A stretch of DNA of 64,000 nt from Tenericutes bacterium HGW-Tenericutes-2 (GTDB lineage Bacteria > Bacillota_I > Bacilli_A > Acholeplasmatales > Acholeplasmataceae). Positions 1 through 64,000 of this stretch are shown here, in pieces (position 1 is the first letter of the stretch; each line of letters begins with the position of its first letter). The translations under genes and the position numbers were made by a program. The notes beneath the pieces were generated by a model that was not told where the DNA came from, searched no databases, and saw nothing but the letters and a program-made list of their open reading frames with translations. The stretch lies in contig PGXL01000001.1 in the NCBI GenBank assembly GCA_002839095.1, positions 62,001-126,000 on the forward strand, given 5' to 3'.

Positions 1-141
1 CCCTAAAGACATATAATAGTGATCAATTTGATCAATCACTGATTTGACCTTTAGTGATGATGCTGCAGAGTCTAGATAGGTTAGCTTAGGTTGTTTTTGA
101 TAGACTGGGAAATCCTGTCTAATCTTTGATACAGATATCAT
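1..141 (-). CDS. sufS: Cysteine desulfurase SufS, N-terminal fragment
   Basis: Partial gene; only the first 47 codons lie in the window and the rest continues past position 1. The start MISVSKIRQDFPVY followed by YLDSAAS and KSVIDQIDHYY matches the N-terminus of SufS/class-V cysteine desulfurases (usual pattern FP...YLDNAAT...VIDAI..YY). SufS is a PLP enzyme that takes sulfur from cysteine for Fe-S assembly. The ATG (141-139) overlaps the TGA of sufD as ATGA, so the two genes are translationally coupled. The order sufC-sufD-sufS is the Bacillus sufCDSUB order, so sufU and sufB are expected just outside. The PLP lysine and catalytic cysteine lie outside the window. Confidence 0.85.
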   Translation of the reverse strand, partial: MISVSKIRQDFPVYQKQPKLTYLDSAASSLKVKSVIDQIDHYYMSLG

Positions 142-1013
142 ATTCTTGAATTGACGACATGCACAAATCTTTCCTTGAGAGGCTCATCGTCGATTTCATC
201 GACAATTGGGCGAATGAATCCATTAATAATCAGTTTTTCTGCTTCTTTTTGGGTTAACCCTCTGCTTCTTAAATAGAATAATACGTCTTCTTGAATCTTG
301 CCGATTGTTGCTCCATGTCCAGCCTTGACATCATATTCATCGATGAGAAGGATTGGATTGACTTCAACACTAGCCGTATCAGATGTAATAATTCCCTTTA
401 AGGTTTGGAACGCATTGGCATTCTTCATCCCCTTTTCAATTTTTTCTACGCCATTTAATACAATTTTACCATTTTTATTGGCAATTCCGATATTCGTCAT
501 GTCACCATATGTATTTGGTGCATTGTGAGTAATATGAACATCGATAGTTTGGTTGTTGTCAAATGATGATACTGCAACAGCTCTCATTTTGACTTCAGCA
601 CCTTCACCAGCTAAATTAACACTTAGCTTAGCGACGAGCACATCACTAACAAATCCACCGATAAGCTCTAATTTTGAATCTCTTTCAGCCTTGAAATTGT
701 GTTCAAGAACTGCTTTTTTACTTGATAATTCGCTAACAAGCAAGTATTTGACTATGCTATTAGGCTTTGCTATCAAGTTAAATTTGTAATTATTTTCGTC
801 TGTGTCATTGCTTGCAAGCTCTAAAATTATTTTAACACTTGTATTTTCTAGGACAACAATTTCAAAGGATTCATTGTTGTCATCAGCTACTGTAATTTTG
901 ATGGGATCTTGATATTGGGTATTTTTGGGAATTGTAAGTGTTTGATTTTGATATGTGAATCCCAAGGGTAATTTAGAGGTTACCTCGTGGTTTTTAATAA
1001 CAATCGACTTCAT
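138..1013 (-). CDS. sufD: Fe-S scaffold subunit SufD, short form
   Basis: A 291-residue SufB/SufD-family protein. The SufBCD complex is an ATPase-driven scaffold for building Fe-S clusters. The C-terminal third carries the family signature: NPILLIDEYDVKAGHGATIG followed by EDVLFYLRSRGL. At the position usually written CSHG the sequence reads AGHG, so the histidine is kept and the cysteine is lost. At 291 residues it is well below the usual 400-450; the N-terminal part of the beta-helix is missing. The start overlaps the sufC stop as TAATG, and the stop overlaps the sufS start. The C-terminus makes the family certain. SufD rather than SufB rests on operon order and length. Confidence 0.85.
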   Translation of the reverse strand: MKSIVIKNHEVTSKLPLGFTYQNQTLTIPKNTQYQDPIKITVADDNNESFEIVVLENTSVKIILELASNDTDENNYKFNLIAKPNSIVKYLLVSELSSKKAVLEHNFKAERDSKLELIGGFVSDVLVAKLSVNLAGEGAEVKMRAVAVSSFDNNQTIDVHITHNAPNTYGDMTNIGIANKNGKIVLNGVEKIEKGMKNANAFQTLKGIITSDTASVEVNPILLIDEYDVKAGHGATIGKIQEDVLFYLRSRGLTQKEAEKLIINGFIRPIVDEIDDEPLKERFVHVVNSRI

Positions 1014-1780
1014 TATTCTTCGCCTACAACAAAATCAATTCCTAGTTCCTCTTTTACCCATTCATAACCATTCTTATCAATTTTACCAATTAATTCTTGT
1101 CCTCCACTTAACACAATCTTGCCATCAATCATGATGTGTACATTTGTAGGTTTGATATGATCTAAAATACGTTGATAATGGGTAATTAAAATGCACCCGA
1201 ATTCGCTATTTACAAGACTGCTTACGTTTTCTCCAACAATCTTTAATGCATCGACATCTAGTCCAGAATCGATTTCATCTAATATTGCAAATTTTGGCTT
1301 TAATACCTTCAATTGAAGAATTTCATTTCTTTTTCTTTCTCCACCACTAAAACCTTCGTTTAGGTAACGATGGGCAAGATCTGCTCTCATTTTGAGTTCT
1401 TCAACTGTTTTTTCATATTTAATTGCGAATTCAAAAAGACCAACTTCTTTTCCTGAAGTCGCTTTGAGGGCTTGACGCATAAAATCGCTATTGGTAACTC
1501 CTGGCACTTCTGCAGGATATTGCATTGCTAAAAAAAGACCAGCACGTGCTCTTTCATCAACTTCCATTTCGAGAAGGTTCTTACCATCTAGAAATGCACT
1601 ACCTTCTGTTACTTCATATTTTGGATGACCCATGAGCGCACTAGCAAGTGTAGACTTACCTGTACCATTAGGACCCATGATTGCGTGTACTTCGCCAGAA
1701 TTAACTATTAAGTTAACTCCCTTTAGTATTTCTTTTCCTTCAATTCCGACGTGAAGGTTGTTAATTTCTAATTTTGCCAT
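1013..1780 (-). CDS. sufC: Fe-S assembly ATPase SufC
   Basis: ABC-type ATPase of the SufBCD scaffold, 255 residues, cytoplasmic. Walker A GPNGTGKS, signature FSGGERKR and Walker B ending FAILDEIDSGLD are all present; the IDSGLD form is typical of SufC. The ORF can be extended to 1804, but AGGAGGT at 1787-1793 fits the ATG at 1780, and the TATAAT at 1809-1814 would place the transcript start close to 1804, so 1780 is preferred. It is the first gene of the suf operon; its stop overlaps the sufD start. A cre-like palindrome lies about 60 bases upstream of the -10. Confidence 0.95.
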   Translation of the reverse strand: MAKLEINNLHVGIEGKEILKGVNLIVNSGEVHAIMGPNGTGKSTLASALMGHPKYEVTEGSAFLDGKNLLEMEVDERARAGLFLAMQYPAEVPGVTNSDFMRQALKATSGKEVGLFEFAIKYEKTVEELKMRADLAHRYLNEGFSGGERKRNEILQLKVLKPKFAILDEIDSGLDVDALKIVGENVSSLVNSEFGCILITHYQRILDHIKPTNVHIMIDGKIVLSGGQELIGKIDKNGYEWVKEELGIDFVVGEE

Positions 1781-1808
1781 GATATGACCTCCTTGATTTT
1801 CCATAACT

Positions 1809-1883
1809 ATTATATAACATTAGGGTGTTTATTGCTATTTATATGCTAATTTATAATTTTCGGTAAATCGGGAAACGTTTTCA
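1809..1883 (-). promoter_or_regulatory. suf promoter with cre-like palindrome
   Basis: The minus strand has a perfect -10 TATAAT at 1814-1809, about 30 bases before the sufC ATG, with only a weak -35 (TAGCAA). At 1870-1883 the minus strand reads TGAAAACGTTTCCC, one base off the cre consensus TGNAANCGNNNNCA that CcpA binds. It sits roughly 75 bases upstream of the predicted start point. The -10 is convincing. CcpA binding is inference, and another LacI-family regulator would recognise a similar site. Confidence 0.5.
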
Positions 1884-1938
1884 ATGAAAATTTTATGTAA
1901 ATTTACATGATTTTTCATTCAATATGTAATATAATATG

Positions 1939-2112
1939 AGTGTAGTTAAGTTTCCTTTTCTAATAACGAAACTACACTTTATGTATTTTTCTCCCAAAAA
2001 ATACTGCGTGAACCTCGCCTTGTATGAATATTGGACTGCCATCCACATATATTCTTACATAAAAGGTTAACTCCCAAATACGGGCTTCTCTGAAGCTCGT
2101 TTTTTTATTTTC
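1939..2112 (+). ncRNA. Candidate structured small RNA of about 170 nt
   Basis: A gene-free stretch bounded by a perfect TATAAT (1930-1935, weak -35) and a strong intrinsic terminator: stem CGGGCTTC/GAAGCTCG with loop TCT, then a T-run from about 2101. In between are a 9-bp perfect stem (AGTGTAGTT 1939-1947 with AACTACACT 1970-1978), a hairpin GTATTTTT/AAAAATAC around 1984-2005, and a longer arm (GTA-GAATAT with ATATTC-TAC) between about 2021 and 2060. AGTTAA near the 5' end could alternatively pair with TTAACT near 2067-2072 to close the molecule. No ORF with a ribosome site is present. Size and layout recall 6S RNA, but I cannot match a conserved core. Confidence 0.55.
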
Positions 2113-2122
2113 AAATAAAAAC

Positions 2123-2151
2123 TTGACAAAAAGATAAAAAAGATTTATTCT
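2123..2151 (+). promoter_or_regulatory. Promoter of the S41 lipoprotein gene
   Basis: TTGACA at 2123-2128, a 17-base spacer, and TATTCT at 2146-2151. It starts right after the terminator of the upstream candidate RNA and would give a leader of about 40 bases before the ATG at 2200. Confidence 0.6.
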
Positions 2152-2199
2152 TTATACTAATATATGATAAATCATATAAATGAGAAAAAGAGGTACTAT

Positions 2200-4437
2200 A
2201 TGAAATTAAGAAAACTCGTATTACTGCTTGCCTTTATACTTTTACTCGTTTCTTGTACACCTAAAGAATCAGAAAAAGGTTCTTTTAAGGTTTCATTTGA
2301 AGTGGCTGGGGGGTCATTGGTCACTGAGCAAACAATTGTTGATGGCGAAAAAGCTGTAGAACCTGATAACCCAACAAGACTTACATATATCTTTGATGGT
2401 TGGTATACAGATTTAAACTATACTACATTATTTGATTTTGACACTCCAATTACTGCAAGCATAAGACTTTATGCGAAATGGAGCCCTGATGTTGAGTTAC
2501 AAATCGCATATTTGGATGCAGATGCTGCTGCAATTCAATTTTCTACGACACCAATAACTCAATCTAAGCTGAATCTACCGATTAAAGGTTCAGTTAATGA
2601 TTCAGGGATTACTTGGACTTCAAGCAATACTGCAGTTGTTAATCGTCATGGGGTTATTTTTCATCCAACAATGGGTGAAAATGATGTAACTGTTACGTTG
2701 ACTGCAAAGCTTACCTATGGTTTGCAACAAAAATTTTATGATTTCGAAGTAGTTATTCCAGCTAAAACTGAAGTAACTATGGATGAATCTGTTGAGCTTC
2801 CTTTTACAAACTTAACTTCAGAATTTAGCGTAGCTGATGCAAATCTTACAACTTACTTTGCTGAAGATGGTGCTCTACCCTATGTGGATTTCATGGAATT
2901 TCTATCAATACTTGAAGGATTCTTATATTTTGATGACTTCGAGTTCTCAATCAATGGTGATATCGTAACCATTTATTACCAAGCTGAGTACGATATCAAG
3001 GATGGTCAGGGTAACGTCATCGGAACAGAAACTGAAGATTATTATTTGACTATCGATTTTGAAGATAACACAGTCACAGTGGATACATTAAGCTTCTTTG
3101 AAGGCTATATCTATGATACTGCTACTGATTATGGTGCTGGTATCACTTATTTAGATACTTACTATGAGGAAGGAATTCCAGTAACAATGGAATTTACACC
3201 TTATCGCTTTGATTTAGTTGTTCATCAGGATGGATTAGAGACTAAATATTTATTCCCATTCCATATAGCTAACTTATTATTTACTGGTGGTTCATATTAT
3301 AATGTTTACTACAATGGAAATGGTTATTCTGGCATTTATGCATTCCCAGATACTGATGATCCAACAGGAGAAACTGAGGATGGCAGAGCGTATAACTCTA
3401 TCAAGATTAGTTCACTCAATGGCACTGATGTAGCACCAGACGTATTGGTTGCAACCTATGACATGTTTGTTTTTACCCTAGATTACTTCTTCGGTTTAAA
3501 ATCACAACGTGGTGTTGAGACTTATTATAACGTCTTATCCAGTACCAGAGACTCTTATATGACCGGTAAAACAAGAGACTTATCGAATGGAATCTTTAAT
3601 GTGGTCAATAAAACATTAGATGATCTACATTCAAGTTATCACTTCCCTGGCTATTATGAGGTTCCTACGTTTAAGTTGACCCTTCAAACAGTTGCCCAAG
3701 TTGGACCAACTGTAAGAAGCTGGTATGATGTTTTATTCACGGTACAAGACTTGTTCAATACAACCTATCAACAGACCTCTGGAACACCACCAGATTATCG
3801 TTTTATTGATAACAATAAGACAGCCATTATTTTCCTAGACGGATTCTATACTGCGACAGTTGAAGATCCTGATGGAAATGATTCACACCGCTTTATGAGA
3901 GAAACAATGGATGCGATTATGCTAGAAAATAGAAATGTAGAAAATATCGTTGTCGACTTAAGCTATAATACAGGCGGTAATTTAGGTGCATTAATTAGAG
4001 TCTTAGGATTTATGACTGAACAGCCTATTGAGATGAGCTACATGAATCCAACAGATAAATCCAATGTAACTTATTTTGCAGATGTCGATACAGTAGCCTA
4101 TACAGATGTTAACTGGTTCTTTATTACATCTCGCGTTACATTCTCAGCAGCAAACCTAATGACTTCAATTGGTCAACATATGGGATTTGCTACCATTATT
4201 GGTACGAAATCAGGTGGTGGTGCTTCATCAATCATTCCAGTTGTTTTACCTGATGGAACATTCTTCCATATGAGTAGCTTAAACGTTTTAAGCTATCGTG
4301 TTGGTAATGAAGTGGATGGCTACGAATACTTCTCCATCGAAGATGGAATCACTCCAGATTATATTCTACCTGTAGCTGATACACAAAACCCAGCTAAAAT
4401 TATTGAAGTTATCAATCAGGCTAAATCTGGTAATTAA
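2200..4437 (+). CDS. Surface lipoprotein with InlB-type repeat and S41 peptidase domain
   Basis: A 745-residue predicted lipoprotein. Signal peptide with lipobox LVSC (Cys18), then an InlB/Listeria-Bacteroides-type repeat (about residues 27-94: GG, VxxGE, FDGWYTD, LYAKW), an Ig-like stretch to about 190, a long unassigned middle, and a C-terminal peptidase S41 (C-terminal processing protease-like) domain from about 540. VVDLSYNTGG, Ser649 in TFSAAN and Lys670 in GTKSGG fit the Ser/Lys dyad of the family. No PDZ domain is apparent. The upstream in-frame ATG at 2164 is rejected because AAGAGG precedes the ATG at 2200 and the signal peptide starts there. Monocistronic, flanked by its own promoter and a terminator. 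Likely an exported protease; the substrate is unknown. Confidence 0.8.
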   Translation: MKLRKLVLLLAFILLLVSCTPKESEKGSFKVSFEVAGGSLVTEQTIVDGEKAVEPDNPTRLTYIFDGWYTDLNYTTLFDFDTPITASIRLYAKWSPDVELQIAYLDADAAAIQFSTTPITQSKLNLPIKGSVNDSGITWTSSNTAVVNRHGVIFHPTMGENDVTVTLTAKLTYGLQQKFYDFEVVIPAKTEVTMDESVELPFTNLTSEFSVADANLTTYFAEDGALPYVDFMEFLSILEGFLYFDDFEFSINGDIVTIYYQAEYDIKDGQGNVIGTETEDYYLTIDFEDNTVTVDTLSFFEGYIYDTATDYGAGITYLDTYYEEGIPVTMEFTPYRFDLVVHQDGLETKYLFPFHIANLLFTGGSYYNVYYNGNGYSGIYAFPDTDDPTGETEDGRAYNSIKISSLNGTDVAPDVLVATYDMFVFTLDYFFGLKSQRGVETYYNVLSSTRDSYMTGKTRDLSNGIFNVVNKTLDDLHSSYHFPGYYEVPTFKLTLQTVAQVGPTVRSWYDVLFTVQDLFNTTYQQTSGTPPDYRFIDNNKTAIIFLDGFYTATVEDPDGNDSHRFMRETMDAIMLENRNVENIVVDLSYNTGGNLGALIRVLGFMTEQPIEMSYMNPTDKSNVTYFADVDTVAYTDVNWFFITSRVTFSAANLMTSIGQHMGFATIIGTKSGGGASSIIPVVLPDGTFFHMSSLNVLSYRVGNEVDGYEYFSIEDGITPDYILPVADTQNPAKIIEVINQAKSGN

Positions 4438-4456
4438 TTAAAATTTAATAGATACA

Positions 4457-4490
4457 AAAAAAGCCAATCAGATTTTGATTGGCTTTATTT
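4457..4490. terminator. Bidirectional terminator
   Basis: Stem AAGCCAATCA (4461-4470) with TGATTGGCTT (4476-4485), loop GATTT, with A-run before and T-rich DNA after. It serves the S41 lipoprotein gene on the plus strand and the opp operon on the minus strand. Confidence 0.85.
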
Positions 4491-4495
4491 ATTGA

Positions 4496-4684
4496 TTACG
4501 TGAAAAATATCAACATTACTGCTACAAAGACTGCTATAACCAATATGATTACAGGTAATAACACAATAAATGCAGCAATAACCATAGCAAGAAAATCTCC
4601 CTTTTCAGGTGGATTTTCTGCAATATTCTTACGTGCTTGAGCACGCTTCGCTTCTTTTTCGGCTTCTGTTTCGTATCTTCTCAT
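4496..4684 (-). CDS. Small single-span membrane protein at the end of the opp operon
   Basis: A 62-residue protein with a charged, basic N-terminal half (MRRYETEAEKEAKRAQARKN) and one long hydrophobic segment from about residue 31 to the end. The start lies one base after the oppF stop and the gene is followed at once by the operon terminator, so it is co-transcribed with opp. No strong ribosome site is visible (AAGTAG), so expression probably depends on coupling to oppF. I do not recognise a family. It could be a small accessory subunit of the transporter, but nothing in the sequence proves this. Confidence 0.6.
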   Translation of the reverse strand: MRRYETEAEKEAKRAQARKNIAENPPEKGDFLAMVIAAFIVLLPVIILVIAVFVAVMLIFFT

Positions 4685-4685
4685 A

Positions 4686-6224
4686 CTACTTCATATCTTT
4701 TGTTTTTTCGTAGAAGTGACAAGCTACATAGTGTCCCTTTGAAATTTCACGATAATCTGGAACAACCTTAGCACACTTCTCAACTGCAAGTGGACAACGT
4801 GTTCTAAACTTACATCCTGAAGGTGGGAAGATGTTCGATGGAATATCTCCTTCAAGTAGGATGCGTTCTTGCTTAATTTCATCAGTTGTTGGAATTGCTG
4901 ATAATAATGCCTTAGTGTATGGATGTAGAGGATTTGCATAGATTTCATCAGATGGCCCAAGTTCAACCATGTTTCCTAAATACATAACCCCAATTCTATC
5001 ACTAATATGCTTAATAACAGAAAGGTCATGTGAGATGAATAAATATGTTAAATCTTCTTGATCCTTCAACTCAACAAGTAAGTTGATAATCTGAGACTGA
5101 ATAGACACGTCAAGTGCAGATACAGCTTCATCACAAACCACGAATTCAGGCTTTAGAGCTAATGCTCTAGCGATACCAATACGCTGTCTTTGTCCACCAG
5201 AAAACTGATGAGGGAAACGGTGTAGCATGTATGCATCAAGTCCGCATTTTGCCATTGTCTCCAAAACATACGTTTCTAATTCTTTAGAACCCTTTGGATA
5301 CATACCATGTTCAACAACAGCTTCACCAATAATTTGGCCAACAGTCATTCTTGAATCAAGTGATGAGTAAGGATCCTGGAAAATAATTTGTAGCTTTCTT
5401 CTAAGTTGTCTCATTTCTTCTTGATCCAAACGGGATAGGTTAATACCTGTTTCACGGTTTTTCTCAAGCTTATCTTGATACTTAGAATCTAATGTACGTT
5501 CAGTAATTGGTAAAGTTTTTTTACCCTTAAATCCACGAATAACATCAAATATTTTCTTAACTTCAGCTGAGAATTTAGCATCTTCCTTACCTTCTAAGCC
5601 AGCAAAAATAACGCTGTTATGTCCGTGTAATTCAGTAGCCTTCAATAGTAATTCGCTGATTTCTTCAATATTTTCTTCAAGAATTAAAGATCCAACAGTT
5701 CTAGATGCTTCTCTTAGCTGACGTGATGCTTCTTTCTTTTGTTCTCTTGAATGATGTTGAAGTGATTCTAGCTTAGCAACCTTTTGGTCATAAGATTTGT
5801 CAACCATTTCCTTGCTCTTTTCAATTTGAGAAAGTTCTTCTTTTAATTGAATGACTTCAAGGTCATATTTTTCACTTCTCTTATAGCATTCGATTGCACG
5901 ATGCTGATATTTTGGTAATTTTTTGATTTCACTTACAATGTACTGCAGGTCCATATCTTCTAATCTAGAACCAAAGTATACAGCACTTCCACTTGTAGGT
6001 GGATAAAGCTGAAGAATAATACGACCTAGTGTTGACTTACCGCAACCTGATTCACCTACAAGACCAAAAGTTTCGCCTTTATAGATTTCAAGTGATATAT
6101 CTTCAACAGCACGTACATAAATTTGTTTCTTATTAAAAAATGTATTACGCTTTAGAGGAAAGAATTTTTTAAGCTTTCTAATCTCTAATAGTTTTTCTTT
6201 TTTACTATAGCTATTCTTTGCCAT
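4686..6224 (-). CDS. oppF: Oligopeptide ABC transporter ATPase OppF with helical insertion
   Basis: 512-residue ATPase of the opp importer. Walker A GESGCGKS (residues 57-64), Q-loop FQDPYSSL (about 282), signature FSGGQRQR, Walker B VVCDEAVSALD, H-loop ISHDL, and the C-terminal oligopeptide/dipeptide domain with Cys residues (GCKFRTRCPLA..KC). Walker A and Q-loop are normally about 45-60 residues apart; here about 170 extra residues (roughly 91-261) are inserted, rich in K, E, Q and L with coiled-coil character. The ORF opens at 6266, but the ATG at 6224, 14 bases inside the end of oppD, gives the usual N-terminus. Energises peptide import together with OppD. Confidence 0.9.
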   Translation of the reverse strand: MAKNSYSKKEKLLEIRKLKKFFPLKRNTFFNKKQIYVRAVEDISLEIYKGETFGLVGESGCGKSTLGRIILQLYPPTSGSAVYFGSRLEDMDLQYIVSEIKKLPKYQHRAIECYKRSEKYDLEVIQLKEELSQIEKSKEMVDKSYDQKVAKLESLQHHSREQKKEASRQLREASRTVGSLILEENIEEISELLLKATELHGHNSVIFAGLEGKEDAKFSAEVKKIFDVIRGFKGKKTLPITERTLDSKYQDKLEKNRETGINLSRLDQEEMRQLRRKLQIIFQDPYSSLDSRMTVGQIIGEAVVEHGMYPKGSKELETYVLETMAKCGLDAYMLHRFPHQFSGGQRQRIGIARALALKPEFVVCDEAVSALDVSIQSQIINLLVELKDQEDLTYLFISHDLSVIKHISDRIGVMYLGNMVELGPSDEIYANPLHPYTKALLSAIPTTDEIKQERILLEGDIPSNIFPPSGCKFRTRCPLAVEKCAKVVPDYREISKGHYVACHFYEKTKDMK

Positions 6225-7218
6225 TGCTGCGCACCCCACTTTCTGGATAGAAACAACGGATAGCATGGTTTTCTTCCACTTGAATTAATTCTGGCTCTTC
6301 TACCTTGCACTTATCCGTTGCATATTTACAACGTGGAGCAAATTTACAACCAACTGGTAAATCCAGTGGATGTGGAACTGAACCAGGAATAACTTCTAGT
6401 TTCTTTCCTTTTTCATCAGATAGTCTTGGAATAGAATTCATTAATCCTTCTGTATAAGGATGTGAGTATTTAGCCTTTCCAGAGAAAACCATTTTTGCTG
6501 ATGCATTTTCAACGACTTGTCCAGAGTACATAACAGCAACATCGTCAGCCATTTCATTGATAACTCCAAGGTCATGAGTAACGAAGATAATAGAAGTTCC
6601 TAATTCAGTCTTTAGATCATTCATTAGCTTTAAAATCTGAGCTTGAATGGTCACATCAAGAGCTGTTGTAGGTTCATCTGCAATTAATAATTTAGGACGA
6701 CAAGCAAGCGCCATTGCAATCATCACACGTTGACTCATACCACCTGATAGCTGGAATGAATACGCATTAGCTATCTTATCTGGGTTAGAAATACCAACCG
6801 ATTTAAGTAGTTGCACTGTTCTTTCATGAGCTTGTTTTTTATCTAAATTTTGATGTAGCATTAATACTTCACTAATTTGTCTTGTAACAGTTAAAACAGG
6901 GTTTAAACTGGTCATTGGTTCCTGGAAAATGACTGATATTTCATTTCCGCGGATTTTTCTCATATCTGCATTATCTAATTCAGATATTTTTTCACCATCA
7001 AACCAAATTTCACCTTCATGAATCTTTTGATTGTGTTCAAAAAGCTTTAGAATACTCATCGCTGTTACGCTCTTACCACTACCAGATTCACCAACAATAC
7101 CAAGTGTTTTACCGTTTTTTACGGATAATGATACACCGTTGACTGCTTTAATTAAACCTCTTTTTGTGGCAAAATAGGTATGTAAATTTCTAATTTCTAA
7201 TAAGTTTCCTTTTTCCAT
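6211..7218 (-). CDS. oppD: Oligopeptide ABC transporter ATPase OppD
   Basis: 335-residue ATPase pairing with OppF. Walker A GESGSGKS, Q-loop FQEPMTSLNP, signature LSGGMSQR, Walker B LLIADEPTTALD, H-loop VTHDLG, and the C-terminal oligopeptide-transporter domain with the Cys cluster GCKFAPRCKYATDKC. Unlike OppF, it has normal length and no insertion. Two ATGs are possible; AGGAGG at 7225-7230 is 6 bases from the ATG at 7218 and only one base from the ATG at 7224, so 7218 is chosen. The gene is preceded by oppC after an 11-base gap and overlaps oppF. Confidence 0.95.
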   Translation of the reverse strand: MEKGNLLEIRNLHTYFATKRGLIKAVNGVSLSVKNGKTLGIVGESGSGKSVTAMSILKLFEHNQKIHEGEIWFDGEKISELDNADMRKIRGNEISVIFQEPMTSLNPVLTVTRQISEVLMLHQNLDKKQAHERTVQLLKSVGISNPDKIANAYSFQLSGGMSQRVMIAMALACRPKLLIADEPTTALDVTIQAQILKLMNDLKTELGTSIIFVTHDLGVINEMADDVAVMYSGQVVENASAKMVFSGKAKYSHPYTEGLMNSIPRLSDEKGKKLEVIPGSVPHPLDLPVGCKFAPRCKYATDKCKVEEPELIQVEENHAIRCFYPESGVRSNGKE

Positions 7219-7229
7219 GTTCATACCTC

Positions 7230-9101
7230 CTATCGTTCTGCATTCTTAGGATCCATTGCATCACGCAATGCATCACCAACTAAGTTTATACTTAACGCAG
7301 CAATGATAATCGCTAAGCCTGGTAAAATCCAACGCCACCAATAAATTCTAATTACGTTAACATCCTGTGCAGCAGTCAAAATATTACCCCATGATGGACT
7401 TGGTTTTTGTACACCGAATCCTAAGAAGGATAATCCTGCTTCTGTAAGAAGCGAGCCTGCATATCCAAGAGTAGCGTTAACGATAACAATACTGATAACA
7501 GCTGGGAAAATGTGTCTCCAAATAATATGTTTTTGTTTAATACCTAAAGCCTTCGCTGCTAATACATAATCTCTTTCTCTTTCAGAAAGGATTTGACCAC
7601 GGATCAATCTTGCTAGACCAGTCCAGGAGAGAACCCCTAGAATAACCATGATCATTAACATACGTTGAACTTCAGTTGTAGCACCACCAAGAAGTAATGC
7701 TGATAATGTGATTGCGAATGGAAGGAACGGGAATGAAGATACAATTTCAGCAAATCTCATGAGTAAATTATCGATTCTTCCGCCGAAATAACCAGCAGTT
7801 AATCCAACAGTTACACCGATAACAAGTGAAATTAATACTGCAACTGCACCAACTGTCAAGGTAATCTTACCGCCATGAATTAACTGAACGATAAAATCTC
7901 TTCCTTGCTCATCAGTACCTAACATATATCCCTTTAATCCAAATGTAGTAACACTACCATCTTCATGAACAATAAAGTTTTGATGTGTGTCAATAAATAT
8001 TTCTCTAATATTAGATAAATTGCTTGGTACATCTGTCTGACCTAATTGATTATCTCCCCAAGCATAAACTTCACCATCATTTGTTAATACAGCGACATGG
8101 TCATAACCAACTCCAAGTTGCTTAACATTTGTTTTTGCTGCATCTGGAATATATTGGTCATGAAGACCAAAACTAGTAGCTCCCCAAACATATAGATTAC
8201 CATTTGTATCGACTGCAAAGGCGTTATAAATAGTTAATCCGATTTGAGCAACTTGAACGGATCCATTTCGTAAAGCAGGTGGTAAAGTAGCTACAACATC
8301 ACTACTAACACCAATTAAACGAACTGTTCCATCCTCAAGAAGCACAAGTGCATTGTTAAAGTTAGAAACAACATCTACTGCTTTAATAACAGTCACTTCA
8401 TCTTCTTCGTAAAAATAGTATGGTGCACGGTTCATAACGTCACCAACATTATTTGCTCCAACGCCCCAAATATAGACAGCGCCAGATTCAGTAATTGCTA
8501 AAGTACGTTCAATACCACCCTTAATATAGGTAATAGGGTCCGCTTGAAAGTTCGCTACGAAACGATCGTGTATTTGTGCTTGAAATTGGTGATTGTAACC
8601 CCAAAGATAGATTTCACCTTGATCATCTACAGCAATCATATGCTGTGAACCAGCTGAAACGTCAACTATATTTTTAGTTTTAACTACTGCTGGAACATCT
8701 AATATACCACGATATTTTGCACCCCAAACAAAAACGTTACCATCTTCTGATAAACCAATTGAGTTTGCATTACCTGATTCAATTTCAATGATACCTTCTT
8801 TAATTAATTGTCTTGGTACGTTTAAATATTGATAATTAGGAGGTAAATTACGATGAAACGTATTTGTATAATATAAATTCAATGGAACAAATAGTGATAA
8901 ACCAAATGAAAATATGAAAATTGAAATAAATCCTATAATACCAATAACCGCTAGTTTATTTTTAATAAATCTTCTAGCGATCACTTTCCCTGGGGAAAGC
9001 AAAGCTTCTTCTTTGTAAACATCGATTGGTCCTTTATTAGGAAGAAATAGTCTTTTGAATAAATCGACGATTGACTTTAGTATTCTTTTAAGTGTTGTCA
9101 T
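7230..9101 (-). CDS. oppC: Oligopeptide ABC permease OppC with inserted RCC1-like seven-blade propeller
   Basis: 623 residues, about twice the usual OppC. Residues 1-75: cytoplasmic N-terminus and first membrane segment. Residues 80-97 (NLPPNYQYLNVP) and 389-402 (LKGYMLGTDEQGRDF) are the two halves of the normal first outer loop. Between them, about 105-388, lie seven repeats of 37-51 residues, each ending in a G-x-V/I-Y-x-WG-like strand: FVWG 124-127, YLWG 165-168, YIWG 210-213, RLIG 261-264, YVWG 304-307, YAWG 346-349, TTFG 385-388. This is the RCC1/BLIP-II beta-propeller pattern. Residues 410-623 form the standard permease core with five further membrane segments and the EAA loop (LAAKALGIKQKHIIWRHIFP). 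The reading frame is intact, so this is a domain insertion and not a broken fusion. Confidence 0.92.
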   Translation of the reverse strand: MTTLKRILKSIVDLFKRLFLPNKGPIDVYKEEALLSPGKVIARRFIKNKLAVIGIIGFISIFIFSFGLSLFVPLNLYYTNTFHRNLPPNYQYLNVPRQLIKEGIIEIESGNANSIGLSEDGNVFVWGAKYRGILDVPAVVKTKNIVDVSAGSQHMIAVDDQGEIYLWGYNHQFQAQIHDRFVANFQADPITYIKGGIERTLAITESGAVYIWGVGANNVGDVMNRAPYYFYEEDEVTVIKAVDVVSNFNNALVLLEDGTVRLIGVSSDVVATLPPALRNGSVQVAQIGLTIYNAFAVDTNGNLYVWGATSFGLHDQYIPDAAKTNVKQLGVGYDHVAVLTNDGEVYAWGDNQLGQTDVPSNLSNIREIFIDTHQNFIVHEDGSVTTFGLKGYMLGTDEQGRDFIVQLIHGGKITLTVGAVAVLISLVIGVTVGLTAGYFGGRIDNLLMRFAEIVSSFPFLPFAITLSALLLGGATTEVQRMLMIMVILGVLSWTGLARLIRGQILSERERDYVLAAKALGIKQKHIIWRHIFPAVISIVIVNATLGYAGSLLTEAGLSFLGFGVQKPSPSWGNILTAAQDVNVIRIYWWRWILPGLAIIIAALSINLVGDALRDAMDPKNAER

Positions 9102-9112
9102 GATTTATCCTC

Positions 9113-10087
9113 CTATTCCAACTTAACGCGTGGATCGACTAATGCATAGCTAACATCCATTACGATATTTGCAACTAGTGCCAACACTGCGTAAAACATA
9201 TTTAATACTAGAACCAAGTTATAGTCATTTACACGTAGTGAACGAATAAGTACAGTTCCGATTCCGTTCCATACAAATATTTGTTCTGTAATAGCTGATC
9301 CACCGAATAATCCTACGATTGAAAAAGATAGGATTGTAACAACAGGGATTAACGCATTACGGAAAGCATGTGAATAAATAACAACCTTTTCTCTAAGACC
9401 TTTTGATCTAGCTGTACGAATATAGTCTTTGCTTAATGCTTCTAGCATGGATCCACGAACATATCGAATCGTACCAGCAAGTGCACCAAGAGTAAGGGTA
9501 GCAACTGGTAATACTAAATGCTGTAGAAATTTGCCATAATAAGCTGGACTACCTGGATTTTCATATGGCATACCACCAGATGGTAACCAACCCAAGTTAA
9601 GAGCAAATATGAAAATCAATGTTAATCCAATGAAAAATGTAGGCATCGATATACCAACTAGTGAGAAGATCTGCCATCCACGATCGTGTAATGAGTCCTT
9701 CTTGACTGCTGATTTAATACCCACTGGAATTGAAATTAAGAAAGCTAAAGAAATTGAGAATATATTAATAATAATACTGTTACGAAGTGGTTCTTTTAAC
9801 ACCTCGTTAACACTGAGTTGATAATTCGAGGAATAACCGAAATCTCCTGTAATCATATTACCCATCCATACAAAGTATTGGATGAATATTGGTTTATCAA
9901 GTCCTAGCTTAACCTTAGCAGCTTCATATAGTTCTGCATAGACGGCAGGATCTTGAATCGACCCAGGTGGAATCATGTAACGAACAGGATCTCCTGGCAT
10001 CAATTTCATTATGGTAAATAGCATAATTGAAATGATGATGACTACTGGTAATAGAGAAAGCAGTCTTCTTAGTAAAAACTTGAGCAT
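9113..10087 (-). CDS. oppB: Oligopeptide ABC transporter permease OppB
   Basis: 324-residue inner-membrane permease of the DppB/OppB family, with first membrane segment at residues 7-28 (LLRRLLSLLPVVIIISIMLF), the family motif MPGDPV after it, five more hydrophobic segments, and the EAA loop (YIRTARSKGLREKVVIYSHAFRN) that docks on OppD/F. It has normal length, with no insertion such as its partner OppC carries. A GGAGG sits just upstream of the ATG. It is second in the operon, separated from oppA by a hairpin. Confidence 0.95.
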   Translation of the reverse strand: MLKFLLRRLLSLLPVVIIISIMLFTIMKLMPGDPVRYMIPPGSIQDPAVYAELYEAAKVKLGLDKPIFIQYFVWMGNMITGDFGYSSNYQLSVNEVLKEPLRNSIIINIFSISLAFLISIPVGIKSAVKKDSLHDRGWQIFSLVGISMPTFFIGLTLIFIFALNLGWLPSGGMPYENPGSPAYYGKFLQHLVLPVATLTLGALAGTIRYVRGSMLEALSKDYIRTARSKGLREKVVIYSHAFRNALIPVVTILSFSIVGLFGGSAITEQIFVWNGIGTVLIRSLRVNDYNLVLVLNMFYAVLALVANIVMDVSYALVDPRVKLE

Positions 10088-10102
10088 GTTGCCTCCTTTT
10101 CC

Positions 10103-10137
10103 GAAAAGTAAGGAGAGCGTATAAAACCTACTCTCCT
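10103..10137 (-). terminator. Intercistronic hairpin between oppA and oppB
   Basis: AGGAGAG (10111-10117) pairs with CTCTCCT (10131-10137), 7 bp with a 13-base loop. On the minus strand it is followed by TTACTTTTC, a weak T-tract. Such hairpins after binding-protein genes give partial termination or protect the upstream mRNA, so that the binding protein is made in excess. Confidence 0.6.
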
Positions 10138-10176
10138 CATTTTCAAGTTCTAATTAAATTTTTGTTTTGTCAGGTA

Positions 10177-12051
10177 TTATCCTTCGAAATACATGTCGTT
10201 AATTTGTGCTGCCCAGTTCCAGAATGGAGTAGTTTCAACACCCTTTAACTTAGCATCAAATACATCATAATATTGGTTAGAATATAGAGGTACGTTTGGA
10301 ATTAACTTGTTCCAACGAAGTTGATATTCTCTCCATAATGCTAGATAAGCAGTAGTGTTACCTGGTTCTACAGTACGTAGAGCAGTTGTTAACTCATCAA
10401 GAGTCTTTTCACCAGTTGCTAATGGAGCAGCAGGATTAGTTGGAGAATCTTCTAATTGGTGAGCATTTTGCCATGTTCCTAGCCAATCTGAATGCCATGA
10501 ATAGTATGGGTCATATGCTACTGAGAAGTTAGTTGCTAAGTTGAAGATATGATACTTCTTGTCAGCAAGATCTAATTCATATGAATAGTAGTAATGATCA
10601 AGTAGAGTAGCGAAGTCACCGATAGTGATATCATACTTAATACCAGCAAGTTGCATGTTGATTTCAAACTTAGCTTGTAGTGAAGTTGTTACTTCATTAT
10701 TTTCAGTACCGAAATGTCTGATTTCTAGTACTTCACCAGCTGCGTTATGACGGAAGTAATTGCTTCCTGCAGTTGCTAATGCTGGGTTAAATGGAGTTGT
10801 ACCATTGGATTCAAACTTGTAAGCTGATTGATCAAGAGCAGCGTTAGCTTGAGTTACTGAGAATGCATACTTGTTAATGTTTGCATCGACCCAATCTTCT
10901 GATTGAACATACATCCATTGTGCAAGACCGTATTCTGAGTATACGATTGAACCATAACCATCAAGAACTACGTCTGTAACATATTGACGATCAGTTAGAT
11001 AAGCAATAGCTTGGCGCACTTTATAATCCATAGTTGGACCAAAATGAGCTTCCATAGCTAATAAACCATAACCGTTACGTGAATAATATTGAGTAGCTGT
11101 AGATGCAGCAGCTTGAGCAGCTTGAATCTTAGAACCTTCAATAACACCAGTAACTAGATCGATTTCGCCAGAGATAACTAGGTCAACGTCTAATGTTTGG
11201 TTAACGCGCTTGATAATAATGTTTTGGATTGTTGGAGTCTTACCAGCATAGTTACCCTTGAAGTTGTCATTCTTAACTAATGTAACAACTTGGTTTACGA
11301 AGCTTACAAATTTGTAAGGTCCAGAAGTAACAGTTGGAGCATAACGATATCCACCAATCTTAGCAACGTCTGCTAATAAAGCAAAGTTACCAGCACCAAC
11401 TTTAGCGCCATCAGCGTTAGAGTCGATTGTAGCACCAGCAGGAGCTAATACATGCATTGGCATTGGGCCGAATGATGCATAAAGTGTTTCGTAGTAATAA
11501 GGAAGCTTAGCACCAGAGATAGTAACTGAGAAGCTATAGTCTCCAAGAAGCTTGACGCCCTTAAATCTTACATCAGCTGAAGTTGTTCCAGCACGATAGT
11601 CTGCATAACCAACTAATGAGTCACCAGCTGAAGATGATGCACCAGCAGATACCCATTCTTTTGAAGCTGACATTAGAATAGCAAATACGTAATCGTTAGC
11701 CTTGATTGGCTGATCATCAGACCATAATAGATCTTCATGAAGTACGAACGTATATGTCTTGTCGCCAGTTACTGTATCAACTGCTGTAGCTACTGTCTTA
11801 ACAACTGTTTCGTTAAGAACGATTTCACCAAGTGGAGTTGTAGCGTAAGTACCATAACTAAATATAAGGTCTCTTACCCAGACATCATATGCACTGTTAC
11901 CAAAACCAGCCATGAAGTTACCACTAATTTCTGGTGAACCAACAACTAGTGTTTGTTCTTCAGTGGTCTCACCAGTCTGGCAAGCAACGAGGACAAGAAC
12001 TGTGACAAGTGCAACGACTAATGTTAATGCACTTTTTACAAATTTTTTCAT
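10177..12051 (-). CDS. oppA: Oligopeptide-binding lipoprotein OppA
   Basis: 624-residue substrate-binding lipoprotein (SBP_bac_5 type). Signal peptide MKKFVKSALTLVVALVTVLV with lipobox LVAC, mature Cys at residue 24, followed by a short acidic linker (QTGETTEEQ). Then come the family features: LHEDLLWSDDQPIKANDYVFA, SGPYKFVSF, and the KVRQAIAYLTDRQYV region. It captures peptides outside the membrane and delivers them to OppB/OppC. It is the first gene of the operon, with AGGAGG upstream and a consensus promoter plus cre site. Because OppC has an external propeller, docking of this protein may differ from the textbook complex. Confidence 0.93.
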   Translation of the reverse strand: MKKFVKSALTLVVALVTVLVLVACQTGETTEEQTLVVGSPEISGNFMAGFGNSAYDVWVRDLIFSYGTYATTPLGEIVLNETVVKTVATAVDTVTGDKTYTFVLHEDLLWSDDQPIKANDYVFAILMSASKEWVSAGASSSAGDSLVGYADYRAGTTSADVRFKGVKLLGDYSFSVTISGAKLPYYYETLYASFGPMPMHVLAPAGATIDSNADGAKVGAGNFALLADVAKIGGYRYAPTVTSGPYKFVSFVNQVVTLVKNDNFKGNYAGKTPTIQNIIIKRVNQTLDVDLVISGEIDLVTGVIEGSKIQAAQAAASTATQYYSRNGYGLLAMEAHFGPTMDYKVRQAIAYLTDRQYVTDVVLDGYGSIVYSEYGLAQWMYVQSEDWVDANINKYAFSVTQANAALDQSAYKFESNGTTPFNPALATAGSNYFRHNAAGEVLEIRHFGTENNEVTTSLQAKFEINMQLAGIKYDITIGDFATLLDHYYYSYELDLADKKYHIFNLATNFSVAYDPYYSWHSDWLGTWQNAHQLEDSPTNPAAPLATGEKTLDELTTALRTVEPGNTTAYLALWREYQLRWNKLIPNVPLYSNQYYDVFDAKLKGVETTPFWNWAAQINDMYFEG

Positions 12052-12109
12052 TCAGTTTCCTCCTAAAATTTCTCTTTCTTCTTACACTTCTTGTTTGAGT
12101 GTTTCCTTA

Positions 12110-12138
12110 ATTATATATTTAAGCCCTATTCTTGTCAA
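12110..12138 (-). promoter_or_regulatory. opp operon promoter, full consensus
   Basis: Minus strand: TTGACA at 12138-12133, 17-base spacer, TATAAT at 12115-12110. Both hexamers are perfect, predicting strong transcription with a leader of about 50 bases. Confidence 0.85.
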
Positions 12139-12152
12139 TACTTTTTTTCATT

Positions 12153-12166
12153 TGTAAACGTTTACA
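12153..12166. promoter_or_regulatory. cre operator (CcpA box) upstream of opp
   Basis: TGTAAACGTTTACA is a perfect 14-base palindrome and fits the cre consensus TGWAANCGNTNWCA. It is centred about 57 bases upstream of the predicted start point, beyond the -35. That position is compatible with activation as well as with repression. The site is certain as a palindrome; the regulator is inferred. Confidence 0.75.
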
Positions 12167-12337
12167 GAAAGAAACGCATTGATTTTCATCTTTTATATTT
12201 AATATAAAGATTTTCGATTTTCATAAAAATACGGTGTTTTATAGCATATTTGCCCTATTAATTAAAATATTTATATATTAATCATCAATTATATAGTCGT
12301 TAATCAAAATGTCGTTTTCATAAATAAGTAAAGAAAA

Positions 12338-12358
12338 AAAAGGCGCTATACGCCTTTT
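12338..12358 (-). terminator. nifJ terminator
   Basis: AAAAGGCG (12338-12345) pairs with CGCCTTTT (12351-12358), loop CTATA. The minus-strand transcript continues into a T-run. The gap 12167-12337 between this and the cre site holds only AT-rich DNA with no ORF or structure that I can support. Confidence 0.85.
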
Positions 12359-12388
12359 CCTAAGTTTTATTTACAAATTACTTACTTA

Positions 12389-15300
12389 TTAAACTTCAGC
12401 GGTGTAGTCCATCGCTGCATATCTCTTGTACATGGACCATCTTCTCTTCGCATCAAATAGGTTCTTGTCAAGTAGTTCTTGAGCATGATCAGGATTGATT
12501 TGAGCAAGTTGTGAGTATCTGGATTCACTTAATAGATAATCATGGTACTTATCCCAAACTGGTTGTTTAGAATCAATGATGAAAGGATTCTTTCCTTCTA
12601 ATTCTCTTCTTGGGTCGAATCTAAATGTTGGCCAGTAGCCACATTCAGTTGCAAGTTTAGCTTGTGCAAATGTATTCGTTAATCCACCCTTGATACCATG
12701 TTCGATACATGGTGCATAAGCGATAATAATGGAAGGACCTTCAAAACTTTCAGCTTCTTTAAATGCTCTTAAGACTTGAGCAGGAGATGCACCGTGTGAG
12801 ATTTGGGCAACATAAACGTGTCCATAGCTCATTGCTATTGCAGCTAAATCCTTCTTCTTAGTTCCTTTACCAGCTGCTGTAAACTTAGCAATTGATCCAG
12901 TAGGAGCAGATTTAGAAGACTGTCCACCAGTGTTTGAATAAACTTCAGTGTCTAATACTAAAATGTTAACATCTTCATTATTTGCGATGACATGGTCAAT
13001 ACCACCGTATCCAATGTCATAAGCCCAACCATCGCCACCCATGATCCATTGCGAAACCTTCGCGAAGTAATCTTTTAGGCTTAGAAGTTCTTTAGCATAT
13101 GGTGCATCAATCTTTTCAAGTAGTGGAACCATTTCTAGTTTTAACTTTCTTGTTTCAATCGAACTCTTTCTATTTAAAATCCATTGTTCTGATAATGTCT
13201 TTAATGCTTCAGGCATTTCTGACATGTGATTTGCTAATAATGTTTGTACTCTATCTCTCATGGTTTCATAAGCGATTCTCATACCAAAACCAAATTCTGC
13301 GTTATCTTCGAATAATGAGTTAGCCCAAGCTGGACCAAAACCATCAGGATTTGTAGTATAAGGAGTTGATGGGAATGACGCACCATAGATTGATGTACAA
13401 CCAGTTGCGTTCGCAAATACCATATGATCACCATATAGCTGTGTTAACGCCTTGATATAAGGAGTTTCGCCACAACCTGCACATGCGCCTGAGAATTCAA
13501 ATAAAGGTTGGTTAAAGCTTAAATTCTTAGGGTTGTCTACGCCTAAATCTTTATACGTTACTTCATTGAAGAAGTAGTCAGCAGTTTGTTGTGCGCCTTT
13601 AGCAAGTTCGTCTCCGATTGGTACCATAGCTAGTGACTTCGTTGGTGTTGGACATACTTGAACACAAACGCCACACTCAGTACAATCTAGAGTAGATACC
13701 TGAATGGTAAACTTAAGACCTTCCATACCCTTACCTTTTGCATCTAATAACTTAGCACCTTCAGGAGCGTTAGCAACTTCAGTACCATCAGCTAAGAATG
13801 CACGGATAACAGCATGAGGACAAGCGAATACGCATTGGTTACATTGAATACAGTTTTCAGATCTCCACTCAGGAACAAAGTTAGCAATACCGCGTTTTTC
13901 ATAAGCAGTTGTGCCATTTTCCATATGAGCATCTTCATATCCTAAGAATGCAGATACAGGTAGTGAATCCCCTTCAATAGAGTTCACGATATCAGCAATT
14001 TTTCTAACAAAGTCTGGACGATCTGATGTTTCAGCAGCAACTTCATCTTGTAATAAAGCCCAATCTGTTGGAACTTTGATTTCTACTAAATTCTTATAGC
14101 CAGCATCGATTGCAGCGTTGTTTAATTCAACGATTGCTTCACCCTTACGACCATAAGTTTTTTCAGCATATTCCTTCATGTATTTATTTGCATCATCAGC
14201 ATTCATCAATCCATCATTAAGCTTAAAGAATGCAGATTGCATAATTGTATTAATTCTTCTACCTAAGCCAATTTCATAGGCTAGGTCAACCGCATTGATA
14301 ATAAAGAATTTTGCCTTCTTTAATGCCAATTGGCGTTTCACTTTATTTGGAAGTAGTGTTGCGATATCCTCAGGTTTTGTTGTTGTGTTGAGTAGGAATG
14401 TTCCACCTTCTCTTAAGCCCTTTAACATATCGTATTTTGTTAAATATGTATCAGTTGAACAGGAAACAAATTGTGGATAATTGACTAAATATGTTGAACG
14501 AATAGGTTTCTTTGAGAAACGTAGGTGCATACGCGTTACACCACCAGCTTTTTTAGAGTCATATGACGCATAAGCTTGTGAGTATAATGTTGTGTGGTCA
14601 CCAACAATCTTCGTAATGTTCTTACAAGCACCTACGGTACCATCAGAACCTAGACCAAAGAATAATAATTCTGTTGAATCCTTATCACTGATTTCTTTTG
14701 TAGTGTCAATTGGAAGTGATGTATGTGTAACATCATCATTAATACCAACTGTGAAATGATTCTTTTGAGGACCAAACATATTTTCATATACGGATAATAC
14801 TAATGCTGGAGTTGTATCTTTTGAAGATAAGCCATAACGACCACCTAAAATAAGAGGTTGTTTTTCTTTACCATAATAAATAGATTGTACATCTAGGAAT
14901 AATGGGTCTCCAGTTGCACCAGCTTCAAGTGTTCTGTCAAGTACTGTAATTCTTTCAACAGTCTTTGGCATTGCCTTCATGAAGTATTCAGCACTGAAAG
15001 GACGGTAAAGGTGAACTGATAATAATCCAACTTTCTTACCTTGATCCATTAAATAATCTACTGTTTGCTGTGCAGTTTCAATTACTGAACCCATAGCAAT
15101 GACTACGTCAGTTGCTTGTGGATCACCATAATAAACAAATGGAGCATAATTTCTGCCAGTAACCTTAGAAATTTCTTGCATATAGTCATTGACGATATGA
15201 GGAATCACATCATAATGAGATGCTTGAAGTACCTTAGTTTGGAAATAAACATCTTCACCTTGTGCAGTACCACGTGATACTGGGTGTTCTGGGTTTAATC

Positions 15301-15925
15301 CTTTTGATCTGAACTTAGCAACTGCTTCTTTATCTAAAAGCTTGTCAAATAATTCATAATCAAGCACTTCAATCGATTGAACTTCATGAGATGTTCTAAA
15401 TCCATCGAAAAAGTGAACGAATGGAATACTTGACTTGATTGCAGCTAAATGCGCAATACCACCTAAGTCCATTGCACACTGTACAGAAGTTGATGCAAGC
15501 ATTGCCCAACCAGTTTGACGTGCAGCCATGACATCTTGATGATCTCCAAAGATTGATAATGCTTGAGCAGCGATACTTCTAGCTGCGACATGCATTACAC
15601 CTGGAAATAATTGACCAGCAATTTTATACATGTTAGGAATCTTTAAAAGTAATCCCTGAGAAGCTGTGTATGTGGTGGTTAATGCACCCATTTGTAAGGA
15701 ACCATGAACTGTTCCTGCTGCTCCCGCTTCACTTTGCATTTCAATAACTTTTACAGGCATTCCAAATAAATTTTTCTTGCCTTCTGATGCCCAAAGGTCA
15801 ACATATTGTGCCATTGGTGTAGATGGTGTAATCGGATAAATTCCGGCTACTTCAGTGAATGCATATGAACAATATGCTGCAGCTTCGTTACCATCCATTG
15901 ATTTAATAACTTTTTTTGCTACCAT
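12389..15925 (-). CDS. nifJ: Pyruvate:ferredoxin (flavodoxin) oxidoreductase, one-chain form
   Basis: 1178-residue cytoplasmic enzyme converting pyruvate and CoA to acetyl-CoA and CO2 while reducing ferredoxin or flavodoxin. Domain order is that of the homodimeric form: N-terminal pyruvate-binding domain (YPITPSTPMAQ near residue 30), CoA-binding/transketolase C-like domain, gamma domain (RFSKKPIRS), a two-[4Fe-4S] ferredoxin domain with CIQCNQCVFACP (from 692) and CTECGVCVQVCP (from 748), and the TPP domain with ACAGCGETPY (about 815) and the GDGWAYDIGYGG Mg/TPP motif. AGGAGGG precedes the ATG. Monocistronic. It marks an anaerobic or microaerophilic fermenter. Confidence 0.97.
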   Translation of the reverse strand: MVAKKVIKSMDGNEAAAYCSYAFTEVAGIYPITPSTPMAQYVDLWASEGKKNLFGMPVKVIEMQSEAGAAGTVHGSLQMGALTTTYTASQGLLLKIPNMYKIAGQLFPGVMHVAARSIAAQALSIFGDHQDVMAARQTGWAMLASTSVQCAMDLGGIAHLAAIKSSIPFVHFFDGFRTSHEVQSIEVLDYELFDKLLDKEAVAKFRSKGLNPEHPVSRGTAQGEDVYFQTKVLQASHYDVIPHIVNDYMQEISKVTGRNYAPFVYYGDPQATDVVIAMGSVIETAQQTVDYLMDQGKKVGLLSVHLYRPFSAEYFMKAMPKTVERITVLDRTLEAGATGDPLFLDVQSIYYGKEKQPLILGGRYGLSSKDTTPALVLSVYENMFGPQKNHFTVGINDDVTHTSLPIDTTKEISDKDSTELLFFGLGSDGTVGACKNITKIVGDHTTLYSQAYASYDSKKAGGVTRMHLRFSKKPIRSTYLVNYPQFVSCSTDTYLTKYDMLKGLREGGTFLLNTTTKPEDIATLLPNKVKRQLALKKAKFFIINAVDLAYEIGLGRRINTIMQSAFFKLNDGLMNADDANKYMKEYAEKTYGRKGEAIVELNNAAIDAGYKNLVEIKVPTDWALLQDEVAAETSDRPDFVRKIADIVNSIEGDSLPVSAFLGYEDAHMENGTTAYEKRGIANFVPEWRSENCIQCNQCVFACPHAVIRAFLADGTEVANAPEGAKLLDAKGKGMEGLKFTIQVSTLDCTECGVCVQVCPTPTKSLAMVPIGDELAKGAQQTADYFFNEVTYKDLGVDNPKNLSFNQPLFEFSGACAGCGETPYIKALTQLYGDHMVFANATGCTSIYGASFPSTPYTTNPDGFGPAWANSLFEDNAEFGFGMRIAYETMRDRVQTLLANHMSEMPEALKTLSEQWILNRKSSIETRKLKLEMVPLLEKIDAPYAKELLSLKDYFAKVSQWIMGGDGWAYDIGYGGIDHVIANNEDVNILVLDTEVYSNTGGQSSKSAPTGSIAKFTAAGKGTKKKDLAAIAMSYGHVYVAQISHGASPAQVLRAFKEAESFEGPSIIIAYAPCIEHGIKGGLTNTFAQAKLATECGYWPTFRFDPRRELEGKNPFIIDSKQPVWDKYHDYLLSESRYSQLAQINPDHAQELLDKNLFDAKRRWSMYKRYAAMDYTAEV

Positions 15926-15999
15926 AATACTCCCTCCTGAAACTTATATCATTTTATTTTGAATAATTTTTTTTACTTTCCTAAAACCTAGACCATATG

Positions 16000-16060
16000 A
16001 AAAAGAAAAATGGGTGCTAGTTTGGTGTAATGATTTTGATTATTCACCTTGTGCATCCCA
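16000..16060 (-). terminator. Hairpin with T-tract between the 922-residue lipoprotein gene and nifJ
   Basis: On the minus strand the outer stem TGGG-TGC/GCA-CCCA encloses GGTG/CACC and a short TAAT/ATTA helix, spanning 16060-16011, followed by TTTTTCTTTTT. It can be the terminator of the upstream gene (stop at 16250). If nifJ starts at the -10 at 16140, it lies in the nifJ leader and would act as an attenuator. I cannot decide between these from sequence. Confidence 0.6.
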
Positions 16061-16139
16061 TCAATTTCTTGTTTGCTATAAATGTATTAAAAATTAACAC
16101 AGTCAACGTCAAAAAACAAATGTTATGCTCAACATTAGT

Positions 16140-16221
16140 ATTATACTCTAAATGTCAACAAAAATACACCCTAAAATGTTAAAACTGTACACAATGTAAA
16201 CTTTGTAAACAAGGTAACAAA
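16140..16221 (-). promoter_or_regulatory. Probable nifJ promoter with 9-bp-spaced repeat array (Rex-like)
   Basis: Minus-strand TATAAT at 16145-16140 with no good -35. Upstream, 16177-16221, the plus strand reads five 9-base units: TGTTAAAAC, TGTACACAA, TGTAAACTT, TGTAAACAA, GGTAACAAA. The last part, TTGTAAACAAGGTAACAA (16203-16220), matches 12 of 14 defined bases of the Rex consensus TTGTTAA-N4-TTAACAA. A poor -35 with sites at about -42 to -88 suggests an activator-type arrangement. The repeats are seen; the regulator is inference. The remainder of the 324-base gap 15926-16249 has no ORF. Confidence 0.45.
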
Positions 16222-16249
16222 ATTTCCCACAATCTTTGTTTCATTTTAC

Positions 16250-19018
16250 TTACATTTTTCTTTCATCTGAAACATTTATTTCCTTACCATAGGTAAAGAC
16301 AAGCGTTTGATAAGTCTGAGCAGTAATTGTAAGTGTCCAAAGGTGATTCACACTAGGATAATTGACTAGATAATATGTTCCTGGTTCTAATGTTATTGAG
16401 TGACCACCCCATACAGCATAAATCGTGTCTATATTGACTCGATTAGAATTGCATAAAACAAGTTGCATATTGGTATAAAATAGATACTCTGCTCGAGTAG
16501 TAATGACTAGTTTCATCACATCTCGATCCCCAAGATAATCTCCTTTGAACTCATAGGACATATTTAAATAAGCATTGGTTATATTTTTACCAAAATGATT
16601 ATCGTCTATGTAAGGATTTTCTATTTTAGCTAGTATTAAGCTATACTCTTGTGGGAAATTGTAATAAATTGGATTGATTCTGACTTTATATGTTCCAGGT
16701 TCTAGTTGATAGGTCAATGAAATGCCATAAGGTATTCCATCAAAACTAATTTTTTCATTTTGACTATTATATAAACCATGTTCTTTACCTAGCATGACAA
16801 AGCTCGTTTCATCTAGTGTGAACTGGTAATAAATACGACTTAATGAATTGCTTAAGGTTCCATGGATTATAGGTAGACTAAGATTAGTTAAATCTGGTGT
16901 TGGAATAAGTGATAAATCGTGTATAATCGTTTGAATGTTTAAATCGATTTTCGTATATTTAATCTTTCCAATCGATACATATTGATTTGAGAATACAACA
17001 TAATAAGTACCTGGTAATAAATCTGCCGATGAACCGTGATTCACATTTGAAATTTTGGTGAAATCACTACTCAAAAGCTCTCCCTCCACGACTCCATACA
17101 TCAAATCAAAGTTGAATTGATATCTCGCCTCATCAGTGATCATAAGTTTCATATATGTTTTCGGTATTCCTGGACCGGTAATAATTTCTTTAGTGTTATA
17201 TGAATTGGTAATCGCTTCCATCTTGGATTCATCTCTTGTTGATGTGTGTGTTTGTTCAATCAATTCAATGGTTATATTATATGTCTTTCCCGTATTTAGG
17301 TCTGGATTCAAAAGAATAAAGATTGGATTTTCTGGTGAAACTATAAAGTACTTTGAGGTTGTATCACTAATAAACCTTGTATGGCTAGCGTGTAAAAAGG
17401 GCTTTGCGATTATATTCGGGATATTGGCTCCAGTTACTTTAACTCCAGTAATTTGGTCAATATCAAAAACTATAGTATATATGTCAAAGGCATTCTCGAA
17501 CTCAAATGACAAGACTTGATTATTAGATATAAATGTACCATGATCGTTATCTAATAAATCAAAATCGAGTTTGGAGAGCTTGAAATTAAACATGTTGTTA
17601 TAAATTGCATAGGATACCTTTAGATAATATGTTCCAGGCTCGCGAATGAGTACATATTCATGATTGACACCTAGGCTTCTCATGCTAGTTTTTGAGTCTA
17701 CTATCCCTAAATATATTTCTTGGTAATTCTCATTAAAAAGCTGATATTGCATTCCACCAAACGTATTAAATTCTGATTCAATGATATAGCTACCCTTCTC
17801 CAATTCAAACTTATAGTATAGACCACTACCATCCATCACACCATCAATTTTTTCATCTATTGGAAATGGTATAGAAGCTAATTCAATCATAGTAGGTGCT
17901 TGAAGCTTATATTGTGATGAATCAGAAAGATCGATCGGAGTAAACTCAGTTTTTGTCATTTTCATCGAAATCATCATTTTCATTTGAAGATCATCATCAC
18001 CCATACTTAATCCATAGGAAATCATCAAATAATCGTTAGCAAATTCAATTTGCCCCTGCATATATAAATTGTTAAATAGTTGATTGGTGTTATTACCATA
18101 TAAATACTCAATTTCTTCAATATCCTCTTCTGTTAAATAATCTGATGCCTTAGTTATAAAGTGGTATAAGCGATTGTTTAATTTACTGAATCTCATGAGA
18201 GCTGGGTCAAAATGAATATCCTCTGTTGGATTCTGATTATCTATTGTATCCCCTAAATCTATAGGTGAATAGAGGTAATATCCATTATAATCCGGTTCAC
18301 TAGATAAGAAGAATAGAACCATTTTTTGGTTCATTTCCATAATAATTTGACGCATACCTTCCATGTTCGTTTCTAGATAAAGTGGAGATAGTTGAATCAA
18401 TGTTTGCTGATCAATTGAAAAATCGACAACCTCTTTACCATCATCCATTGAGATAGAGGTCAAGATTTCATATTCAAATTGATTTTGATTGCTTCGGAAA
18501 GCATTTATTTTTTGATCAATTTCTTGATAAATTTCATTGTTTTTAGTTGGATTTTCGATACTAAACCATAAAGGATATGAACTCATTTGAGGAGTTTCAT
18601 AAGTTCTTTCTTGGATGATAATGTCAGCTGATGTTTCAAGTGTCAGTGCAGCATTTTTAATCGCATAGTCATATACTTCAATAAGCAATATATCTTCATC
18701 GATAGATTCTCTAAAGACAACACTAGTAATATCTTCAAAGGATACAGTTTTACTCTTATCAATCACGTGAATAGTATCTAAATCATATGATCTAAGAAAT
18801 ATAGAAAGCTCGAAATCTCCCTCTATTACTTTAAATTGATGCTTTGGTGTAAACTTAACAACAACTTTGAATGTATCCTCTTCAAAGGTTGTTTCGTAGG
18901 AAACTTCATAGAAGGATTCAAAGTTATTGGAATTGACTTCAATTTGAGTTTCTTGTTTACATGATGCAATTAAAAATAAATAAAAAAATAAACTGAGAAA
19001 AACAATTATTCTTTTCAT
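16250..19018 (-). CDS. Large surface lipoprotein with about five 105-residue repeats
   Basis: 922 residues with signal peptide and lipobox IASC (Cys20). No family recognised for residues 25-380. From about 385 to the end, beta-rich units repeat with a period of 104-105: the strand motif PGTY(Y/K) begins at Pro461, Pro669, Pro774 and Pro879, and a degenerate unit (TGKTYNITIEL) falls near 570. Units resemble pre-peptidase C-terminal (PPC) beta-sandwich domains, which often bind ligands on secreted proteins. A -10 TATAAT lies at 19091-19096 on the minus strand, and the gene has its own downstream hairpin, so it is likely monocistronic. Function unknown; exposure on the cell surface is well supported. 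Confidence 0.75.
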   Translation of the reverse strand: MKRIIVFLSLFFYLFLIASCKQETQIEVNSNNFESFYEVSYETTFEEDTFKVVVKFTPKHQFKVIEGDFELSIFLRSYDLDTIHVIDKSKTVSFEDITSVVFRESIDEDILLIEVYDYAIKNAALTLETSADIIIQERTYETPQMSSYPLWFSIENPTKNNEIYQEIDQKINAFRSNQNQFEYEILTSISMDDGKEVVDFSIDQQTLIQLSPLYLETNMEGMRQIIMEMNQKMVLFFLSSEPDYNGYYLYSPIDLGDTIDNQNPTEDIHFDPALMRFSKLNNRLYHFITKASDYLTEEDIEEIEYLYGNNTNQLFNNLYMQGQIEFANDYLMISYGLSMGDDDLQMKMMISMKMTKTEFTPIDLSDSSQYKLQAPTMIELASIPFPIDEKIDGVMDGSGLYYKFELEKGSYIIESEFNTFGGMQYQLFNENYQEIYLGIVDSKTSMRSLGVNHEYVLIREPGTYYLKVSYAIYNNMFNFKLSKLDFDLLDNDHGTFISNNQVLSFEFENAFDIYTIVFDIDQITGVKVTGANIPNIIAKPFLHASHTRFISDTTSKYFIVSPENPIFILLNPDLNTGKTYNITIELIEQTHTSTRDESKMEAITNSYNTKEIITGPGIPKTYMKLMITDEARYQFNFDLMYGVVEGELLSSDFTKISNVNHGSSADLLPGTYYVVFSNQYVSIGKIKYTKIDLNIQTIIHDLSLIPTPDLTNLSLPIIHGTLSNSLSRIYYQFTLDETSFVMLGKEHGLYNSQNEKISFDGIPYGISLTYQLEPGTYKVRINPIYYNFPQEYSLILAKIENPYIDDNHFGKNITNAYLNMSYEFKGDYLGDRDVMKLVITTRAEYLFYTNMQLVLCNSNRVNIDTIYAVWGGHSITLEPGTYYLVNYPSVNHLWTLTITAQTYQTLVFTYGKEINVSDERKM

Positions 19019-19140
19019 AAATACCCCTCATTATGATTGAATTTTTTTGCTTCTAAGTAATTTAGAATCGTTTTTTTAAAAACTAGTTGTATTATAACAT
19101 GGAATTTGAACGAATAAAAGGGCTCATTTAGGAGTATAGA

Positions 19141-19203
19141 AAAATAAAAAAAGCATTACTGTAGATTGCGTATATGTCATATACTAACTACTGATGAATG
19201 CTT
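19141..19203 (-). terminator. tRNA-Leu terminator
   Basis: AAGCATT (19151-19157) pairs with AATGCTT (19197-19203), with inner helices GTAG/CTAC and GTATA/TATAC, followed on the minus strand by a T-run at 19151-19141. Confidence 0.75.
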
Positions 19204-19215
19204 TAATCTTTATAG

Positions 19216-19300
19216 TGGTGCGGGTGACAGGAGTTGAACCTGCACGCCTTGCGGCGCTAGATCCTAAGTCTAGTGCGTCTGCCAATTTCGCCACACCCGC
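19216..19300 (-). tRNA. tRNA-Leu (anticodon TAG)
   Basis: 85 nt including an encoded CCA. Acceptor GCGGGTG/CACCCGC, anticodon stem CTAGA/TCTAG with loop CTTAGGA giving TAG, a long variable arm (GCGCCGCAAGGCG), and T loop GTTCAACTC. The class-II variable arm and anticodon identify leucine, reading CUA/CUN codons. Confidence 0.97.
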
Positions 19301-19309
19301 GCAAAAAGA

Positions 19310-19338
19310 ATTATACCTTTTTTTTCAAAAGGTGTCAA
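19310..19338 (-). promoter_or_regulatory. tRNA-Leu promoter, full consensus
   Basis: Minus strand: TTGACA (19338-19333), 17-base spacer, TATAAT (19315-19310). The spacer itself can pair (CCTTTT with AAAAGG). Start point about 3 bases before the mature tRNA. Confidence 0.85.
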
Positions 19339-19353
19339 TTCTTTTTCAAAATA

Positions 19354-20904
19354 TTATATTCTTTTCTTTTTTACGTAGTAAGTAATGCCTAAACCAGCAA
19401 TTAAAAGTCCTGAAGCAATCGATATATACAGTGTAAATGGAATCATATTTTCATCTTCTACGACATCTATTCTAACTCTTGTAATTTCAGTTAATCCATT
19501 GGATTCATAAGATAGATAAACATAATAGCTTCCACTTTGCTTTTCATTATCCTTATATTCACTAAATAAGATATTTAGATTGGTCGCTTGAATTCCTGAG
19601 AGCTCAAGCTGTGCCTTGAACCAAGCTATGATTTCTGCATCTGTCATTGTATCAGCAACTGATTTTTCAATTATCTTTTCGTTTGTCTCAAATATTGGAC
19701 CCTTATTCTCAATTACATGGATTGTTATATTTTTGTTGGTTGTATTTAGCTGAGCATCTGATGAAGAAATTGCCATCTGATAAATTCCTGGTGTCAAGGT
19801 CTGATTGTAAAGGTTATAGGATATAGAGACGCTCACATTACCATCAACATCATCAACTGCCTTATATTTAGATAATATAGAACTATTTGACAGTGGAGCA
19901 TCCGTTGTATATAAATAAATCATTTGTGGACCACTAATAACAGGTCCTTTTTTATCCACTAAGGTTATAGGTACCTCCAAAGTTGATTTATTCCCACTTT
20001 GATCACTTGCTTCAAATAAAACATAATAGATTCCGACAGTTGTCGCGCTTGTGTATGTGTCATTTAATATAGAAAGATTAGCACTATCCATAATATCTAC
20101 ATTATCTGTCACCTCAAGAAGTGATTTGATCTGATTGACATCAATCTTTTCTGCAAGTGGTATTTCGATTAAATTAGGTATCGATATTATTGGACCTGTT
20201 AAGTCAAAAATTCTAATATCTAAAATATATTTTTTAGTTATCAAATTATGTGTCACCTGAAATGTCATTTGATACGCACCCGGAAGCTTAGAGCTTGCCG
20301 AATAGGAATCAGAGATTACATCATATGCAATTGCATGTCCTTGTGAATTATAGGCTGTGACATAACTCTTTATTTGATCGATAGTTAGTAGATGATCATA
20401 GTCCATTGGAATTAAACCTTGATAATTCATAATTTCTGAAGAGTTTATGTAGGGTATAAAGCCATTGAAGTCCTGATAGGTTCCTTCATATAGCATCGCG
20501 TTATAGCCATTTGTATGACCATTTGGCATGTATGCAATATGAATCCATTCATCCGATGTCGTAAATTCGAAGTATGCACGTTCGTTTTGACGATCTTCAA
20601 TAATATAATTACTGTGATTGACTCCACTGTCTTCTTCAATTTCAATAAATACACTACTTAAATCCATCGTTAACTGACCCAAATAATCGAAGTCAAATAC
20701 GAGTGTATAGATGGTATTATTCTTAACTCGTATAGGTTCAATTGTTTGTGCATAATAATCTGGAGATTCTAGTAATAAAATATTGCTTAAACTTAAGTAA
20801 TTTTTACCCTTTGGTAAGCTATCATACTGTCCTGCGTTTGAATTCAATTTTCCAAATAATAGAAATATAAAACATAGTAAAACAAAAGTCATTATTTTTT
20901 TCAT
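19354..20904 (-). CDS. Exported, membrane-anchored Ig-like domain protein
   Basis: 516 residues. Signal peptide MKKIMTFVLLCFIFLLFGKL, a unique N-terminal domain to about residue 210, then two or three bacterial Ig-like (DUF5011/HYR-like) modules recognisable by repeated GPIISIPNLIEIPL, GPVISGP and GPIFET beginnings with DNVD / DDVDG turns, and a C-terminal membrane segment followed by KKKR. So it is anchored in the membrane and faces outward. The ORF opens at 20940, but AGGAGG precedes the ATG at 20904, which starts the signal peptide. Downstream of a tRNA cluster with a weak terminator between. Probably an adhesion or surface structural protein; no enzyme motif seen. Confidence 0.75.
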   Translation of the reverse strand: MKKIMTFVLLCFIFLLFGKLNSNAGQYDSLPKGKNYLSLSNILLLESPDYYAQTIEPIRVKNNTIYTLVFDFDYLGQLTMDLSSVFIEIEEDSGVNHSNYIIEDRQNERAYFEFTTSDEWIHIAYMPNGHTNGYNAMLYEGTYQDFNGFIPYINSSEIMNYQGLIPMDYDHLLTIDQIKSYVTAYNSQGHAIAYDVISDSYSASSKLPGAYQMTFQVTHNLITKKYILDIRIFDLTGPIISIPNLIEIPLAEKIDVNQIKSLLEVTDNVDIMDSANLSILNDTYTSATTVGIYYVLFEASDQSGNKSTLEVPITLVDKKGPVISGPQMIYLYTTDAPLSNSSILSKYKAVDDVDGNVSVSISYNLYNQTLTPGIYQMAISSSDAQLNTTNKNITIHVIENKGPIFETNEKIIEKSVADTMTDAEIIAWFKAQLELSGIQATNLNILFSEYKDNEKQSGSYYVYLSYESNGLTEITRVRIDVVEDENMIPFTLYISIASGLLIAGLGITYYVKKKRI

Positions 20905-20957
20905 ATTGTTTCCTCCTGCTTTATGGTAGAAAGAAATCAAATAAATTACTTTATTAA

Positions 20958-20980
20958 ATAAAAAAAGAACCTAAGTTCCT
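20958..20980 (-). terminator. Weak terminator after the tRNA cluster
   Basis: GAAC/GTTC stem (with flanking A-T pairs) and loop of four bases at about 20967-20980, followed on the minus strand by seven T. Short stem but well-placed. Confidence 0.5.
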
Positions 20981-20990
20981 AATTTATAAG

Positions 20991-21064
20991 TGGCAGGGCT
21001 AGCTGGATTCGAACCAACGATCGCAGGGTCAGAGCCTACTGCCTTACCGCTTGGCTATAGCCCT
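20991..21064 (-). tRNA. tRNA-Gln (anticodon CTG)
   Basis: 74 nt with encoded CCA. Acceptor AGGGCTA/TAGCCCT, discriminator G, anticodon loop CTCTGAC giving CTG, T loop GTTCGAATC. It reads CAG and is very similar to the neighbouring tRNA-Gln(TTG), suggesting local duplication. Confidence 0.95.
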
Positions 21065-21089
21065 ATATATAGAGCTTAATGTATTAAGA

Positions 21090-21163
21090 TGGCAGGCCCA
21101 GCTGGATTTGAACCAACGATGAGGGAGTCAAAGTCCCTTGCCTTACCCCTTGGCTATGGGCCT
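21090..21163 (-). tRNA. tRNA-Gln (anticodon TTG)
   Basis: 74 nt with encoded CCA. Acceptor AGGCCCA/TGGGCCT, anticodon loop CTTTGAC giving TTG, T loop GTTCAAATC. Second gene of a His-Gln-Gln tRNA operon; 11 bases separate it from tRNA-His. Confidence 0.95.
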
Positions 21164-21174
21164 ATCTTAAGAAG

Positions 21175-21251
21175 TGGGGCGGCCGAAGGGAGTTGAACCC
21201 TCCAGTGTCGGAGCCACAATCCGATGCGTTAACCGCTTCGCCACGGCCGCC
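21175..21251 (-). tRNA. tRNA-His (anticodon GTG)
   Basis: 77 nt counted with the extra 5' G (position -1) typical of tRNA-His and the encoded CCA. Acceptor GCGGCCG/CGGCCGC, anticodon loop TTGTGGC giving GTG, T loop GTTCAACTC. First gene of the tRNA cluster. Confidence 0.95.
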
Positions 21252-21270
21252 GTGTGATAGCGCAATTACT

Positions 21271-21298
21271 ATTATACAATAATATTCGTTTTTGTAAA
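21271..21298 (-). promoter_or_regulatory. Promoter of the His-Gln-Gln tRNA cluster
   Basis: Minus strand TTTACA (21298-21293), 16-base spacer, TATAAT (21276-21271). Confidence 0.7.
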
Positions 21299-21378
21299 GT
21301 GAAATTATGTAATTTTTTAGAATTAGTTGTGAAATCTTTTGATTTCTTGTATCCTATTCTAGAAAGGCGGGAATACTC

Positions 21379-22347
21379 ATGCTAAAGTGGCTTATTAGAT
21401 TCTTCTACTTAATGATTATATCCATAGCAACCCTATATGTCTATGGAAGTGCAAACTATTCTAGGTTAGAAGTTTATTACTCAGAATATATGGAGGAACA
21501 TCTCGATGATGCGCAGACATACCTAAAAGGTATAAACACGGTCATGGGAATTGATTACTATTCCAATTCTGCAGTTTACCAATATATTCAAAATCAAGGC
21601 AATCATCAATTGACAGTAAGTATTTATGCAATTGGAGTTACATTAAATAATGAACTTTATGATGGTATGATGATTTATATTAATAATGTTAAAATTTATG
21701 AGGATAATGAATTAGTCGTTCACCCAAAATTAAAAATTACAGTGACCTTGAATCAAAGTACTTATAAGAGCGGTGATGACTTGATTAGTACAGCTACTGT
21801 ACTCTTTGATCCAGCAAAGCCATTCCCTTACTCATATGCTCCTACTGTTTTCTTGCTATTTAAGGAAGATTATCTGAAGGTCAAAGATGAGGATATTTAT
21901 GCAAATATTGATCGAATCTCTATTGCTTATTCGAATGGTAGTGTAGATGCTAATAATGCATTGGTTTATAATGATTCACTTCTCTTCTTGGGATCTGATG
22001 AAATCATTAGCGAAGCTGCATTTAATAAGACTGATACACTCGCACTTGAACCTCTTGATTTTCAATTATCTAAGCAATTTGCAGGGGATAAACCTACAGC
22101 TGAAGAGTTAGCATTATTTGATTTAGTGACTGAACGTGGCGACTTAAGTGAATTCAACTATTTAATATGGAGAACAATGGCAATCTATGTTTTAATCGTT
22201 GGTGTCCTCACATATGTTTTATTCTTTCATAAGTTTGTAAAAGCAAAGCTTCAAGAAAAAAAATATCAATCCAAGGATGGTAAAGTTAAGGAAGTTATTG
22301 CTGAACCGATATTTAAAGATATTGAATATAAGAATGATGGAAAGTAA
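21379..22347 (+). CDS. Two-span membrane protein of unknown function
   Basis: 322 residues. Hydrophobic segment at about residues 4-23, a large polar, presumably extracytoplasmic domain (24-262) rich in Y, D and N, a second hydrophobic segment near 263-285 (TMAIYVLIVGVLTYVLFF), and a lysine-rich cytoplasmic tail. No cysteine pattern, lipobox or catalytic motif is visible. AAGGCGGG lies upstream of the ATG. The stop codon falls in the loop of its own terminator. Monocistronic, between divergent tRNA clusters. No family recognised; the layout fits a membrane-tethered sensor or surface protein. Confidence 0.65.
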   Translation: MLKWLIRFFYLMIISIATLYVYGSANYSRLEVYYSEYMEEHLDDAQTYLKGINTVMGIDYYSNSAVYQYIQNQGNHQLTVSIYAIGVTLNNELYDGMMIYINNVKIYEDNELVVHPKLKITVTLNQSTYKSGDDLISTATVLFDPAKPFPYSYAPTVFLLFKEDYLKVKDEDIYANIDRISIAYSNGSVDANNALVYNDSLLFLGSDEIISEAAFNKTDTLALEPLDFQLSKQFAGDKPTAEELALFDLVTERGDLSEFNYLIWRTMAIYVLIVGVLTYVLFFHKFVKAKLQEKKYQSKDGKVKEVIAEPIFKDIEYKNDGK

Positions 22348-22362
22348 TTTCCATCTTTTTTT
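22336..22362 (+). terminator. Terminator overlapping the stop codon
   Basis: GATGGAAA (22336-22343) pairs with TTTCCATC (22348-22355), loop GTAA holding the TAA stop, then T7. Confidence 0.85.
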
Positions 22363-22371
22363 CTAATTAGA

Positions 22372-22401
22372 TTGCAATTCATGTTTTTATTATGCTATAC
22401 T
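22372..22401 (+). promoter_or_regulatory. tRNA-Trp promoter
   Basis: TTGCAA (22372-22377), 18-base spacer, TATACT (22396-22401), starting a few bases before the tRNA. Confidence 0.65.
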
Positions 22402-22414
22402 TATAAATGCGCTT

Positions 22415-22489
22415 AGGGGTATAGTGTCAACGGTAGCATACCGGTCTCCAAAACCGTCGGTGCGGGTTCGAATCCTGCTACCCCTGCCA
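22415..22489 (+). tRNA. tRNA-Trp (anticodon CCA)
   Basis: 75 nt with encoded CCA. Acceptor AGGGGTA/TACCCCT, anticodon loop CTCCAAA giving CCA, T loop GTTCGAATC. The CCA anticodon reads only UGG, in line with TGA serving as a stop here, unlike Mycoplasma and Spiroplasma, which also carry a TCA form. Confidence 0.96.
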
Positions 22490-22500
22490 TTTGAAAATTG

Positions 22501-22529
22501 AAGGACGTTCATTGAACGCCCTTTTTTTT
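22501..22529 (+). terminator. tRNA-Trp terminator
   Basis: AAGGACGTTC (22501-22510) pairs with GAACGCCCTT (22514-22523) with one A-C mismatch, loop ATT, then a T-run. Confidence 0.85.
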
Positions 22530-24216
22530 AGTTCATTTTAAGCTTAACAGTAATTTTAGTACCTTTTCTTAATGTCGATTGGAGTTCAACTGAGCCATCA
22601 TATTTTAATGCGATATGCTTTACAATAGCAAGCCCCAAGCCAGTACCACCATCAAGTCTACCTTTATCAACTCTGAAGAATCTTTCAAAAACTCTTTGTT
22701 GGTGCTCTGGCTCAATGCCATATCCTTGGTCTTTTACGATAAAGATAACTTCTTTTTCTACTTGATTCAATGTAACTTCAACTTTTTTATTTGAATCACT
22801 ATATTTAATTGCATTCTCTATTAAATTCTTAAATAGCTTTTGAATATCTAATGGATCACACATCACCTGAATTGACTTCGATTGTATAACTAAATTGATA
22901 TTTTTAGATATTGCAAATTGTGACTGTGCATCAATAACTGTTGATAATATTTGATTTAGGTCTTGTTTGGAATATACCTTTTCCTTTAAATTCTCTAATC
23001 TAGATAGCATGAGCATGTCTTCTACGAGTGCTGCCATGGTTTCTGTTTGTTTGACAATTTGATGCGAGGATTCCTTCACTTCATCGGGCTTGATTAATCC
23101 ATGTTCGATGAGTTCAGCGTATCCTCTGATTGCAGTTAAAGGTGATTTAAGCTCGTGAGATGCATGAGAGAAGAAATCACGCTTCATTTGCTCGATTGCA
23201 CGCTCCTGGCTTACATCCTTGAATAATGCGAGAACAGTAGCTTCCGTATGATTAAACCCTTGTGCATTCACAAAGAATATTCTAACTTCCATAGTTTTCG
23301 CATCAATTTTTGAATCAAATGTTGACGGCTGATGCTCGATGTTCGCCTTAGTTACTGCGTCTCTAATTTGAGCGTCACGTATTGAATAATAGCTTGGCTT
23401 CATATATGCTTCTTCGTCTAAATTGAATATTGATTTCGCATCATCATTGAAATAGACGAGCAGCTCATCTTTATTAAAGAGCATGACACCTTGCTTGAGT
23501 TCATTTAAAATTTCATTCAATTGAATCTGATAGGATTCTATCGATTTTAAGTGTCTTAATGTAGACAAATTGATTCCATTGATTTCATGAATAATGTCAT
23601 TAATTTCAGGATACGGACTGTTTAATGAGATCATTTGAACGTTGCCTTCATTTACATTTTTAAGCCCTTCTTTAACCTTATCCCATGGGATTAATAAATT
23701 CTTACTGAGCTGTGTTAATCCTAAATAAAAGATAGCAATAAATCCTGCGGATGTTAAGACTAAAACAAGAATAACAGAATTATAGGAAGCCTGCTTTGAC
23801 TCAACAGGAATTGCAACTCTTAGATAATTGTTATCATCTAATCTTCGTGCAATATATAAAAGACTGACATCGATTGTATCGGAGGTTCTCTTATAAACAG
23901 TGCCTAGATTCTTAATCTCAGGTCTCTCGCTTTTATCGGTTCCAACTGTATCATCATGTGAGTCTATGATCACAATTGCATTCTCATCTAGAATCGTAAT
24001 TCTTCGATCATTATCACTTAGATACGCCTCAACAAATTCACTTGGAGTTCCAGGAAAATTGTTATAAGCTAATTCAACTTCATCGATAACAAAGTTCATT
24101 AAATCTTCTTGATTGCTTCTTTCGAAGAAGTTCAGAGAAAAAAAGACAATAATAAAAAACAACATAAAAGCGCTTAGTAAAAGGATTATATTGTTTCTGA
24201 TTAGTGTACTCTTCAT
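22528..24216 (-). CDS. phoR: Phosphate-sensing histidine kinase PhoR
   Basis: 562 residues. Membrane segments at about 9-29 and 147-167 enclose an extracytoplasmic sensor; then a HAMP-like linker (175-215), a PAS-like domain (about 228-335), HisKA with phospho-acceptor His354 in SHELKSPL, and an ATPase domain with NAIKYSD (N box), DQGYGI (G1), FERFFR (F) and GTGLGLAI (G2). It phosphorylates PhoP in response to phosphate limitation. The start overlaps the phoP stop as ATGA. Last gene of a pst-phoU-phoP-phoR unit. Assignment to PhoR rests on domain order plus this context. Confidence 0.9.
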   Translation of the reverse strand: MKSTLIRNNIILLLSAFMLFFIIVFFSLNFFERSNQEDLMNFVIDEVELAYNNFPGTPSEFVEAYLSDNDRRITILDENAIVIIDSHDDTVGTDKSERPEIKNLGTVYKRTSDTIDVSLLYIARRLDDNNYLRVAIPVESKQASYNSVILVLVLTSAGFIAIFYLGLTQLSKNLLIPWDKVKEGLKNVNEGNVQMISLNSPYPEINDIIHEINGINLSTLRHLKSIESYQIQLNEILNELKQGVMLFNKDELLVYFNDDAKSIFNLDEEAYMKPSYYSIRDAQIRDAVTKANIEHQPSTFDSKIDAKTMEVRIFFVNAQGFNHTEATVLALFKDVSQERAIEQMKRDFFSHASHELKSPLTAIRGYAELIEHGLIKPDEVKESSHQIVKQTETMAALVEDMLMLSRLENLKEKVYSKQDLNQILSTVIDAQSQFAISKNINLVIQSKSIQVMCDPLDIQKLFKNLIENAIKYSDSNKKVEVTLNQVEKEVIFIVKDQGYGIEPEHQQRVFERFFRVDKGRLDGGTGLGLAIVKHIALKYDGSVELQSTLRKGTKITVKLKMN

Positions 24217-24875
24217 TCGACTTGATATCCTATTCCGCGGATTGTTTTAATTTCTATTTCCGCTTGATTTTGGTTTATTTTCTCACGAAGTGACTTGATA
24301 TGCATATCTAAAGTTCTTGTTTCACCTATAAAATCTGTCTCCCATACATCCTTAAAAATAGCTTCCTTAGTGACAACTACTCCCTTGTTTTTAAGTAGTA
24401 GCTTGAGTATAGAAAACTCTTTATTTGTTAAATAAACCTCATTATCATTCATGTAACATAGATGCTTTTTATCATCTAAAATCACATTTTTTAATTGGTA
24501 GACTTTTTCATCTGCTCTTTTTCTAAGCTTAGATTGAATCCTAGATGTTAGCTCTAAAACACCAAATGGTTTCGTCATATAATCATCTGCACCTAGGTCC
24601 AAAGCGATGACTTTATCCATTTCACTTTGTAGGGCTGAGATCATCATGATTGGTGTTTCTTTATCAACTTTTCTTATCGATTTTAAAAGGTCTAACCCTG
24701 AAACATCAGGTAGCATCACATCAAGCAAAATCAAATCGGGTTTTTCCTTTTGGTATGCAGCTAAAAAAAGTTCACCTTTTTGAAATCCCTTACCGATCAT
24801 TCCTGAATGATTAATTGTTTTTTCAATCACATATCCAATTGCTTGATCATCTTCTACATAATAGATTACTGGCAT
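24213..24875 (-). CDS. phoP: Phosphate response regulator PhoP/PhoB
   Basis: 220-residue OmpR-family regulator. Receiver domain with acidic pocket EDD (8-10), phospho-acceptor Asp52 in LLDVMLPD and Lys in TKPFG; C-terminal winged-helix domain (EFSILKLLLKNKG, TRTLDMHIKSLREKI, IRGIGYQVE). Binds the direct-repeat boxes seen upstream of pstS. AGGAGG precedes the ATG. Lies 8 bases after phoU. Confidence 0.92.
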   Translation of the reverse strand: MPVIYYVEDDQAIGYVIEKTINHSGMIGKGFQKGELFLAAYQKEKPDLILLDVMLPDVSGLDLLKSIRKVDKETPIMMISALQSEMDKVIALDLGADDYMTKPFGVLELTSRIQSKLRKRADEKVYQLKNVILDDKKHLCYMNDNEVYLTNKEFSILKLLLKNKGVVVTKEAIFKDVWETDFIGETRTLDMHIKSLREKINQNQAEIEIKTIRGIGYQVE

Positions 24876-24883
24876 AAATCCTC

Positions 24884-25546
24884 CTAAAATAATAAAGTAT
24901 TTTTATGTTTACCACTGACCATAAATATAATCCATTCTGCTATATTGACTGCATGATCTCCAACTCTTTCAAAATACTTGGCTACCATTAATACATATAT
25001 CGCTTCATTTGGATCTAATTTGTCATTTTTTAATTCATTAGTCATTTTTTGAATTAATTGTTGGAATAAAGTATCGACTTCATCATCCTCTTGAATAACT
25101 TCACGTGCCTTTACTACATCAACTTTAACTAAAGCTTGAATACTTGATAAAACCATTTGTTCTACAATTTCAGCCATTTTTGATGTAATAGGTAGCATAC
25201 GTTGATTTCTGTTATCCTCTAGATGCAATGTCATTTCTGCAATATCACTGGCATGATCTCCAATGCGTTCTAGATCTGTAATGAGCTTAAGAATTCCTGT
25301 AACTAATCTAAGATCACTTGCTACAGGCTGTTCCTTCCATATAATCTTTAATGCCTTCTTTGCTATTTCTTCTTCGTATTTATCAACTTCATCATCCTTA
25401 GCCATTACTTCTTTAGCTAGCTTTAAATCCGTTGTCTTAAATGCTTTTAATCCTTCTCTTAGGTTTGCTAAGGCTAGGTCAGCCATATTAGCAACTTCTC
25501 TTTTTAATTCCTCAATTGAATTCATTAATGATTGTCTTAGTGTCAT
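24884..25546 (-). CDS. phoU: Phosphate signalling regulator PhoU
   Basis: 220 residues, two similar three-helix bundles, each with the family metal-binding E/DxxxD pattern: AKDDEVDKYEEEI and GDHASDIAE in the first, QEDDEVDTLFQQL and GDHAVNIAEWI in the second. It links the Pst transporter with the PhoR kinase and restrains phosphate uptake. The ORF can begin at 25561, but GGAGG at about 25554-25558 fits the ATG at 25546 and gives the usual MTLRQSLMNSIEELK start. Between pstB and phoP in one transcript. Confidence 0.94.
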   Translation of the reverse strand: MTLRQSLMNSIEELKREVANMADLALANLREGLKAFKTTDLKLAKEVMAKDDEVDKYEEEIAKKALKIIWKEQPVASDLRLVTGILKLITDLERIGDHASDIAEMTLHLEDNRNQRMLPITSKMAEIVEQMVLSSIQALVKVDVVKAREVIQEDDEVDTLFQQLIQKMTNELKNDKLDPNEAIYVLMVAKYFERVGDHAVNIAEWIIFMVSGKHKNTLLF

Positions 25547-25570
25547 CTTTATTACCTCCATTATAGCATA

Positions 25571-26338
25571 TTAACCGAATCGTCCGGTTATATATTCTTC
25601 AGTCTTTTTGTGATCAGGTGTTGAGAATATATAAGATGTATCTCCATATTCAACAATTTCACCGAGTAGAAAAAATGCTGTTTTATCTGATATTCTTGCA
25701 GCCTGCTGCATATTGTGTGTCACGATAATGATCGTGTAATTCTTTTTCAATTCAATAATTAAGTCTTCGATTTTAGCTGTAGCAACAGGATCTAGTGCTG
25801 AGGTTGGCTCATCCATTAAGATGACTTCAGGCTTCATAGCAATCGTTCTAGCGATGCATAATCTTTGCTGTTGACCACCAGATAGAGATAATGCAGATTC
25901 TTTTAATCGATCCTTAACTTCATCCCATAATGCAGCTTGCTTTAAGGATTCTTCGACAATTTGCTTTAACTCGGCTTTATCCTTAATTCCTTGGCATTTA
26001 GGTCCATAGGTTATGTTGTCATAGATGCTCATTGGAAATGGATTTGGCTTCTGAAAAACCATACCTACTCTTTTTCTTAGTCCAATAACATCTACACCTC
26101 TATTATATATGTTTTCTAGGTGATAGTTGATATCACCTTCGATTTTACAGTTTTCTATTAAGTCATTCATACGATTGAGTGCTCTAAGAAATGTAGATTT
26201 CCCACATCCACTTGGCCCAATCAATGCCGTAACTTCTTTTTCATAAATTTGTAGATTAATGCTCTTTAATGCCTGTGTTTCCCCATAGAAGAGATTTAAG
26301 TTTTCTATATTGAAAACAATGTTATTTTCTATTGTCAT
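25571..26338 (-). CDS. pstB: Phosphate ABC transporter ATPase PstB
   Basis: 255-residue ATPase of the high-affinity phosphate importer. Walker A GPSGCGKS, the PstB-specific [10 protein letters not shown] stretch, Q-loop [14 protein letters not shown], signature LSGGQQQR, Walker [15 protein letters not shown]-loop VTHNMQQA, and the terminal EYITGRFG typical of PstB. Start overlaps the pstA stop (4 bases). Confidence 0.97.
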
Positions 26339-27543
26339 GATGTTACACCGAACCTTTTCATATAATTTTTAGAAATGAATTTAATGGATAAATTTAAGAT
26401 CAGTACAATGAGTAAGATGATTAATGCGATTGTTGTCGATAGTTCTATATTTGCTGGTTCATCAGCCATCATTGACCAAATATGAACTGCTAAAGATGTG
26501 GATTGTCCTGTTAAGGATACATCATCTTTAATCGCAGTACCAATTGCAAATACGAGTGCGGCACTTTCCCCGATGATTCTACCAATTGCAAGTAGAGTAG
26601 CTGTTAAGATTCCAGGAAAAGCATTGGGCAAGATTACATTAAATGTCGTTTGCGATTTACTAGCACCTAAGGCAAGGGAGGCAAACCTATAATCATCAGG
26701 AACAACCTTTAAGCTTTCCTCTGTGGTTCTGATGACTACTGGAAGAAGGATTACTGCTAGTGTCATCGCACCAGATATGATATTACCACCTGTGGCATCT
26801 GAAATATTGACGATAAATGGAACGAATATCGCTAAGCCCATTAAACCGTAAATAATCGAGGGAACACCAGTTAATGTTTCAATAAAAGATCGAACAAGTC
26901 TAGTAAATCTGTTATTTTTTGCATATTCATTTAGATAAACTGCAGCTCCTACACCAATTGGTAGTGCTAAGATTAGCGTTAATCCAATTAAATAAAGAGT
27001 TGTAATAATGGATCCCCTAATTCCTCCGCCAGTTGTTGTAAACTCTAGTTCTCTAAAGTCATCCTGTAAATCAAGCTCTGTGATCATTCTTTCAGCACCG
27101 TAGCGAGATAATGAAGATGCGCTCGCTTCATAAGCAATACGAATAATACTGTAATCTTCATCCAAATATAACATTTCTTCACCAGTGCCTTTATTGATGA
27201 GTTCCTTGAGAGGCGAATCCGGGTGAACATAATAAACTTCAACGATGTTCTTACCTAATAAATCGATTCCGTCGGTTAGTGCGATACCCCATTTTGATGA
27301 ATAATATGTATTAGCTGGAATCGTAATTGGTGAGTCACAGTTGCATAAAACATTGTTTTCCTTTGTATCAGCAATATAATTGAATGCTTGATAATTATTG
27401 GTAATTAAATCCAGATTTAAAAGCTTTAAGCCGTTGGATGCAACATAGAATACAATTAAGGATAGCGTAACTAAGCTAAAGAATGATGCCATATAGGTAA
27501 TGATTTGTAGAAATAAATCCTTTGATTTTTGTTTACTTAACAT
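26335..27543 (-). CDS. pstA: Phosphate ABC permease PstA with enlarged outer loop
   Basis: 402 residues against about 280-300 for most PstA. First membrane segment at about 16-37, then an extra region at roughly 50-170 that is polar, contains CNC and the short motif [13 protein letters not shown], and must face outward, then the permease core from [18 protein letters not shown] with five membrane segments and the EAA loop ([25 protein letters not shown]). Start overlaps the end of pstC by 11 bases. The core is certain; the role of the insert is unknown. Confidence 0.93.
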
Positions 27544-28480
27544 TGACGTTACCTACCTTTCTCTTAATTGCATTTAAAGATAGGTTTGTTAAAACGATGA
27601 CTACCATTAAAACTAAACCAACAGAGAATCTAATATTATAATCTAATCCAGCAGATTCCTTCATTCCTTCAAGCATCGTGGTTGTCAATGTCGAAGTTGT
27701 ATCTAGAATATCAAAGGATAGTCCAGATCTTCTTCCACCAGCAACTAAGGAAACAGCGGTTGCTTCTCCTAACGCTCTACCGACACCAAGAATTGCTGAA
27801 GTAAATATACCAGATTTAGCGGCTGCTAAGACAACCTTGAAATTGGTTTGAGTAGGACTCGCACCAAGAGCAAGTGAACCGTGAATTAATGTTTTATCAA
27901 CTGAGCGTATAGAAACCTCAGATATTGTTGTTATCGTAGGAATTGTCATTAAGGCTAGAATAATTACTGTTGATAAAACAGAATTACCACCCTTCGATTG
28001 ATATCCCAGGATTGCACTAAAGTCGTAAACTATTTTTAAAATAAAGCCAGCTCCAAATAACCCGTAAATAATAGAGGGAATCGATGCTAAAATCTCAATA
28101 ACAGTTCTTAAAGATTCCGCAAGTCTTTTTGGTGCAATTTTAGCAATGAAAAGGGCTGTTAGTACACCAATAGGAAATGAGATTAATAATGAAAGTGAAA
28201 CTACATAGATTGTACTGATAATAATAAAGCCGACACTATACAAATTCGATTGAAAGGTAGGTCCAGTCAACCAGGTATCTCCAACTAAAAAGGGAAGTAC
28301 AGGTACATTTCCTAACCCACCATTATTTGTAATAAAAGGTGTCAATCCCTTCGCGATTATAACTCCTGCGATAATAAAGATAAATGATCCTGATAAAATA
28401 GCCAATCCTTTTAGGATTTGCTCAACAGTAATATCAATCAGTGCATTTTTTTGGAATTTTTTCTTGATTGTTTGTTGCAT
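27533..28480 (-). CDS. pstC: Phosphate ABC transporter permease PstC
   Basis: 315-residue inner-membrane permease partner of PstA. First membrane segment at about 25-47, the family loop with PFLVGDTWLTG-like sequence, then five segments and the EAA loop (GSLALGASPTQTNFKVVLAAAKSGI). Normal length for the family. Separated from pstS by a strong hairpin. Confidence 0.95.
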   Translation of the reverse strand: MQQTIKKKFQKNALIDITVEQILKGLAILSGSFIFIIAGVIIAKGLTPFITNNGGLGNVPVLPFLVGDTWLTGPTFQSNLYSVGFIIISTIYVVSLSLLISFPIGVLTALFIAKIAPKRLAESLRTVIEILASIPSIIYGLFGAGFILKIVYDFSAILGYQSKGGNSVLSTVIILALMTIPTITTISEVSIRSVDKTLIHGSLALGASPTQTNFKVVLAAAKSGIFTSAILGVGRALGEATAVSLVAGGRRSGLSFDILDTTSTLTTTMLEGMKESAGLDYNIRFSVGLVLMVVIVLTNLSLNAIKRKVGNVNVK

Positions 28481-28505
28481 ATTATGTATTCCTTTCTACT
28501 GAAAC

Positions 28506-28528
28506 AAGGGACTCGTGTTGAGTCCCTT
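28506..28528 (-). terminator. Intercistronic hairpin between pstS and pstC
   Basis: AAGGGACTC (28506-28514) pairs perfectly with GAGTCCCTT (28520-28528), loop of five. On the minus strand there is no T-run after it (GTTTCAG), so it fits mRNA stabilisation or partial termination, giving more PstS than permease. Confidence 0.65.
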
Positions 28529-28550
28529 ATTACAATTCTTAATCAACTTT

Positions 28551-29480
28551 TTATTCGTTAGGAACGTCAGCCCAAGTTAGATAAGTACCATTATAAATTT
28601 TCTTTAGTGTATCTGCTGTTACATTATCAATTGGATTGCTCTTGTGTACGATAGCCACAATAGCATCCCATGCAAGTTGTCCGTATTGACTTGCTGTTAC
28701 ATTGGATAGTTCTGCTGTAGTAAATGGTCTTGATGAGAATCCTACATCCTTACCAACTGTTTGATCTTTAGTGTCACCATTGGTTCTCTTCCAACCATCA
28801 CCAGAGCCTGTATGATCATGCTCAGCTACGAAGTTACCAGCTTTTGCAGTAAATGCTGCAGTTAATGCTTCTGCTACCTTTTGGATCGAATCTGATCCAC
28901 CAAATCTCACGGTTACTGTACTGTTGTTTTGTTGAGTTACTGGATAGTTTGCTTTAATTGAATCCCAAGTGACTGATGAAGGTAGTGCGATTGCTCCAGC
29001 ATTGTTAATAATATCTGATGCGTCTGTTGTTCCAAGGAAAGCTACAAATGCATGTACTAAATCTTGGACAGTTTGTGATGGGAAATCACCATCAACTCGA
29101 ATCATCCACATAAAAGGACGCTTCAAATCATAGGTATTATTGATAACATTTGCTTCAGTTGGTTCAACACCATTGAAGTTTAAACCTTTGACTGAATCGT
29201 TTAGGCTTGATGTTGAAATATAGCCGATGCCATATTCATCGATTGTCATCGCGTTTAGCTGAGCTGTATTATCTCTAATCACAAATCCCGTGACTAGAAC
29301 ATCATCACTCTTTGATGCTTCAGTAAAACCAATACCACTCATAAATCCATCGCGAGTGCCTGATGTTGTATCTCTTGTATAAACTGTTATCTTTGAATCC
29401 ATTTTAAATTCTTCTTTTGGTGAACAAGCTGCTAATGTTAAGACAAATGCAAGCATGAACACAGTGATTAATTTCTTCAT
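28551..29480 (-). CDS. pstS: Phosphate-binding lipoprotein PstS
   Basis: 309-residue lipoprotein with signal peptide and lipobox LAAC (Cys19). Phosphate-binding elements: TRDTTSGTRDGF near the N-terminus, GIGYISTSS, and VTVRFGGSDSIQKVAEA with SGDGWKRT and VGFSSRPFTT. The order of the two lobes looks permuted compared with E. coli PstS, in which the GSG-type loop comes first, and the protein may have arisen as two PBP-like halves. First gene of the pst operon; AAGGAG upstream. Captures phosphate outside the membrane. Confidence 0.92.
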   Translation of the reverse strand: MKKLITVFMLAFVLTLAACSPKEEFKMDSKITVYTRDTTSGTRDGFMSGIGFTEASKSDDVLVTGFVIRDNTAQLNAMTIDEYGIGYISTSSLNDSVKGLNFNGVEPTEANVINNTYDLKRPFMWMIRVDGDFPSQTVQDLVHAFVAFLGTTDASDIINNAGAIALPSSVTWDSIKANYPVTQQNNSTVTVRFGGSDSIQKVAEALTAAFTAKAGNFVAEHDHTGSGDGWKRTNGDTKDQTVGKDVGFSSRPFTTAELSNVTASQYGQLAWDAIVAIVHKSNPIDNVTADTLKKIYNGTYLTWADVPNE

Positions 29481-29511
29481 TTTTATTCTCCTTATTTTCT
29501 TTTACATGTTG

Positions 29512-29577
29512 ATTATATAGAAATTTGATTTTTGATGAAACCAAGAACAAGTAAGGCTTATGTAAACTTTATGTAAA
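29512..29577 (-). promoter_or_regulatory. pst promoter with PhoP-box direct repeats
   Basis: Minus strand TATAAT at 29517-29512 with a poor -35 (TTTCAT). Upstream, TTTACA occurs at 29577-29572 and 29566-29561, followed by CTTACT at 29555-29550, all at 11-base spacing. This is the TT(A/T/C)ACA-N5 arrangement bound by PhoP in Bacillus, placed for activation from one face of the helix. Confidence 0.75.
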
Positions 29578-29608
29578 GAGAAAAAAGAACCCTTATTTTT
29601 AGAGTCCT
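29578..29608 (-). terminator. Terminator of the ABC-2 exporter operon
   Basis: AGGACTC/GGGTTCT stem on the minus strand (29608-29602 with 29592-29586, two G-T pairs), followed by a T-run. It abuts the PhoP boxes and insulates pst from upstream transcription. Confidence 0.7.
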
Positions 29609-29635
29609 TTTGTGAAAAATGTTTAATTTATATCT

Positions 29636-30529
29636 TTATTTTCCCATTTTTTTATTCATATTTCTGTAAGATATTAAAAGAAGACCAAAACCAAGTAACG
29701 TGGATGCTGCAAGCAATATCCAAATATTGACATCATGACCAAATACTCCAATTTCATTGGTTCCATAAAATTTTCCTATTTCAGGAATTCCTTGAACTGG
29801 AAATCCTGATTCAGATACTAGTGCAGCATATGGTTCTTCTAAGATAACCTTTTTTAATAAAATGGTCATATGTGAAAATGGAACGATGGATGCGACATTA
29901 GCCATTGCTTTTCCTAAAACAAATAATGGCATGTAAATACCTGATACGAAGCCTATCAATGTTCCTAATACACCAGATAATGTTCCAAATGCATTGACTG
30001 ATTTTAGTAGTGTTGTAAGGAATATCATTAAAGTCGCAGAAATAAATGTAAATAGAAAAATTAATCCAGAAGCTTTGATGATCACCATGAAGGAATACCA
30101 ATATCCTGAAAAAACACCAACATATAAGACAGTTAAGAGCCACATGAATATGGTTAAGGTTGATGTAACCATAATAGAAGTGATGTAGTAACTTAAAATG
30201 ATTTTATATCGTTTGACAGGTGTCACTAAAAATCCATCTAGTCTTCGATATTCTAAATCTGTAATTACATTTCCCATGACACCAAGAGAAAGTGAAACGG
30301 TATTGATTACTAATACACCACCCATAATAACACTGGTTGATAAAAAGGTTTTTAATTGTTCGCTGACAACAAAGTCACCAAAGTTTGAATCATCAACATA
30401 TTGTCTTCCAATAAATAGAAAATATAGGGCAAGCAAAATAATAACACTTAGAAATGAAAAGAAGACTGCAGTTTTATCTCTAAGAAAGATTAAGGTATTT
30501 CTTTTAATCATATTTGATAAATCATACAT
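29636..30529 (-). CDS. ABC-2 type transporter permease
   Basis: 297-residue membrane protein of the ABC2_membrane family, with six hydrophobic segments; the first follows an amphipathic N-terminus (MYDLSNMIKRNTLIFLRDKTAVFF), and the family motif appears in GNVITDLEYRRLDGFLVTPVKRYKII. Start chosen at 30529, where the ATG overlaps the ATPase stop and GGTGAG lies upstream; the ORF itself opens at 30541. Works with the ATPase directly upstream. Such pairs export drugs, lipids or peptides; the substrate cannot be read from sequence. Confidence 0.85.
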   Translation of the reverse strand: MYDLSNMIKRNTLIFLRDKTAVFFSFLSVIILLALYFLFIGRQYVDDSNFGDFVVSEQLKTFLSTSVIMGGVLVINTVSLSLGVMGNVITDLEYRRLDGFLVTPVKRYKIILSYYITSIMVTSTLTIFMWLLTVLYVGVFSGYWYSFMVIIKASGLIFLFTFISATLMIFLTTLLKSVNAFGTLSGVLGTLIGFVSGIYMPLFVLGKAMANVASIVPFSHMTILLKKVILEEPYAALVSESGFPVQGIPEIGKFYGTNEIGVFGHDVNIWILLAASTLLGFGLLLISYRNMNKKMGK

Positions 30530-31427
30530 TATGCTCACCACCTACAACATTGATGAATACGTCATCCATTGTTCCCTTTAAAACTTCAAACTGCTTTATA
30601 TTATCCTTCATTTGATTAATTAAGGATATTGCATCCTTAGCATCTTCCACAGCCATGATGTATTGATCAGCTATTTTTTCATATGGTCTTTGAATGGTGG
30701 AAAGAAAATCAACCATTATTTTTTTGTCTATGGGAACTACCTTTAAGCGATCATAGCTATATTTTTGTTTCAGCTGTGCAGGAGTACCTTCACACACAAT
30801 CTTTCCTTTATTAATAATCACAACATGGTCAGCATTGGATGCTTCTTCCATATAATGAGTTGTTAAAAATATAGTCATTCCATGATTATTTTTTAAATCA
30901 TCGATAACTTTCCAAACGATTTGTCTAGTTTCAGGATCTAGTCCTGTTGTAGGTTCATCCAAAAGTAGTATTTCTGGATTAGAAAATAGTGCTCTAGCAA
31001 TTTCAGCTCTTCTTTTTTGTCCACCTGATAGTGTTTTATATCTTTGATTTTCAAATTCACCGAAGTTTAAATATGATTTAAGCTCTTGATATCTTTTCAA
31101 TACAAGATTCTTATCATTCATATATAAGGAGCCACGGTAGATTAAGTTTTCTTTGACTGTCAAGTCATTATCTAAAACGTTGTTTTGAAAAACAACACCG
31201 ATTTTATTTCTGAAATAGACATCATCGGTTTGTTCATTTAAGTAAACTTTTCCACTATTTGCATCTAGCAATGTCGTCATAATGTTGATGGTTGTTGACT
31301 TACCTGCACCATTTGGTCCTAAAAAAGCAAAAAGACTTCCTCTTCTCACCGAAAAGGAAATATCATTGACCGCTAAAACATCGCCATAGCTTTTGACGAG
31401 ATTTTCAACTCTCACAATATAGTCCAT
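30522..31427 (-). CDS. ABC transporter ATPase of an ABC-2 exporter
   Basis: 301-residue DrrA/CcmA-type ATPase. Walker A GPNGAGKS, Q-loop VFQNNVLD, signature LSGGQKRR, Walker B ILLLDEPTTGLDP, H-loop TTHYMEEA, and a C-terminal DrrA-like extension ending in GTMDDVFINVVG. Start taken at the ATG at 31427, which has TGGGGT at good spacing; an upstream ATG at 31445 lacks a ribosome site. First gene of a two-gene exporter operon; overlaps the permease by 8 bases. Confidence 0.88.
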   Translation of the reverse strand: MDYIVRVENLVKSYGDVLAVNDISFSVRRGSLFAFLGPNGAGKSTTINIMTTLLDANSGKVYLNEQTDDVYFRNKIGVVFQNNVLDNDLTVKENLIYRGSLYMNDKNLVLKRYQELKSYLNFGEFENQRYKTLSGGQKRRAEIARALFSNPEILLLDEPTTGLDPETRQIVWKVIDDLKNNHGMTIFLTTHYMEEASNADHVVIINKGKIVCEGTPAQLKQKYSYDRLKVVPIDKKIMVDFLSTIQRPYEKIADQYIMAVEDAKDAISLINQMKDNIKQFEVLKGTMDDVFINVVGGEHNV

Positions 31428-31467
31428 AGAATAACCCCATTTCATGATTACGTATTATCTATTTTGT

Positions 31468-31496
31468 AGTATAGCATAATTATATTCTATGGTAAA
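31468..31496 (-). promoter_or_regulatory. Promoter of the ABC-2 exporter operon
   Basis: Minus strand TTTACC (31496-31491), 17-base spacer, TATACT (31473-31468). Confidence 0.65.
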
Positions 31497-31526
31497 TACA
31501 TAAAATAATGATATATATGTAAATAA

Positions 31527-31886
31527 TCAACTAGCTGAGCATGCTGATACTGCAATTAGAAAAACCGCAATATACGCTGCAAAAGCACTCGCCGGAGATA
31601 AAATGATTCCAATCAAGGTCTTATAGATTTTAGTGCTTCCAATTTTCTTTCTTACTTTTGCGAAATAGTAGATGAAACTAAAAATGCCATAAAAGAAATG
31701 AAATACGTGATAGTAAAGAACAAAAGTCGCGAACTGCACTAATATCATTGGTGCGGAAAGCATTGCTTGAACCATTAGATAACCGACTACTGCAAGCGCA
31801 CAGCTGATTATAAGCAATACCCAAGTGATTTTAAAGTATATATTCTGATACTTCTGGAATCTTGAAGATGGTTGAATTTGCATCAT
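31527..31886 (-). CDS. Small integral membrane protein, unknown function
   Basis: 119 residues with about three or four hydrophobic segments (near 17-40, 44-63, 66-77 and 88-115) and almost no loops apart from a basic stretch, KVRKKIGSTKIYK. AAAGGAAG lies upstream of the first of two adjacent ATGs. It stands alone between the ABC exporter promoter and the garK terminator. No family recognised. Hydrophobic composition and a clear ribosome site make it a likely real gene. Confidence 0.6.
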   Translation of the reverse strand: MMQIQPSSRFQKYQNIYFKITWVLLIISCALAVVGYLMVQAMLSAPMILVQFATFVLYYHVFHFFYGIFSFIYYFAKVRKKIGSTKIYKTLIGIILSPASAFAAYIAVFLIAVSACSAS

Positions 31887-31992
31887 AACACTTCCTTTAC
31901 CTTTAATATAACATCAATTTGGCATCAATTGTATAGATAAGTAATTATTAATAACGTATTTTTTTATCATTTTTTCAAGATTAAAAGAAAAA

Positions 31993-32024
31993 AGAAGGAA
32001 GCATGGCGACTCATGCATCCTTCT
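31993..32024 (-). terminator. garK terminator
   Basis: AGAAGGA-GCATG (31993-32005) pairs with CATGC-TCCTTCT (32012-32024) around one A-A mismatch, loop of six; minus-strand T-run follows. Confidence 0.85.
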
Positions 32025-32028
32025 TTTT

Positions 32029-33153
32029 CTATTTGATTTGATCCAAAAAACTGTTAAATGTATAAACCATATCAATTTCAGCTCTTTTTTTTACTTCACT
32101 AAATGGAAGCTTTAAATAGTTAGTAACAACGATATAATCAATACCCTCAGCTAAATATAAATCTTGATTGCCTAGTGTTTGACCGACAACTGCAATTACC
32201 TTTGTTTTAAGCTTCTTCGCTCTTCTAGCAACACCGATAACAACCTTACCTCTAAGAGATTGCAAATCTAGGCTGCCTTCACCTGTGATGACATAATCAA
32301 CATCTTTTGCTAGTGTATCAAAGTGCATAACATCGAGTACGGTCTCAATTCCCATTTGAATCTTTGAGTTTAAAAAGACTTTGGTTCCATATCCTAATCC
32401 CCCTGCTGCGCCTGCACCCTTGAAGTATGGATCTGAAAATCCTAATTCCTTTTCAACTACCTTTGCGAAATCCTTTAAATTTTGGTCTAGGAACAGAACC
32501 ATTTTTTCATCTGCACCTTTTTGAGGGCTGAAGATATAAGCAGCTCCTTCAGTACCAAATAATGGATTATCGATATCACACATGGTGACAAAATCTATTT
32601 TTTTAAGTCTTTGATCCATTTTAGAAACATCAATTTTATGAATCTTCGATAGTGTTCCACCAACTGGAACAAATACTTTATTATGTTGATCAAAAAACTT
32701 TACACCTAGTGCTGCAGCGAATCCAGCTCCACCATCATTTGTCGCACTTCCACCAAGGCCCAAAATAATTTTATTAACACCTTGATCCATTGCATGTAAA
32801 ATGAGTTCACCAAAGCCATACGTTGTTGTTTTTGAAGGATCCTTTTTATGTTCTACAAGTGGTAAACCAGCACAGGCAGCCATTTCAATCACAGCTGTTT
32901 TTCCCCCATCAATTAATCCATAAAAGGATGTCATCTTTTCAAAATAAGGTCCGCTAACTTCTGCATAAACTTTTTGTCCACCATCTGCGGTTAGAAATGC
33001 ATCTACACTTCCTTCACCACCATCAGCAACCGGTATTTTCTTGATTTCGACTGAATTAAATCTTTTTCTTATTTCTTTTTCAAGAATATCGCAAACTTGT
33101 GTACTTGATAGTGTGCCCTTGAAAGAATCAGGAATAATCACAAATCTTTTCAT
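32029..33153 (-). CDS. garK: Glycerate 2-kinase (GarK/GlxK family)
   Basis: 374 residues. Phosphorylates glycerate with ATP to 2-phosphoglycerate (or 3-phosphoglycerate in some members), feeding lower glycolysis. Family signatures: IPDSFKGTLSS near the N-terminus, PVADGGEGSVDAF, GLGGSATNDGGAG in the middle, and GEGSLDLQSLRGK with GVARRAKK near the C-terminus. Follows the gntP-family permease and the CdaR-type regulator, forming a glycerate or sugar-acid use locus. GGAGG upstream of the ATG. If gntP is inactive, this kinase would depend on glycerate made inside the cell or entering another way. Confidence 0.93.
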   Translation of the reverse strand: MKRFVIIPDSFKGTLSSTQVCDILEKEIRKRFNSVEIKKIPVADGGEGSVDAFLTADGGQKVYAEVSGPYFEKMTSFYGLIDGGKTAVIEMAACAGLPLVEHKKDPSKTTTYGFGELILHAMDQGVNKIILGLGGSATNDGGAGFAAALGVKFFDQHNKVFVPVGGTLSKIHKIDVSKMDQRLKKIDFVTMCDIDNPLFGTEGAAYIFSPQKGADEKMVLFLDQNLKDFAKVVEKELGFSDPYFKGAGAAGGLGYGTKVFLNSKIQMGIETVLDVMHFDTLAKDVDYVITGEGSLDLQSLRGKVVIGVARRAKKLKTKVIAVVGQTLGNQDLYLAEGIDYIVVTNYLKLPFSEVKKRAEIDMVYTFNSFLDQIK

Positions 33154-33177
33154 AGATGTCCTCCTTTTTTAATGAAA

Positions 33178-33201
33178 AGAGATTACCAAGTGGCAATCTC
33201 T
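33178..33201 (-). terminator. Hairpin between gntP and garK
   Basis: AGAGATT (33178-33184) pairs with AATCTCT (33195-33201) and is extended inside by ACCA/TGGC-like pairs; TTTTC follows on the minus strand. A weak or partial terminator. Confidence 0.5.
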
Positions 33202-33219
33202 ATATTATCATGTCAACTC

Positions 33220-34602
33220 TTATAAGAAGAGTATGCTTAATAGTAATATGCCAATAATTGAACTTATACCAGAAATAAGTGTGCCTAATGTTTGTGTCTT
33301 ATAGCCTTGATCTGGAGTCATTCCACTCATGTTAGTAACAACCCAGAAATAACTGTCGTTAGCATGAGATACTGTCATTGCACCTGCACCTATAGCCATA
33401 ACAACTAATGCAGCTGAGAATGGAGTAACGAATCCTAGAGCTTGCATAACAGATGCTGGATCAGCATATGTACCCATCATAGCAGCTGTAGTAACGATTG
33501 CAACTGTTGATGAACCCTGAGCGATCTTAAGGATAGCAGCAACGATGAATGGGAATAGAATACCTAAAACCTTAAGTGCATCTGCATTACCACTAACAAA
33601 AGCAACTACGCCTGCATCAGCAATAACTTTACCTAATACACCACCAGCAGCGGTAATAAATAGAATTGGACCAACAATCTTAAGATTTTCGTTAGTTAAG
33701 AAATTGAAATCTTTAATCTTATCTGTTGTATAGAGTAATATCACACCAAAGATAACACCTATTGATAATGCAATAATTGGATGTCCGATGAATCCCCAGA
33801 ATGGAAGTGAAGTCCATGCTAATACTTTAGCAATTGTACCCATAGCCATCGCTAAGATTGGAACAATAATTGGAGCAAATGACAACCATGCATTTGGAAG
33901 TTTACCATAGCTTGCTCTTAATTTAGCAAAAGCTTCTGCAGCAGCATTTGGATTAACATCATCATCAGCATCTGCTTCTATCTTAACTTTCTTGCCAATA
34001 TAAAGTGCAAAGAAATATGAAGGGATTAAAGCAAATACAGAAACTTAAGCACCAACACCCATAACGAGTAATAAGCTAGTACCTAAACCGACTGAGTTTG
34101 CAGCAGCAATTGGACCTGGTGTTGGTGGGATAAACACGTGAGATGCATAAAGACCAAGAGATAGAGCAACTGCCATTGCTACAGATGACTTTTTAGTCAT
34201 CTTACTCATTGATTTTCTAATTGGGTCTAGAATAATAAACCCTGAGTCACAGAATACTGGAATGGATACGATCCAACCCATAATCATCATTGCCATTTCA
34301 GGATGTTTTTTACCAACAACCTTAACAACTGTGTCAGCAATTGTTAATGCTGCGCCAGTCTTTTCAACGATGAAACCGATTAATGCCCCTAAGATGATAA
34401 CAATACCGATACCTGACATAATATTACCGAATCCAGCAGCAATTGTTCCAGGAACATTAGCAATTGGAAGCGAGAATAATGCAAGCACGATGGATACAGC
34501 CATAATCGCGATAAATGGATGTATCTTTAATTTTGAAATCATTAGGATCATTACCACAATAGCGATAATTAAACCTACAAATAACCAAATCCCAGTTAAC
34601 AT
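33220..34602 (-). pseudogene. gntP: GntP-family gluconate/glycerate permease interrupted by one in-frame TAA
   Basis: Read through the stop, the frame gives about 460 residues, a normal GntP-family length, with hydrophobic segments throughout. The first 185 residues include the family regions IIILGALIGFIVEKTGAA, IPVFCDSGFIIL and HVFIPPTPGPIAAAN. At 34047-34045 a TAA stop follows GVGA, and the same frame continues without shift (VSVFALIPSYFF...) to 33220. One base (TTA to TAA) would explain it. AGGAGG precedes the ATG at 34602. The downstream part has an ATG at 33885 but no evident ribosome site. Pseudogene, sequencing error or readthrough are all possible; both parts are otherwise undecayed. 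Confidence 0.8.
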
Positions 34603-34693
34603 GGTTTTTAAACCTCCTATTTTTTGTTGAATGGGTTTTAAAATCTAGTTTAATTATATGGAAAATGATAACCCTTTCATATAGTATAGAAAA

Positions 34694-34720
34694 CAAAAAA
34701 AGGTACCATTTTTAGGTACC
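34694..34720 (-). terminator. cdaR terminator
   Basis: GGTACC (34702-34707) and GGTACC (34715-34720) form a stem with a seven-base loop; eight T follow on the minus strand. The gntP -10 (TATAAT, 34658-34653, poor -35) lies just downstream, so the permease has its own, probably activated, promoter. Confidence 0.8.
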
Positions 34721-34735
34721 TGTAACATTTTTTCT

Positions 34736-35872
34736 TTATTTTTCTGACTGTAGAGAGTCATAAATCTTGATTGCTATAACAAACATATAAGATAAACTAA
34801 TCTTTCTTGGATCAAAACCAGTTAACATGTATATTTTATTTAGTCTATATTGAAGTGTGTTTTTATGAATGAATAGCTCTTGACTCGCATCATTAATTGA
34901 TCCTTCGCATGCGTAAAACACTCTTAATATATCAATATATTCTTTAATATCTGATTGGCTCGATTGATTAAAGAACTTCTCAAGGAAGTCTTCCTTATAT
35001 TTAGAAAGCATGGTATTGATGAATATGTCAAAATTGACTACATCATAGATATTAATATTTTCATTGGATTTGATGCTTGCTTGAAGAGCAGTGTTTGCAT
35101 TTTTAAATGATACTTTAATAGGTTTAGGGTCGTCAGAATCAATTCCTATGAATATTTTGCATTTGAAATGCTCTGTAACAATGATTTCAATTTCTTTAGC
35201 AATCATTTTAATCTCTTCATCTGGAATTCTATTGAATACACAAATGAACAAGGTTGATGTTCTAAATAGAAAGGATTGTGGATAGGACTTTAGGTGATTT
35301 CTTAAACGATGAGAGATATCAGTTTGTAATTGATCGCTCGCTGATGAATTGTCTGCTTTTTTGACTGAGAAAACGAGCACTCTTTTTGCACTATGGGTAT
35401 CAATTCCAAGCATTTGAGCGCGTGCCTTAAACTCCTGTGGATGATTGGTATCATATCTACCAAATATCCATTCCTCTAAAAATCGATCTTTAGCCTTTTG
35501 TTCGATATTTTTTTGCTCTCTGACATAGGTATCTAATAGTAAAACTTCAGTCATCTTCTTAATGATTTGACCATATTTGAAAACTTCTTCACTTCTTCCT
35601 GTTAAACCGATGACACCAATGATTTCATTATTGAATTCTATCGGAAGATTGATACCATTTTTAGCTCCTACATATTCATCATTGGCTTCAATAAGTAGTT
35701 CTTTAAGTTTTTCTTTGATAATTCTTACGGCACCACCATGGGTGGTTCCAATACGGTTGGGATCGGTAGAGGATATAATGATCCCGTTGATATCCATAAT
35801 GTTAATATGATGGTCCATAACCTTGGATAGTTGATCAACAATTTGTTCTGCAACACTGCTTGATAGTAGCAT
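34736..35872 (-). CDS. cdaR: CdaR-family sugar-acid-responsive regulator
   Basis: 378 residues. N-terminal putative sugar diacid recognition domain (residues 1-130: VAEQIVDQLSKVMDHHINIMD, ISSTDPNRIGTTHGGA, GLTGRSEEV) and a C-terminal PucR/CdaR helix-turn-helix (INDASQELFIHKNTLQYRLNKI). The family activates glycerate, glucarate or galactarate genes in response to the acid. Located just upstream of gntP and garK in the same orientation but separated by a terminator. AAGGAG upstream of the ATG. Confidence 0.9.
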   Translation of the reverse strand: MLLSSSVAEQIVDQLSKVMDHHINIMDINGIIISSTDPNRIGTTHGGAVRIIKEKLKELLIEANDEYVGAKNGINLPIEFNNEIIGVIGLTGRSEEVFKYGQIIKKMTEVLLLDTYVREQKNIEQKAKDRFLEEWIFGRYDTNHPQEFKARAQMLGIDTHSAKRVLVFSVKKADNSSASDQLQTDISHRLRNHLKSYPQSFLFRTSTLFICVFNRIPDEEIKMIAKEIEIIVTEHFKCKIFIGIDSDDPKPIKVSFKNANTALQASIKSNENINIYDVVNFDIFINTMLSKYKEDFLEKFFNQSSQSDIKEYIDILRVFYACEGSINDASQELFIHKNTLQYRLNKIYMLTGFDPRKISLSYMFVIAIKIYDSLQSEK

Positions 35873-35939
35873 AAATTGACTCCTTTAAATTAAGTCTTTC
35901 TATTTGACTTCATTCTATCACAAAAGATAATTGAATCCA

Positions 35940-35962
35940 TAAAAAAACGGATTTCTCCGTTT
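35940..35962 (-). terminator. ars operon terminator
   Basis: AAACGGA (35945-35951) pairs with TCCGTTT (35956-35962), loop TTTC; minus-strand T-run follows. Confidence 0.8.
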
Positions 35963-36382
35963 CTATTGAATATCTATTTCTTTGTTTTCAATTCTTTTGC
36001 GTAATAAAAGCAGTTTTTCTTTAATCACTTCTGCTGTATGTAGAAAAGCTTCATCTGGTAATCCCGTTGGATCATCTAATCCCCAGTCTTCTCGATGCTG
36101 AGTAGGAATAAATGGACATTCAACGTTGCAGCCCATAGTAACCAATACATCAAGCTCTTGAGGGATATCATCAAGTAGTTTAGATTTTTGAGTTTGATTC
36201 ATATCTACATTGTATAAATCCTTAATGATTCTAACAGCATCTTGATTGATTCTAGGCTTTGTTTCAGTACCTGCACTATATGCTTCAAAGAAATCTGAAG
36301 CAAGCTCTTTTGTAATGGCTTCTGCCATTTGACTTCTACAGCTATTATGAACACATACGAATGCGATTTTAAGTTTCTTCAT
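35963..36382 (-). CDS. arsC: Arsenate reductase ArsC, low-molecular-weight phosphatase type
   Basis: 139 residues. The P-loop Cys10-X5-Arg16 (CVHNSCRS) and the later MGCNVECPF with its cysteine pair give the Cys triad of thioredoxin-coupled ArsC, as in Bacillus and Staphylococcus; DWGLDDPTG is the family's Asp loop. Reduces arsenate to arsenite, which Acr3 then exports. Last gene of the ars operon, overlapping the end of acr3 by 14 bases. Confidence 0.93.
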   Translation of the reverse strand: MKKLKIAFVCVHNSCRSQMAEAITKELASDFFEAYSAGTETKPRINQDAVRIIKDLYNVDMNQTQKSKLLDDIPQELDVLVTMGCNVECPFIPTQHREDWGLDDPTGLPDEAFLHTAEVIKEKLLLLRKRIENKEIDIQ

Positions 36383-37421
36383 AATTCAACTCTCCTTTTG
36401 GAAACCAATTCTTGGTTTTATTTGCTATCTTAACTAACATTAACATGACTGGAACTTCTACCAACACACCAACAATTGTTGCTAATGCAACTCCCGGGTT
36501 TAAAGGGAATAGTGCAACCGCGACTGCAACTGCTAGTTCAAAGAAATTACTTGCTCCGATCATACCTGCTGGAGCTGCTACATCATGTGTAAGTTTTAAG
36601 GCTCTTGCTCCAAAATAAGCAATAAAGAATATTAAGAATGTTTGAATAATCAGTGGGATACTGATTAAGATAATGTGTAAAGGATTATCGATAATCAAAT
36701 CACTTTGAAGTGAGAAGATTAAAACCAAGGTTAAGAGTAGTCCACTCACTGTTATTTTACTAAATTTCGGAACAAATCTTGTGTTGAAGAACTCAAGACC
36801 TTTATTTTTAATCATGAAATATCTTGTTAGAGAGGCCGCGACTAAAGGAACCACTACAAATAGGAATACTGATAAAAAGAGGGTTAGCCATGGAACAGTG
36901 ATGCCTCCAATGCCTAATAGTAATCCAACTATGGGGACGAATAGTATTAAGATAATTAAATCGTTGGTTGCTACTTGGACTAACGTGTATGCTGGGTTAC
37001 CTCTTGTTAAGCTACTCCATACAAAGACCATCGCTGTACATGGTGCAGCACCTAATAATACTGCTCCTGCTAAATAATCTTGTTGAAGATTAGTTGGAAT
37101 CAGCGTACTAAAGATAACATAGAAGAATAAATATGCAATTCCAAACATAGTAAATGGCTTAATCAACCAATTAACAACCCAAGTCAGATATAAACCCTTT
37201 GGTTTTTTACCTACATTTTTCACCGAAGTGAAATCTACCTTAAGCATCATTGGATAAATCATCACCCATATTAAAATACCGATTGGTATATTGACACTTG
37301 CAATCTCAAATCTGCTTAAAAAGTCTGGAATTGCCGGGATGAATCTACCGATCAAAACACCAATTCCCATACATATTAAAACAAATAACGTTAAATATTT
37401 TTCAAAAAATCCTATTTTCAT
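36369..37421 (-). CDS. acr3: Arsenite efflux transporter Acr3
   Basis: 350-residue membrane protein of the BASS superfamily with about ten hydrophobic segments. Acr3 signatures: LIWVMIYPMMLKVDF near the N-terminus, GAAPCTAMVFVWSSL with the conserved Cys in segment four, and AAPAGMIGASNFFELAVA in the later half. Exports arsenite (and perhaps antimonite). Between the thioredoxin-like gene and arsC. Confidence 0.93.
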   Translation of the reverse strand: MKIGFFEKYLTLFVLICMGIGVLIGRFIPAIPDFLSRFEIASVNIPIGILIWVMIYPMMLKVDFTSVKNVGKKPKGLYLTWVVNWLIKPFTMFGIAYLFFYVIFSTLIPTNLQQDYLAGAVLLGAAPCTAMVFVWSSLTRGNPAYTLVQVATNDLIILILFVPIVGLLLGIGGITVPWLTLFLSVFLFVVVPLVAASLTRYFMIKNKGLEFFNTRFVPKFSKITVSGLLLTLVLIFSLQSDLIIDNPLHIILISIPLIIQTFLIFFIAYFGARALKLTHDVAAPAGMIGASNFFELAVAVAVALFPLNPGVALATIVGVLVEVPVMLMLVKIANKTKNWFPKGELNYEET

Positions 37422-37430
37422 AAATACTCC

Positions 37431-37670
37431 TTATATAGCGTTTTGAATAAAGCTTTTCACTTCATCTAATGTAGGTACTCTACCATAAGAAACTATCTTA
37501 TTGTTAATTACAAGTCCAGGAGTTTTTAGTATCCCAGCGTTAGCAATTTCCATCATGTCAGTAACATAAATAAGATTAGCCTCTTTGTTTAAATCACGAA
37601 GCGCTAATTCAGCTAGTTGATGTAATCTTTTACAGTTTGCACATCCAGATCCTAATACTTTGATTTCCAT
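37431..37670 (-). CDS. Thioredoxin-like small redox protein
   Basis: 79 residues with CxxC at Cys10-Cys13 (GCANCKRL) and the cis-Pro region ILKTPGLVINNKIVSYGRVP. Belongs to the small redox-active disulfide (TM0996/MTH895-like) group, often found beside YraQ-type permeases and ars genes. Probably hands electrons to ArsC or binds metal thiol adducts for the neighbouring permease; partner choice is inferred from context. GGAGG-like site upstream. Confidence 0.88.
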   Translation of the reverse strand: MEIKVLGSGCANCKRLHQLAELALRDLNKEANLIYVTDMMEIANAGILKTPGLVINNKIVSYGRVPTLDEVKSFIQNAI

Positions 37671-37688
37671 TATAATATTCCTCCCTTC

Positions 37689-38726
37689 TTATATAAGTAA
37701 ATAACTAAAAGCGTTAAATAAATAACCAACAATAAGTATACCTATAGTGACAGTACCCACAAACATAAATAACAACTTAGGCTTAACAACTTTTTTAATC
37801 ATAATGATGGATGGAAGAGATAATGCAGTAACTGCCATCATAAATGCTAATACGGTACCAATTCCAACACCCTTAGATACGAGCGCTTCTGCAATAGGTA
37901 GAGTCCCAAAAATATCTGCATACATTGGAATACCTAGGAGAGTAGCTATTAAAACTGAGAATATATTGTCATTACCTAAAACCTTTGATATAAACTCTTC
38001 TGGAATAACTCCGTGAATGATAGCACCAATACCAACACCAATCAATATATAAATCCAAACTTTTTTAATAATTTCTTTAACCTGATCTATTGAATAATTG
38101 ACACGTTCTTTTTTGGTCATTTGGTATTCTTCCATAGGTTCTATTTCACAACCGATAGGTGCCACAGTTCTTTTCATCACAAAGTCTTCAACATATCTTT
38201 CCATTTTAAAGAAACTGATTAAGCTACCACCAATGACTGCGATGATTAGTCCTACGACGACATAAGCGATTGCTACTTTCCAGTTAAATATACTAGCTAA
38301 AAGAATGACTGAGGCTAAATCAACAAGTGGTGATGAGATCAAAAACGAAAATGTTACACCAATAGGTAATCCTGCTTTAGTAAATCCGATAAAGATAGGA
38401 ATGGATGAACAGGAACAAAATGGTGTTACTGTTCCTAGTAGTGCACCAATCGTGTTTGCTCCTACACCCTTGTGATTCGCTAATATTCTTCTTGTACGTT
38501 CTGGTGAGAAAAACGATTGAACGTAGGATGCGATAAAGATTAATACTGCGAGTAAAATTAAAATCTTTATGACATCATAAACAAAGAATGATAAGCTTTC
38601 AAAAAGCATAGATTCCTTATCAAGCCCTAATAAATCCCCAAAAAACCACCGAACTGTGTCATCTAGCCACACCATTTTAAGTAATTGATCGTTTAAAAAT
38701 CCAAAGAAGTCTTTTATGATTTGCAT
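37689..38726 (-). CDS. YraQ/DUF318-family permease
   Basis: 345 residues with about eight hydrophobic segments in two halves. TPFCSCSSIPIFIGF in the first half is the hallmark of the family (a conserved CSCSS loop), and GIPMYADIFGTLPIAEAL its counterpart in the second. Members commonly lie in arsR operons with small thioredoxin-like proteins and are thought to move arsenic-thiol or methylarsenical compounds. The start overlaps the arsR end by 13 bases. Confidence 0.85.
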   Translation of the reverse strand: MQIIKDFFGFLNDQLLKMVWLDDTVRWFFGDLLGLDKESMLFESLSFFVYDVIKILILLAVLIFIASYVQSFFSPERTRRILANHKGVGANTIGALLGTVTPFCSCSSIPIFIGFTKAGLPIGVTFSFLISSPLVDLASVILLASIFNWKVAIAYVVVGLIIAVIGGSLISFFKMERYVEDFVMKRTVAPIGCEIEPMEEYQMTKKERVNYSIDQVKEIIKKVWIYILIGVGIGAIIHGVIPEEFISKVLGNDNIFSVLIATLLGIPMYADIFGTLPIAEALVSKGVGIGTVLAFMMAVTALSLPSIIMIKKVVKPKLLFMFVGTVTIGILIVGYLFNAFSYLLI

Positions 38727-39001
38727 GTTGTCTCCATATTTTTTAAATTGATAAGAAATTCAATCATTTTGTCTATTTTTTCTTTATCTACGTGATGCTT
38801 AACCCAATTTCCATCTTTATATGCAGTTGTTATGCCTGCATCTGTTAATGTTTTTAGATGATAGGATAATGTGGGTTGTTTAATTGTTAGTTTATCAATC
38901 AATGTACATCCGCAGGTTTCACCTTGAATTAAAAGTTCAAGAATCTTCAACCTGTTATCATCTGATAATGCTTTAAATAGTAAGGCATAATCTAATTCCA
39001 T
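38714..39001 (-). CDS. arsR: ArsR-type metalloid-responsive repressor
   Basis: 95-residue winged-helix repressor. N-terminal helix ALLFKALSDDNRLKILELL, the metalloid-site motif ETC30GC32 in place of the textbook ELCVCDL, recognition helix QPTLSYHLKTLTDAGI, and a wing YKDGNWVKHHV. A further Cys near the C-terminus (TTCKS) may complete the As(III) site. First gene of arsR-permease-trx-acr3-arsC; likely autoregulated through the tandem repeat overlapping its promoter. Confidence 0.93.
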   Translation of the reverse strand: MELDYALLFKALSDDNRLKILELLIQGETCGCTLIDKLTIKQPTLSYHLKTLTDAGITTAYKDGNWVKHHVDKEKIDKMIEFLINLKNMETTCKS

Positions 39002-39023
39002 ATACGTCCTCCTTAGCTATATC

Positions 39024-39080
39024 GATATTTATCTATATTGATATTCATCTATATTATAGCATACTGTAATGATATGTCAA
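39024..39080 (-). promoter_or_regulatory. ars promoter with tandem-repeat operator
   Basis: Minus strand TTGACA (39080-39075), 16-base spacer, TATAAT (39058-39053). Two 16-base direct repeats, GATATTTATCTATATT (39024-39039) and GATATTCATCTATATT (39040-39055), differ in one base and cover the -10 and the start point, the expected place for ArsR repression. Confidence 0.75.
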
Positions 39081-39110
39081 GAATAACTATCAGTTTTTTA
39101 CCTGTTATTT

Positions 39111-39143
39111 ACTAAAAAAAACAACCACGCTTTGTGGTTGTTT
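39111..39143 (-). terminator. CBS-protein gene terminator
   Basis: ACAACCAC (39121-39128) pairs with GTGGTTGT (39134-39141), extended by A-T pairs; minus-strand T-run follows. Confidence 0.85.
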
Positions 39144-39174
39144 GCTGAAATAGTTTTTAATTGATAACAATTAA

Positions 39175-39588
39175 TTATAAGACCATAAAATTATGTTCAA
39201 AGAAATAATCTAATAATGTTTTTCTTGTGATAATTCCAACAAATGTGTCATTATGATCAATTACTGGAACAAAATTCTCATTAGAAGCCTTAGATAATAG
39301 CATAGGCATGGTTGCACTTACGCTTACGGGTTCATAATCTCTATGTCTTTTAACCTCGGATACTAAATACTTGGCTAGATTATCAGAATTTAAGCAGTCT
39401 ACATTCTTAATAACAAACTGAAGGATATCACCTTCTGTTAATGTTCCTACATACTTTTGATCCTTAGTGATAACAGGTATCGATGTATACCGATGTTTTG
39501 TCATTGTTATCAAGGCATCACCTAAAGATTGATCGTCATAAACTACTGTTGTCTCATAAAATGGTTTTAAGAAGGATGTTATGTTCAT
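39175..39588 (-). CDS. CBS-pair domain protein
   Basis: 137 residues made almost wholly of two CBS motifs: LGDALITMTKHRYTSIPVIT..YVGTLTEGDIL and MPMLLSKASNENFVPVID..FVGIITRKTLLDYF. Such stand-alone pairs bind adenine nucleotides and act as energy or ligand sensors; the partner is unknown. AGGAG precedes the ATG. Monocistronic with its own terminator, just upstream of (and transcribed toward) the ars promoter. Confidence 0.85.
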   Translation of the reverse strand: MNITSFLKPFYETTVVYDDQSLGDALITMTKHRYTSIPVITKDQKYVGTLTEGDILQFVIKNVDCLNSDNLAKYLVSEVKRHRDYEPVSVSATMPMLLSKASNENFVPVIDHNDTFVGIITRKTLLDYFFEHNFMVL

Positions 39589-39660
39589 CGTTTTTCTCCT
39601 GTTATTTTTATTTTCATACTTATATTATACTATATTTGGAATTATTTTGATTAGATATAG

Positions 39661-39700
39661 ATAAAAAATGAATGGGCACCTAGTTTCACTAGCTACCCAC
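39661..39700 (-). terminator. hsp20 terminator
   Basis: TGGG/CCCA (39673-39676 with 39696-39699) and CTAG/CTAG inner helix, then on the minus strand TTCATTTTTT. Confidence 0.65.
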
Positions 39701-39743
39701 TCACTTAAGATTCTTGATGTAAATACTTTAAAAATTGTAAATC

Positions 39744-40187
39744 TTACTTAATCTGAATTCTTGTCTTTTGTTCAATTTGAGTAGCTTTTGGAGCTTTAAT
39801 AGTTAATATACCATCTTTTAGCTCTGCTTCAATTTGTTCAGTGACAAGATCACCTAGGTTAATTGCACGCTTCATGGATGTAAATTTTCGTTCACGATGA
39901 ATGTAGTTATTTTTTTCTTCTTTCTTTTCTTCTTCACGATTCACAGAAATCATTAGTTGACCATCTTGATAGTTTAATTCGATCTCTTCATTTTTGATTC
40001 CAGGTAGATCTGCTTCAACTGTGAAGAAATCCCCTTCATCCTTGACATCGATTTTAAAGGTGTCACGACGAAGATTTCTGTTTGGATAGAAGCTGTCGTT
40101 GAAGAATTCATCGATCATGTTAAAGAAATCATCCTTTTCATCTGCTCGACGTACTAAACTTCGGTTAAATGGTGTTAAACCAAGCAT
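39744..40187 (-). CDS. Small heat-shock protein, Hsp20 family
   Basis: 147 residues: short N-terminus, alpha-crystallin domain (FKIDVKDEGDFFTVEADLPGI through LKDGILTIKAPKA with the canonical DGxLxI strand) and a C-terminal TRIQIK that carries the I-x-I anchor. ATP-independent holdase for unfolding proteins. The ORF opens at 40241, but that is upstream of the predicted transcript start, and AGGAGGCG fits the ATG at 40187. A CIRCE element lies between promoter and gene. Confidence 0.93.
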   Translation of the reverse strand: MLGLTPFNRSLVRRADEKDDFFNMIDEFFNDSFYPNRNLRRDTFKIDVKDEGDFFTVEADLPGIKNEEIELNYQDGQLMISVNREEEKKEEKNNYIHRERKFTSMKRAINLGDLVTEQIEAELKDGILTIKAPKATQIEQKTRIQIK

Positions 40188-40209
40188 ATTTTTCGCCTCC
40201 TTTTTTTTA

Positions 40210-40274
40210 TTGGCACTTGATGTATTAGAGTGCCATTTCAATTATATTTTACTACTGAAAAAAATGATTGTCAA
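40210..40274 (-). promoter_or_regulatory. hsp20 promoter with CIRCE operator
   Basis: Minus strand TTGACA (40274-40269), 17-base spacer, TAAAAT (40251-40246). At 40210-40236 TTGGCACTT-N9-GAGTGCCAT is a CIRCE inverted repeat (consensus TTAGCACTC-N9-GAGTGCTAA), bound by HrcA and placed just after the start point. Confidence 0.82.
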
Positions 40275-40324
40275 TATTTTTGATTCACTTTTTTTTCGAT
40301 TTTTTTTATTTTTTGATTAGGTGA

Positions 40325-40365
40325 AATAAAAATGACTGTATGAGGTTGTAGGCTCAATACAGTCA
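40325..40365 (-). terminator. Terminator of the DUF4349 cassette
   Basis: TGACTGTA/TACAGTCA (40333-40340 with 40358-40365) with inner TGAG/CTCA; minus-strand ATTTTTATTTC follows. Confidence 0.75.
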
Positions 40366-40402
40366 ATTAAATCCAATAATCTGTTGTTTTTTCTAATACT
40401 GT

Positions 40403-40633
40403 TTATCTTCTTCTTGAGTAATTCCCCATCGCTATTACACTCAAAAGAAGGATAATTATTGTTGGTGCTAAAAGTTGCCAAACAACCCCTAGGTATAAAT
40501 AAAGTGCAGCTGAAATATTTTCTGATTGAAAAACTTGGTTAATTCCATTAATCAATTCGATATTCGCCATGACTGCAGTAATTAGGATAATCATGCTGAT
40601 AACAAAGAAAATAAACCCTATTATTTTTCTCAT
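40403..40633 (-). CDS. Small two-span membrane protein
   Basis: 76 residues with hydrophobic segments at about 4-24 and 43-67, ending in a basic tail YSRRR. Starts 18 bases after the preceding gene and is followed by the operon terminator. GGAGAAG lies upstream of the ATG. No family recognised. Third and last of a three-gene cassette with the DUF4349 lipoprotein and a PH-like membrane protein. Confidence 0.6.
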   Translation of the reverse strand: MRKIIGFIFFVISMIILITAVMANIELINGINQVFQSENISAALYLYLGVVWQLLAPTIIILLLSVIAMGNYSRRR

Positions 40634-40650
40634 ATGCTTCTCCAGTTTAC

Positions 40651-41124
40651 CTATATATTATAGTCAACAATATGCTTGTTGTTTTTTGTGTTTAACTTCA
40701 TAATTTTGTGTGCAACTTCTTCACATTCTGATATAACCACTGTTGTTTCATATCTTTTATCTGCAGTATGCACAGTTAAGCGGCCAAATGTATAAGTCAT
40801 ATTTCTACTTCTGATGCGTCTTGGTGCTACATGAACAATAGAGTTTAACTGAATTTTGATTACAGTATCAGGTTCATTGATATAAAGATATTCTCCATCA
40901 CATTCAATCGCATTTGTTGGTTTACTTTTAATTGATATTAAAATGATTCCCATGATAATCATCATTATTAATGAGCCAATTAAGAGAGCTTGTACTTCAT
41001 CTCTAGTGTCTTGTCCTTGTAGTTTCATTAGGAGTGAAAAGATAAACACAATCAATGATACAACAAAAAAAGATCCATAGATAAAACTATTTCCTTTGGA
41101 TTTTACACCAATCACTTCTTTCAT
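40651..41124 (-). CDS. Membrane protein with PH-like C-terminal domain
   Basis: 157 residues. Two hydrophobic segments (about 13-33 and 45-63), then a beta-rich cytoplasmic domain (AIECDGEYLYINEPDTVIKIQLNSIVHV, TYTFGRLTVHTADKRYETTVV, a final helix) that resembles bacterial PH-type domains (YdbS/YdjM-like), though the match is by pattern only. Located between the DUF4349 lipoprotein and the small two-span protein in one transcript. Function unknown. Confidence 0.6.
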   Translation of the reverse strand: MKEVIGVKSKGNSFIYGSFFVVSLIVFIFSLLMKLQGQDTRDEVQALLIGSLIMMIIMGIILISIKSKPTNAIECDGEYLYINEPDTVIKIQLNSIVHVAPRRIRSRNMTYTFGRLTVHTADKRYETTVVISECEEVAHKIMKLNTKNNKHIVDYNI

Positions 41125-41151
41125 ATTCCCACCCTTTTAATTTTTTATTCT

Positions 41152-41952
41152 TTATTCAATTTTTTTGGTTTTTTTACGTTTATTTATATACTTTACAAGA
41201 CGATATATTCCATATCCAGAAGGAACAAAAAAAGCTGCAATCGGAAGTAGTGTTGCTAAAGCTATTACGATTCCATCTAAAATAATAACAACTGCATGAA
41301 ATCCATTTTCAAGTGCTACTCCTATTCTATTAAAGAACGGTAGTCTTGAGGATACAGCAGAACTAAAAATCTCTATTTCAATAACACTGTAGTCAACAAG
41401 GCTATCAAATTGATTAAGTGTTCCTTGGAGCTGCGCAATTTGTACTTCAATTGATGAAAGCTGTGTATTTATTAGTATCATATCCGATAGAGAAGCCGTT
41501 TCATATAATTCTAGTAATCTTGTATGCTGAAGTTGAAGGGCTGTAATTTTATCGGATGTATCCTGATATGCCAATGAAATATCTGTTGCTGATTTTTCAT
41601 AATTTTTAACTGTATAATTTGACTTGATATCATCTAATACCTCATCTAATCGATCAGTCTTTATACGTAAAATAAAGGTTGCTCTACGCTCAGATACTGA
41701 TTCTTTATCGAACCATTCATCAGAATTTATTAGGTCTCTAACATATTTGATTGTATCGTCATATTGATTTGTATATATTGAAAGCTCAACCTCGTAAATA
41801 ATCTTTCTTGTTGGAGAAGTTCCATTGGCAAGATTAACTATGCCTGAGTCGTCATCATTATCGATTGGACCATAATTTTCACTACTACATCCATATATAA
41901 AAAAAGTAATGAATAAAACAAATATTCCAAGAATTAAAATTTTTATTTTCAT
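41152..41952 (-). CDS. DUF4349-family lipoprotein
   Basis: 266 residues. Lipobox IYGC (Cys22). The DUF4349 pattern is clear: RKIIYEVELSIYTNQYDDTIKYV, a FxLRIKTDRLDEVLDDI stretch, a long helical hairpin (DISLAYQDTSDKITALQLQHTRLLELYETA ... LSSIEVQIAQLQGTLNQFD), then YSVIEIEI, a membrane segment at about 230-255 and a lysine-rich tail. So it is held in the membrane at both ends, with an outward helical domain. First of three co-oriented genes; TATAAT at 41991-41986 upstream. Molecular role of DUF4349 is unknown. Confidence 0.8.
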   Translation of the reverse strand: MKIKILILGIFVLFITFFIYGCSSENYGPIDNDDDSGIVNLANGTSPTRKIIYEVELSIYTNQYDDTIKYVRDLINSDEWFDKESVSERRATFILRIKTDRLDEVLDDIKSNYTVKNYEKSATDISLAYQDTSDKITALQLQHTRLLELYETASLSDMILINTQLSSIEVQIAQLQGTLNQFDSLVDYSVIEIEIFSSAVSSRLPFFNRIGVALENGFHAVVIILDGIVIALATLLPIAAFFVPSGYGIYRLVKYINKRKKTKKIE

Positions 41953-42002
41953 TTATTGAAGCCCCCTACGCGTATTTATATTTAAATTATAGCATGTATT
42001 AA

Positions 42003-42042
42003 ATAAAAAAACCAATGCATATAAAAGTCATTGATTATTTTT
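42003..42042 (-). terminator. pur operon terminator
   Basis: ATCAATG/CATTGGT on the minus strand (42035-42029 with 42017-42011), followed by seven T. Ends the nine-gene purine operon. Confidence 0.75.
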
Positions 42043-42043
42043 T

Positions 42044-43264
42044 TTATAATATACCAATATCATTTCTAAAATAAATGTTCTCGCAACTGATATTCTTTAA
42101 AGCTTGATATGTCTTTTGTCTAGCATCTTCAATATTTTCTCCTAATGAAACAGCAATTAAAACTCTACCACCATTTGTAACAAATCTACCATTTTCATAC
42201 CTAGTCCCCATATGAAATAAAATAGAATCCTGTTTTATTATTTCAATTGGATATCCTTTATCATAATGCCTTGGATAACCTTTACTTGCCATCACAACTC
42301 CTACACATGCATGTTTGCTAAATCTTAATGTTCTTGATTCATGATTCATGATAGACATAATAGTTTCAATCATATCATCTTCTAGTCTAGGCAGTAAGAC
42401 TTCAGCTTCTGGATCTCCAAGTCTCGCATTGAATTCAATCACCTTCACACCATCTTTTGTGAGCATTAGTCCACCATAAAGAAAGCCTATAAATGATCTA
42501 TTTTCTTTTTCTAGTCCATAAAGCATAGGCTTCATTACCTTTTCAATTGCTTCATGGATTGCTTCTTCTGGAATACTAGGAACTGGACTATATGAACCCA
42601 TTCCTCCTGTATTTGGTCCTTGATGATGATCAAAAGCTCTTTTATAATCCTGTGCAAGTTCAAAAGGATATATAGTTTTCCCATTTGCAAATGCAATCAG
42701 TGAGAACTCAATCCCCTCTAAATATTCTTCAATAACAATGCTTTTGTTTGTACTAAGAAATAATACAGATGCTTCAAAGGCTTCATGAAAATCCTTAGCG
42801 ATAACAACACCCTTTCCAGCAGCAAGTCCATCTGCTTTAATAACAATCGGATATTTAGAGTGAATTAGTACTTGCTTTGCTTCTTCAAATGATCTTATAT
42901 TGTGATAGGATGCAGTAGGAATATTGTATTTTCCCATCATCATTTTAGCAAATGCCTTTGAGCCTTCAATTTCAGCAGCTCTTTTAGAAGGACCAAAAAC
43001 TTTTAATCCCTTTTCTTCCATCATGTCGACCAAACCATCGCATAATGGTTTTTCGCTACCGACTATTGTTAAATCGATATTGTTTTCAATAGCAAAAGAG
43101 ATGATTGAAGGATAATCATCGATAGATATATCTAAAGTCTTTGCAACATCCTTCATACCATCATTACCAGGTATAACATAGATTTGATTTGCATGCTTGC
43201 TTTGTCGGATTTTCCAGGCAATCGCATGCTCTCTACCGCCTTGACCGATAATTAGAATATTCAT
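42044..43264 (-). CDS. purD: Phosphoribosylamine-glycine ligase PurD
   Basis: 406 residues, ATP-grasp enzyme making GAR from phosphoribosylamine and glycine. N-terminal GQGGREHAIAWK, ATP-grasp with KADGLAAGKGV, GPNTGGMGSYSP and metal-site EFNARLGDPE, and the C-terminal KGYP and TNGGRVL region. Start overlaps the purH stop by one base. Last gene of the operon. Confidence 0.96.
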   Translation of the reverse strand: MNILIIGQGGREHAIAWKIRQSKHANQIYVIPGNDGMKDVAKTLDISIDDYPSIISFAIENNIDLTIVGSEKPLCDGLVDMMEEKGLKVFGPSKRAAEIEGSKAFAKMMMGKYNIPTASYHNIRSFEEAKQVLIHSKYPIVIKADGLAAGKGVVIAKDFHEAFEASVLFLSTNKSIVIEEYLEGIEFSLIAFANGKTIYPFELAQDYKRAFDHHQGPNTGGMGSYSPVPSIPEEAIHEAIEKVMKPMLYGLEKENRSFIGFLYGGLMLTKDGVKVIEFNARLGDPEAEVLLPRLEDDMIETIMSIMNHESRTLRFSKHACVGVVMASKGYPRHYDKGYPIEIIKQDSILFHMGTRYENGRFVTNGGRVLIAVSLGENIEDARQKTYQALKNISCENIYFRNDIGIL

Positions 43265-44778
43265 TAGTGCTTAAAATGTCTAGTCTTCACAAAGACCATT
43301 GCAATCCCATTTTGATTGCACATATCAATTGATTCCTTATCCTTAATACTTCCACCTGGTTGAATGATTGCTTTAATCTTCGCATTTGCTGCTAAAAGGG
43401 CAGTATCTGACATTGGAAAGAATGCATCAGATGCCATGTATGCTTGTTCTGTTTTCGCTCCTGCTTGTTCTATCGCTATTTTAGCTGCACCAACACGATT
43501 CATTTGACCAGCACCAATACCGATGGTCATCTGATCTTTTGTGATGACAATAGCATTTGATTTCACATGTTTGACTGCGCGATAAGCAAATAAAAGTTCT
43601 TTAATGTCTTCATCACTTGGTTTAATTACTGTTGGACATTCTATCGATTCATAAAGGATATTATCTTCACTTTGAATGAGTATTCCGCCTTCAACACCTT
43701 TGATATCAAACTGAGGTTTTCTAGCTCCCATTGCTACTTGGAGAATTCTCACATTTTTCTTCTCTTTAAGAATAGATAGTGCCTCCATATCATAGTCAGG
43801 TGCGATAATAACCTCTAAAAAGAGTTGAGATAATTCTTTTGCAATCTCTTTTGTTAATTTTTGATTGACTGCAATGATTCCACCAAAAATGGAAACTGGA
43901 TCAGCTTCATAAGCTTTTTTCCATGCTTTGTAAAAATCAATATCACAGCCGATACCGCAAGGATTCATATGCTTAACAGCAACCACACAAGGATCTAAAA
44001 ACTCCTTTAAAATCATTAATGATGCATTCGCATCTTGTATATTATTATAAGAAAGTTCTTTTCCGTGTAGCTTTATAGCTTGAGTGAGTGAATAGGGTAT
44101 TTTTTCACCTGTTTCATATAAAGCTGCACTTTGATGTGGGTTTTCTCCATATCTTAAAACTTCTTTTTTTGTATAGGTTAGGGTAAGTCTTTCTGGATAA
44201 ACTTCCTTTGTAAGATAACTTGCAATCCAAGAATCATATTGTGCAGTTAATCGAAATGCTTTTGCAGCTAGTTCTCTTCTTAAATCATTAGATAGATTTC
44301 CTTGTTCATCCATAGAGTCAATAATCATCTCATAATCGTTAATGTCAGTGACGACACTAACAAAAAGATGATTCTTCGCTGCACTTCGAATCATAGAGGG
44401 TCCACCTATATCGATATTTTCAATGATTTCACTATCTGTAGTATCCTTTTTATTCATGGTTTCTCTAAAAGGATATAGATTAACAACAACCATATCAATC
44501 CACTCTATACCTTGTTCATTTGCTTCCTTGATATGAAGTTCGCTATCTCTTTTACCTAGAAGACCGCCATGAACCATGGGATGAAGCGTTTTGACTCTTC
44601 CTTCAAAGATTTCAGGGAAATTTGTCACCTCATCAATTTTTAAGCAAGAAATGCCTTCATTATGAAGCATTTGATAGGTTCCACCTGTCGATATGATTTC
44701 ATATCCTTTAGACTTCAATCCCTTAACAAATGGAATAAGTCCACTTTTATCGGTTACACTGATGAGAGCTCTTTTCAT
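43264..44778 (-). CDS. purH: Bifunctional AICAR transformylase/IMP cyclohydrolase PurH
   Basis: 504 residues catalysing the last two steps to IMP. N-terminal MGS-fold cyclohydrolase (ALISVTDKSGLIPFVKGL, STGGTYQMLH, RVKTLHPMVHGGLL) and C-terminal transformylase domain (LRYGENPHQSAALY, KELSYNNIQDANA, CVAVKHMNPCGIG with the catalytic Lys-His, SDAFFPMSDTA). Overlaps purN by 4 bases. Confidence 0.97.
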   Translation of the reverse strand: MKRALISVTDKSGLIPFVKGLKSKGYEIISTGGTYQMLHNEGISCLKIDEVTNFPEIFEGRVKTLHPMVHGGLLGKRDSELHIKEANEQGIEWIDMVVVNLYPFRETMNKKDTTDSEIIENIDIGGPSMIRSAAKNHLFVSVVTDINDYEMIIDSMDEQGNLSNDLRRELAAKAFRLTAQYDSWIASYLTKEVYPERLTLTYTKKEVLRYGENPHQSAALYETGEKIPYSLTQAIKLHGKELSYNNIQDANASLMILKEFLDPCVVAVKHMNPCGIGCDIDFYKAWKKAYEADPVSIFGGIIAVNQKLTKEIAKELSQLFLEVIIAPDYDMEALSILKEKKNVRILQVAMGARKPQFDIKGVEGGILIQSEDNILYESIECPTVIKPSDEDIKELLFAYRAVKHVKSNAIVITKDQMTIGIGAGQMNRVGAAKIAIEQAGAKTEQAYMASDAFFPMSDTALLAANAKIKAIIQPGGSIKDKESIDMCNQNGIAMVFVKTRHFKH

Positions 44779-45335
44779 TTTTTTCCTCCAATTAAATCAT
44801 TTAAAGTCTGACTAAATAGTTCATGCTCGATTTGATGTATTTCTTTTTCTAAATCTTCTATCTTGATATTTTCTTTAATCTCAATACTTCTTTGTGAAAT
44901 GATTTTTCCTGTATCGATTCCTTCATCAATGATAAAAATAGTGACACCTGTTTTTTTAACCTGACTCTGATAGGCATCTTGAATAGCATGTTTACCAGGA
45001 AATGCTGGAAGTAGGGATGGATGAATATTGATAATTTTATTTGGATATGCTTTCATTAGGGTTTGACCAATCATTCTCATATATCCAGCGAGAGCAATCC
45101 ACTCAATTTGATGATGACAAAGAATTTCCAGTATAGCAGATTCATAATCTTTTCTCGATTGAAATTGGTCTCTATCGATAAAATAAAATGGAATATTTAA
45201 TTTTCTTGCTCTATCTATTGCATAAGCATCCTTTTGATCAACAATTAAACACTTGACTTGGTATGCCTTAGCCCCATCAACAAGTGCTTCAAAATTAGAT
45301 CCATTTCCAGATGCGAATACTGCTAAATTCACCAT
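44775..45335 (-). CDS. purN: GAR transformylase PurN
   Basis: 186 residues, folate-dependent formylation of GAR. N-terminal VFASGNGSNFEAL, catalytic region LAGYMRMIG and IINIHPSLLPAFPG with Asn-His, then DEGIDTGKIISQ with the catalytic Asp. Shorter at the C-terminus than E. coli PurN but complete in catalytic parts. Overlaps purM by 7 bases. Confidence 0.95.
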   Translation of the reverse strand: MVNLAVFASGNGSNFEALVDGAKAYQVKCLIVDQKDAYAIDRARKLNIPFYFIDRDQFQSRKDYESAILEILCHHQIEWIALAGYMRMIGQTLMKAYPNKIINIHPSLLPAFPGKHAIQDAYQSQVKKTGVTIFIIDEGIDTGKIISQRSIEIKENIKIEDLEKEIHQIEHELFSQTLNDLIGGKK

Positions 45336-46336
45336 AAGAATGTCAAGCCTTCCTGATTTGTTATACTTCCTATGACTTTTGCATCTTCTCCTGCCTCTTG
45401 AAGCAGTTGAAGAGTTTCATTGACATCATTAGAATCGATGACAACAATCATTCCTATACCCATGTTAAAAACCTGAAACATTTCTCGATCACTCATCAAG
45501 CTCATTTTTTGAAGTGTATGATAAATTTCTGGTCTTATAAAGGAGGTTGTATCAATTTCAACACCGACATCTTCAGGTAGAATTCTTGGAATATTTTCAT
45601 CGAATCCTCCACCAGTAATATGCGCAATACCTTTAACTTTAATTTTAGATAATAAATTTAATATTGGCTTCACATATATTTTAGTAGGTTCAAGGATTTG
45701 ATCTATTATTTTTCCATCTAATTCTTGATGCTGATCCTTAAATAAGATCTTCCTAACTAAGCTATATCCATTCGAATGCAATCCAGAGGATGGCAGTCCA
45801 ATCACAGCATCACCAGGAATAATGGTTTGACCAGTAATAATTTGATTTTTTTCAACTGCTCCGACAGCAAAGCCTGCTAAATCGTAATGTCCATCATGAT
45901 ACATATCTGGCATTTCAGCTGTTTCTCCCCCTATTAATGCACAGTCTGCAAGCTTGCAGCCTTGGTAAATCCCCTTCATTAATTCTTCGATATGGTCTGG
46001 ATCTATTTTTTCTACAGCTATATAATCTAGAAAGAAAAGTGGGGTTGCACCTGAAGCGATGATATCGTTGACGCACATTGCAACTAAATCTTGACCAACG
46101 GTATTATGTCTATTGAATTGCTGAGCAACAAGTAACTTAGTTCCAACACCATCTGTGCCAGAAACTAAAACTGGCTCCTTCATATTTAAAGGCTTTAAAT
46201 CGAAAAGACCAGCAAAGGAACCGATTTGACTCATCACACCGGGTCTATTGGTTGCTTTAGCGTATTTCTTGATTCGATTGACAGCTTCATAGCCTCTATT
46301 TACGTCAACTCCAGCATTCTTATATGCATTACTCAT
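45329..46336 (-). CDS. purM: AIR synthetase PurM
   Basis: 335 residues, closes the imidazole ring of FGAM with ATP. N-terminal YKNAGVDVNRGYEAV, LVSGTDGVGTKLLVA, MCVNDIIASGATPLFFLDY, ALIGGETAEMP, LPSSGLHSNGYSL and ITGGGFDENIPRILP are all family hallmarks. It lies 11 bases downstream of purF. Confidence 0.97.
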   Translation of the reverse strand: MSNAYKNAGVDVNRGYEAVNRIKKYAKATNRPGVMSQIGSFAGLFDLKPLNMKEPVLVSGTDGVGTKLLVAQQFNRHNTVGQDLVAMCVNDIIASGATPLFFLDYIAVEKIDPDHIEELMKGIYQGCKLADCALIGGETAEMPDMYHDGHYDLAGFAVGAVEKNQIITGQTIIPGDAVIGLPSSGLHSNGYSLVRKILFKDQHQELDGKIIDQILEPTKIYVKPILNLLSKIKVKGIAHITGGGFDENIPRILPEDVGVEIDTTSFIRPEIYHTLQKMSLMSDREMFQVFNMGIGMIVVIDSNDVNETLQLLQEAGEDAKVIGSITNQEGLTFLW

Positions 46337-46347
46337 CTGTTGTCCTC

Positions 46348-47763
46348 CTATTTGATTTCTTTATTGGCTTGCTTTAACTCATCATAGAGATATGTAGGAT
46401 ACTCCTTGTTATAGCATGCAGTACAATGAGCACCTGGCTTTCTTCCTATACCTTTGATTAATCCATCAATGGATATAAAGAAGATGGAATCCGCACCAAT
46501 CAAGTCTTTCATTTGAATTGGTGTATTATTTGCTGAGATTAGCTCATCATAGGTTGAAAAATCAACTCCATAAAAGCATGGATATTTAATTTCTGGAGAT
46601 GTTATTCTTACATGAACTTCCTTAGCTCCTGCTTTTTTTATAAGATTAATTAATTGCTTGATGGTTGTTCCTCTAACAATAGAATCGTCGACTAAAACAA
46701 CTCGTTTTCCTTTAATAACTGATTTGACAACGGATAGTTTTAATGCAACACCCTGTTCTCTTAAAAGCTTGTTAGGTTCAATAAAAGTTCTATCCGATGT
46801 TTTATTTTTTATTAATCCTAATTCCAAAGGAAGCTTTGATGCCTCAGCAAATCCAATTGCTGAGCTCATCCCTGAATCAGGTACACCAATAACGATATCT
46901 GCATCAACAGGAGCTTCTTCTGCAAGCACTTTACCACAGGCTTTTCTTGCTTGATAAACGTTAATGCCTTCTATTTGGCTATCAGGTCTTGCAAAATAAA
47001 CATACTCCATCATACACATTTGATGCTTGCGATCCTCGGAATAGAAAACCGATTCAAACCCATTTTTTGAAATTCTTAGAACTTCACCTGGAAGAATGTC
47101 TCTAACAAATTTAGCTCCTACTGCATCGATTGCACAGGTTTCACTTGAAATCACAATTCCTGATTTCCCAACCTTTCCAATCGATAATGGTCTAAGCCCT
47201 TGCTTATCCAGTGCAAGATAAAGCTCATTTTCTAAAAGGAATAGAAAAGCAAATGATCCTTCAACGTAGATCAGTGATTCTTTGATGCGCGTCAGCATGC
47301 TTCCTCTTTGTCTTTTTAATAGATGCGCGATGATTTCAGAATCGGATGTAGTTTGAAAAATGGATCCATGTTGTTCTAAGTATCCTTTGAGTTTATTCGC
47401 ATTGACTAGATTTCCGTTATGACAAAGTCCTAGAGGTCCATTTTGTGACTGAAAAAGAAAGGGTTGGACATTGTTAATTCCTCCACCACCACTGGTCGAA
47501 TATCTTACGTGACCAATCGCATGAATCCCTTTAAGTGCATCCACATCTTTTTTCTTAAAAACATTTTTAACGAGACCTTCACCCTTGAATTGCTTTAATA
47601 AAGTGCCATCGCTTGAAACCATACCACAGCCTTCCTGCCCTCTATGTTGCAGGGCATTCAGTCCATGATAGGTGAGTAATGCAGCTTGGTGATGATTGAA
47701 GACTCCAAATACACCGCATTCTTCATGCATTTCTTGATGAATATCAACAGTTATAATCATCAT
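46348..47763 (-). CDS. purF: Amidophosphoribosyltransferase PurF
   Basis: 471 residues, committed step of purine synthesis. The nucleophile Cys16 follows a 15-residue propeptide (ends HEE), as in the Bacillus-type enzyme that is cleaved and carries a [4Fe-4S] cluster. Glutaminase domain: HRGQEGCGM, GHVRYSTSGGGG, CHNGNLVNA, TTSDSEI. PRPP site: VVLVDDSIVRGTT. C-terminal Cys residues near HCTACYNKEYP agree with a cluster. It lies 6 bases downstream of purC. Confidence 0.96.
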   Translation of the reverse strand: MMIITVDIHQEMHEECGVFGVFNHHQAALLTYHGLNALQHRGQEGCGMVSSDGTLLKQFKGEGLVKNVFKKKDVDALKGIHAIGHVRYSTSGGGGINNVQPFLFQSQNGPLGLCHNGNLVNANKLKGYLEQHGSIFQTTSDSEIIAHLLKRQRGSMLTRIKESLIYVEGSFAFLFLLENELYLALDKQGLRPLSIGKVGKSGIVISSETCAIDAVGAKFVRDILPGEVLRISKNGFESVFYSEDRKHQMCMMEYVYFARPDSQIEGINVYQARKACGKVLAEEAPVDADIVIGVPDSGMSSAIGFAEASKLPLELGLIKNKTSDRTFIEPNKLLREQGVALKLSVVKSVIKGKRVVLVDDSIVRGTTIKQLINLIKKAGAKEVHVRITSPEIKYPCFYGVDFSTYDELISANNTPIQMKDLIGADSIFFISIDGLIKGIGRKPGAHCTACYNKEYPTYLYDELKQANKEIK

Positions 47764-47769
47764 TTTCTC

Positions 47770-48486
47770 CTAAAGTGTTCTTAGTCTTTTTAGTATTTCT
47801 CCGTACGCACTTTCAACACCACCTAGATTAAGTCTAAAACGATCTTTATCTAGTTTATAGAGTGTATTTTTATCCCAAAAACGACAGGTGTCTGGGGATA
47901 TTTCATCAGCAAGAATAATATTTCCTTCTTTATCTTTACCAAATTCTAATTTTAAATCGACGAGTAATATATTCATTTCGTTAAGTAATACTTTAAGCAT
48001 GTCATTGATTTTATATGCTAACTCTTTAATTTTCTTTAGTTCTTCTCTTGTTGCAAGCTTAAGAGCAAGTGCATGATCTTCGTTAATTAAAGGATCTTGA
48101 TACTCATCATTTTTATAGCACATTTCATAGATTGTATGTTCTGGTATAGTGCCATCCTTGATTCCTAATCTTTTTGACATACTACCAGTAATCACATTTC
48201 TGATGATGACTTCAATTTTGAATATATCAACAACCTTACATAATTGTTCTCTTTCATTAAGCTTCTCTACAAAATGAGTTGGTATATTTTTAGAATTCAA
48301 ATAATCAAAGATGATATGAGTGATTTCATTATTCATAATCCCTTTTTCATGTACGGTCGATTTTTTTAGACCATTAAATGCTGTGGCATCATCTTTATAA
48401 TAGATAATCACAAAATCATTAGAATTGGTCTTGTAGACGATTTTAGCTTTTCCTTCATAAATCATTTCTTGCTTGATTATTTCCAT
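47770..48486 (-). CDS. purC: SAICAR synthetase PurC
   Basis: 238 residues, joins CAIR and aspartate with ATP. Family signatures: YEGKAKIVYKT, KDDATAFNGLK, EVIIRNVITGSMSKRLG, LVDLKLEFGKD and DEISPDTCRFWD. A good ribosome site (AAAGGGG) lies within the end of purL two bases away. Normal length. Confidence 0.97.
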   Translation of the reverse strand: MEIIKQEMIYEGKAKIVYKTNSNDFVIIYYKDDATAFNGLKKSTVHEKGIMNNEITHIIFDYLNSKNIPTHFVEKLNEREQLCKVVDIFKIEVIIRNVITGSMSKRLGIKDGTIPEHTIYEMCYKNDEYQDPLINEDHALALKLATREELKKIKELAYKINDMLKVLLNEMNILLVDLKLEFGKDKEGNIILADEISPDTCRFWDKNTLYKLDKDRFRLNLGGVESAYGEILKRLRTL

Positions 48487-48488
48487 TT

Positions 48489-51400
48489 TTATATTCCCCT
48501 TTTGACTGCTTCAACAGCGCATTTAAATATATTTTCCTGTTTATTTCCAGGTATGTTTTTATATAGGTTATCGCCATAGCGTTCTGAATGGGCCATTTTT
48601 CCTAGAATTCTACCATTAGGACTTATGATGCCTTCAATTGCCATCATGGAACCATTTGGATTAAAATTGCCATCCATTGTTGCATTTCCATTTAAATCTA
48701 CATACTGAGTTACAATTTGATTTTTTCGAATCATTTCATTCAATGTATCTTCATTTGCATAAAATCTACCCTCTCCATGAGAAACTGGAACAACATGGAT
48801 TTGGTTTAATTCGATTTGATTATACCAAGGTGAATGATTGCTAACGACCTTTGTTCTAACCATCTTTGAAACATGACGATTGATTGTATTGAGTGTTAAT
48901 GTTGGGCTGTTTTCATGAACATCACCAAGCTTCCCAAACGGAAGTAAGCCTGATTTGATAAGTGCCTGAAATCCATTACAAATACCTAAAATCAGTCCGT
49001 TTCTTGCTTGAAGCTTTTCAATCGAAGCCTTTACTTTTTGATTGAGTAATACAGCAGCAATAAATTTACCAGACCCATCAGGTTCATCTCCTGCACTAAA
49101 TCCTCCAGGAATCATAAAGATATCTGATTGGTCTATTGCATTGGAGAGTTCATTGATGGACTCGTTAATCGCATGTTGATCTTGATTTCTAAACAATGTG
49201 ATTTCTACGGCTGCCCCAGCATCGATAAAGGCCTTTTGAGAATCAAGTTCACAATTGGTTCCTGGAAAAACAGCTATGCAGACCTTTGGCCTTGTTGGCA
49301 TCTCTTCTTTTTGAAGAGGTGATGTTTCATTTTTATTTGGAATGGTATAGCATGTTGAGTCATAATCAACACTTGTCGGAAATAAATGCTCAAATAGATT
49401 TTTATGAATCTCATAGGCTTCTTTTAATTCATATGAGCGATGCTGGTAGACCAACATTGGACTCTCAATGATTTCTCCTATGTATCTAAAATGATTTTGA
49501 TTGATAGGAATACGAGATTCAATAATAAGTCCACCATAATTCATAGCTATGGCGTCAGATGCATCAATGTCATCATCTAGCTCAATACCTAAAAGATTTC
49601 CAAATGACATTTTAAGAACTGCTTCTAGCCAACCACCTTGTAGTAATGCCTTTGAGCTTATAATGTTTTTTTCATTCATATTGGATTGAATGAAATCATA
49701 ATCTTTCATCATCAGGTTCGCTATCGGTAAATGGTGCTCGCATAAAGGATTATAAAGATAGATGTAATTACCTTGCTCTTTAAATTCTGGTGAAACAATT
49801 TTGGATGCCTGCGCAGTAGTCACTGCAAAGGCAACGAATGTAGGTGGAACGTGAAGCTCTTCAAAGGAACCACTCATGCTATCCTTACCACCAATGGATG
49901 GCAATTTAAAATCAATCTGCGCTTGAAGTGCTCCTAGAAGAGCTGCAAATACACTACCCCAAGCCTTTGAATCCGTTCCTAATCTCTTAAAATATTCTTG
50001 AAATGAAAATCGAATATTTCTAAAATTTCCATTAACTGCAACTATTTTTGAAATAGCTTCTACAACTGCTAGATAAGCTCCGTGATAGGGAGACCAAGAG
50101 GTTAACTCAGGATTAAATCCAAAGGTTAGCACACTTGCTGTATCTGTTTTTCTATGATAAATTGGAAGCTTTTGAACTGAAGCATCCACTTCAGTTTGAC
50201 CTGTTTTTCCACCAAATGGCATTAAAACAGTCGTAGATCCAATCGTAGAATCAAAGTATTCAATCATTCCCTTTTGAGATGAGGTGTGAATAGATTGTAG
50301 TGCCTTGATGATTGCCTCATCAAATGTATTTGTCTTAAACAATAGATCATCATATTTTCTAGCTGGCTTTTCAATATAGGCTTCAGCATTTTGTCTAACA
50401 CCGTTGCTTGCTAGAAAATCTCTTTCAATATTTAATACTTCAACACCATCTTTAAGCATAATAAGTTTATTATTATCTGTAACGGTTCCAACATGATTCC
50501 AAGTTAAATTTTCTTTTTCTATATATTTTGAAAGTTGATTTAAATCCTTTGGATCGATAACGATTGCCATACGTTCTTGACTTTCAGAGATTGCAATTTC
50601 AGTTGCATTTAATCCAAAGTATTTCAAGGGAACTTGATCTAGATTAATGGTGATACCATCAGCGAGTTCACCAATAGCAACAGCAACTCCACCTGCTCCA
50701 AAATCATTCGCCTTCTTAATTATTAGTGTTACTTCTTTATTCAAAAATAAGCGTTGAAGCTTTCTTTCGATTAAAGCATTTCCTTTTTGAACTTCACTAG
50801 AAGCTTCAACAATGGATTTTTTATGATGAACCTTGCTTGACCCTGTTGCTCCACCAATTCCATCACGACCTGTTTTACCACCAATAAGAATGATATAATC
50901 GCCTGGTAAAGGCTTTTCACGCTGAATTGAATCTAGCTTGACAGCACCTACAACAGCGCCTAATTCAAGTCTTTTCGCTTCATAGCCTGGATGATAAATT
51001 TCTCTAACAAGTGTTGTAGCAAGCCCGATTTGATTGCCATAGGAACTAAACCCTTCAGTGGCTTTTTTGGTGATGACCGCTTGAGGAAGTTTTCCTTTTC
51101 TTGTCTCTTTGAGTGGTGCAAGCACATTCGCTGCACCAGTAACTCTTGCTGCTTGATAGACATAAGAACGTCCAGAGAGTGGATCTCTGATAGCACCACC
51201 TATGCAGGTGGATGCTCCACCAAAGGGTTCTATCTCTGTAGGGTGATTATGTGTCTCATTTTTAAACATTAAAAGATATGGTTCACCTTCAACATCTATT
51301 TTTACACTACATGCATTGACTTCATCAGAAATCTCGATATCATCAGCTAAACCATTTTTAATCATATACTTGCCGTAAAGCGTAGCAATGTCCATCAATG

Positions 51401-52187
51401 TGATTGGTTTATCCTTTTGATGTGTTATACTTCTCAGTTCTTTATAATTTTTGATTGATTCATGAATCCAAGGCATGGAATCAATATCTTCTACTTGAAT
51501 TTCAGTAAGAATTGTCTCAAATGTTGTATGCCTACAATGATCAGACCAATAGGTATCTAGTGCATAAATTTCGGTTTCTGTAGGATTTCTTTTCAACCCT
51601 TTAAAATAAGTTTGAATAAATAATAGATCATCAAACTTCATTGCAAATCCCTTTGCATTGTAAAAGCTTTTTAATTCTTCAGATTCTAGATGAATAAAGT
51701 TTTTAAATGTTTGAACTGCATCTGCTTTATGATACTCAGGTAGTTCAGGTTTTTTCAATAAATCTTTTTTTGTCATCTCCACTTGATTAATCATATAATT
51801 CTCAAGGAGCTGATAAGACTCAATATCAATTGGTTCAAATGTTAATAATTCAGAGCATTGAATAATGATTTCTGGAAATCCGAGTAAACCGATGCATTGC
51901 ATCGCTTGGTCTGCTCTTTGATCATACTGACCCGGTAAATATGTATAGCATAAATGCTGAATCTGATCTAAATCCATTGATTCAAAAATAGCATCAGTTG
52001 CTTTTTCAGCTAGTACATTCCACTTCATCAGCTGATATGCATTTTCATCGGTATTAAAGATTTCATAAATAACGAAGCTTCTTAGTCCATTAAGACTTAT
52101 ACCAATATCTTCTTTAATCGATTGCTGAAGCAGTTTTTTTGCTATTTGAAATTGTGGTTTTTTTTCAACATATACTCTTTTTATCAT
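48489..52187 (-). CDS. purL: FGAM synthase, fused PurL-PurQ in one chain
   Basis: 1232 residues, converts FGAR to FGAM using glutamine and ATP. N-terminal PurS-like and linker part, synthetase halves (YWSDHCRHTTFET, FKNETHNHPTEIEPFGGA, GGKTGRDGIGGATG, KANDFGAGGV, PSIGGKDSMSG) and a C-terminal class-I glutaminase (FPGTNCELDSQ, IPGGFSAGDEPDG, nucleophile Cys in LGICNGFQAL, SHGEGRF). This one-chain form is usual in Proteobacteria and some Clostridia; Bacillus uses separate PurS, PurQ and PurL. The ORF opens with TTG at 52193, but GAGGG fits the ATG at 52187. Confidence 0.95.
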   Translation of the reverse strand: MIKRVYVEKKPQFQIAKKLLQQSIKEDIGISLNGLRSFVIYEIFNTDENAYQLMKWNVLAEKATDAIFESMDLDQIQHLCYTYLPGQYDQRADQAMQCIGLLGFPEIIIQCSELLTFEPIDIESYQLLENYMINQVEMTKKDLLKKPELPEYHKADAVQTFKNFIHLESEELKSFYNAKGFAMKFDDLLFIQTYFKGLKRNPTETEIYALDTYWSDHCRHTTFETILTEIQVEDIDSMPWIHESIKNYKELRSITHQKDKPITLMDIATLYGKYMIKNGLADDIEISDEVNACSVKIDVEGEPYLLMFKNETHNHPTEIEPFGGASTCIGGAIRDPLSGRSYVYQAARVTGAANVLAPLKETRKGKLPQAVITKKATEGFSSYGNQIGLATTLVREIYHPGYEAKRLELGAVVGAVKLDSIQREKPLPGDYIILIGGKTGRDGIGGATGSSKVHHKKSIVEASSEVQKGNALIERKLQRLFLNKEVTLIIKKANDFGAGGVAVAIGELADGITINLDQVPLKYFGLNATEIAISESQERMAIVIDPKDLNQLSKYIEKENLTWNHVGTVTDNNKLIMLKDGVEVLNIERDFLASNGVRQNAEAYIEKPARKYDDLLFKTNTFDEAIIKALQSIHTSSQKGMIEYFDSTIGSTTVLMPFGGKTGQTEVDASVQKLPIYHRKTDTASVLTFGFNPELTSWSPYHGAYLAVVEAISKIVAVNGNFRNIRFSFQEYFKRLGTDSKAWGSVFAALLGALQAQIDFKLPSIGGKDSMSGSFEELHVPPTFVAFAVTTAQASKIVSPEFKEQGNYIYLYNPLCEHHLPIANLMMKDYDFIQSNMNEKNIISSKALLQGGWLEAVLKMSFGNLLGIELDDDIDASDAIAMNYGGLIIESRIPINQNHFRYIGEIIESPMLVYQHRSYELKEAYEIHKNLFEHLFPTSVDYDSTCYTIPNKNETSPLQKEEMPTRPKVCIAVFPGTNCELDSQKAFIDAGAAVEITLFRNQDQHAINESINELSNAIDQSDIFMIPGGFSAGDEPDGSGKFIAAVLLNQKVKASIEKLQARNGLILGICNGFQALIKSGLLPFGKLGDVHENSPTLTLNTINRHVSKMVRTKVVSNHSPWYNQIELNQIHVVPVSHGEGRFYANEDTLNEMIRKNQIVTQYVDLNGNATMDGNFNPNGSMMAIEGIISPNGRILGKMAHSERYGDNLYKNIPGNKQENIFKCAVEAVKRGI

Positions 52188-52189
52188 AA

Positions 52190-53305
52190 TCAATTCCCTC
52201 TATTCAACAAGCTTTGAAAGTATTTGCGATATGAATCGATATCTTCTATAGATGATGAAGTCACAGTAATATGTCCAACTTTTCGATTTGTTTTCATCTC
52301 TTTTTTTCCATATAAATGATAGTGTATTTCTGGCTTTTCCATCAATGCTTGTTTAGAAGTCTCGAAATCTTGTCCATAGATATTCACCATTAAGCTATTT
52401 GAGATGATGTCAGTTTCTTTCAGTGGTAATCCACATATAGCTCTAATATGCTGTTCAAATTGACTAACATTACATGCTTCAATGGTTAAATGTCCTGAAT
52501 TATGAACTCGAGGGGCACACTCATTGATTAATATTTCATTATCCTTTGTGACAAAGAATTCAATTGTCAACGTTCCTGTCATTTGAATGGCTTCTACTAA
52601 TCCTTTTCCTATCTCCTGAATCTTATTTGTCATTTCAAGATTTAATGTTGTTGGAATTGAAGACTCGATTAATCGCTGTGATTGATGCACATTATCGATA
52701 ATTGGAAACATCTTGATTTCACCTTGAGTTGATCTGGTAACAATCAAGGAAACTTCCTTCTGAATTGGGATGAATGCTTCTAATATGGATGGTCCCATGA
52801 CCTCGGTCGAGTCAGCATTACTTGTAATAAACTGCTGCCCTTTCCCATCATAGCCACCGTGTCTTGTTTTTAGTAATGCAGGTACTCCTATATTTTTTAA
52901 TGCATTTTTTAAATCCTCTTGATTGCTAACTGTTTGATATCTAACCGTTTTAAAACCTGAATCATTAATAATTGTCTTTTCAGTTAGACGGTCTTGAGTA
53001 AATAGTAAAGGAAAATTTCCTTGAGGTACTTTATCAATAATTTCAAATAAAGCAGTTCCTGAAACATTTTCAAATTCATATGTAATAACATCACATAAAT
53101 CATATAGTTTTTTGAGTGCCTCTTGATCATCAAATTGAGCAAGAATGTGTTGATCAGCAACTTGACAGGTTGGACAAGATACTTTAGGGTCCAAAACAAT
53201 TATTTGATATCCCATTTGTCTAGCTGACATAGCAAGCATTCTACCCAATTGTCCGCCACCTATGATGCCAATTGTTGCTGGAGGTAAAATTATATTAGAG
53301 GACAT
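52190..53305 (-). CDS. purK: N5-carboxyaminoimidazole ribonucleotide synthase PurK
   Basis: 371 residues, ATP-grasp enzyme that carboxylates AIR at N5 with bicarbonate. [18 protein letters not shown] near the N-terminus, [47 protein letters not shown] and the late HLYGKKE...KVGHITV. The ORF runs to 53344, but the ATG at 53305, inside the end of purE, gives the family N-terminus. Confidence 0.95.
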
Positions 53306-53774
53306 CCTGTAGCACCTTTTCTGTTTGTTTTTGTCTAAAATCACTTAATTTTTCTCTAAGGATTTCATCATTCAATGCAAGAATTTGGCAGGCTAATAAT
53401 GCAGCATTCTTTGCACCTGCGACACCTATCGCAAGAGTTCCAACTGGAATACCAAAAGGCATTTGAGCAATAGATAGCAATGAATCAATACCGTTAAGCT
53501 CTTTACTTTGGATAGGTACACCTAAAACAGGTAATATTGTTTTGGATGCAACCATCCCTGGAAGGTGTGCTGCTCCACCTGCACCTGCAATAATAACTTC
53601 GATACCTTGATTTGCTGCACCCTCTGCAAATTCAAACATTACGTCTGGAGTACGATGTGCAGACACTATTTTTGTCACATAGGATATATCGAATGAGTCT
53701 AAAATAGTTTCTGCTTCCTTCATTGTCGAATAATCTGATTTACTACCCATAATAATTGCAATTTTTGGTATCAT
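53295..53774 (-). CDS. purE: N5-CAIR mutase PurE
   Basis: 159 residues, class I PurE that moves the carboxyl group from N5 to C4. [39 protein letters not shown] and [22 protein letters not shown] are typical. First gene of the purine operon, with GGAGG seven bases from the ATG and the purine riboswitch directly upstream. Works with PurK. Confidence 0.97.
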
Positions 53775-53792
53775 ATCTTAAAACCTCCGTTT

Positions 53793-53830
53793 AAAAAATA
53801 AAAAAGCACGAACAAAAGAAGCTCGCACTT
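53793..53830 (-). terminator. Riboswitch-controlled terminator of the pur operon
   Basis: GCTCGCACTT (53821-53830) pairs with AAGCACGAAC (53804-53813) over ten positions including G-T pairs, loop of seven; a T-run at 53805-53793 follows on the minus strand. It lies between the aptamer and purE, so it is the expression platform. Confidence 0.88.
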
Positions 53831-53849
53831 TAAAGTACAAAAAACTTCT

Positions 53850-53916
53850 CTCATAGTCTGTATATTTACGGTATACAGGTAGAAACTTTGGGACCATATC
53901 TCCCCGATTATATAAG
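53850..53916 (-). promoter_or_regulatory. Purine riboswitch aptamer, guanine/hypoxanthine class
   Basis: Minus strand matches the purine aptamer step by step: P1 CTTATA/TATGAG, TATAATC, GATATGG, AGTTTCTACC, a P3 stem TGTATA/TATACA with CCGTAAA loop, and GACTATG. The base before TATG is C (GACTATG), which selects guanine or hypoxanthine; adenine riboswitches have T. The G-rich L2 and L3 bases needed for the loop-loop contact are present. Guanine binding is expected to favour the downstream terminator and switch the pur operon off. The 325-base gap 53775-54099 contains this element, its promoter and terminators only. Confidence 0.95.
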
Positions 53917-53961
53917 AAAAAATTGTGATATTTCATCGATTCAGTTGTAGAATACAAAACC

Positions 53962-53990
53962 ATTATAGAATAGCTTCTCTTAAATTACAA
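53962..53990 (-). promoter_or_regulatory. pur operon promoter
   Basis: Minus strand TTGTAA (53990-53985), 17-base spacer, TATAAT (53967-53962), about 40 bases before the riboswitch aptamer. Confidence 0.8.
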
Positions 53991-54052
53991 GGTTTCTTTG
54001 TAATGTTTAATGTAAAAACGTTCACGCTGTTCTTAATCATGTAATAAACTTT

Positions 54053-54080
54053 AAACTCCCATCTTTATTGAATGGGGGTT
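54053..54080 (-). terminator. Possible terminator of the membrane diguanylate cyclase gene
   Basis: AACCCCCAT/ATGGGAGTT on the minus strand with one mismatch and a nine-base loop; the tail TAAAGTTTATT is only weakly T-rich. Confidence 0.45.
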
Positions 54081-54099
54081 CTTGGCTTTTATCTTTAGT

Positions 54100-55635
54100 C
54101 TATCTAATAAATTTATCTTGAAGTTTAATAAACTCAATCATGTTTTTCTTATATATCTTTGAAACACTTGATTTCATCTCATACATTTGTGCATCTGCAT
54201 TTTGTATAAGGCTAAAAATATTGCTATCACCTATACTATCGTAAGCGAGTCCGACAGATACACTAATTGTCTTCTCAATTTCTTCATGCTCGCACTCAAG
54301 CAATAATTCATTCATTTTCTGATTCAATACCTCTAAATTTTCATCATAAGTAATGATTAGAAACTCATCTCCACCAATTCTTGCGATTTCTTTTCTAGGT
54401 GTGTCTGCAAAGACTTTCTTTAGCTTTGCAGAAAGTATTTTTAATAAGTAATCCCCACGCTCATGTCCTAAATAGTCATTATTAATTTTTAAACCGTTTA
54501 GATCTAGTGAGAAAACGCCGATATTTTTTGTGTCTTTAATATCGTAGAGCTTGTGCTCTATGTAATTACGATTGTTAAGTCCAGTCATCGTATCATAATT
54601 GCTTAAATGGTTTAATTCTCTGAGTAAATTATAGACTTGAGTCTCATCATATAGTAATATCATATAGCCTGATTCATTCATGCCCTTTAGCTTAAATTCT
54701 TTTTCTCTTAAATGATAATGATCTTTTTCGATGCTTGATTCTTCTTCCATGTTGTATTCACTATATAATGTTACTCTGTCTGATATCATTGCTGCAACAA
54801 CATCAAAAGGTTTACTAATTACATCTTCAGCCTTTAAATCATATTTTTTGAGCAGAAGTGAACTTATCTCGATAATTCTTCTATTTGCATCGGTTAATAC
54901 ATACATCTCTCTCATATTGGCTAAGATTTCACTTCTTCCAGAAGCTCTTATGTTGAATACCATATCTTTTCTATAGATAACATCATATAAAATAAATGCC
55001 ACAAATACTAAGGATATATAAGTTAGATTAACATTGATGGTGACAAAGAATATCTGCAATACATTAAAGATTAATACAACAAGAACACTGATTGCCATCA
55101 TTCTTGTTACTTCTTTATACTGTCTAATTCCTTTTTGCTTAGCTAGAAAAATAAATAAAAGAGCTATAGCAATCAATGCGACTGCATAACTAATAATCAA
55201 ATGATAGACAAATAATGGTCCAAAATTCGAAGTATATAAATCGTTGAATGTATTTAATTCAGAATAGCTAAGTTTTAGAAACCATAAGGTTTGTGAGTTT
55301 GTTAGTGCTAAAAACAAGTCAATTAAAATCAATAGTCCAAGAATTAATTGAAATGATTTGGGAAGTTTTTTCTCTACATATTGATAAATAGTACATAACA
55401 TCAGTGATGCAAACAGCAGTCTTAGTGGGTAGCCTAACATCCCTGAATAATATATTAAAAAAGTGTTTGTTGACAACCGTTCAATAACAATAAGTAAGGT
55501 CCAGAAAAATGTCGAGTAGATTAAAAACTTTAGACAGGTGTATTTACTGTCTGCTCGATTACGAAACATATTAATAACAGGAATAACGGATAAAAATAAT
55601 ATTAAAATCAATATGAGCTCAAGTATTGTTTGCAT
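54100..55635 (-). CDS. Membrane-bound diguanylate cyclase (GGDEF)
   Basis: 511 residues. About six or seven hydrophobic segments in residues 1-225 (histidine-kinase 7TM-like sensor), a PAS-like region (about 235-330, MREMYVLTDANRRIIEIS) and a GGDEF domain from about 345 (DTMTGLNNRNYIEHKL, DLNGLKINNDYLGHERGD, RIGGDEF). The active-site GGDEF is intact. The inhibitory RxxD site five residues before it is absent (RKEI). Makes c-di-GMP from GTP in response to an unknown signal. Separate from the second cyclase gene by about 80 bases. Confidence 0.88.
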   Translation of the reverse strand: MQTILELILILILFLSVIPVINMFRNRADSKYTCLKFLIYSTFFWTLLIVIERLSTNTFLIYYSGMLGYPLRLLFASLMLCTIYQYVEKKLPKSFQLILGLLILIDLFLALTNSQTLWFLKLSYSELNTFNDLYTSNFGPLFVYHLIISYAVALIAIALLFIFLAKQKGIRQYKEVTRMMAISVLVVLIFNVLQIFFVTINVNLTYISLVFVAFILYDVIYRKDMVFNIRASGRSEILANMREMYVLTDANRRIIEISSLLLKKYDLKAEDVISKPFDVVAAMISDRVTLYSEYNMEEESSIEKDHYHLREKEFKLKGMNESGYMILLYDETQVYNLLRELNHLSNYDTMTGLNNRNYIEHKLYDIKDTKNIGVFSLDLNGLKINNDYLGHERGDYLLKILSAKLKKVFADTPRKEIARIGGDEFLIITYDENLEVLNQKMNELLLECEHEEIEKTISVSVGLAYDSIGDSNIFSLIQNADAQMYEMKSSVSKIYKKNMIEFIKLQDKFIR

Positions 55636-55716
55636 TTTATCTCCTCGTGTTTAAGCATATGTATCATATGTATTTTAACATATAGAAGAATTAGAGAAGA
55701 ATTACTTAATATAATC

Positions 55717-56679
55717 TTAATAAACGACTTGATTTTTTCCTAGTTTTTTAGCAGCATACATTAAATCATCTACACGCTTAATCGAATTATCTATGGATTC
55801 ATTTTCGATATATTCAACCACACCCATACTTACTGTAACCTTGCCAACCTTAGGCATATTTAGATTACCTATCATCTCATGGATTCTATTCGCTACTTTA
55901 ATTGCTCCATCCATTTTAGTATTTGGTAACACTAAGAAAAATTCTTCACCACCAAATCTAAAAATTTGATCTTTATGTCTTTTATCATCATTGATGAGTT
56001 CTGTAATGATTTTTAGAACATCGTCACCTACTAGATGACCATAGGTATCATTGATATACTTAAAATTATCTATATCAAACATAACTAAGGAAAACGGAGT
56101 TTTCTTATTATTGCATAACTCAATTAATTCTTCAACCTTTACATAGAATGTTCTACGATTATATATTTCAGTTAAAGCATCCTTTTCTGATAAATCTCTT
56201 AATCTTTGCTCAACTCTCTTAGATTCAGATATATCAAACACAATGCCTTGAATGATTTGAGTCTTTCCTAAAGAATCTCTTTTGGTAACTGTTCCACGAT
56301 CATAATACCAAATATAATGTCCATCCTTATGTTGAATTCGGTATTCAACCTCATAGGCACCGGTCTTTCCCATCAAATGATTTCTCATATTATCCATGAC
56401 TCCTTCATAGTCATTTGGATGCAGTTTTTCAGTGAAAAATTGAAATCCAACTTCTCCAATAACTTTGGGATCATATCCAAGTTGAGTTACCTTTTTCTCA
56501 TTAAATATAACTTTATTTTCGTCATAAAACCATTTCCATTGCCCTAAATTCCCTGCCCAAGGAAACTGGACAAGAAATTCTTCATTGTTATACTTAATTT
56601 CTTCTTCTAATTGCATTTTTAGCTCTTTAATTTCTTGAATTAATTCAGCTTTTGTTAGCTTTTGATAATCTTTAGACAC
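55717..56679 (-). CDS. PAS-GGDEF diguanylate cyclase
   Basis: 320 residues, cytoplasmic. N-terminal helix (KAELIQEIKELKMQLEEEI), PAS_3-type domain (about 40-155: WKWFYDENKVIFNEKKVTQLGYDP, YRIQHKDGHYIWYYDRG) and GGDEF domain (DALTEIYNRRTFYVKV, FDIDNFKYINDTYGHLVGD, RFGGEEF). The active motif is GGEEF, and RHKD five residues before it is an intact RxxD inhibitory site, unlike in the neighbouring cyclase. Start is GTG at 56679; AAGGGG lies just upstream, inside the end of the epimerase gene, so the two are coupled. Confidence 0.9.
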   Translation of the reverse strand: MSKDYQKLTKAELIQEIKELKMQLEEEIKYNNEEFLVQFPWAGNLGQWKWFYDENKVIFNEKKVTQLGYDPKVIGEVGFQFFTEKLHPNDYEGVMDNMRNHLMGKTGAYEVEYRIQHKDGHYIWYYDRGTVTKRDSLGKTQIIQGIVFDISESKRVEQRLRDLSEKDALTEIYNRRTFYVKVEELIELCNNKKTPFSLVMFDIDNFKYINDTYGHLVGDDVLKIITELINDDKRHKDQIFRFGGEEFFLVLPNTKMDGAIKVANRIHEMIGNLNMPKVGKVTVSMGVVEYIENESIDNSIKRVDDLMYAAKKLGKNQVVY

Positions 56680-56680
56680 T

Positions 56681-57688
56681 TTATCCCCTTCTTTTCATTT
56701 GATATCGTTCAGCAAGATTTTCATATCTTTGATAAAAGTCCTCATCAATCGTTTGATATTCGGGATGACTTTCATAAAATTGTACTACCTTTTTTGCTAT
56801 ATCCCTATATTCAGTTTTTGATAGGTAATTTGGAGCAACCTCTTTAATCTTACTATTATCAAAAATAGCACTCCCCATCATATCACCTAGTAATGCACCT
56901 CTATATTCAGGAAATACTTCAACAATTTCTTTTGAAGGAACAAATACTTTTTCTGACTTAACACCGATAGCCTCTTCAAGCATGCTGTGAATTTCTAGCC
57001 AATTATAGCTCTTCTCAGAGGTTAAGTGATAGACTTCACCATAGGTTTTTGGATTACCTAGAATATCTAAGAATGCATGAGCAAAATCTTTGTTATAAGT
57101 TAGTGTCCAAAGTGATTGACCTTGATCTGCAATAATAACTGGTTTATTTTGTTTCATACGATGAATGAGTGTATATGGGTGAGGCCAACTGTTTAATTGT
57201 GAGACAACAGATTGCTCATTATATGTATGAGATGGTCGAATAATCGTTACATGAAGTTGATCATCTTTTAAGTCTAGCAAATATTCTTCACATCTTTGTT
57301 TGTTTTTACTATATTCCCAAAATGGATTGTCAAGAGGAACTTCTTTTTCTGTTATCGGCAATTTAGGTATTGGCTTTTGGTAAGCTGATGCGCTACTAAT
57401 AAATACATACTGGTCGGTATGCCCCTTGAACAGTTTGTAATCTCTTTCTACATGTTCTGGAACAAAAGCAATCCATTCGACAACTGCATCAAAATGACGA
57501 TTGACTAATGCCTTTTGAACAGCATTCAAATCATAAATATCACAATGAATGCGTTCGATTTTTTCAGATAACCCATCTTTTCTTTGACCACGATTCATAA
57601 GTGTCAAATCAATTCCTTTTTGGATAGCTAACTCGCTAACCGCAGTACTAATTAAACCTGTTCCACCGATAAATAAAACTTTCATCAT
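56681..57688 (-). CDS. NAD-dependent epimerase/dehydratase-family protein
   Basis: 335 residues of the extended SDR type. N-terminal dinucleotide motif GGTGLIS near residue 9, VEWIAFVP, then ISSASAYQKP and YSKNKQRCEEYLL where Tyr-X3-Lys gives the catalytic pair, and IIRPSHTYNE. Similar proteins act on nucleotide sugars or bind RNA without enzyme activity. GGAGG lies upstream of two adjacent ATGs (57688 and 57685); the second has the better spacing. Transcribed divergently from the sugar-acid dehydratase operon, so a link to sugar metabolism is plausible. Confidence 0.8.
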   Translation of the reverse strand: MMKVLFIGGTGLISTAVSELAIQKGIDLTLMNRGQRKDGLSEKIERIHCDIYDLNAVQKALVNRHFDAVVEWIAFVPEHVERDYKLFKGHTDQYVFISSASAYQKPIPKLPITEKEVPLDNPFWEYSKNKQRCEEYLLDLKDDQLHVTIIRPSHTYNEQSVVSQLNSWPHPYTLIHRMKQNKPVIIADQGQSLWTLTYNKDFAHAFLDILGNPKTYGEVYHLTSEKSYNWLEIHSMLEEAIGVKSEKVFVPSKEIVEVFPEYRGALLGDMMGSAIFDNSKIKEVAPNYLSKTEYRDIAKKVVQFYESHPEYQTIDEDFYQRYENLAERYQMKRRG

Positions 57689-57798
57689 TGAACCTCCATG
57701 TAATGTATTTTCATAAACTCATTATATCGCATTATATTGGTTTTATATAATAAGGTTTATAAGCCTTCATATATCAAACGTCGTATTCAATAATATAT

Positions 57799-57828
57799 TT
57801 GTATTTATCGTGCCAAAAAAGTTATAAT
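57799..57828 (+). promoter_or_regulatory. Promoter of the sugar-acid/glycosidase operon
   Basis: TTGTAT (57799-57804), 18-base spacer, TATAAT (57823-57828). A second TATAAT at 57848-57853 has no matching -35. Confidence 0.55.
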
Positions 57829-57888
57829 GAATACATAACTTACCAGCTATAATATAATTTAAACTCAATATGAGGATAGGAGAAAAAT

Positions 57889-59085
57889 ATGCCAATTATT
57901 ACGAATGTAAGAACGATTCTAACTGCACCTGAGGGAATCAATTTGATTGTTGTAAAAGTTGAAACGGATCAAGAGGGATTATATGGTCTAGGATGTGCTA
58001 CATTTGCATATAGAGAACTTGCTGTCAAATCCGTAGTTGATGACTATTTAAAGCCATTATTAGTTGGAAGAGACACAAATAAAATTGAAGATCTATGGCA
58101 TTTAATGCATCATAATGCTTATTGGAGAAATGATGCAATATCCAATAATGCAATTTCTGGTGTTGATATGGCATTATGGGATATCAAGGGTAAAATTGCT
58201 AACCTACCTGTTTATGAACTACTAGGTGGTAAATCCAGAGAAGGCGTTCCTTACTATCGACATGTTAATGGAAAAACTTTATCGGAGATCGTTGATAAAA
58301 TTGAAGTTTACAAAAAACAAAATGTCAAGCACATTAGAATTCAATGGGGACTATATGGTGGTATTGCAAAGGATCTAAACACACCAAAAAATTCTGAACC
58401 TGGTATTTACTCCAATCCTACACAATATATATTAGATACATTAAGAATGTTTGAATATGTCAGAAAAGAATGTGGTGATGAAATCGAATTGATTCATGAT
58501 ATTCATGAACGTTTATCACCTAAAGATGCTATTTATTTGGCGAAGCAATTAGAAAAGTATCGTCTATTTTATCTAGAAGATCCATTTTCACCTGAGCAAG
58601 CAGATTATATTGCAAACATTAAGTCACAATGTACAACACCAATAGCAATCGGAGAGCTCTTTAATAATCCGAAGGAATGGGAATATTTAATTAAAAATAG
58701 ATTGATAGACTTTATTAGAGTGCATATCAGTCAAATAGGTGGATTTACTCCTGCAAAAAAACTAGCAATATTTGCTGAACAATTTGGAGTTCAAACAGCA
58801 TGGCATGGACCTGGTGATGTTTCACCTGTTGGCCATGCAGCAAACGTTCACTTAAGCCTAAATTCTCATAATCTAGGTATCCTAGAATGGTGTGGCTTCT
58901 CTGATTTAATGTATAAGGTATTCCCAGGAATGCCATATGAGGAAAATGGATATCTTTATGTCAGTAATAAGCCAGGCTTTGGAATTGATATTGATGAGGA
59001 ATTAGCAAAGAAATATCCTCATCAGACAAATGTTACCAAGTGGACTCAAACTAGACTACCTGATGGCACTTTAGTCACACCTTAA
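57889..59085 (+). CDS. Mandelate racemase/enolase-family sugar-acid dehydratase (ManD/RspA-like)
   Basis: 398 residues of the enolase superfamily. Capping domain (TAPEGINLIVVKVETDQEGLYGLGCATF, AYWRNDAISNNAISGVDMALWDIKGK) and barrel with the metal ligands and bases: HDIHERL, LEDPF, IAIGELF, HISQIGG and WHGPGDVSPVGHAANVHL. The last block and the overall pattern are those of D-mannonate dehydratase/RspA proteins. Probable reaction: dehydration of mannonate or gluconate to 2-keto-3-deoxygluconate; many RspA-type members have low activity, so the substrate is uncertain. First gene of a four-gene operon. Confidence 0.88.
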   Translation: MPIITNVRTILTAPEGINLIVVKVETDQEGLYGLGCATFAYRELAVKSVVDDYLKPLLVGRDTNKIEDLWHLMHHNAYWRNDAISNNAISGVDMALWDIKGKIANLPVYELLGGKSREGVPYYRHVNGKTLSEIVDKIEVYKKQNVKHIRIQWGLYGGIAKDLNTPKNSEPGIYSNPTQYILDTLRMFEYVRKECGDEIELIHDIHERLSPKDAIYLAKQLEKYRLFYLEDPFSPEQADYIANIKSQCTTPIAIGELFNNPKEWEYLIKNRLIDFIRVHISQIGGFTPAKKLAIFAEQFGVQTAWHGPGDVSPVGHAANVHLSLNSHNLGILEWCGFSDLMYKVFPGMPYEENGYLYVSNKPGFGIDIDEELAKKYPHQTNVTKWTQTRLPDGTLVTP

Positions 59086-59097
59086 GGAGGATAAGCA

Positions 59098-59868
59098 ATG
59101 AAAAAAGCTTTTATAACTGGTGCGAGTAGAGGAATTGGCAAAGGAATAGCTCAAAGACTTGCTAAGGCTGGATATGATATCGCATTTACCTATCACTCTG
59201 AGAAAGATGAAGCAGAGTCCCTATGTAATGAAATTACTAAAATGGGGCAAAGATGCTTCTTCTATCAAGCTAATCTTGAGGAGTCCACTGTGCCTGAACA
59301 AGTAACTCAAAAGGCAATAGAAGATTTAGGGGGAATTGATTGTTTAATATGTAATGCGGGAAAGGCTAAATTCACTAGCATTCGTACATTGGATGCCGAA
59401 TTAATCGATTTTCAATATGGTTTAATCTATCGTAATTATTTACTTTGTACAAAAACTGCAGCCAATCATATGATCGATAACCATGTGCAAGGAAAGATAA
59501 TCTATATTACTTCAACTAGAGGATTTAGAGCATATGCAAATGATGTAGTCTATGGATCATTAAAAGCAGCCTTAATTCGAGCTGTTGAATCCCTTGCTAT
59601 AGAGTTATCAAAATATAATATTACTGTCAATGCGGTTGCACCTGGTGCAACTGCTGTAAGAGATAATTATACACCTGAAGAGTTAAGTAGTGGACATACC
59701 AGCACCCTTATTCCATTAAAGAGAAAGGGTAAACCTGATGATGTCGCAAGTTTAGTTGAATATCTTCTATCTGATGAAGCAGGCTATATAACTGGTGAAA
59801 CAATCAAGGTGGATGGAGGACTTATTTTATATGGTCCTAATGAAGATCCAAATGGAGGTTTATTTTAA
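59098..59868 (+). CDS. Short-chain dehydrogenase/reductase
   Basis: 256-residue classical SDR. Cofactor motif TGASRGIG (8-15), CNAGKA, catalytic Ser in YITSTRG and Tyr-X3-Lys in YGSLK, then NAVAPGATAVRDN and a C-terminal GYITGETIKVDGG. Oxidises or reduces a sugar, sugar acid or similar alcohol. Twelve bases after the dehydratase with AAGGAGG upstream, and its stop overlaps the SMP-30 start, so the three are one unit. NAD or NADP choice cannot be fixed from the motif alone. Confidence 0.92.
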   Translation: MKKAFITGASRGIGKGIAQRLAKAGYDIAFTYHSEKDEAESLCNEITKMGQRCFFYQANLEESTVPEQVTQKAIEDLGGIDCLICNAGKAKFTSIRTLDAELIDFQYGLIYRNYLLCTKTAANHMIDNHVQGKIIYITSTRGFRAYANDVVYGSLKAALIRAVESLAIELSKYNITVNAVAPGATAVRDNYTPEELSSGHTSTLIPLKRKGKPDDVASLVEYLLSDEAGYITGETIKVDGGLILYGPNEDPNGGLF

Positions 59869-60656
59869 TGAATGTTAAGATTCTAGCAACTGGCTTAAAA
59901 TTTCCTGAAGGTCCTGTTGTAACAAATATAGGAAATATCTATTTTGTTGAATTACTTGGTGGTTCAATTACTGAGTATCATAGAGATACTGAAAAGGTAA
60001 CAAGATTTGATGTTGGTGGGGCACCAAATGGAATGATGGTGAAAGATGATCGAACATTACTTTTTTGTGACTCAAAAAAGCACGCTATACGCTCTCTTGA
60101 TGTAAAAACTGGTCTTACAAAAACACTTGCTGACCAAATCAACGGAGTTCCTTTTAGAGCACCAAATGACATCATTTCTGATAGTGATGGAAATATTTTA
60201 TTTACCTGTCCAGGTGGCTCTCAAAAAGAGGGAATTGGATATATGTGTGCAATAAATACTAAAAATGAAGTGTCAGTTATTGCAGAAAATATGTATTTTC
60301 CAAATGGTTTATTACTTATTAATGATGAGAAAAACATTATCATTAACGAGACATGGCAGCATAGACTATTAATTGGCGATTGGAATAAGAAAACATTAAA
60401 GATAGATAATATTAGACCTTTTTATGAAATCGGTGGTATTGCTGAACCTGATGGACTTACTCTATCTAAGGACAATTTGATTTTCGCAGCTGTTTATGGA
60501 ACTGGCATGATTTGGGTTTTTGATCTCAAAGGAAACTTGGTTAATCAAATTAAACTACCTGGAAATAATCCAACAAACCTATGCTTTGATCCGAAGGGTG
60601 AACTTGGGTTACTAGTAACAGAAGCTGAAAAAGGAATGTTATTGTCTATTAAATAA
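59868..60656 (+). CDS. SMP-30/gluconolactonase-family protein
   Basis: 262 residues forming a six-bladed propeller of the SMP-30/regucalcin/lactonase family. N-terminal FPEGPVV with the metal-binding Glu, GAPNGMMV, APNDIISDSDGNILFT with the Asn ligand, FPNGLLLINDEK and EPDGLTLSKDN with the Asp. Hydrolyses sugar lactones to aldonic acids, which fits the neighbouring dehydrogenase (makes lactone) and dehydratase (uses the acid). ATG overlaps the SDR stop codon (TAATG). Confidence 0.9.
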   Translation: MNVKILATGLKFPEGPVVTNIGNIYFVELLGGSITEYHRDTEKVTRFDVGGAPNGMMVKDDRTLLFCDSKKHAIRSLDVKTGLTKTLADQINGVPFRAPNDIISDSDGNILFTCPGGSQKEGIGYMCAINTKNEVSVIAENMYFPNGLLLINDEKNIIINETWQHRLLIGDWNKKTLKIDNIRPFYEIGGIAEPDGLTLSKDNLIFAAVYGTGMIWVFDLKGNLVNQIKLPGNNPTNLCFDPKGELGLLVTEAEKGMLLSIK

Positions 60657-60681
60657 AAAAAATAAAAGGAAAAGATTGCAC

Positions 60682-62193
60682 ATGAAAACTACTAGCACTA
60701 TTCATATTACAAATAAATACCAAAGCAGAGAACAAGACTTTCGTAATGGAGCTATTGTCTACCAGGTGTTAGTCGACCGTTTTGTTCAAAGTGTGAACCT
60801 AGAAGGAAAAAAAGATTTATACACTTATCCTAAGGTTTTAAAGTCCTGGAATGATATGCCTATGCCTGGACATTTTATGAATGATGTCAAATATTGGAGT
60901 CATGAACTTGAATATTTTGGTGGAGATCTCAAAAGCTTAGCTACAAAACTCGATTATCTAAAAACCTTAAATATTGATGTCTTATATTTAAACCCAATTT
61001 TTGAATCCTTATCGAATCATAAATATGATGCTACTGATTATTTAAAGATATCTACTGAGTATGGTACATTTGAGGATCTAGAGAGTTTATCGAATGAGCT
61101 TCATCAAATGAATATGAAGATTATTCTTGATGGTGTATTTAACCATATGGGAGTTGGCTCAACACTCTTTCAAGACGCCTTAAATCCAAATAGTCATTAT
61201 CGTGATTGGTTCTACTTTGGAGATCAATATCCAAAGGGTGTTAGACTATGGGCGGATGTTAATAGCTTACCCGAGCTTAACCTTGAAAATCCAGCTGTAA
61301 AGGACTTCTTATATAAAAAGGAAGACTCTGTTATCCGCTCTTATTTAAAGGCTGGTGTAGATGGATGGAGACTCGATGTTGCATTTGACCTTGGCTATCA
61401 AGTCTTAAGAGAGTTAACTGATTATGCACATCTAGAAAAAGAAGGTTCACTTATTGTTGGTGAAACTTGGAACTACCCTAAAGAGTGGTTAGGTGTTATG
61501 GATGGTGTTATGAATTTCACTCTACGAGAAATAATTTTTAACTCTATAAAAGGTGATTTTTCTCCAAAGCGAACAAACCATCTATTAAATTATATGGTTA
61601 GTGATTCTGGAATTGATGGACTACTCAAATCTTGGAATGTTTTAGATAATCACGATACAGATCGTATCAATCATAGACTACCCTCCTTTGAAGACCAAAT
61701 GCTAGCACAGGTTATGCAATTTACTTTTCCAGGTTCACCAAATCTATATTATGGAACTGAGCTTGGCATGGAAGGTGGAAATGATCCTTTAAATAGAGCA
61801 CCAATGAGATGGGATTTAAATAACGAGGATAATAAGATATTGAAATGGACCAAGTCATTGATTGACCTGCATCAAAATGAACGTGCTATAAAAGTTGGTG
61901 ATTATCTAGCTATTGAATCTGAAGGCTTAATTGCATTTGAAAGATATACAGATCAAGTATCTGACACAATATTAGTTTTCATTAATCCTACCAATGAAGA
62001 TGTAAGTGACATAGTTTTAGTTCCAGATTCAAGTTTAATGAATTACTCTAAATTTAAAACGATATTAGGAGAGCATGTTAAGGTAGAAATGCTAGCAGGA
62101 CTCCTTAAGATTCGTCTACCAAAAAAATCATTTACGATATTAAAGCCTTTAACTGAAGCAAAAGAAAGCTATACACCATATAAAAGAGTTTAA
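60682..62193 (+). CDS. GH13 alpha-glycosidase
   Basis: 503 residues, alpha-amylase family barrel. Conserved regions: DGVFNH (region I), GWRLDVAFD with nucleophile Asp (II), VGETW with acid/base Glu (III), LDNHDTDR with third Asp (IV). YYGTELGMEGGNDPLNRAPMRWD resembles cyclomaltodextrinase/neopullulanase and maltogenic enzymes, but the N-terminal CBM34 domain of those is missing. No signal peptide, so cytoplasmic: acts on imported malto-oligosaccharides. The ORF opens with TTG at 60676; AAAGGA supports the ATG at 60682. Last gene of the operon. Confidence 0.88.
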   Translation: MKTTSTIHITNKYQSREQDFRNGAIVYQVLVDRFVQSVNLEGKKDLYTYPKVLKSWNDMPMPGHFMNDVKYWSHELEYFGGDLKSLATKLDYLKTLNIDVLYLNPIFESLSNHKYDATDYLKISTEYGTFEDLESLSNELHQMNMKIILDGVFNHMGVGSTLFQDALNPNSHYRDWFYFGDQYPKGVRLWADVNSLPELNLENPAVKDFLYKKEDSVIRSYLKAGVDGWRLDVAFDLGYQVLRELTDYAHLEKEGSLIVGETWNYPKEWLGVMDGVMNFTLREIIFNSIKGDFSPKRTNHLLNYMVSDSGIDGLLKSWNVLDNHDTDRINHRLPSFEDQMLAQVMQFTFPGSPNLYYGTELGMEGGNDPLNRAPMRWDLNNEDNKILKWTKSLIDLHQNERAIKVGDYLAIESEGLIAFERYTDQVSDTILVFINPTNEDVSDIVLVPDSSLMNYSKFKTILGEHVKVEMLAGLLKIRLPKKSFTILKPLTEAKESYTPYKRV

Positions 62194-62203
62194 ATAGTTC
62201 AAA

Positions 62204-62232
62204 ATAAAAAAATCACCGAAAGTGATTTTTTT
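62204..62232. terminator. Bidirectional terminator
   Basis: AAATCAC (62210-62216) pairs with GTGATTT (62222-62228), loop CGAAA, extended by A-T pairs; A-run before and T-run after serve the glycosidase operon and the CPBP gene. Confidence 0.85.
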
Positions 62233-62259
62233 TATGTGCCATAATCTTTGGTAAAGTTC

Positions 62260-63045
62260 TTATATGCTTATTGCTGGATTTTTTTCAATATCTTTTAAAA
62301 GCTTTATTGAATAAAGTGCTGCAAAAATACCGAATATTATTGTAATAATTATTGTATAAATATCATATCGATGATTTACTGTTCCTAAATAAAACATCAC
62401 TTGGCCAAAGAAATTAAAGGTTGCATGTAATAGCATCGTTAACCAGAGGTTACCAGTTCTTAGAAACATAATAGCCCATAGCATACCAACAAGGAATGAA
62501 TACATAATTTGAAGCATGGTATCACCTAGAGATAGTCCATAAAAGATATTGACACTGTGTGATAATCCAAAAATAACAGAGGATATTACAATTGATAATA
62601 AAACCTTGTTTGGATGATTCTTAAACTTCTTTAATAATAAGATGAGTAAAATACCTCTAAATACTATTTCTTCAAAAAACCCAACACTGAAGCACTCAAT
62701 TAAATATAAATAGACTTGATAGATTGGTTCTGTTAGTATAGCTCTTCCATCAAGGAATGCGATGATTGGGAAATTATTTACAGAAACAATGAAAGCAGGA
62801 ATCATGATTAAAAGAGATTTCCATACGTTTTTAAATTTCAGTATTTTTTGTTCACCAAACCCAATTAAAATAATAATCAAGATCAATCCGCCAAGTGTTC
62901 TTAGTATCGAATTGGTAATCATCGTTTGAGTTTTAGTGTTTTCAAACAATTGAAAATCAACAAATGTAAAAATAACCATCAAAATGATGAGTGATAGAAT
63001 CATGATTTTATGATATGTTTGAATATTAATCTTCTTTTTTTCCAT
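62260..63045 (-). CDS. CPBP-family intramembrane metalloprotease
   Basis: 261 residues with about seven or eight hydrophobic segments. Catalytic motifs of the CAAX protease/bacteriocin-processing (Abi) family: FFEEIVFRG (EExxxR), FGLSHSVN with the first His, and LLHATFNFFGQ with the second His and Asn. Such proteins act in bacteriocin immunity or membrane-protein processing; the target here is unknown. Single gene, downstream of lgt but separated from it by a hairpin. Confidence 0.85.
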   Translation of the reverse strand: MEKKKINIQTYHKIMILSLIILMVIFTFVDFQLFENTKTQTMITNSILRTLGGLILIIILIGFGEQKILKFKNVWKSLLIMIPAFIVSVNNFPIIAFLDGRAILTEPIYQVYLYLIECFSVGFFEEIVFRGILLILLLKKFKNHPNKVLLSIVISSVIFGLSHSVNIFYGLSLGDTMLQIMYSFLVGMLWAIMFLRTGNLWLTMLLHATFNFFGQVMFYLGTVNHRYDIYTIIITIIFGIFAALYSIKLLKDIEKNPAISI

Positions 63046-63058
63046 AACACTCTTTCAA

Positions 63059-63096
63059 GAAAAAGATGTTAATACTCTTTTGCTGAGATTAACATC
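63059..63096 (-). terminator. lgt terminator
   Basis: GATGTTAAT (63065-63073) pairs perfectly with ATTAACATC (63088-63096), loop of 14; TTTTTCTT follows on the minus strand. Confidence 0.7.
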
Positions 63097-63105
63097 AATT
63101 TATAT

Positions 63106-63900
63106 CTAATGATTGACTGCCTTATTGGCTTTCAAATGCTTATATACTAGATAACAACCTAATACAATCATTAAAAAGCTCATGAATTGTGAAGGTGTAG
63201 GATATACATTATATTGAGTTGTAAATAGAGGGATAATAACACCACGTTCATCTCCACGGATAAACTCATTTAAAAATCTCCAAACACCATACCCAACTAG
63301 ATACGTTTCAACTTCTTTATTCTTAAAGAATTTCACATTTTTTAGAACAAAGAATAAAATAAATAAGAAGGAAGCTTCAAATAATTGTGTTGGATAAACA
63401 GATTGATCCGGATAGAGATCATGTGCATGACCGTATGGGAATATAACTCCTAAATAGGATTCAGTTGGAATACCAAAGCAACAGCCTGCAAAGAAACATC
63501 CAATACGACCAAATGCATGTGCTAGAACAACTCCAGTAATGACTGTATTCGCAATCTTTTTCATGTCCTTGTTGTCATCTTTATAGTAATACTTCATGAG
63601 AACAATGAATGCAGCAAAACCACCAATTAAAGCTCCTAGAAAGTTAATCGAACCAAATTCTAATTCTCCTTCTTTTATGGAGTGGAAGATTCCATCCAAT
63701 AAAAATGAGAAAACAAGTGCAAATACTAAGCTAATCGCAATTAATATAAGTAATCGATTGGTTTGTTTTTTTGAATAACCATCTTGTTTTTCAAATCGAT
63801 TACTAACGTAAAGAATCATAAAGAATATACCAATTAAGATCATTAAATCATACATTGGGATTGTATAACCAAAAATCTGAGGCAGTAAAAACGGATACAT
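63106..63900 (-). CDS. lgt: Prolipoprotein diacylglyceryl transferase Lgt
   Basis: 264 residues, seven hydrophobic segments. Transfers diacylglycerol from phosphatidylglycerol to the lipobox Cys of prolipoproteins. Signature HAFGRIGCFFAGCCFG (conserved His and Arg), PTQLFEASFLFILFF, and VWRFLNEFIRGDERG near the end. It serves the many lipoproteins in this window (OppA, PstS, the S41, 922-residue and DUF4349 proteins). AAGGAG precedes the ATG. The final 100 bases (63901-64000) are AT-rich leader with a TATGAT-like -10 but no further gene. Confidence 0.93.
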   Translation of the reverse strand: MYPFLLPQIFGYTIPMYDLMILIGIFFMILYVSNRFEKQDGYSKKQTNRLLILIAISLVFALVFSFLLDGIFHSIKEGELEFGSINFLGALIGGFAAFIVLMKYYYKDDNKDMKKIANTVITGVVLAHAFGRIGCFFAGCCFGIPTESYLGVIFPYGHAHDLYPDQSVYPTQLFEASFLFILFFVLKNVKFFKNKEVETYLVGYGVWRFLNEFIRGDERGVIIPLFTTQYNVYPTPSQFMSFLMIVLGCYLVYKHLKANKAVNH

Positions 63901-64000
63901 ATCATCAACTCCTTAGTGTTATTATTTTATCATATAAAGGATGTCTTGTTTTTATAATTACTGAAACTTTTTTCCACTTTAATGCATAGAAAATAATGTT

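Follow-up and report, generated by a model that had tools for sequence, protein, structure and literature searches.

The window analysed here, a stretch of 64,000 nucleotides from Tenericutes bacterium HGW-Tenericutes-2, contains a complete oppABCDF operon around oppC, with all genes on the minus strand and with Pfam matches to SBP_bac_5, OppB, and two oligo_HPY ATPases. The oppA gene (10177..12051) encodes a substrate-binding protein of the SBP_bac_5 family with a lipobox-like LVAC near the N-terminus, a signal recognized by reading the sequence. The permease partner OppB (9113..10087) matches PF19300 and PF00528 and is Opp4B-like. It is followed by oppC (7230..9101), an uninterrupted open frame of 623 codons without a stop; by oppD (6211..7224), an ATPase gene with ABC_tran and oligo_HPY domains; and by oppF (4686..6266), an ATPase gene matched by ABC_tran in two stretches, in which a long insert, also present in relatives, separates Walker A from the Q-loop. 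Adjoining the operon on the opposite strand (2164..4437, plus) is a gene for a likely secreted lipoprotein with a List-Bact repeat, an atrophied Ig domain, and an S41 peptidase domain.

The permease and its enlarged outer loop

The N-terminal OppC_N domain of OppC (PF12911; residues 36–88; 8838..8996, minus strand, as for all features below) scores 35.9 bits, and BPD_transp_1 (residues 429–619) scores 112.2 bits (E 3e-32), both above the curated Pfam cut-offs. Hydropathy gives six transmembrane segments, namely, 50–68, 413–431, 453–471, 482–500, 534–552, and 591–609. The first of these lies within OppC_N, while the permease core (residues 391–623; 7233..7931) comprises TM2–TM6 and the EAA loop, situated between TM4 and TM5. 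The best PDB match of the core is OppC/DppC (8z21, E 7e-49). All these features, as well as the GTDxxGRD segment and the oppABCDF operon, are common to OppC/DppC proteins of the Opp4C-type, type I ABC peptide importers. The protein differs from them by a propeller of approximately 290 residues between TM1 and TM2, and by its score against the NCBIfam Opp4C equivalog (318.3 bits vs. 350 needed), obtained in two stretches that are split by the insert.

In insert-free relatives, the TM1–TM2 loop reads ...APSAEHWLGTDAQGRD or ...APNFTNWFGTDKLGRD and is short, ending with ...APSAEHWLGTD or ...APNFTNWFGTD. Here, ...LPPNYQYLNVP is followed by the propeller and then by GYMLGTDEQGRD, so that the propeller is located within the corresponding stretch (...LPPNYQYLN / GYMLGTD). 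Since the relatives have a short loop at the same place, the propeller is an insertion. It falls between TM1 and TM2, and the corresponding loop of DppC is extracytoplasmic (PMC12136057); hence, the propeller is expected to be extracellular. An earlier note on this DNA had proposed a propeller inside an outer loop of the peptide permease OppC; the sequence, the predicted structure, the membrane topology, and the homologues all support this. The limits given there (residues 105–389) need a small correction: Pfam, the relatives, the alignment, and AlphaFold2 place the inserted domain at approximately residues 97–390 (7932..8813).

The inserted propeller and its joint to the permease

RCC1 repeats span approximately residues 104–399 by Pfam, with a WD40_RLD/RCC1 match at 139–399 (E 1.6e-50) and five RCC1_2 repeats (E 8e-34). 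The respective profiles, all above cut-off, score 172.9 bits (PF25390), 114.9 bits (PF13540), and 22.7 bits (PF00415). The nearest PDB sequence matches of the insert are HERC2, UVR8, and BLIP-II. When the insert was modelled alone with AlphaFold2 (mean pLDDT 81.6, pTM 0.80), it formed 21 strands in seven A-B-C triplets, from 104–127 to 365–388, i.e., a seven-blade propeller, closed as the earlier note had claimed. The blades were delimited by DSSP on the AlphaFold2 models together with the alignment, in which the blade-end glycine of blade 1 is invariant. They correspond to residues 104–127 (blade 1, 8721..8792), 145–168 (blade 2, 8598..8669), 190–213 (blade 3, 8463..8534), 241–264 (blade 4, 8310..8381), 284–307 (blade 5, 8181..8252), 326–349 (blade 6, 8055..8126), and 365–388 (blade 7, 7938..8009). 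The blade-end glycines (127, 168, 213, 264, 307, 349, and 388), the very residues at which the blades had been said to end, are invariant or nearly invariant columns in an alignment of 15 homologous inserts at 24–70% identity.

The nearest solved folds are UVR8 (Z 24.9 over 279 residues) and BLIP-II (Z 24.8 over 247 residues), with a Foldseek E of 2e-17; CRINKLY4 gave Z 22. The insert has in common with RCC1/BLIP-II propellers (BLIP-II, 3qi0/1jtd; UVR8, 4dnu; CRINKLY4, 7a0j) seven blades, RCC1 repeats, and Z values of 22–25, and differs from them in being embedded in a loop of a membrane protein. These propellers are protein-binding folds. The predicted likeness to RCC1, the Ran guanine-nucleotide exchange factor, to BLIP-II, the binder of class A beta-lactamases, and to the light sensor UVR8 would be one of fold only. 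Among Mollicutes, the portion of a study of Hepatoplasmataceae considered here describes RCC1-repeat proteins with seven-blade RCC1-like propellers, one of them modelled with Ig-like domains, and in that portion no transporter fusion is reported (PMC10928387).

Blade 7 is connected to the permease by a fixed tether, G388-x-x-G391...GTD397 (7911..7940), in which the spacing between G388 and G391 is exactly two residues in all 23 homologues. The longest loops follow blades 2, 3, and 4 (up to 203, 124, and 255 residues, respectively), whereas those after blades 5 and 6 have 12–20 residues, so that large variation in loop length is restricted to blades 2–4. The fixed two-residue joint and this one-sided variation suggest that the propeller is a rigidly mounted domain with one side free. 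Such a pattern would be expected if blades 5–7 and 1 were packed against OppA or the transporter, leaving the far side free. The model of full-length OppC, built on a shallow alignment of seven sequences, is confident in the insert only (approximately 70–90 pLDDT over most of residues 100–388, and below 50 in the permease), and with the permease part at such low confidence the mounting geometry is putative. One homologue (L107:6857-10291) is an OppC of 1144 aa with approximately 500 more residues in the propeller loops, some of which appear to form a beta domain and others a coiled coil.

Distribution, origin, and selection

Within the genus, the fusion was found in 6 of 20 genomes: it is intact in the window's genome and in G003, G005, and G014, whereas in G004 and G019 it is either split or only partly present at a contig end. 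The three further intact copies are 80–90% identical to the window's OppC and include that of the cultured Peloplasma aerotolerans M4Ah, which is among the named records with the fusion. This mollicute from a mud volcano has no cell wall, requires yeast extract, and is missing several amino-acid pathways (PMC11122141). No fusion was detected in the order beyond the genus (6/160 genomes searched), and a recent insertion confined to the genus, apparent at that level, was overturned by the class-level search, in which 20 of 395 genomes were positive. A draw from the phylum added one more genus. It yielded no match outside the class, although the number of genomes drawn from other classes is not shown and this is weak evidence of absence; a search of viral contigs for further relatives was also negative. 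In total, the fusion occurs in 16 genera of five families, and it is both broader and older than could be seen from the window alone.

A maximum-likelihood tree built on the permease core (from residue 391 onward, insert excluded) unites all 23 fused proteins in one clade (support 97/91), joined only by a contig-edge fragment, L154, in which the insert region is missing. The closest relatives of this clade are insert-free OppC proteins of family f16. The single clade of fused proteins, with nearest relatives that have no insert, indicates one ancient gain of the propeller. The window's OppC has its nearest relative in another family, f24 (87% identity in the core), rather than within its own, so that transfer between families or differential loss followed the gain.

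We found no description of an RCC1 propeller fused to an OppC-type permease in the open-access literature. The architecture nevertheless has a place among type I ABC importers in which a permease contains an inserted extracytoplasmic domain.

Purifying selection acts on the propeller: among the four intact genus members, dN/dS is 0.07–0.19 in the propeller and 0.03–0.05 in the core. In the clade outside the genus, identity to the window's OppC is 24–53% in the propeller and 44–87% in the core. A signal of OppA-specific co-evolution by partial distance correlation, suggestive in the first run, was gone when near-duplicates were removed and more controls added. After controls, the partial mirror-tree correlation of the propeller is 0.28 with OppA, 0.28 with OppB, and 0.36 with OppF; these being about equal, the mirror-tree analysis gives no OppA-specific support.

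The TM1–TM2 loop of OppC is a site where several unrelated large domains were inserted. A second OppC lineage from other Opp operons of the order (L035–L044; approximately 620–690 aa) has in the same loop an unrelated insert of approximately 300–330 residues that begins with LPPRxPxLEKIGxxDGT and had no Pfam match in the three proteins checked. A third type (L028, L031, L050, L052) has an insert of approximately 105 residues there (...NIPPKLEIYKLDDDLYVYL...), with no Pfam match in the one protein checked.

Possible roles of the propeller

In relatives, the fused oppC is always adjoined by oppA, oppB, and oppD, and also by oppF except at L105, around which none was found. No conserved accessory gene was found beside propeller operons among ten neighbours examined. 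Because the operon genes alone recur around the well-covered homologues examined, OppA is the sole constant extracellular partner, and its retention implies that the propeller is no substitute for it. The binding protein DppA caps DppB/DppC on the outer side (PMC12136057), and OppA should cap its permeases in the same way. Taken together with the purifying selection and the strong match to a protein-binding fold, this makes the docking or orienting of OppA the most likely role of the propeller. Of the functions considered in the earlier note, i.e., fixing OppA, capturing ligands, and attachment to a surface, we favour the first, but only modestly. We consider it about an even chance that the propeller serves as a platform fixed on the outside, docking or guiding OppA by analogy with MalF-P2 and MalE.

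According to this proposal, the propeller would be exposed at the outer surface of a cell without a wall, mounted rigidly by the two residues that join blade 7 to the GTDxxGRD segment. Serving as a platform fixed next to the channel mouth, it could dock or orient the lipid-anchored OppA, and delivery might thereby become independent of free diffusion. MalF-P2 has a different fold and occupies a different loop. Like the propeller, MalF-P2 of the E. coli maltose importer is a folded extracytoplasmic domain within an importer permease, and it touches the docked binding protein MalE in MalFGK2E (PMC3150292); it belongs to a sugar importer, however, and for the propeller we only infer the contact with OppA. 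In a peptide permease, too, an extracytoplasmic element is known to engage the binding protein, namely, the scoop motif of DppB (PMC12136057); it consists of approximately 30 residues in DppB, whereas the propeller is a folded domain in OppC. Since the nearest relatives, of family f16, import without a propeller, it is dispensable for delivery in general.

Other explanations differ in how they account for the same observations. It is conceivable, though unlikely, that the propeller itself binds or selects ligands, either by catching peptides or proteins close to the channel mouth or by sensing a ligand and gating the importer. RCC1-like seven-blade domains do make receptor ectodomains (CRINKLY4), the propeller changes faster than the permease, and OppF, wherever readable in propeller operons, has a long insert that could carry a signal; on the other hand, a dedicated OppA is always retained, and OppF has a long insert at L049 and L053 as well, where OppC has no propeller. 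An extended form of this idea, in which the propeller would be an extracellular receptor within the importer, bind a ligand of its own and, together with the OppF insert inside, gate or tune peptide import, seems improbable to us; if true, it would make the system a sensor-gated ABC importer, more than an improved dock. Direct exposure on wall-less cells would equally suit a domain that anchors cells to a surface or brings another extracellular protein, e.g., a peptidase, to the importer, and both the adjoining gene for the S41-peptidase lipoprotein and the further RCC1-repeat proteins in these genomes (L001, L111) fit such a role. We regard it as rather unlikely, as a two-residue joint is ill-suited to a reaching adhesin, recurrence in 16 genera speaks against one specific surface, and the S41 gene, besides lying on the opposite strand, did not turn up among the examined neighbours of homologous operons.

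The unrelated inserts in the same loop of other OppC lineages of the order demonstrate that bulk is repeatedly tolerated there, and the propeller might accordingly have no specific partner and serve as a structural cap, stabilizing or shielding the exposed transporter on a wall-less membrane. Purifying selection and the invariance of the blade frame and tether across large distances make this doubtful. A trivial explanation, an artefact of assembly or annotation, has a negligible probability: although the window comes from a draft genome of 52 contigs, independent intact copies, including those in an isolate's genome and in G478 and G497, genomes of another family that each consist of one contig, rule out an assembly error. 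The earlier note had named a gene without the insert in other isolates as an observation that would count against the fusion, and other genomes, including that of an isolate, retain the insert; the second such observation, a predicted structure lacking a closed seven-blade propeller, was not made either.

Both the engagement of binding proteins by ABC importers and the replacement of the periplasm in wall-less cells are usually studied with binding proteins alone. A protein-binding propeller fixed once beside the channel mouth and retained in 16 genera is a natural experiment, for which the insert-free sister group provides a natural control and P. aerotolerans a cultured member.

Several other proteins of these operons and genomes are also extended. 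OppF of the window and of L094–L109, L152, and L153 has approximately 115–385 extra residues between Walker A and the Q-loop; such residues are absent from the insert-free sister operons. OppA of L104, L107, L108, and L144 has approximately 130–400 additional N-terminal residues, which in L107 and L108 look Ig-like on visual inspection. The separate RCC1-repeat protein in the window's own genome (L001–L004, G000:C28) continues into a List-Bact-like segment and is ended by the contig end.
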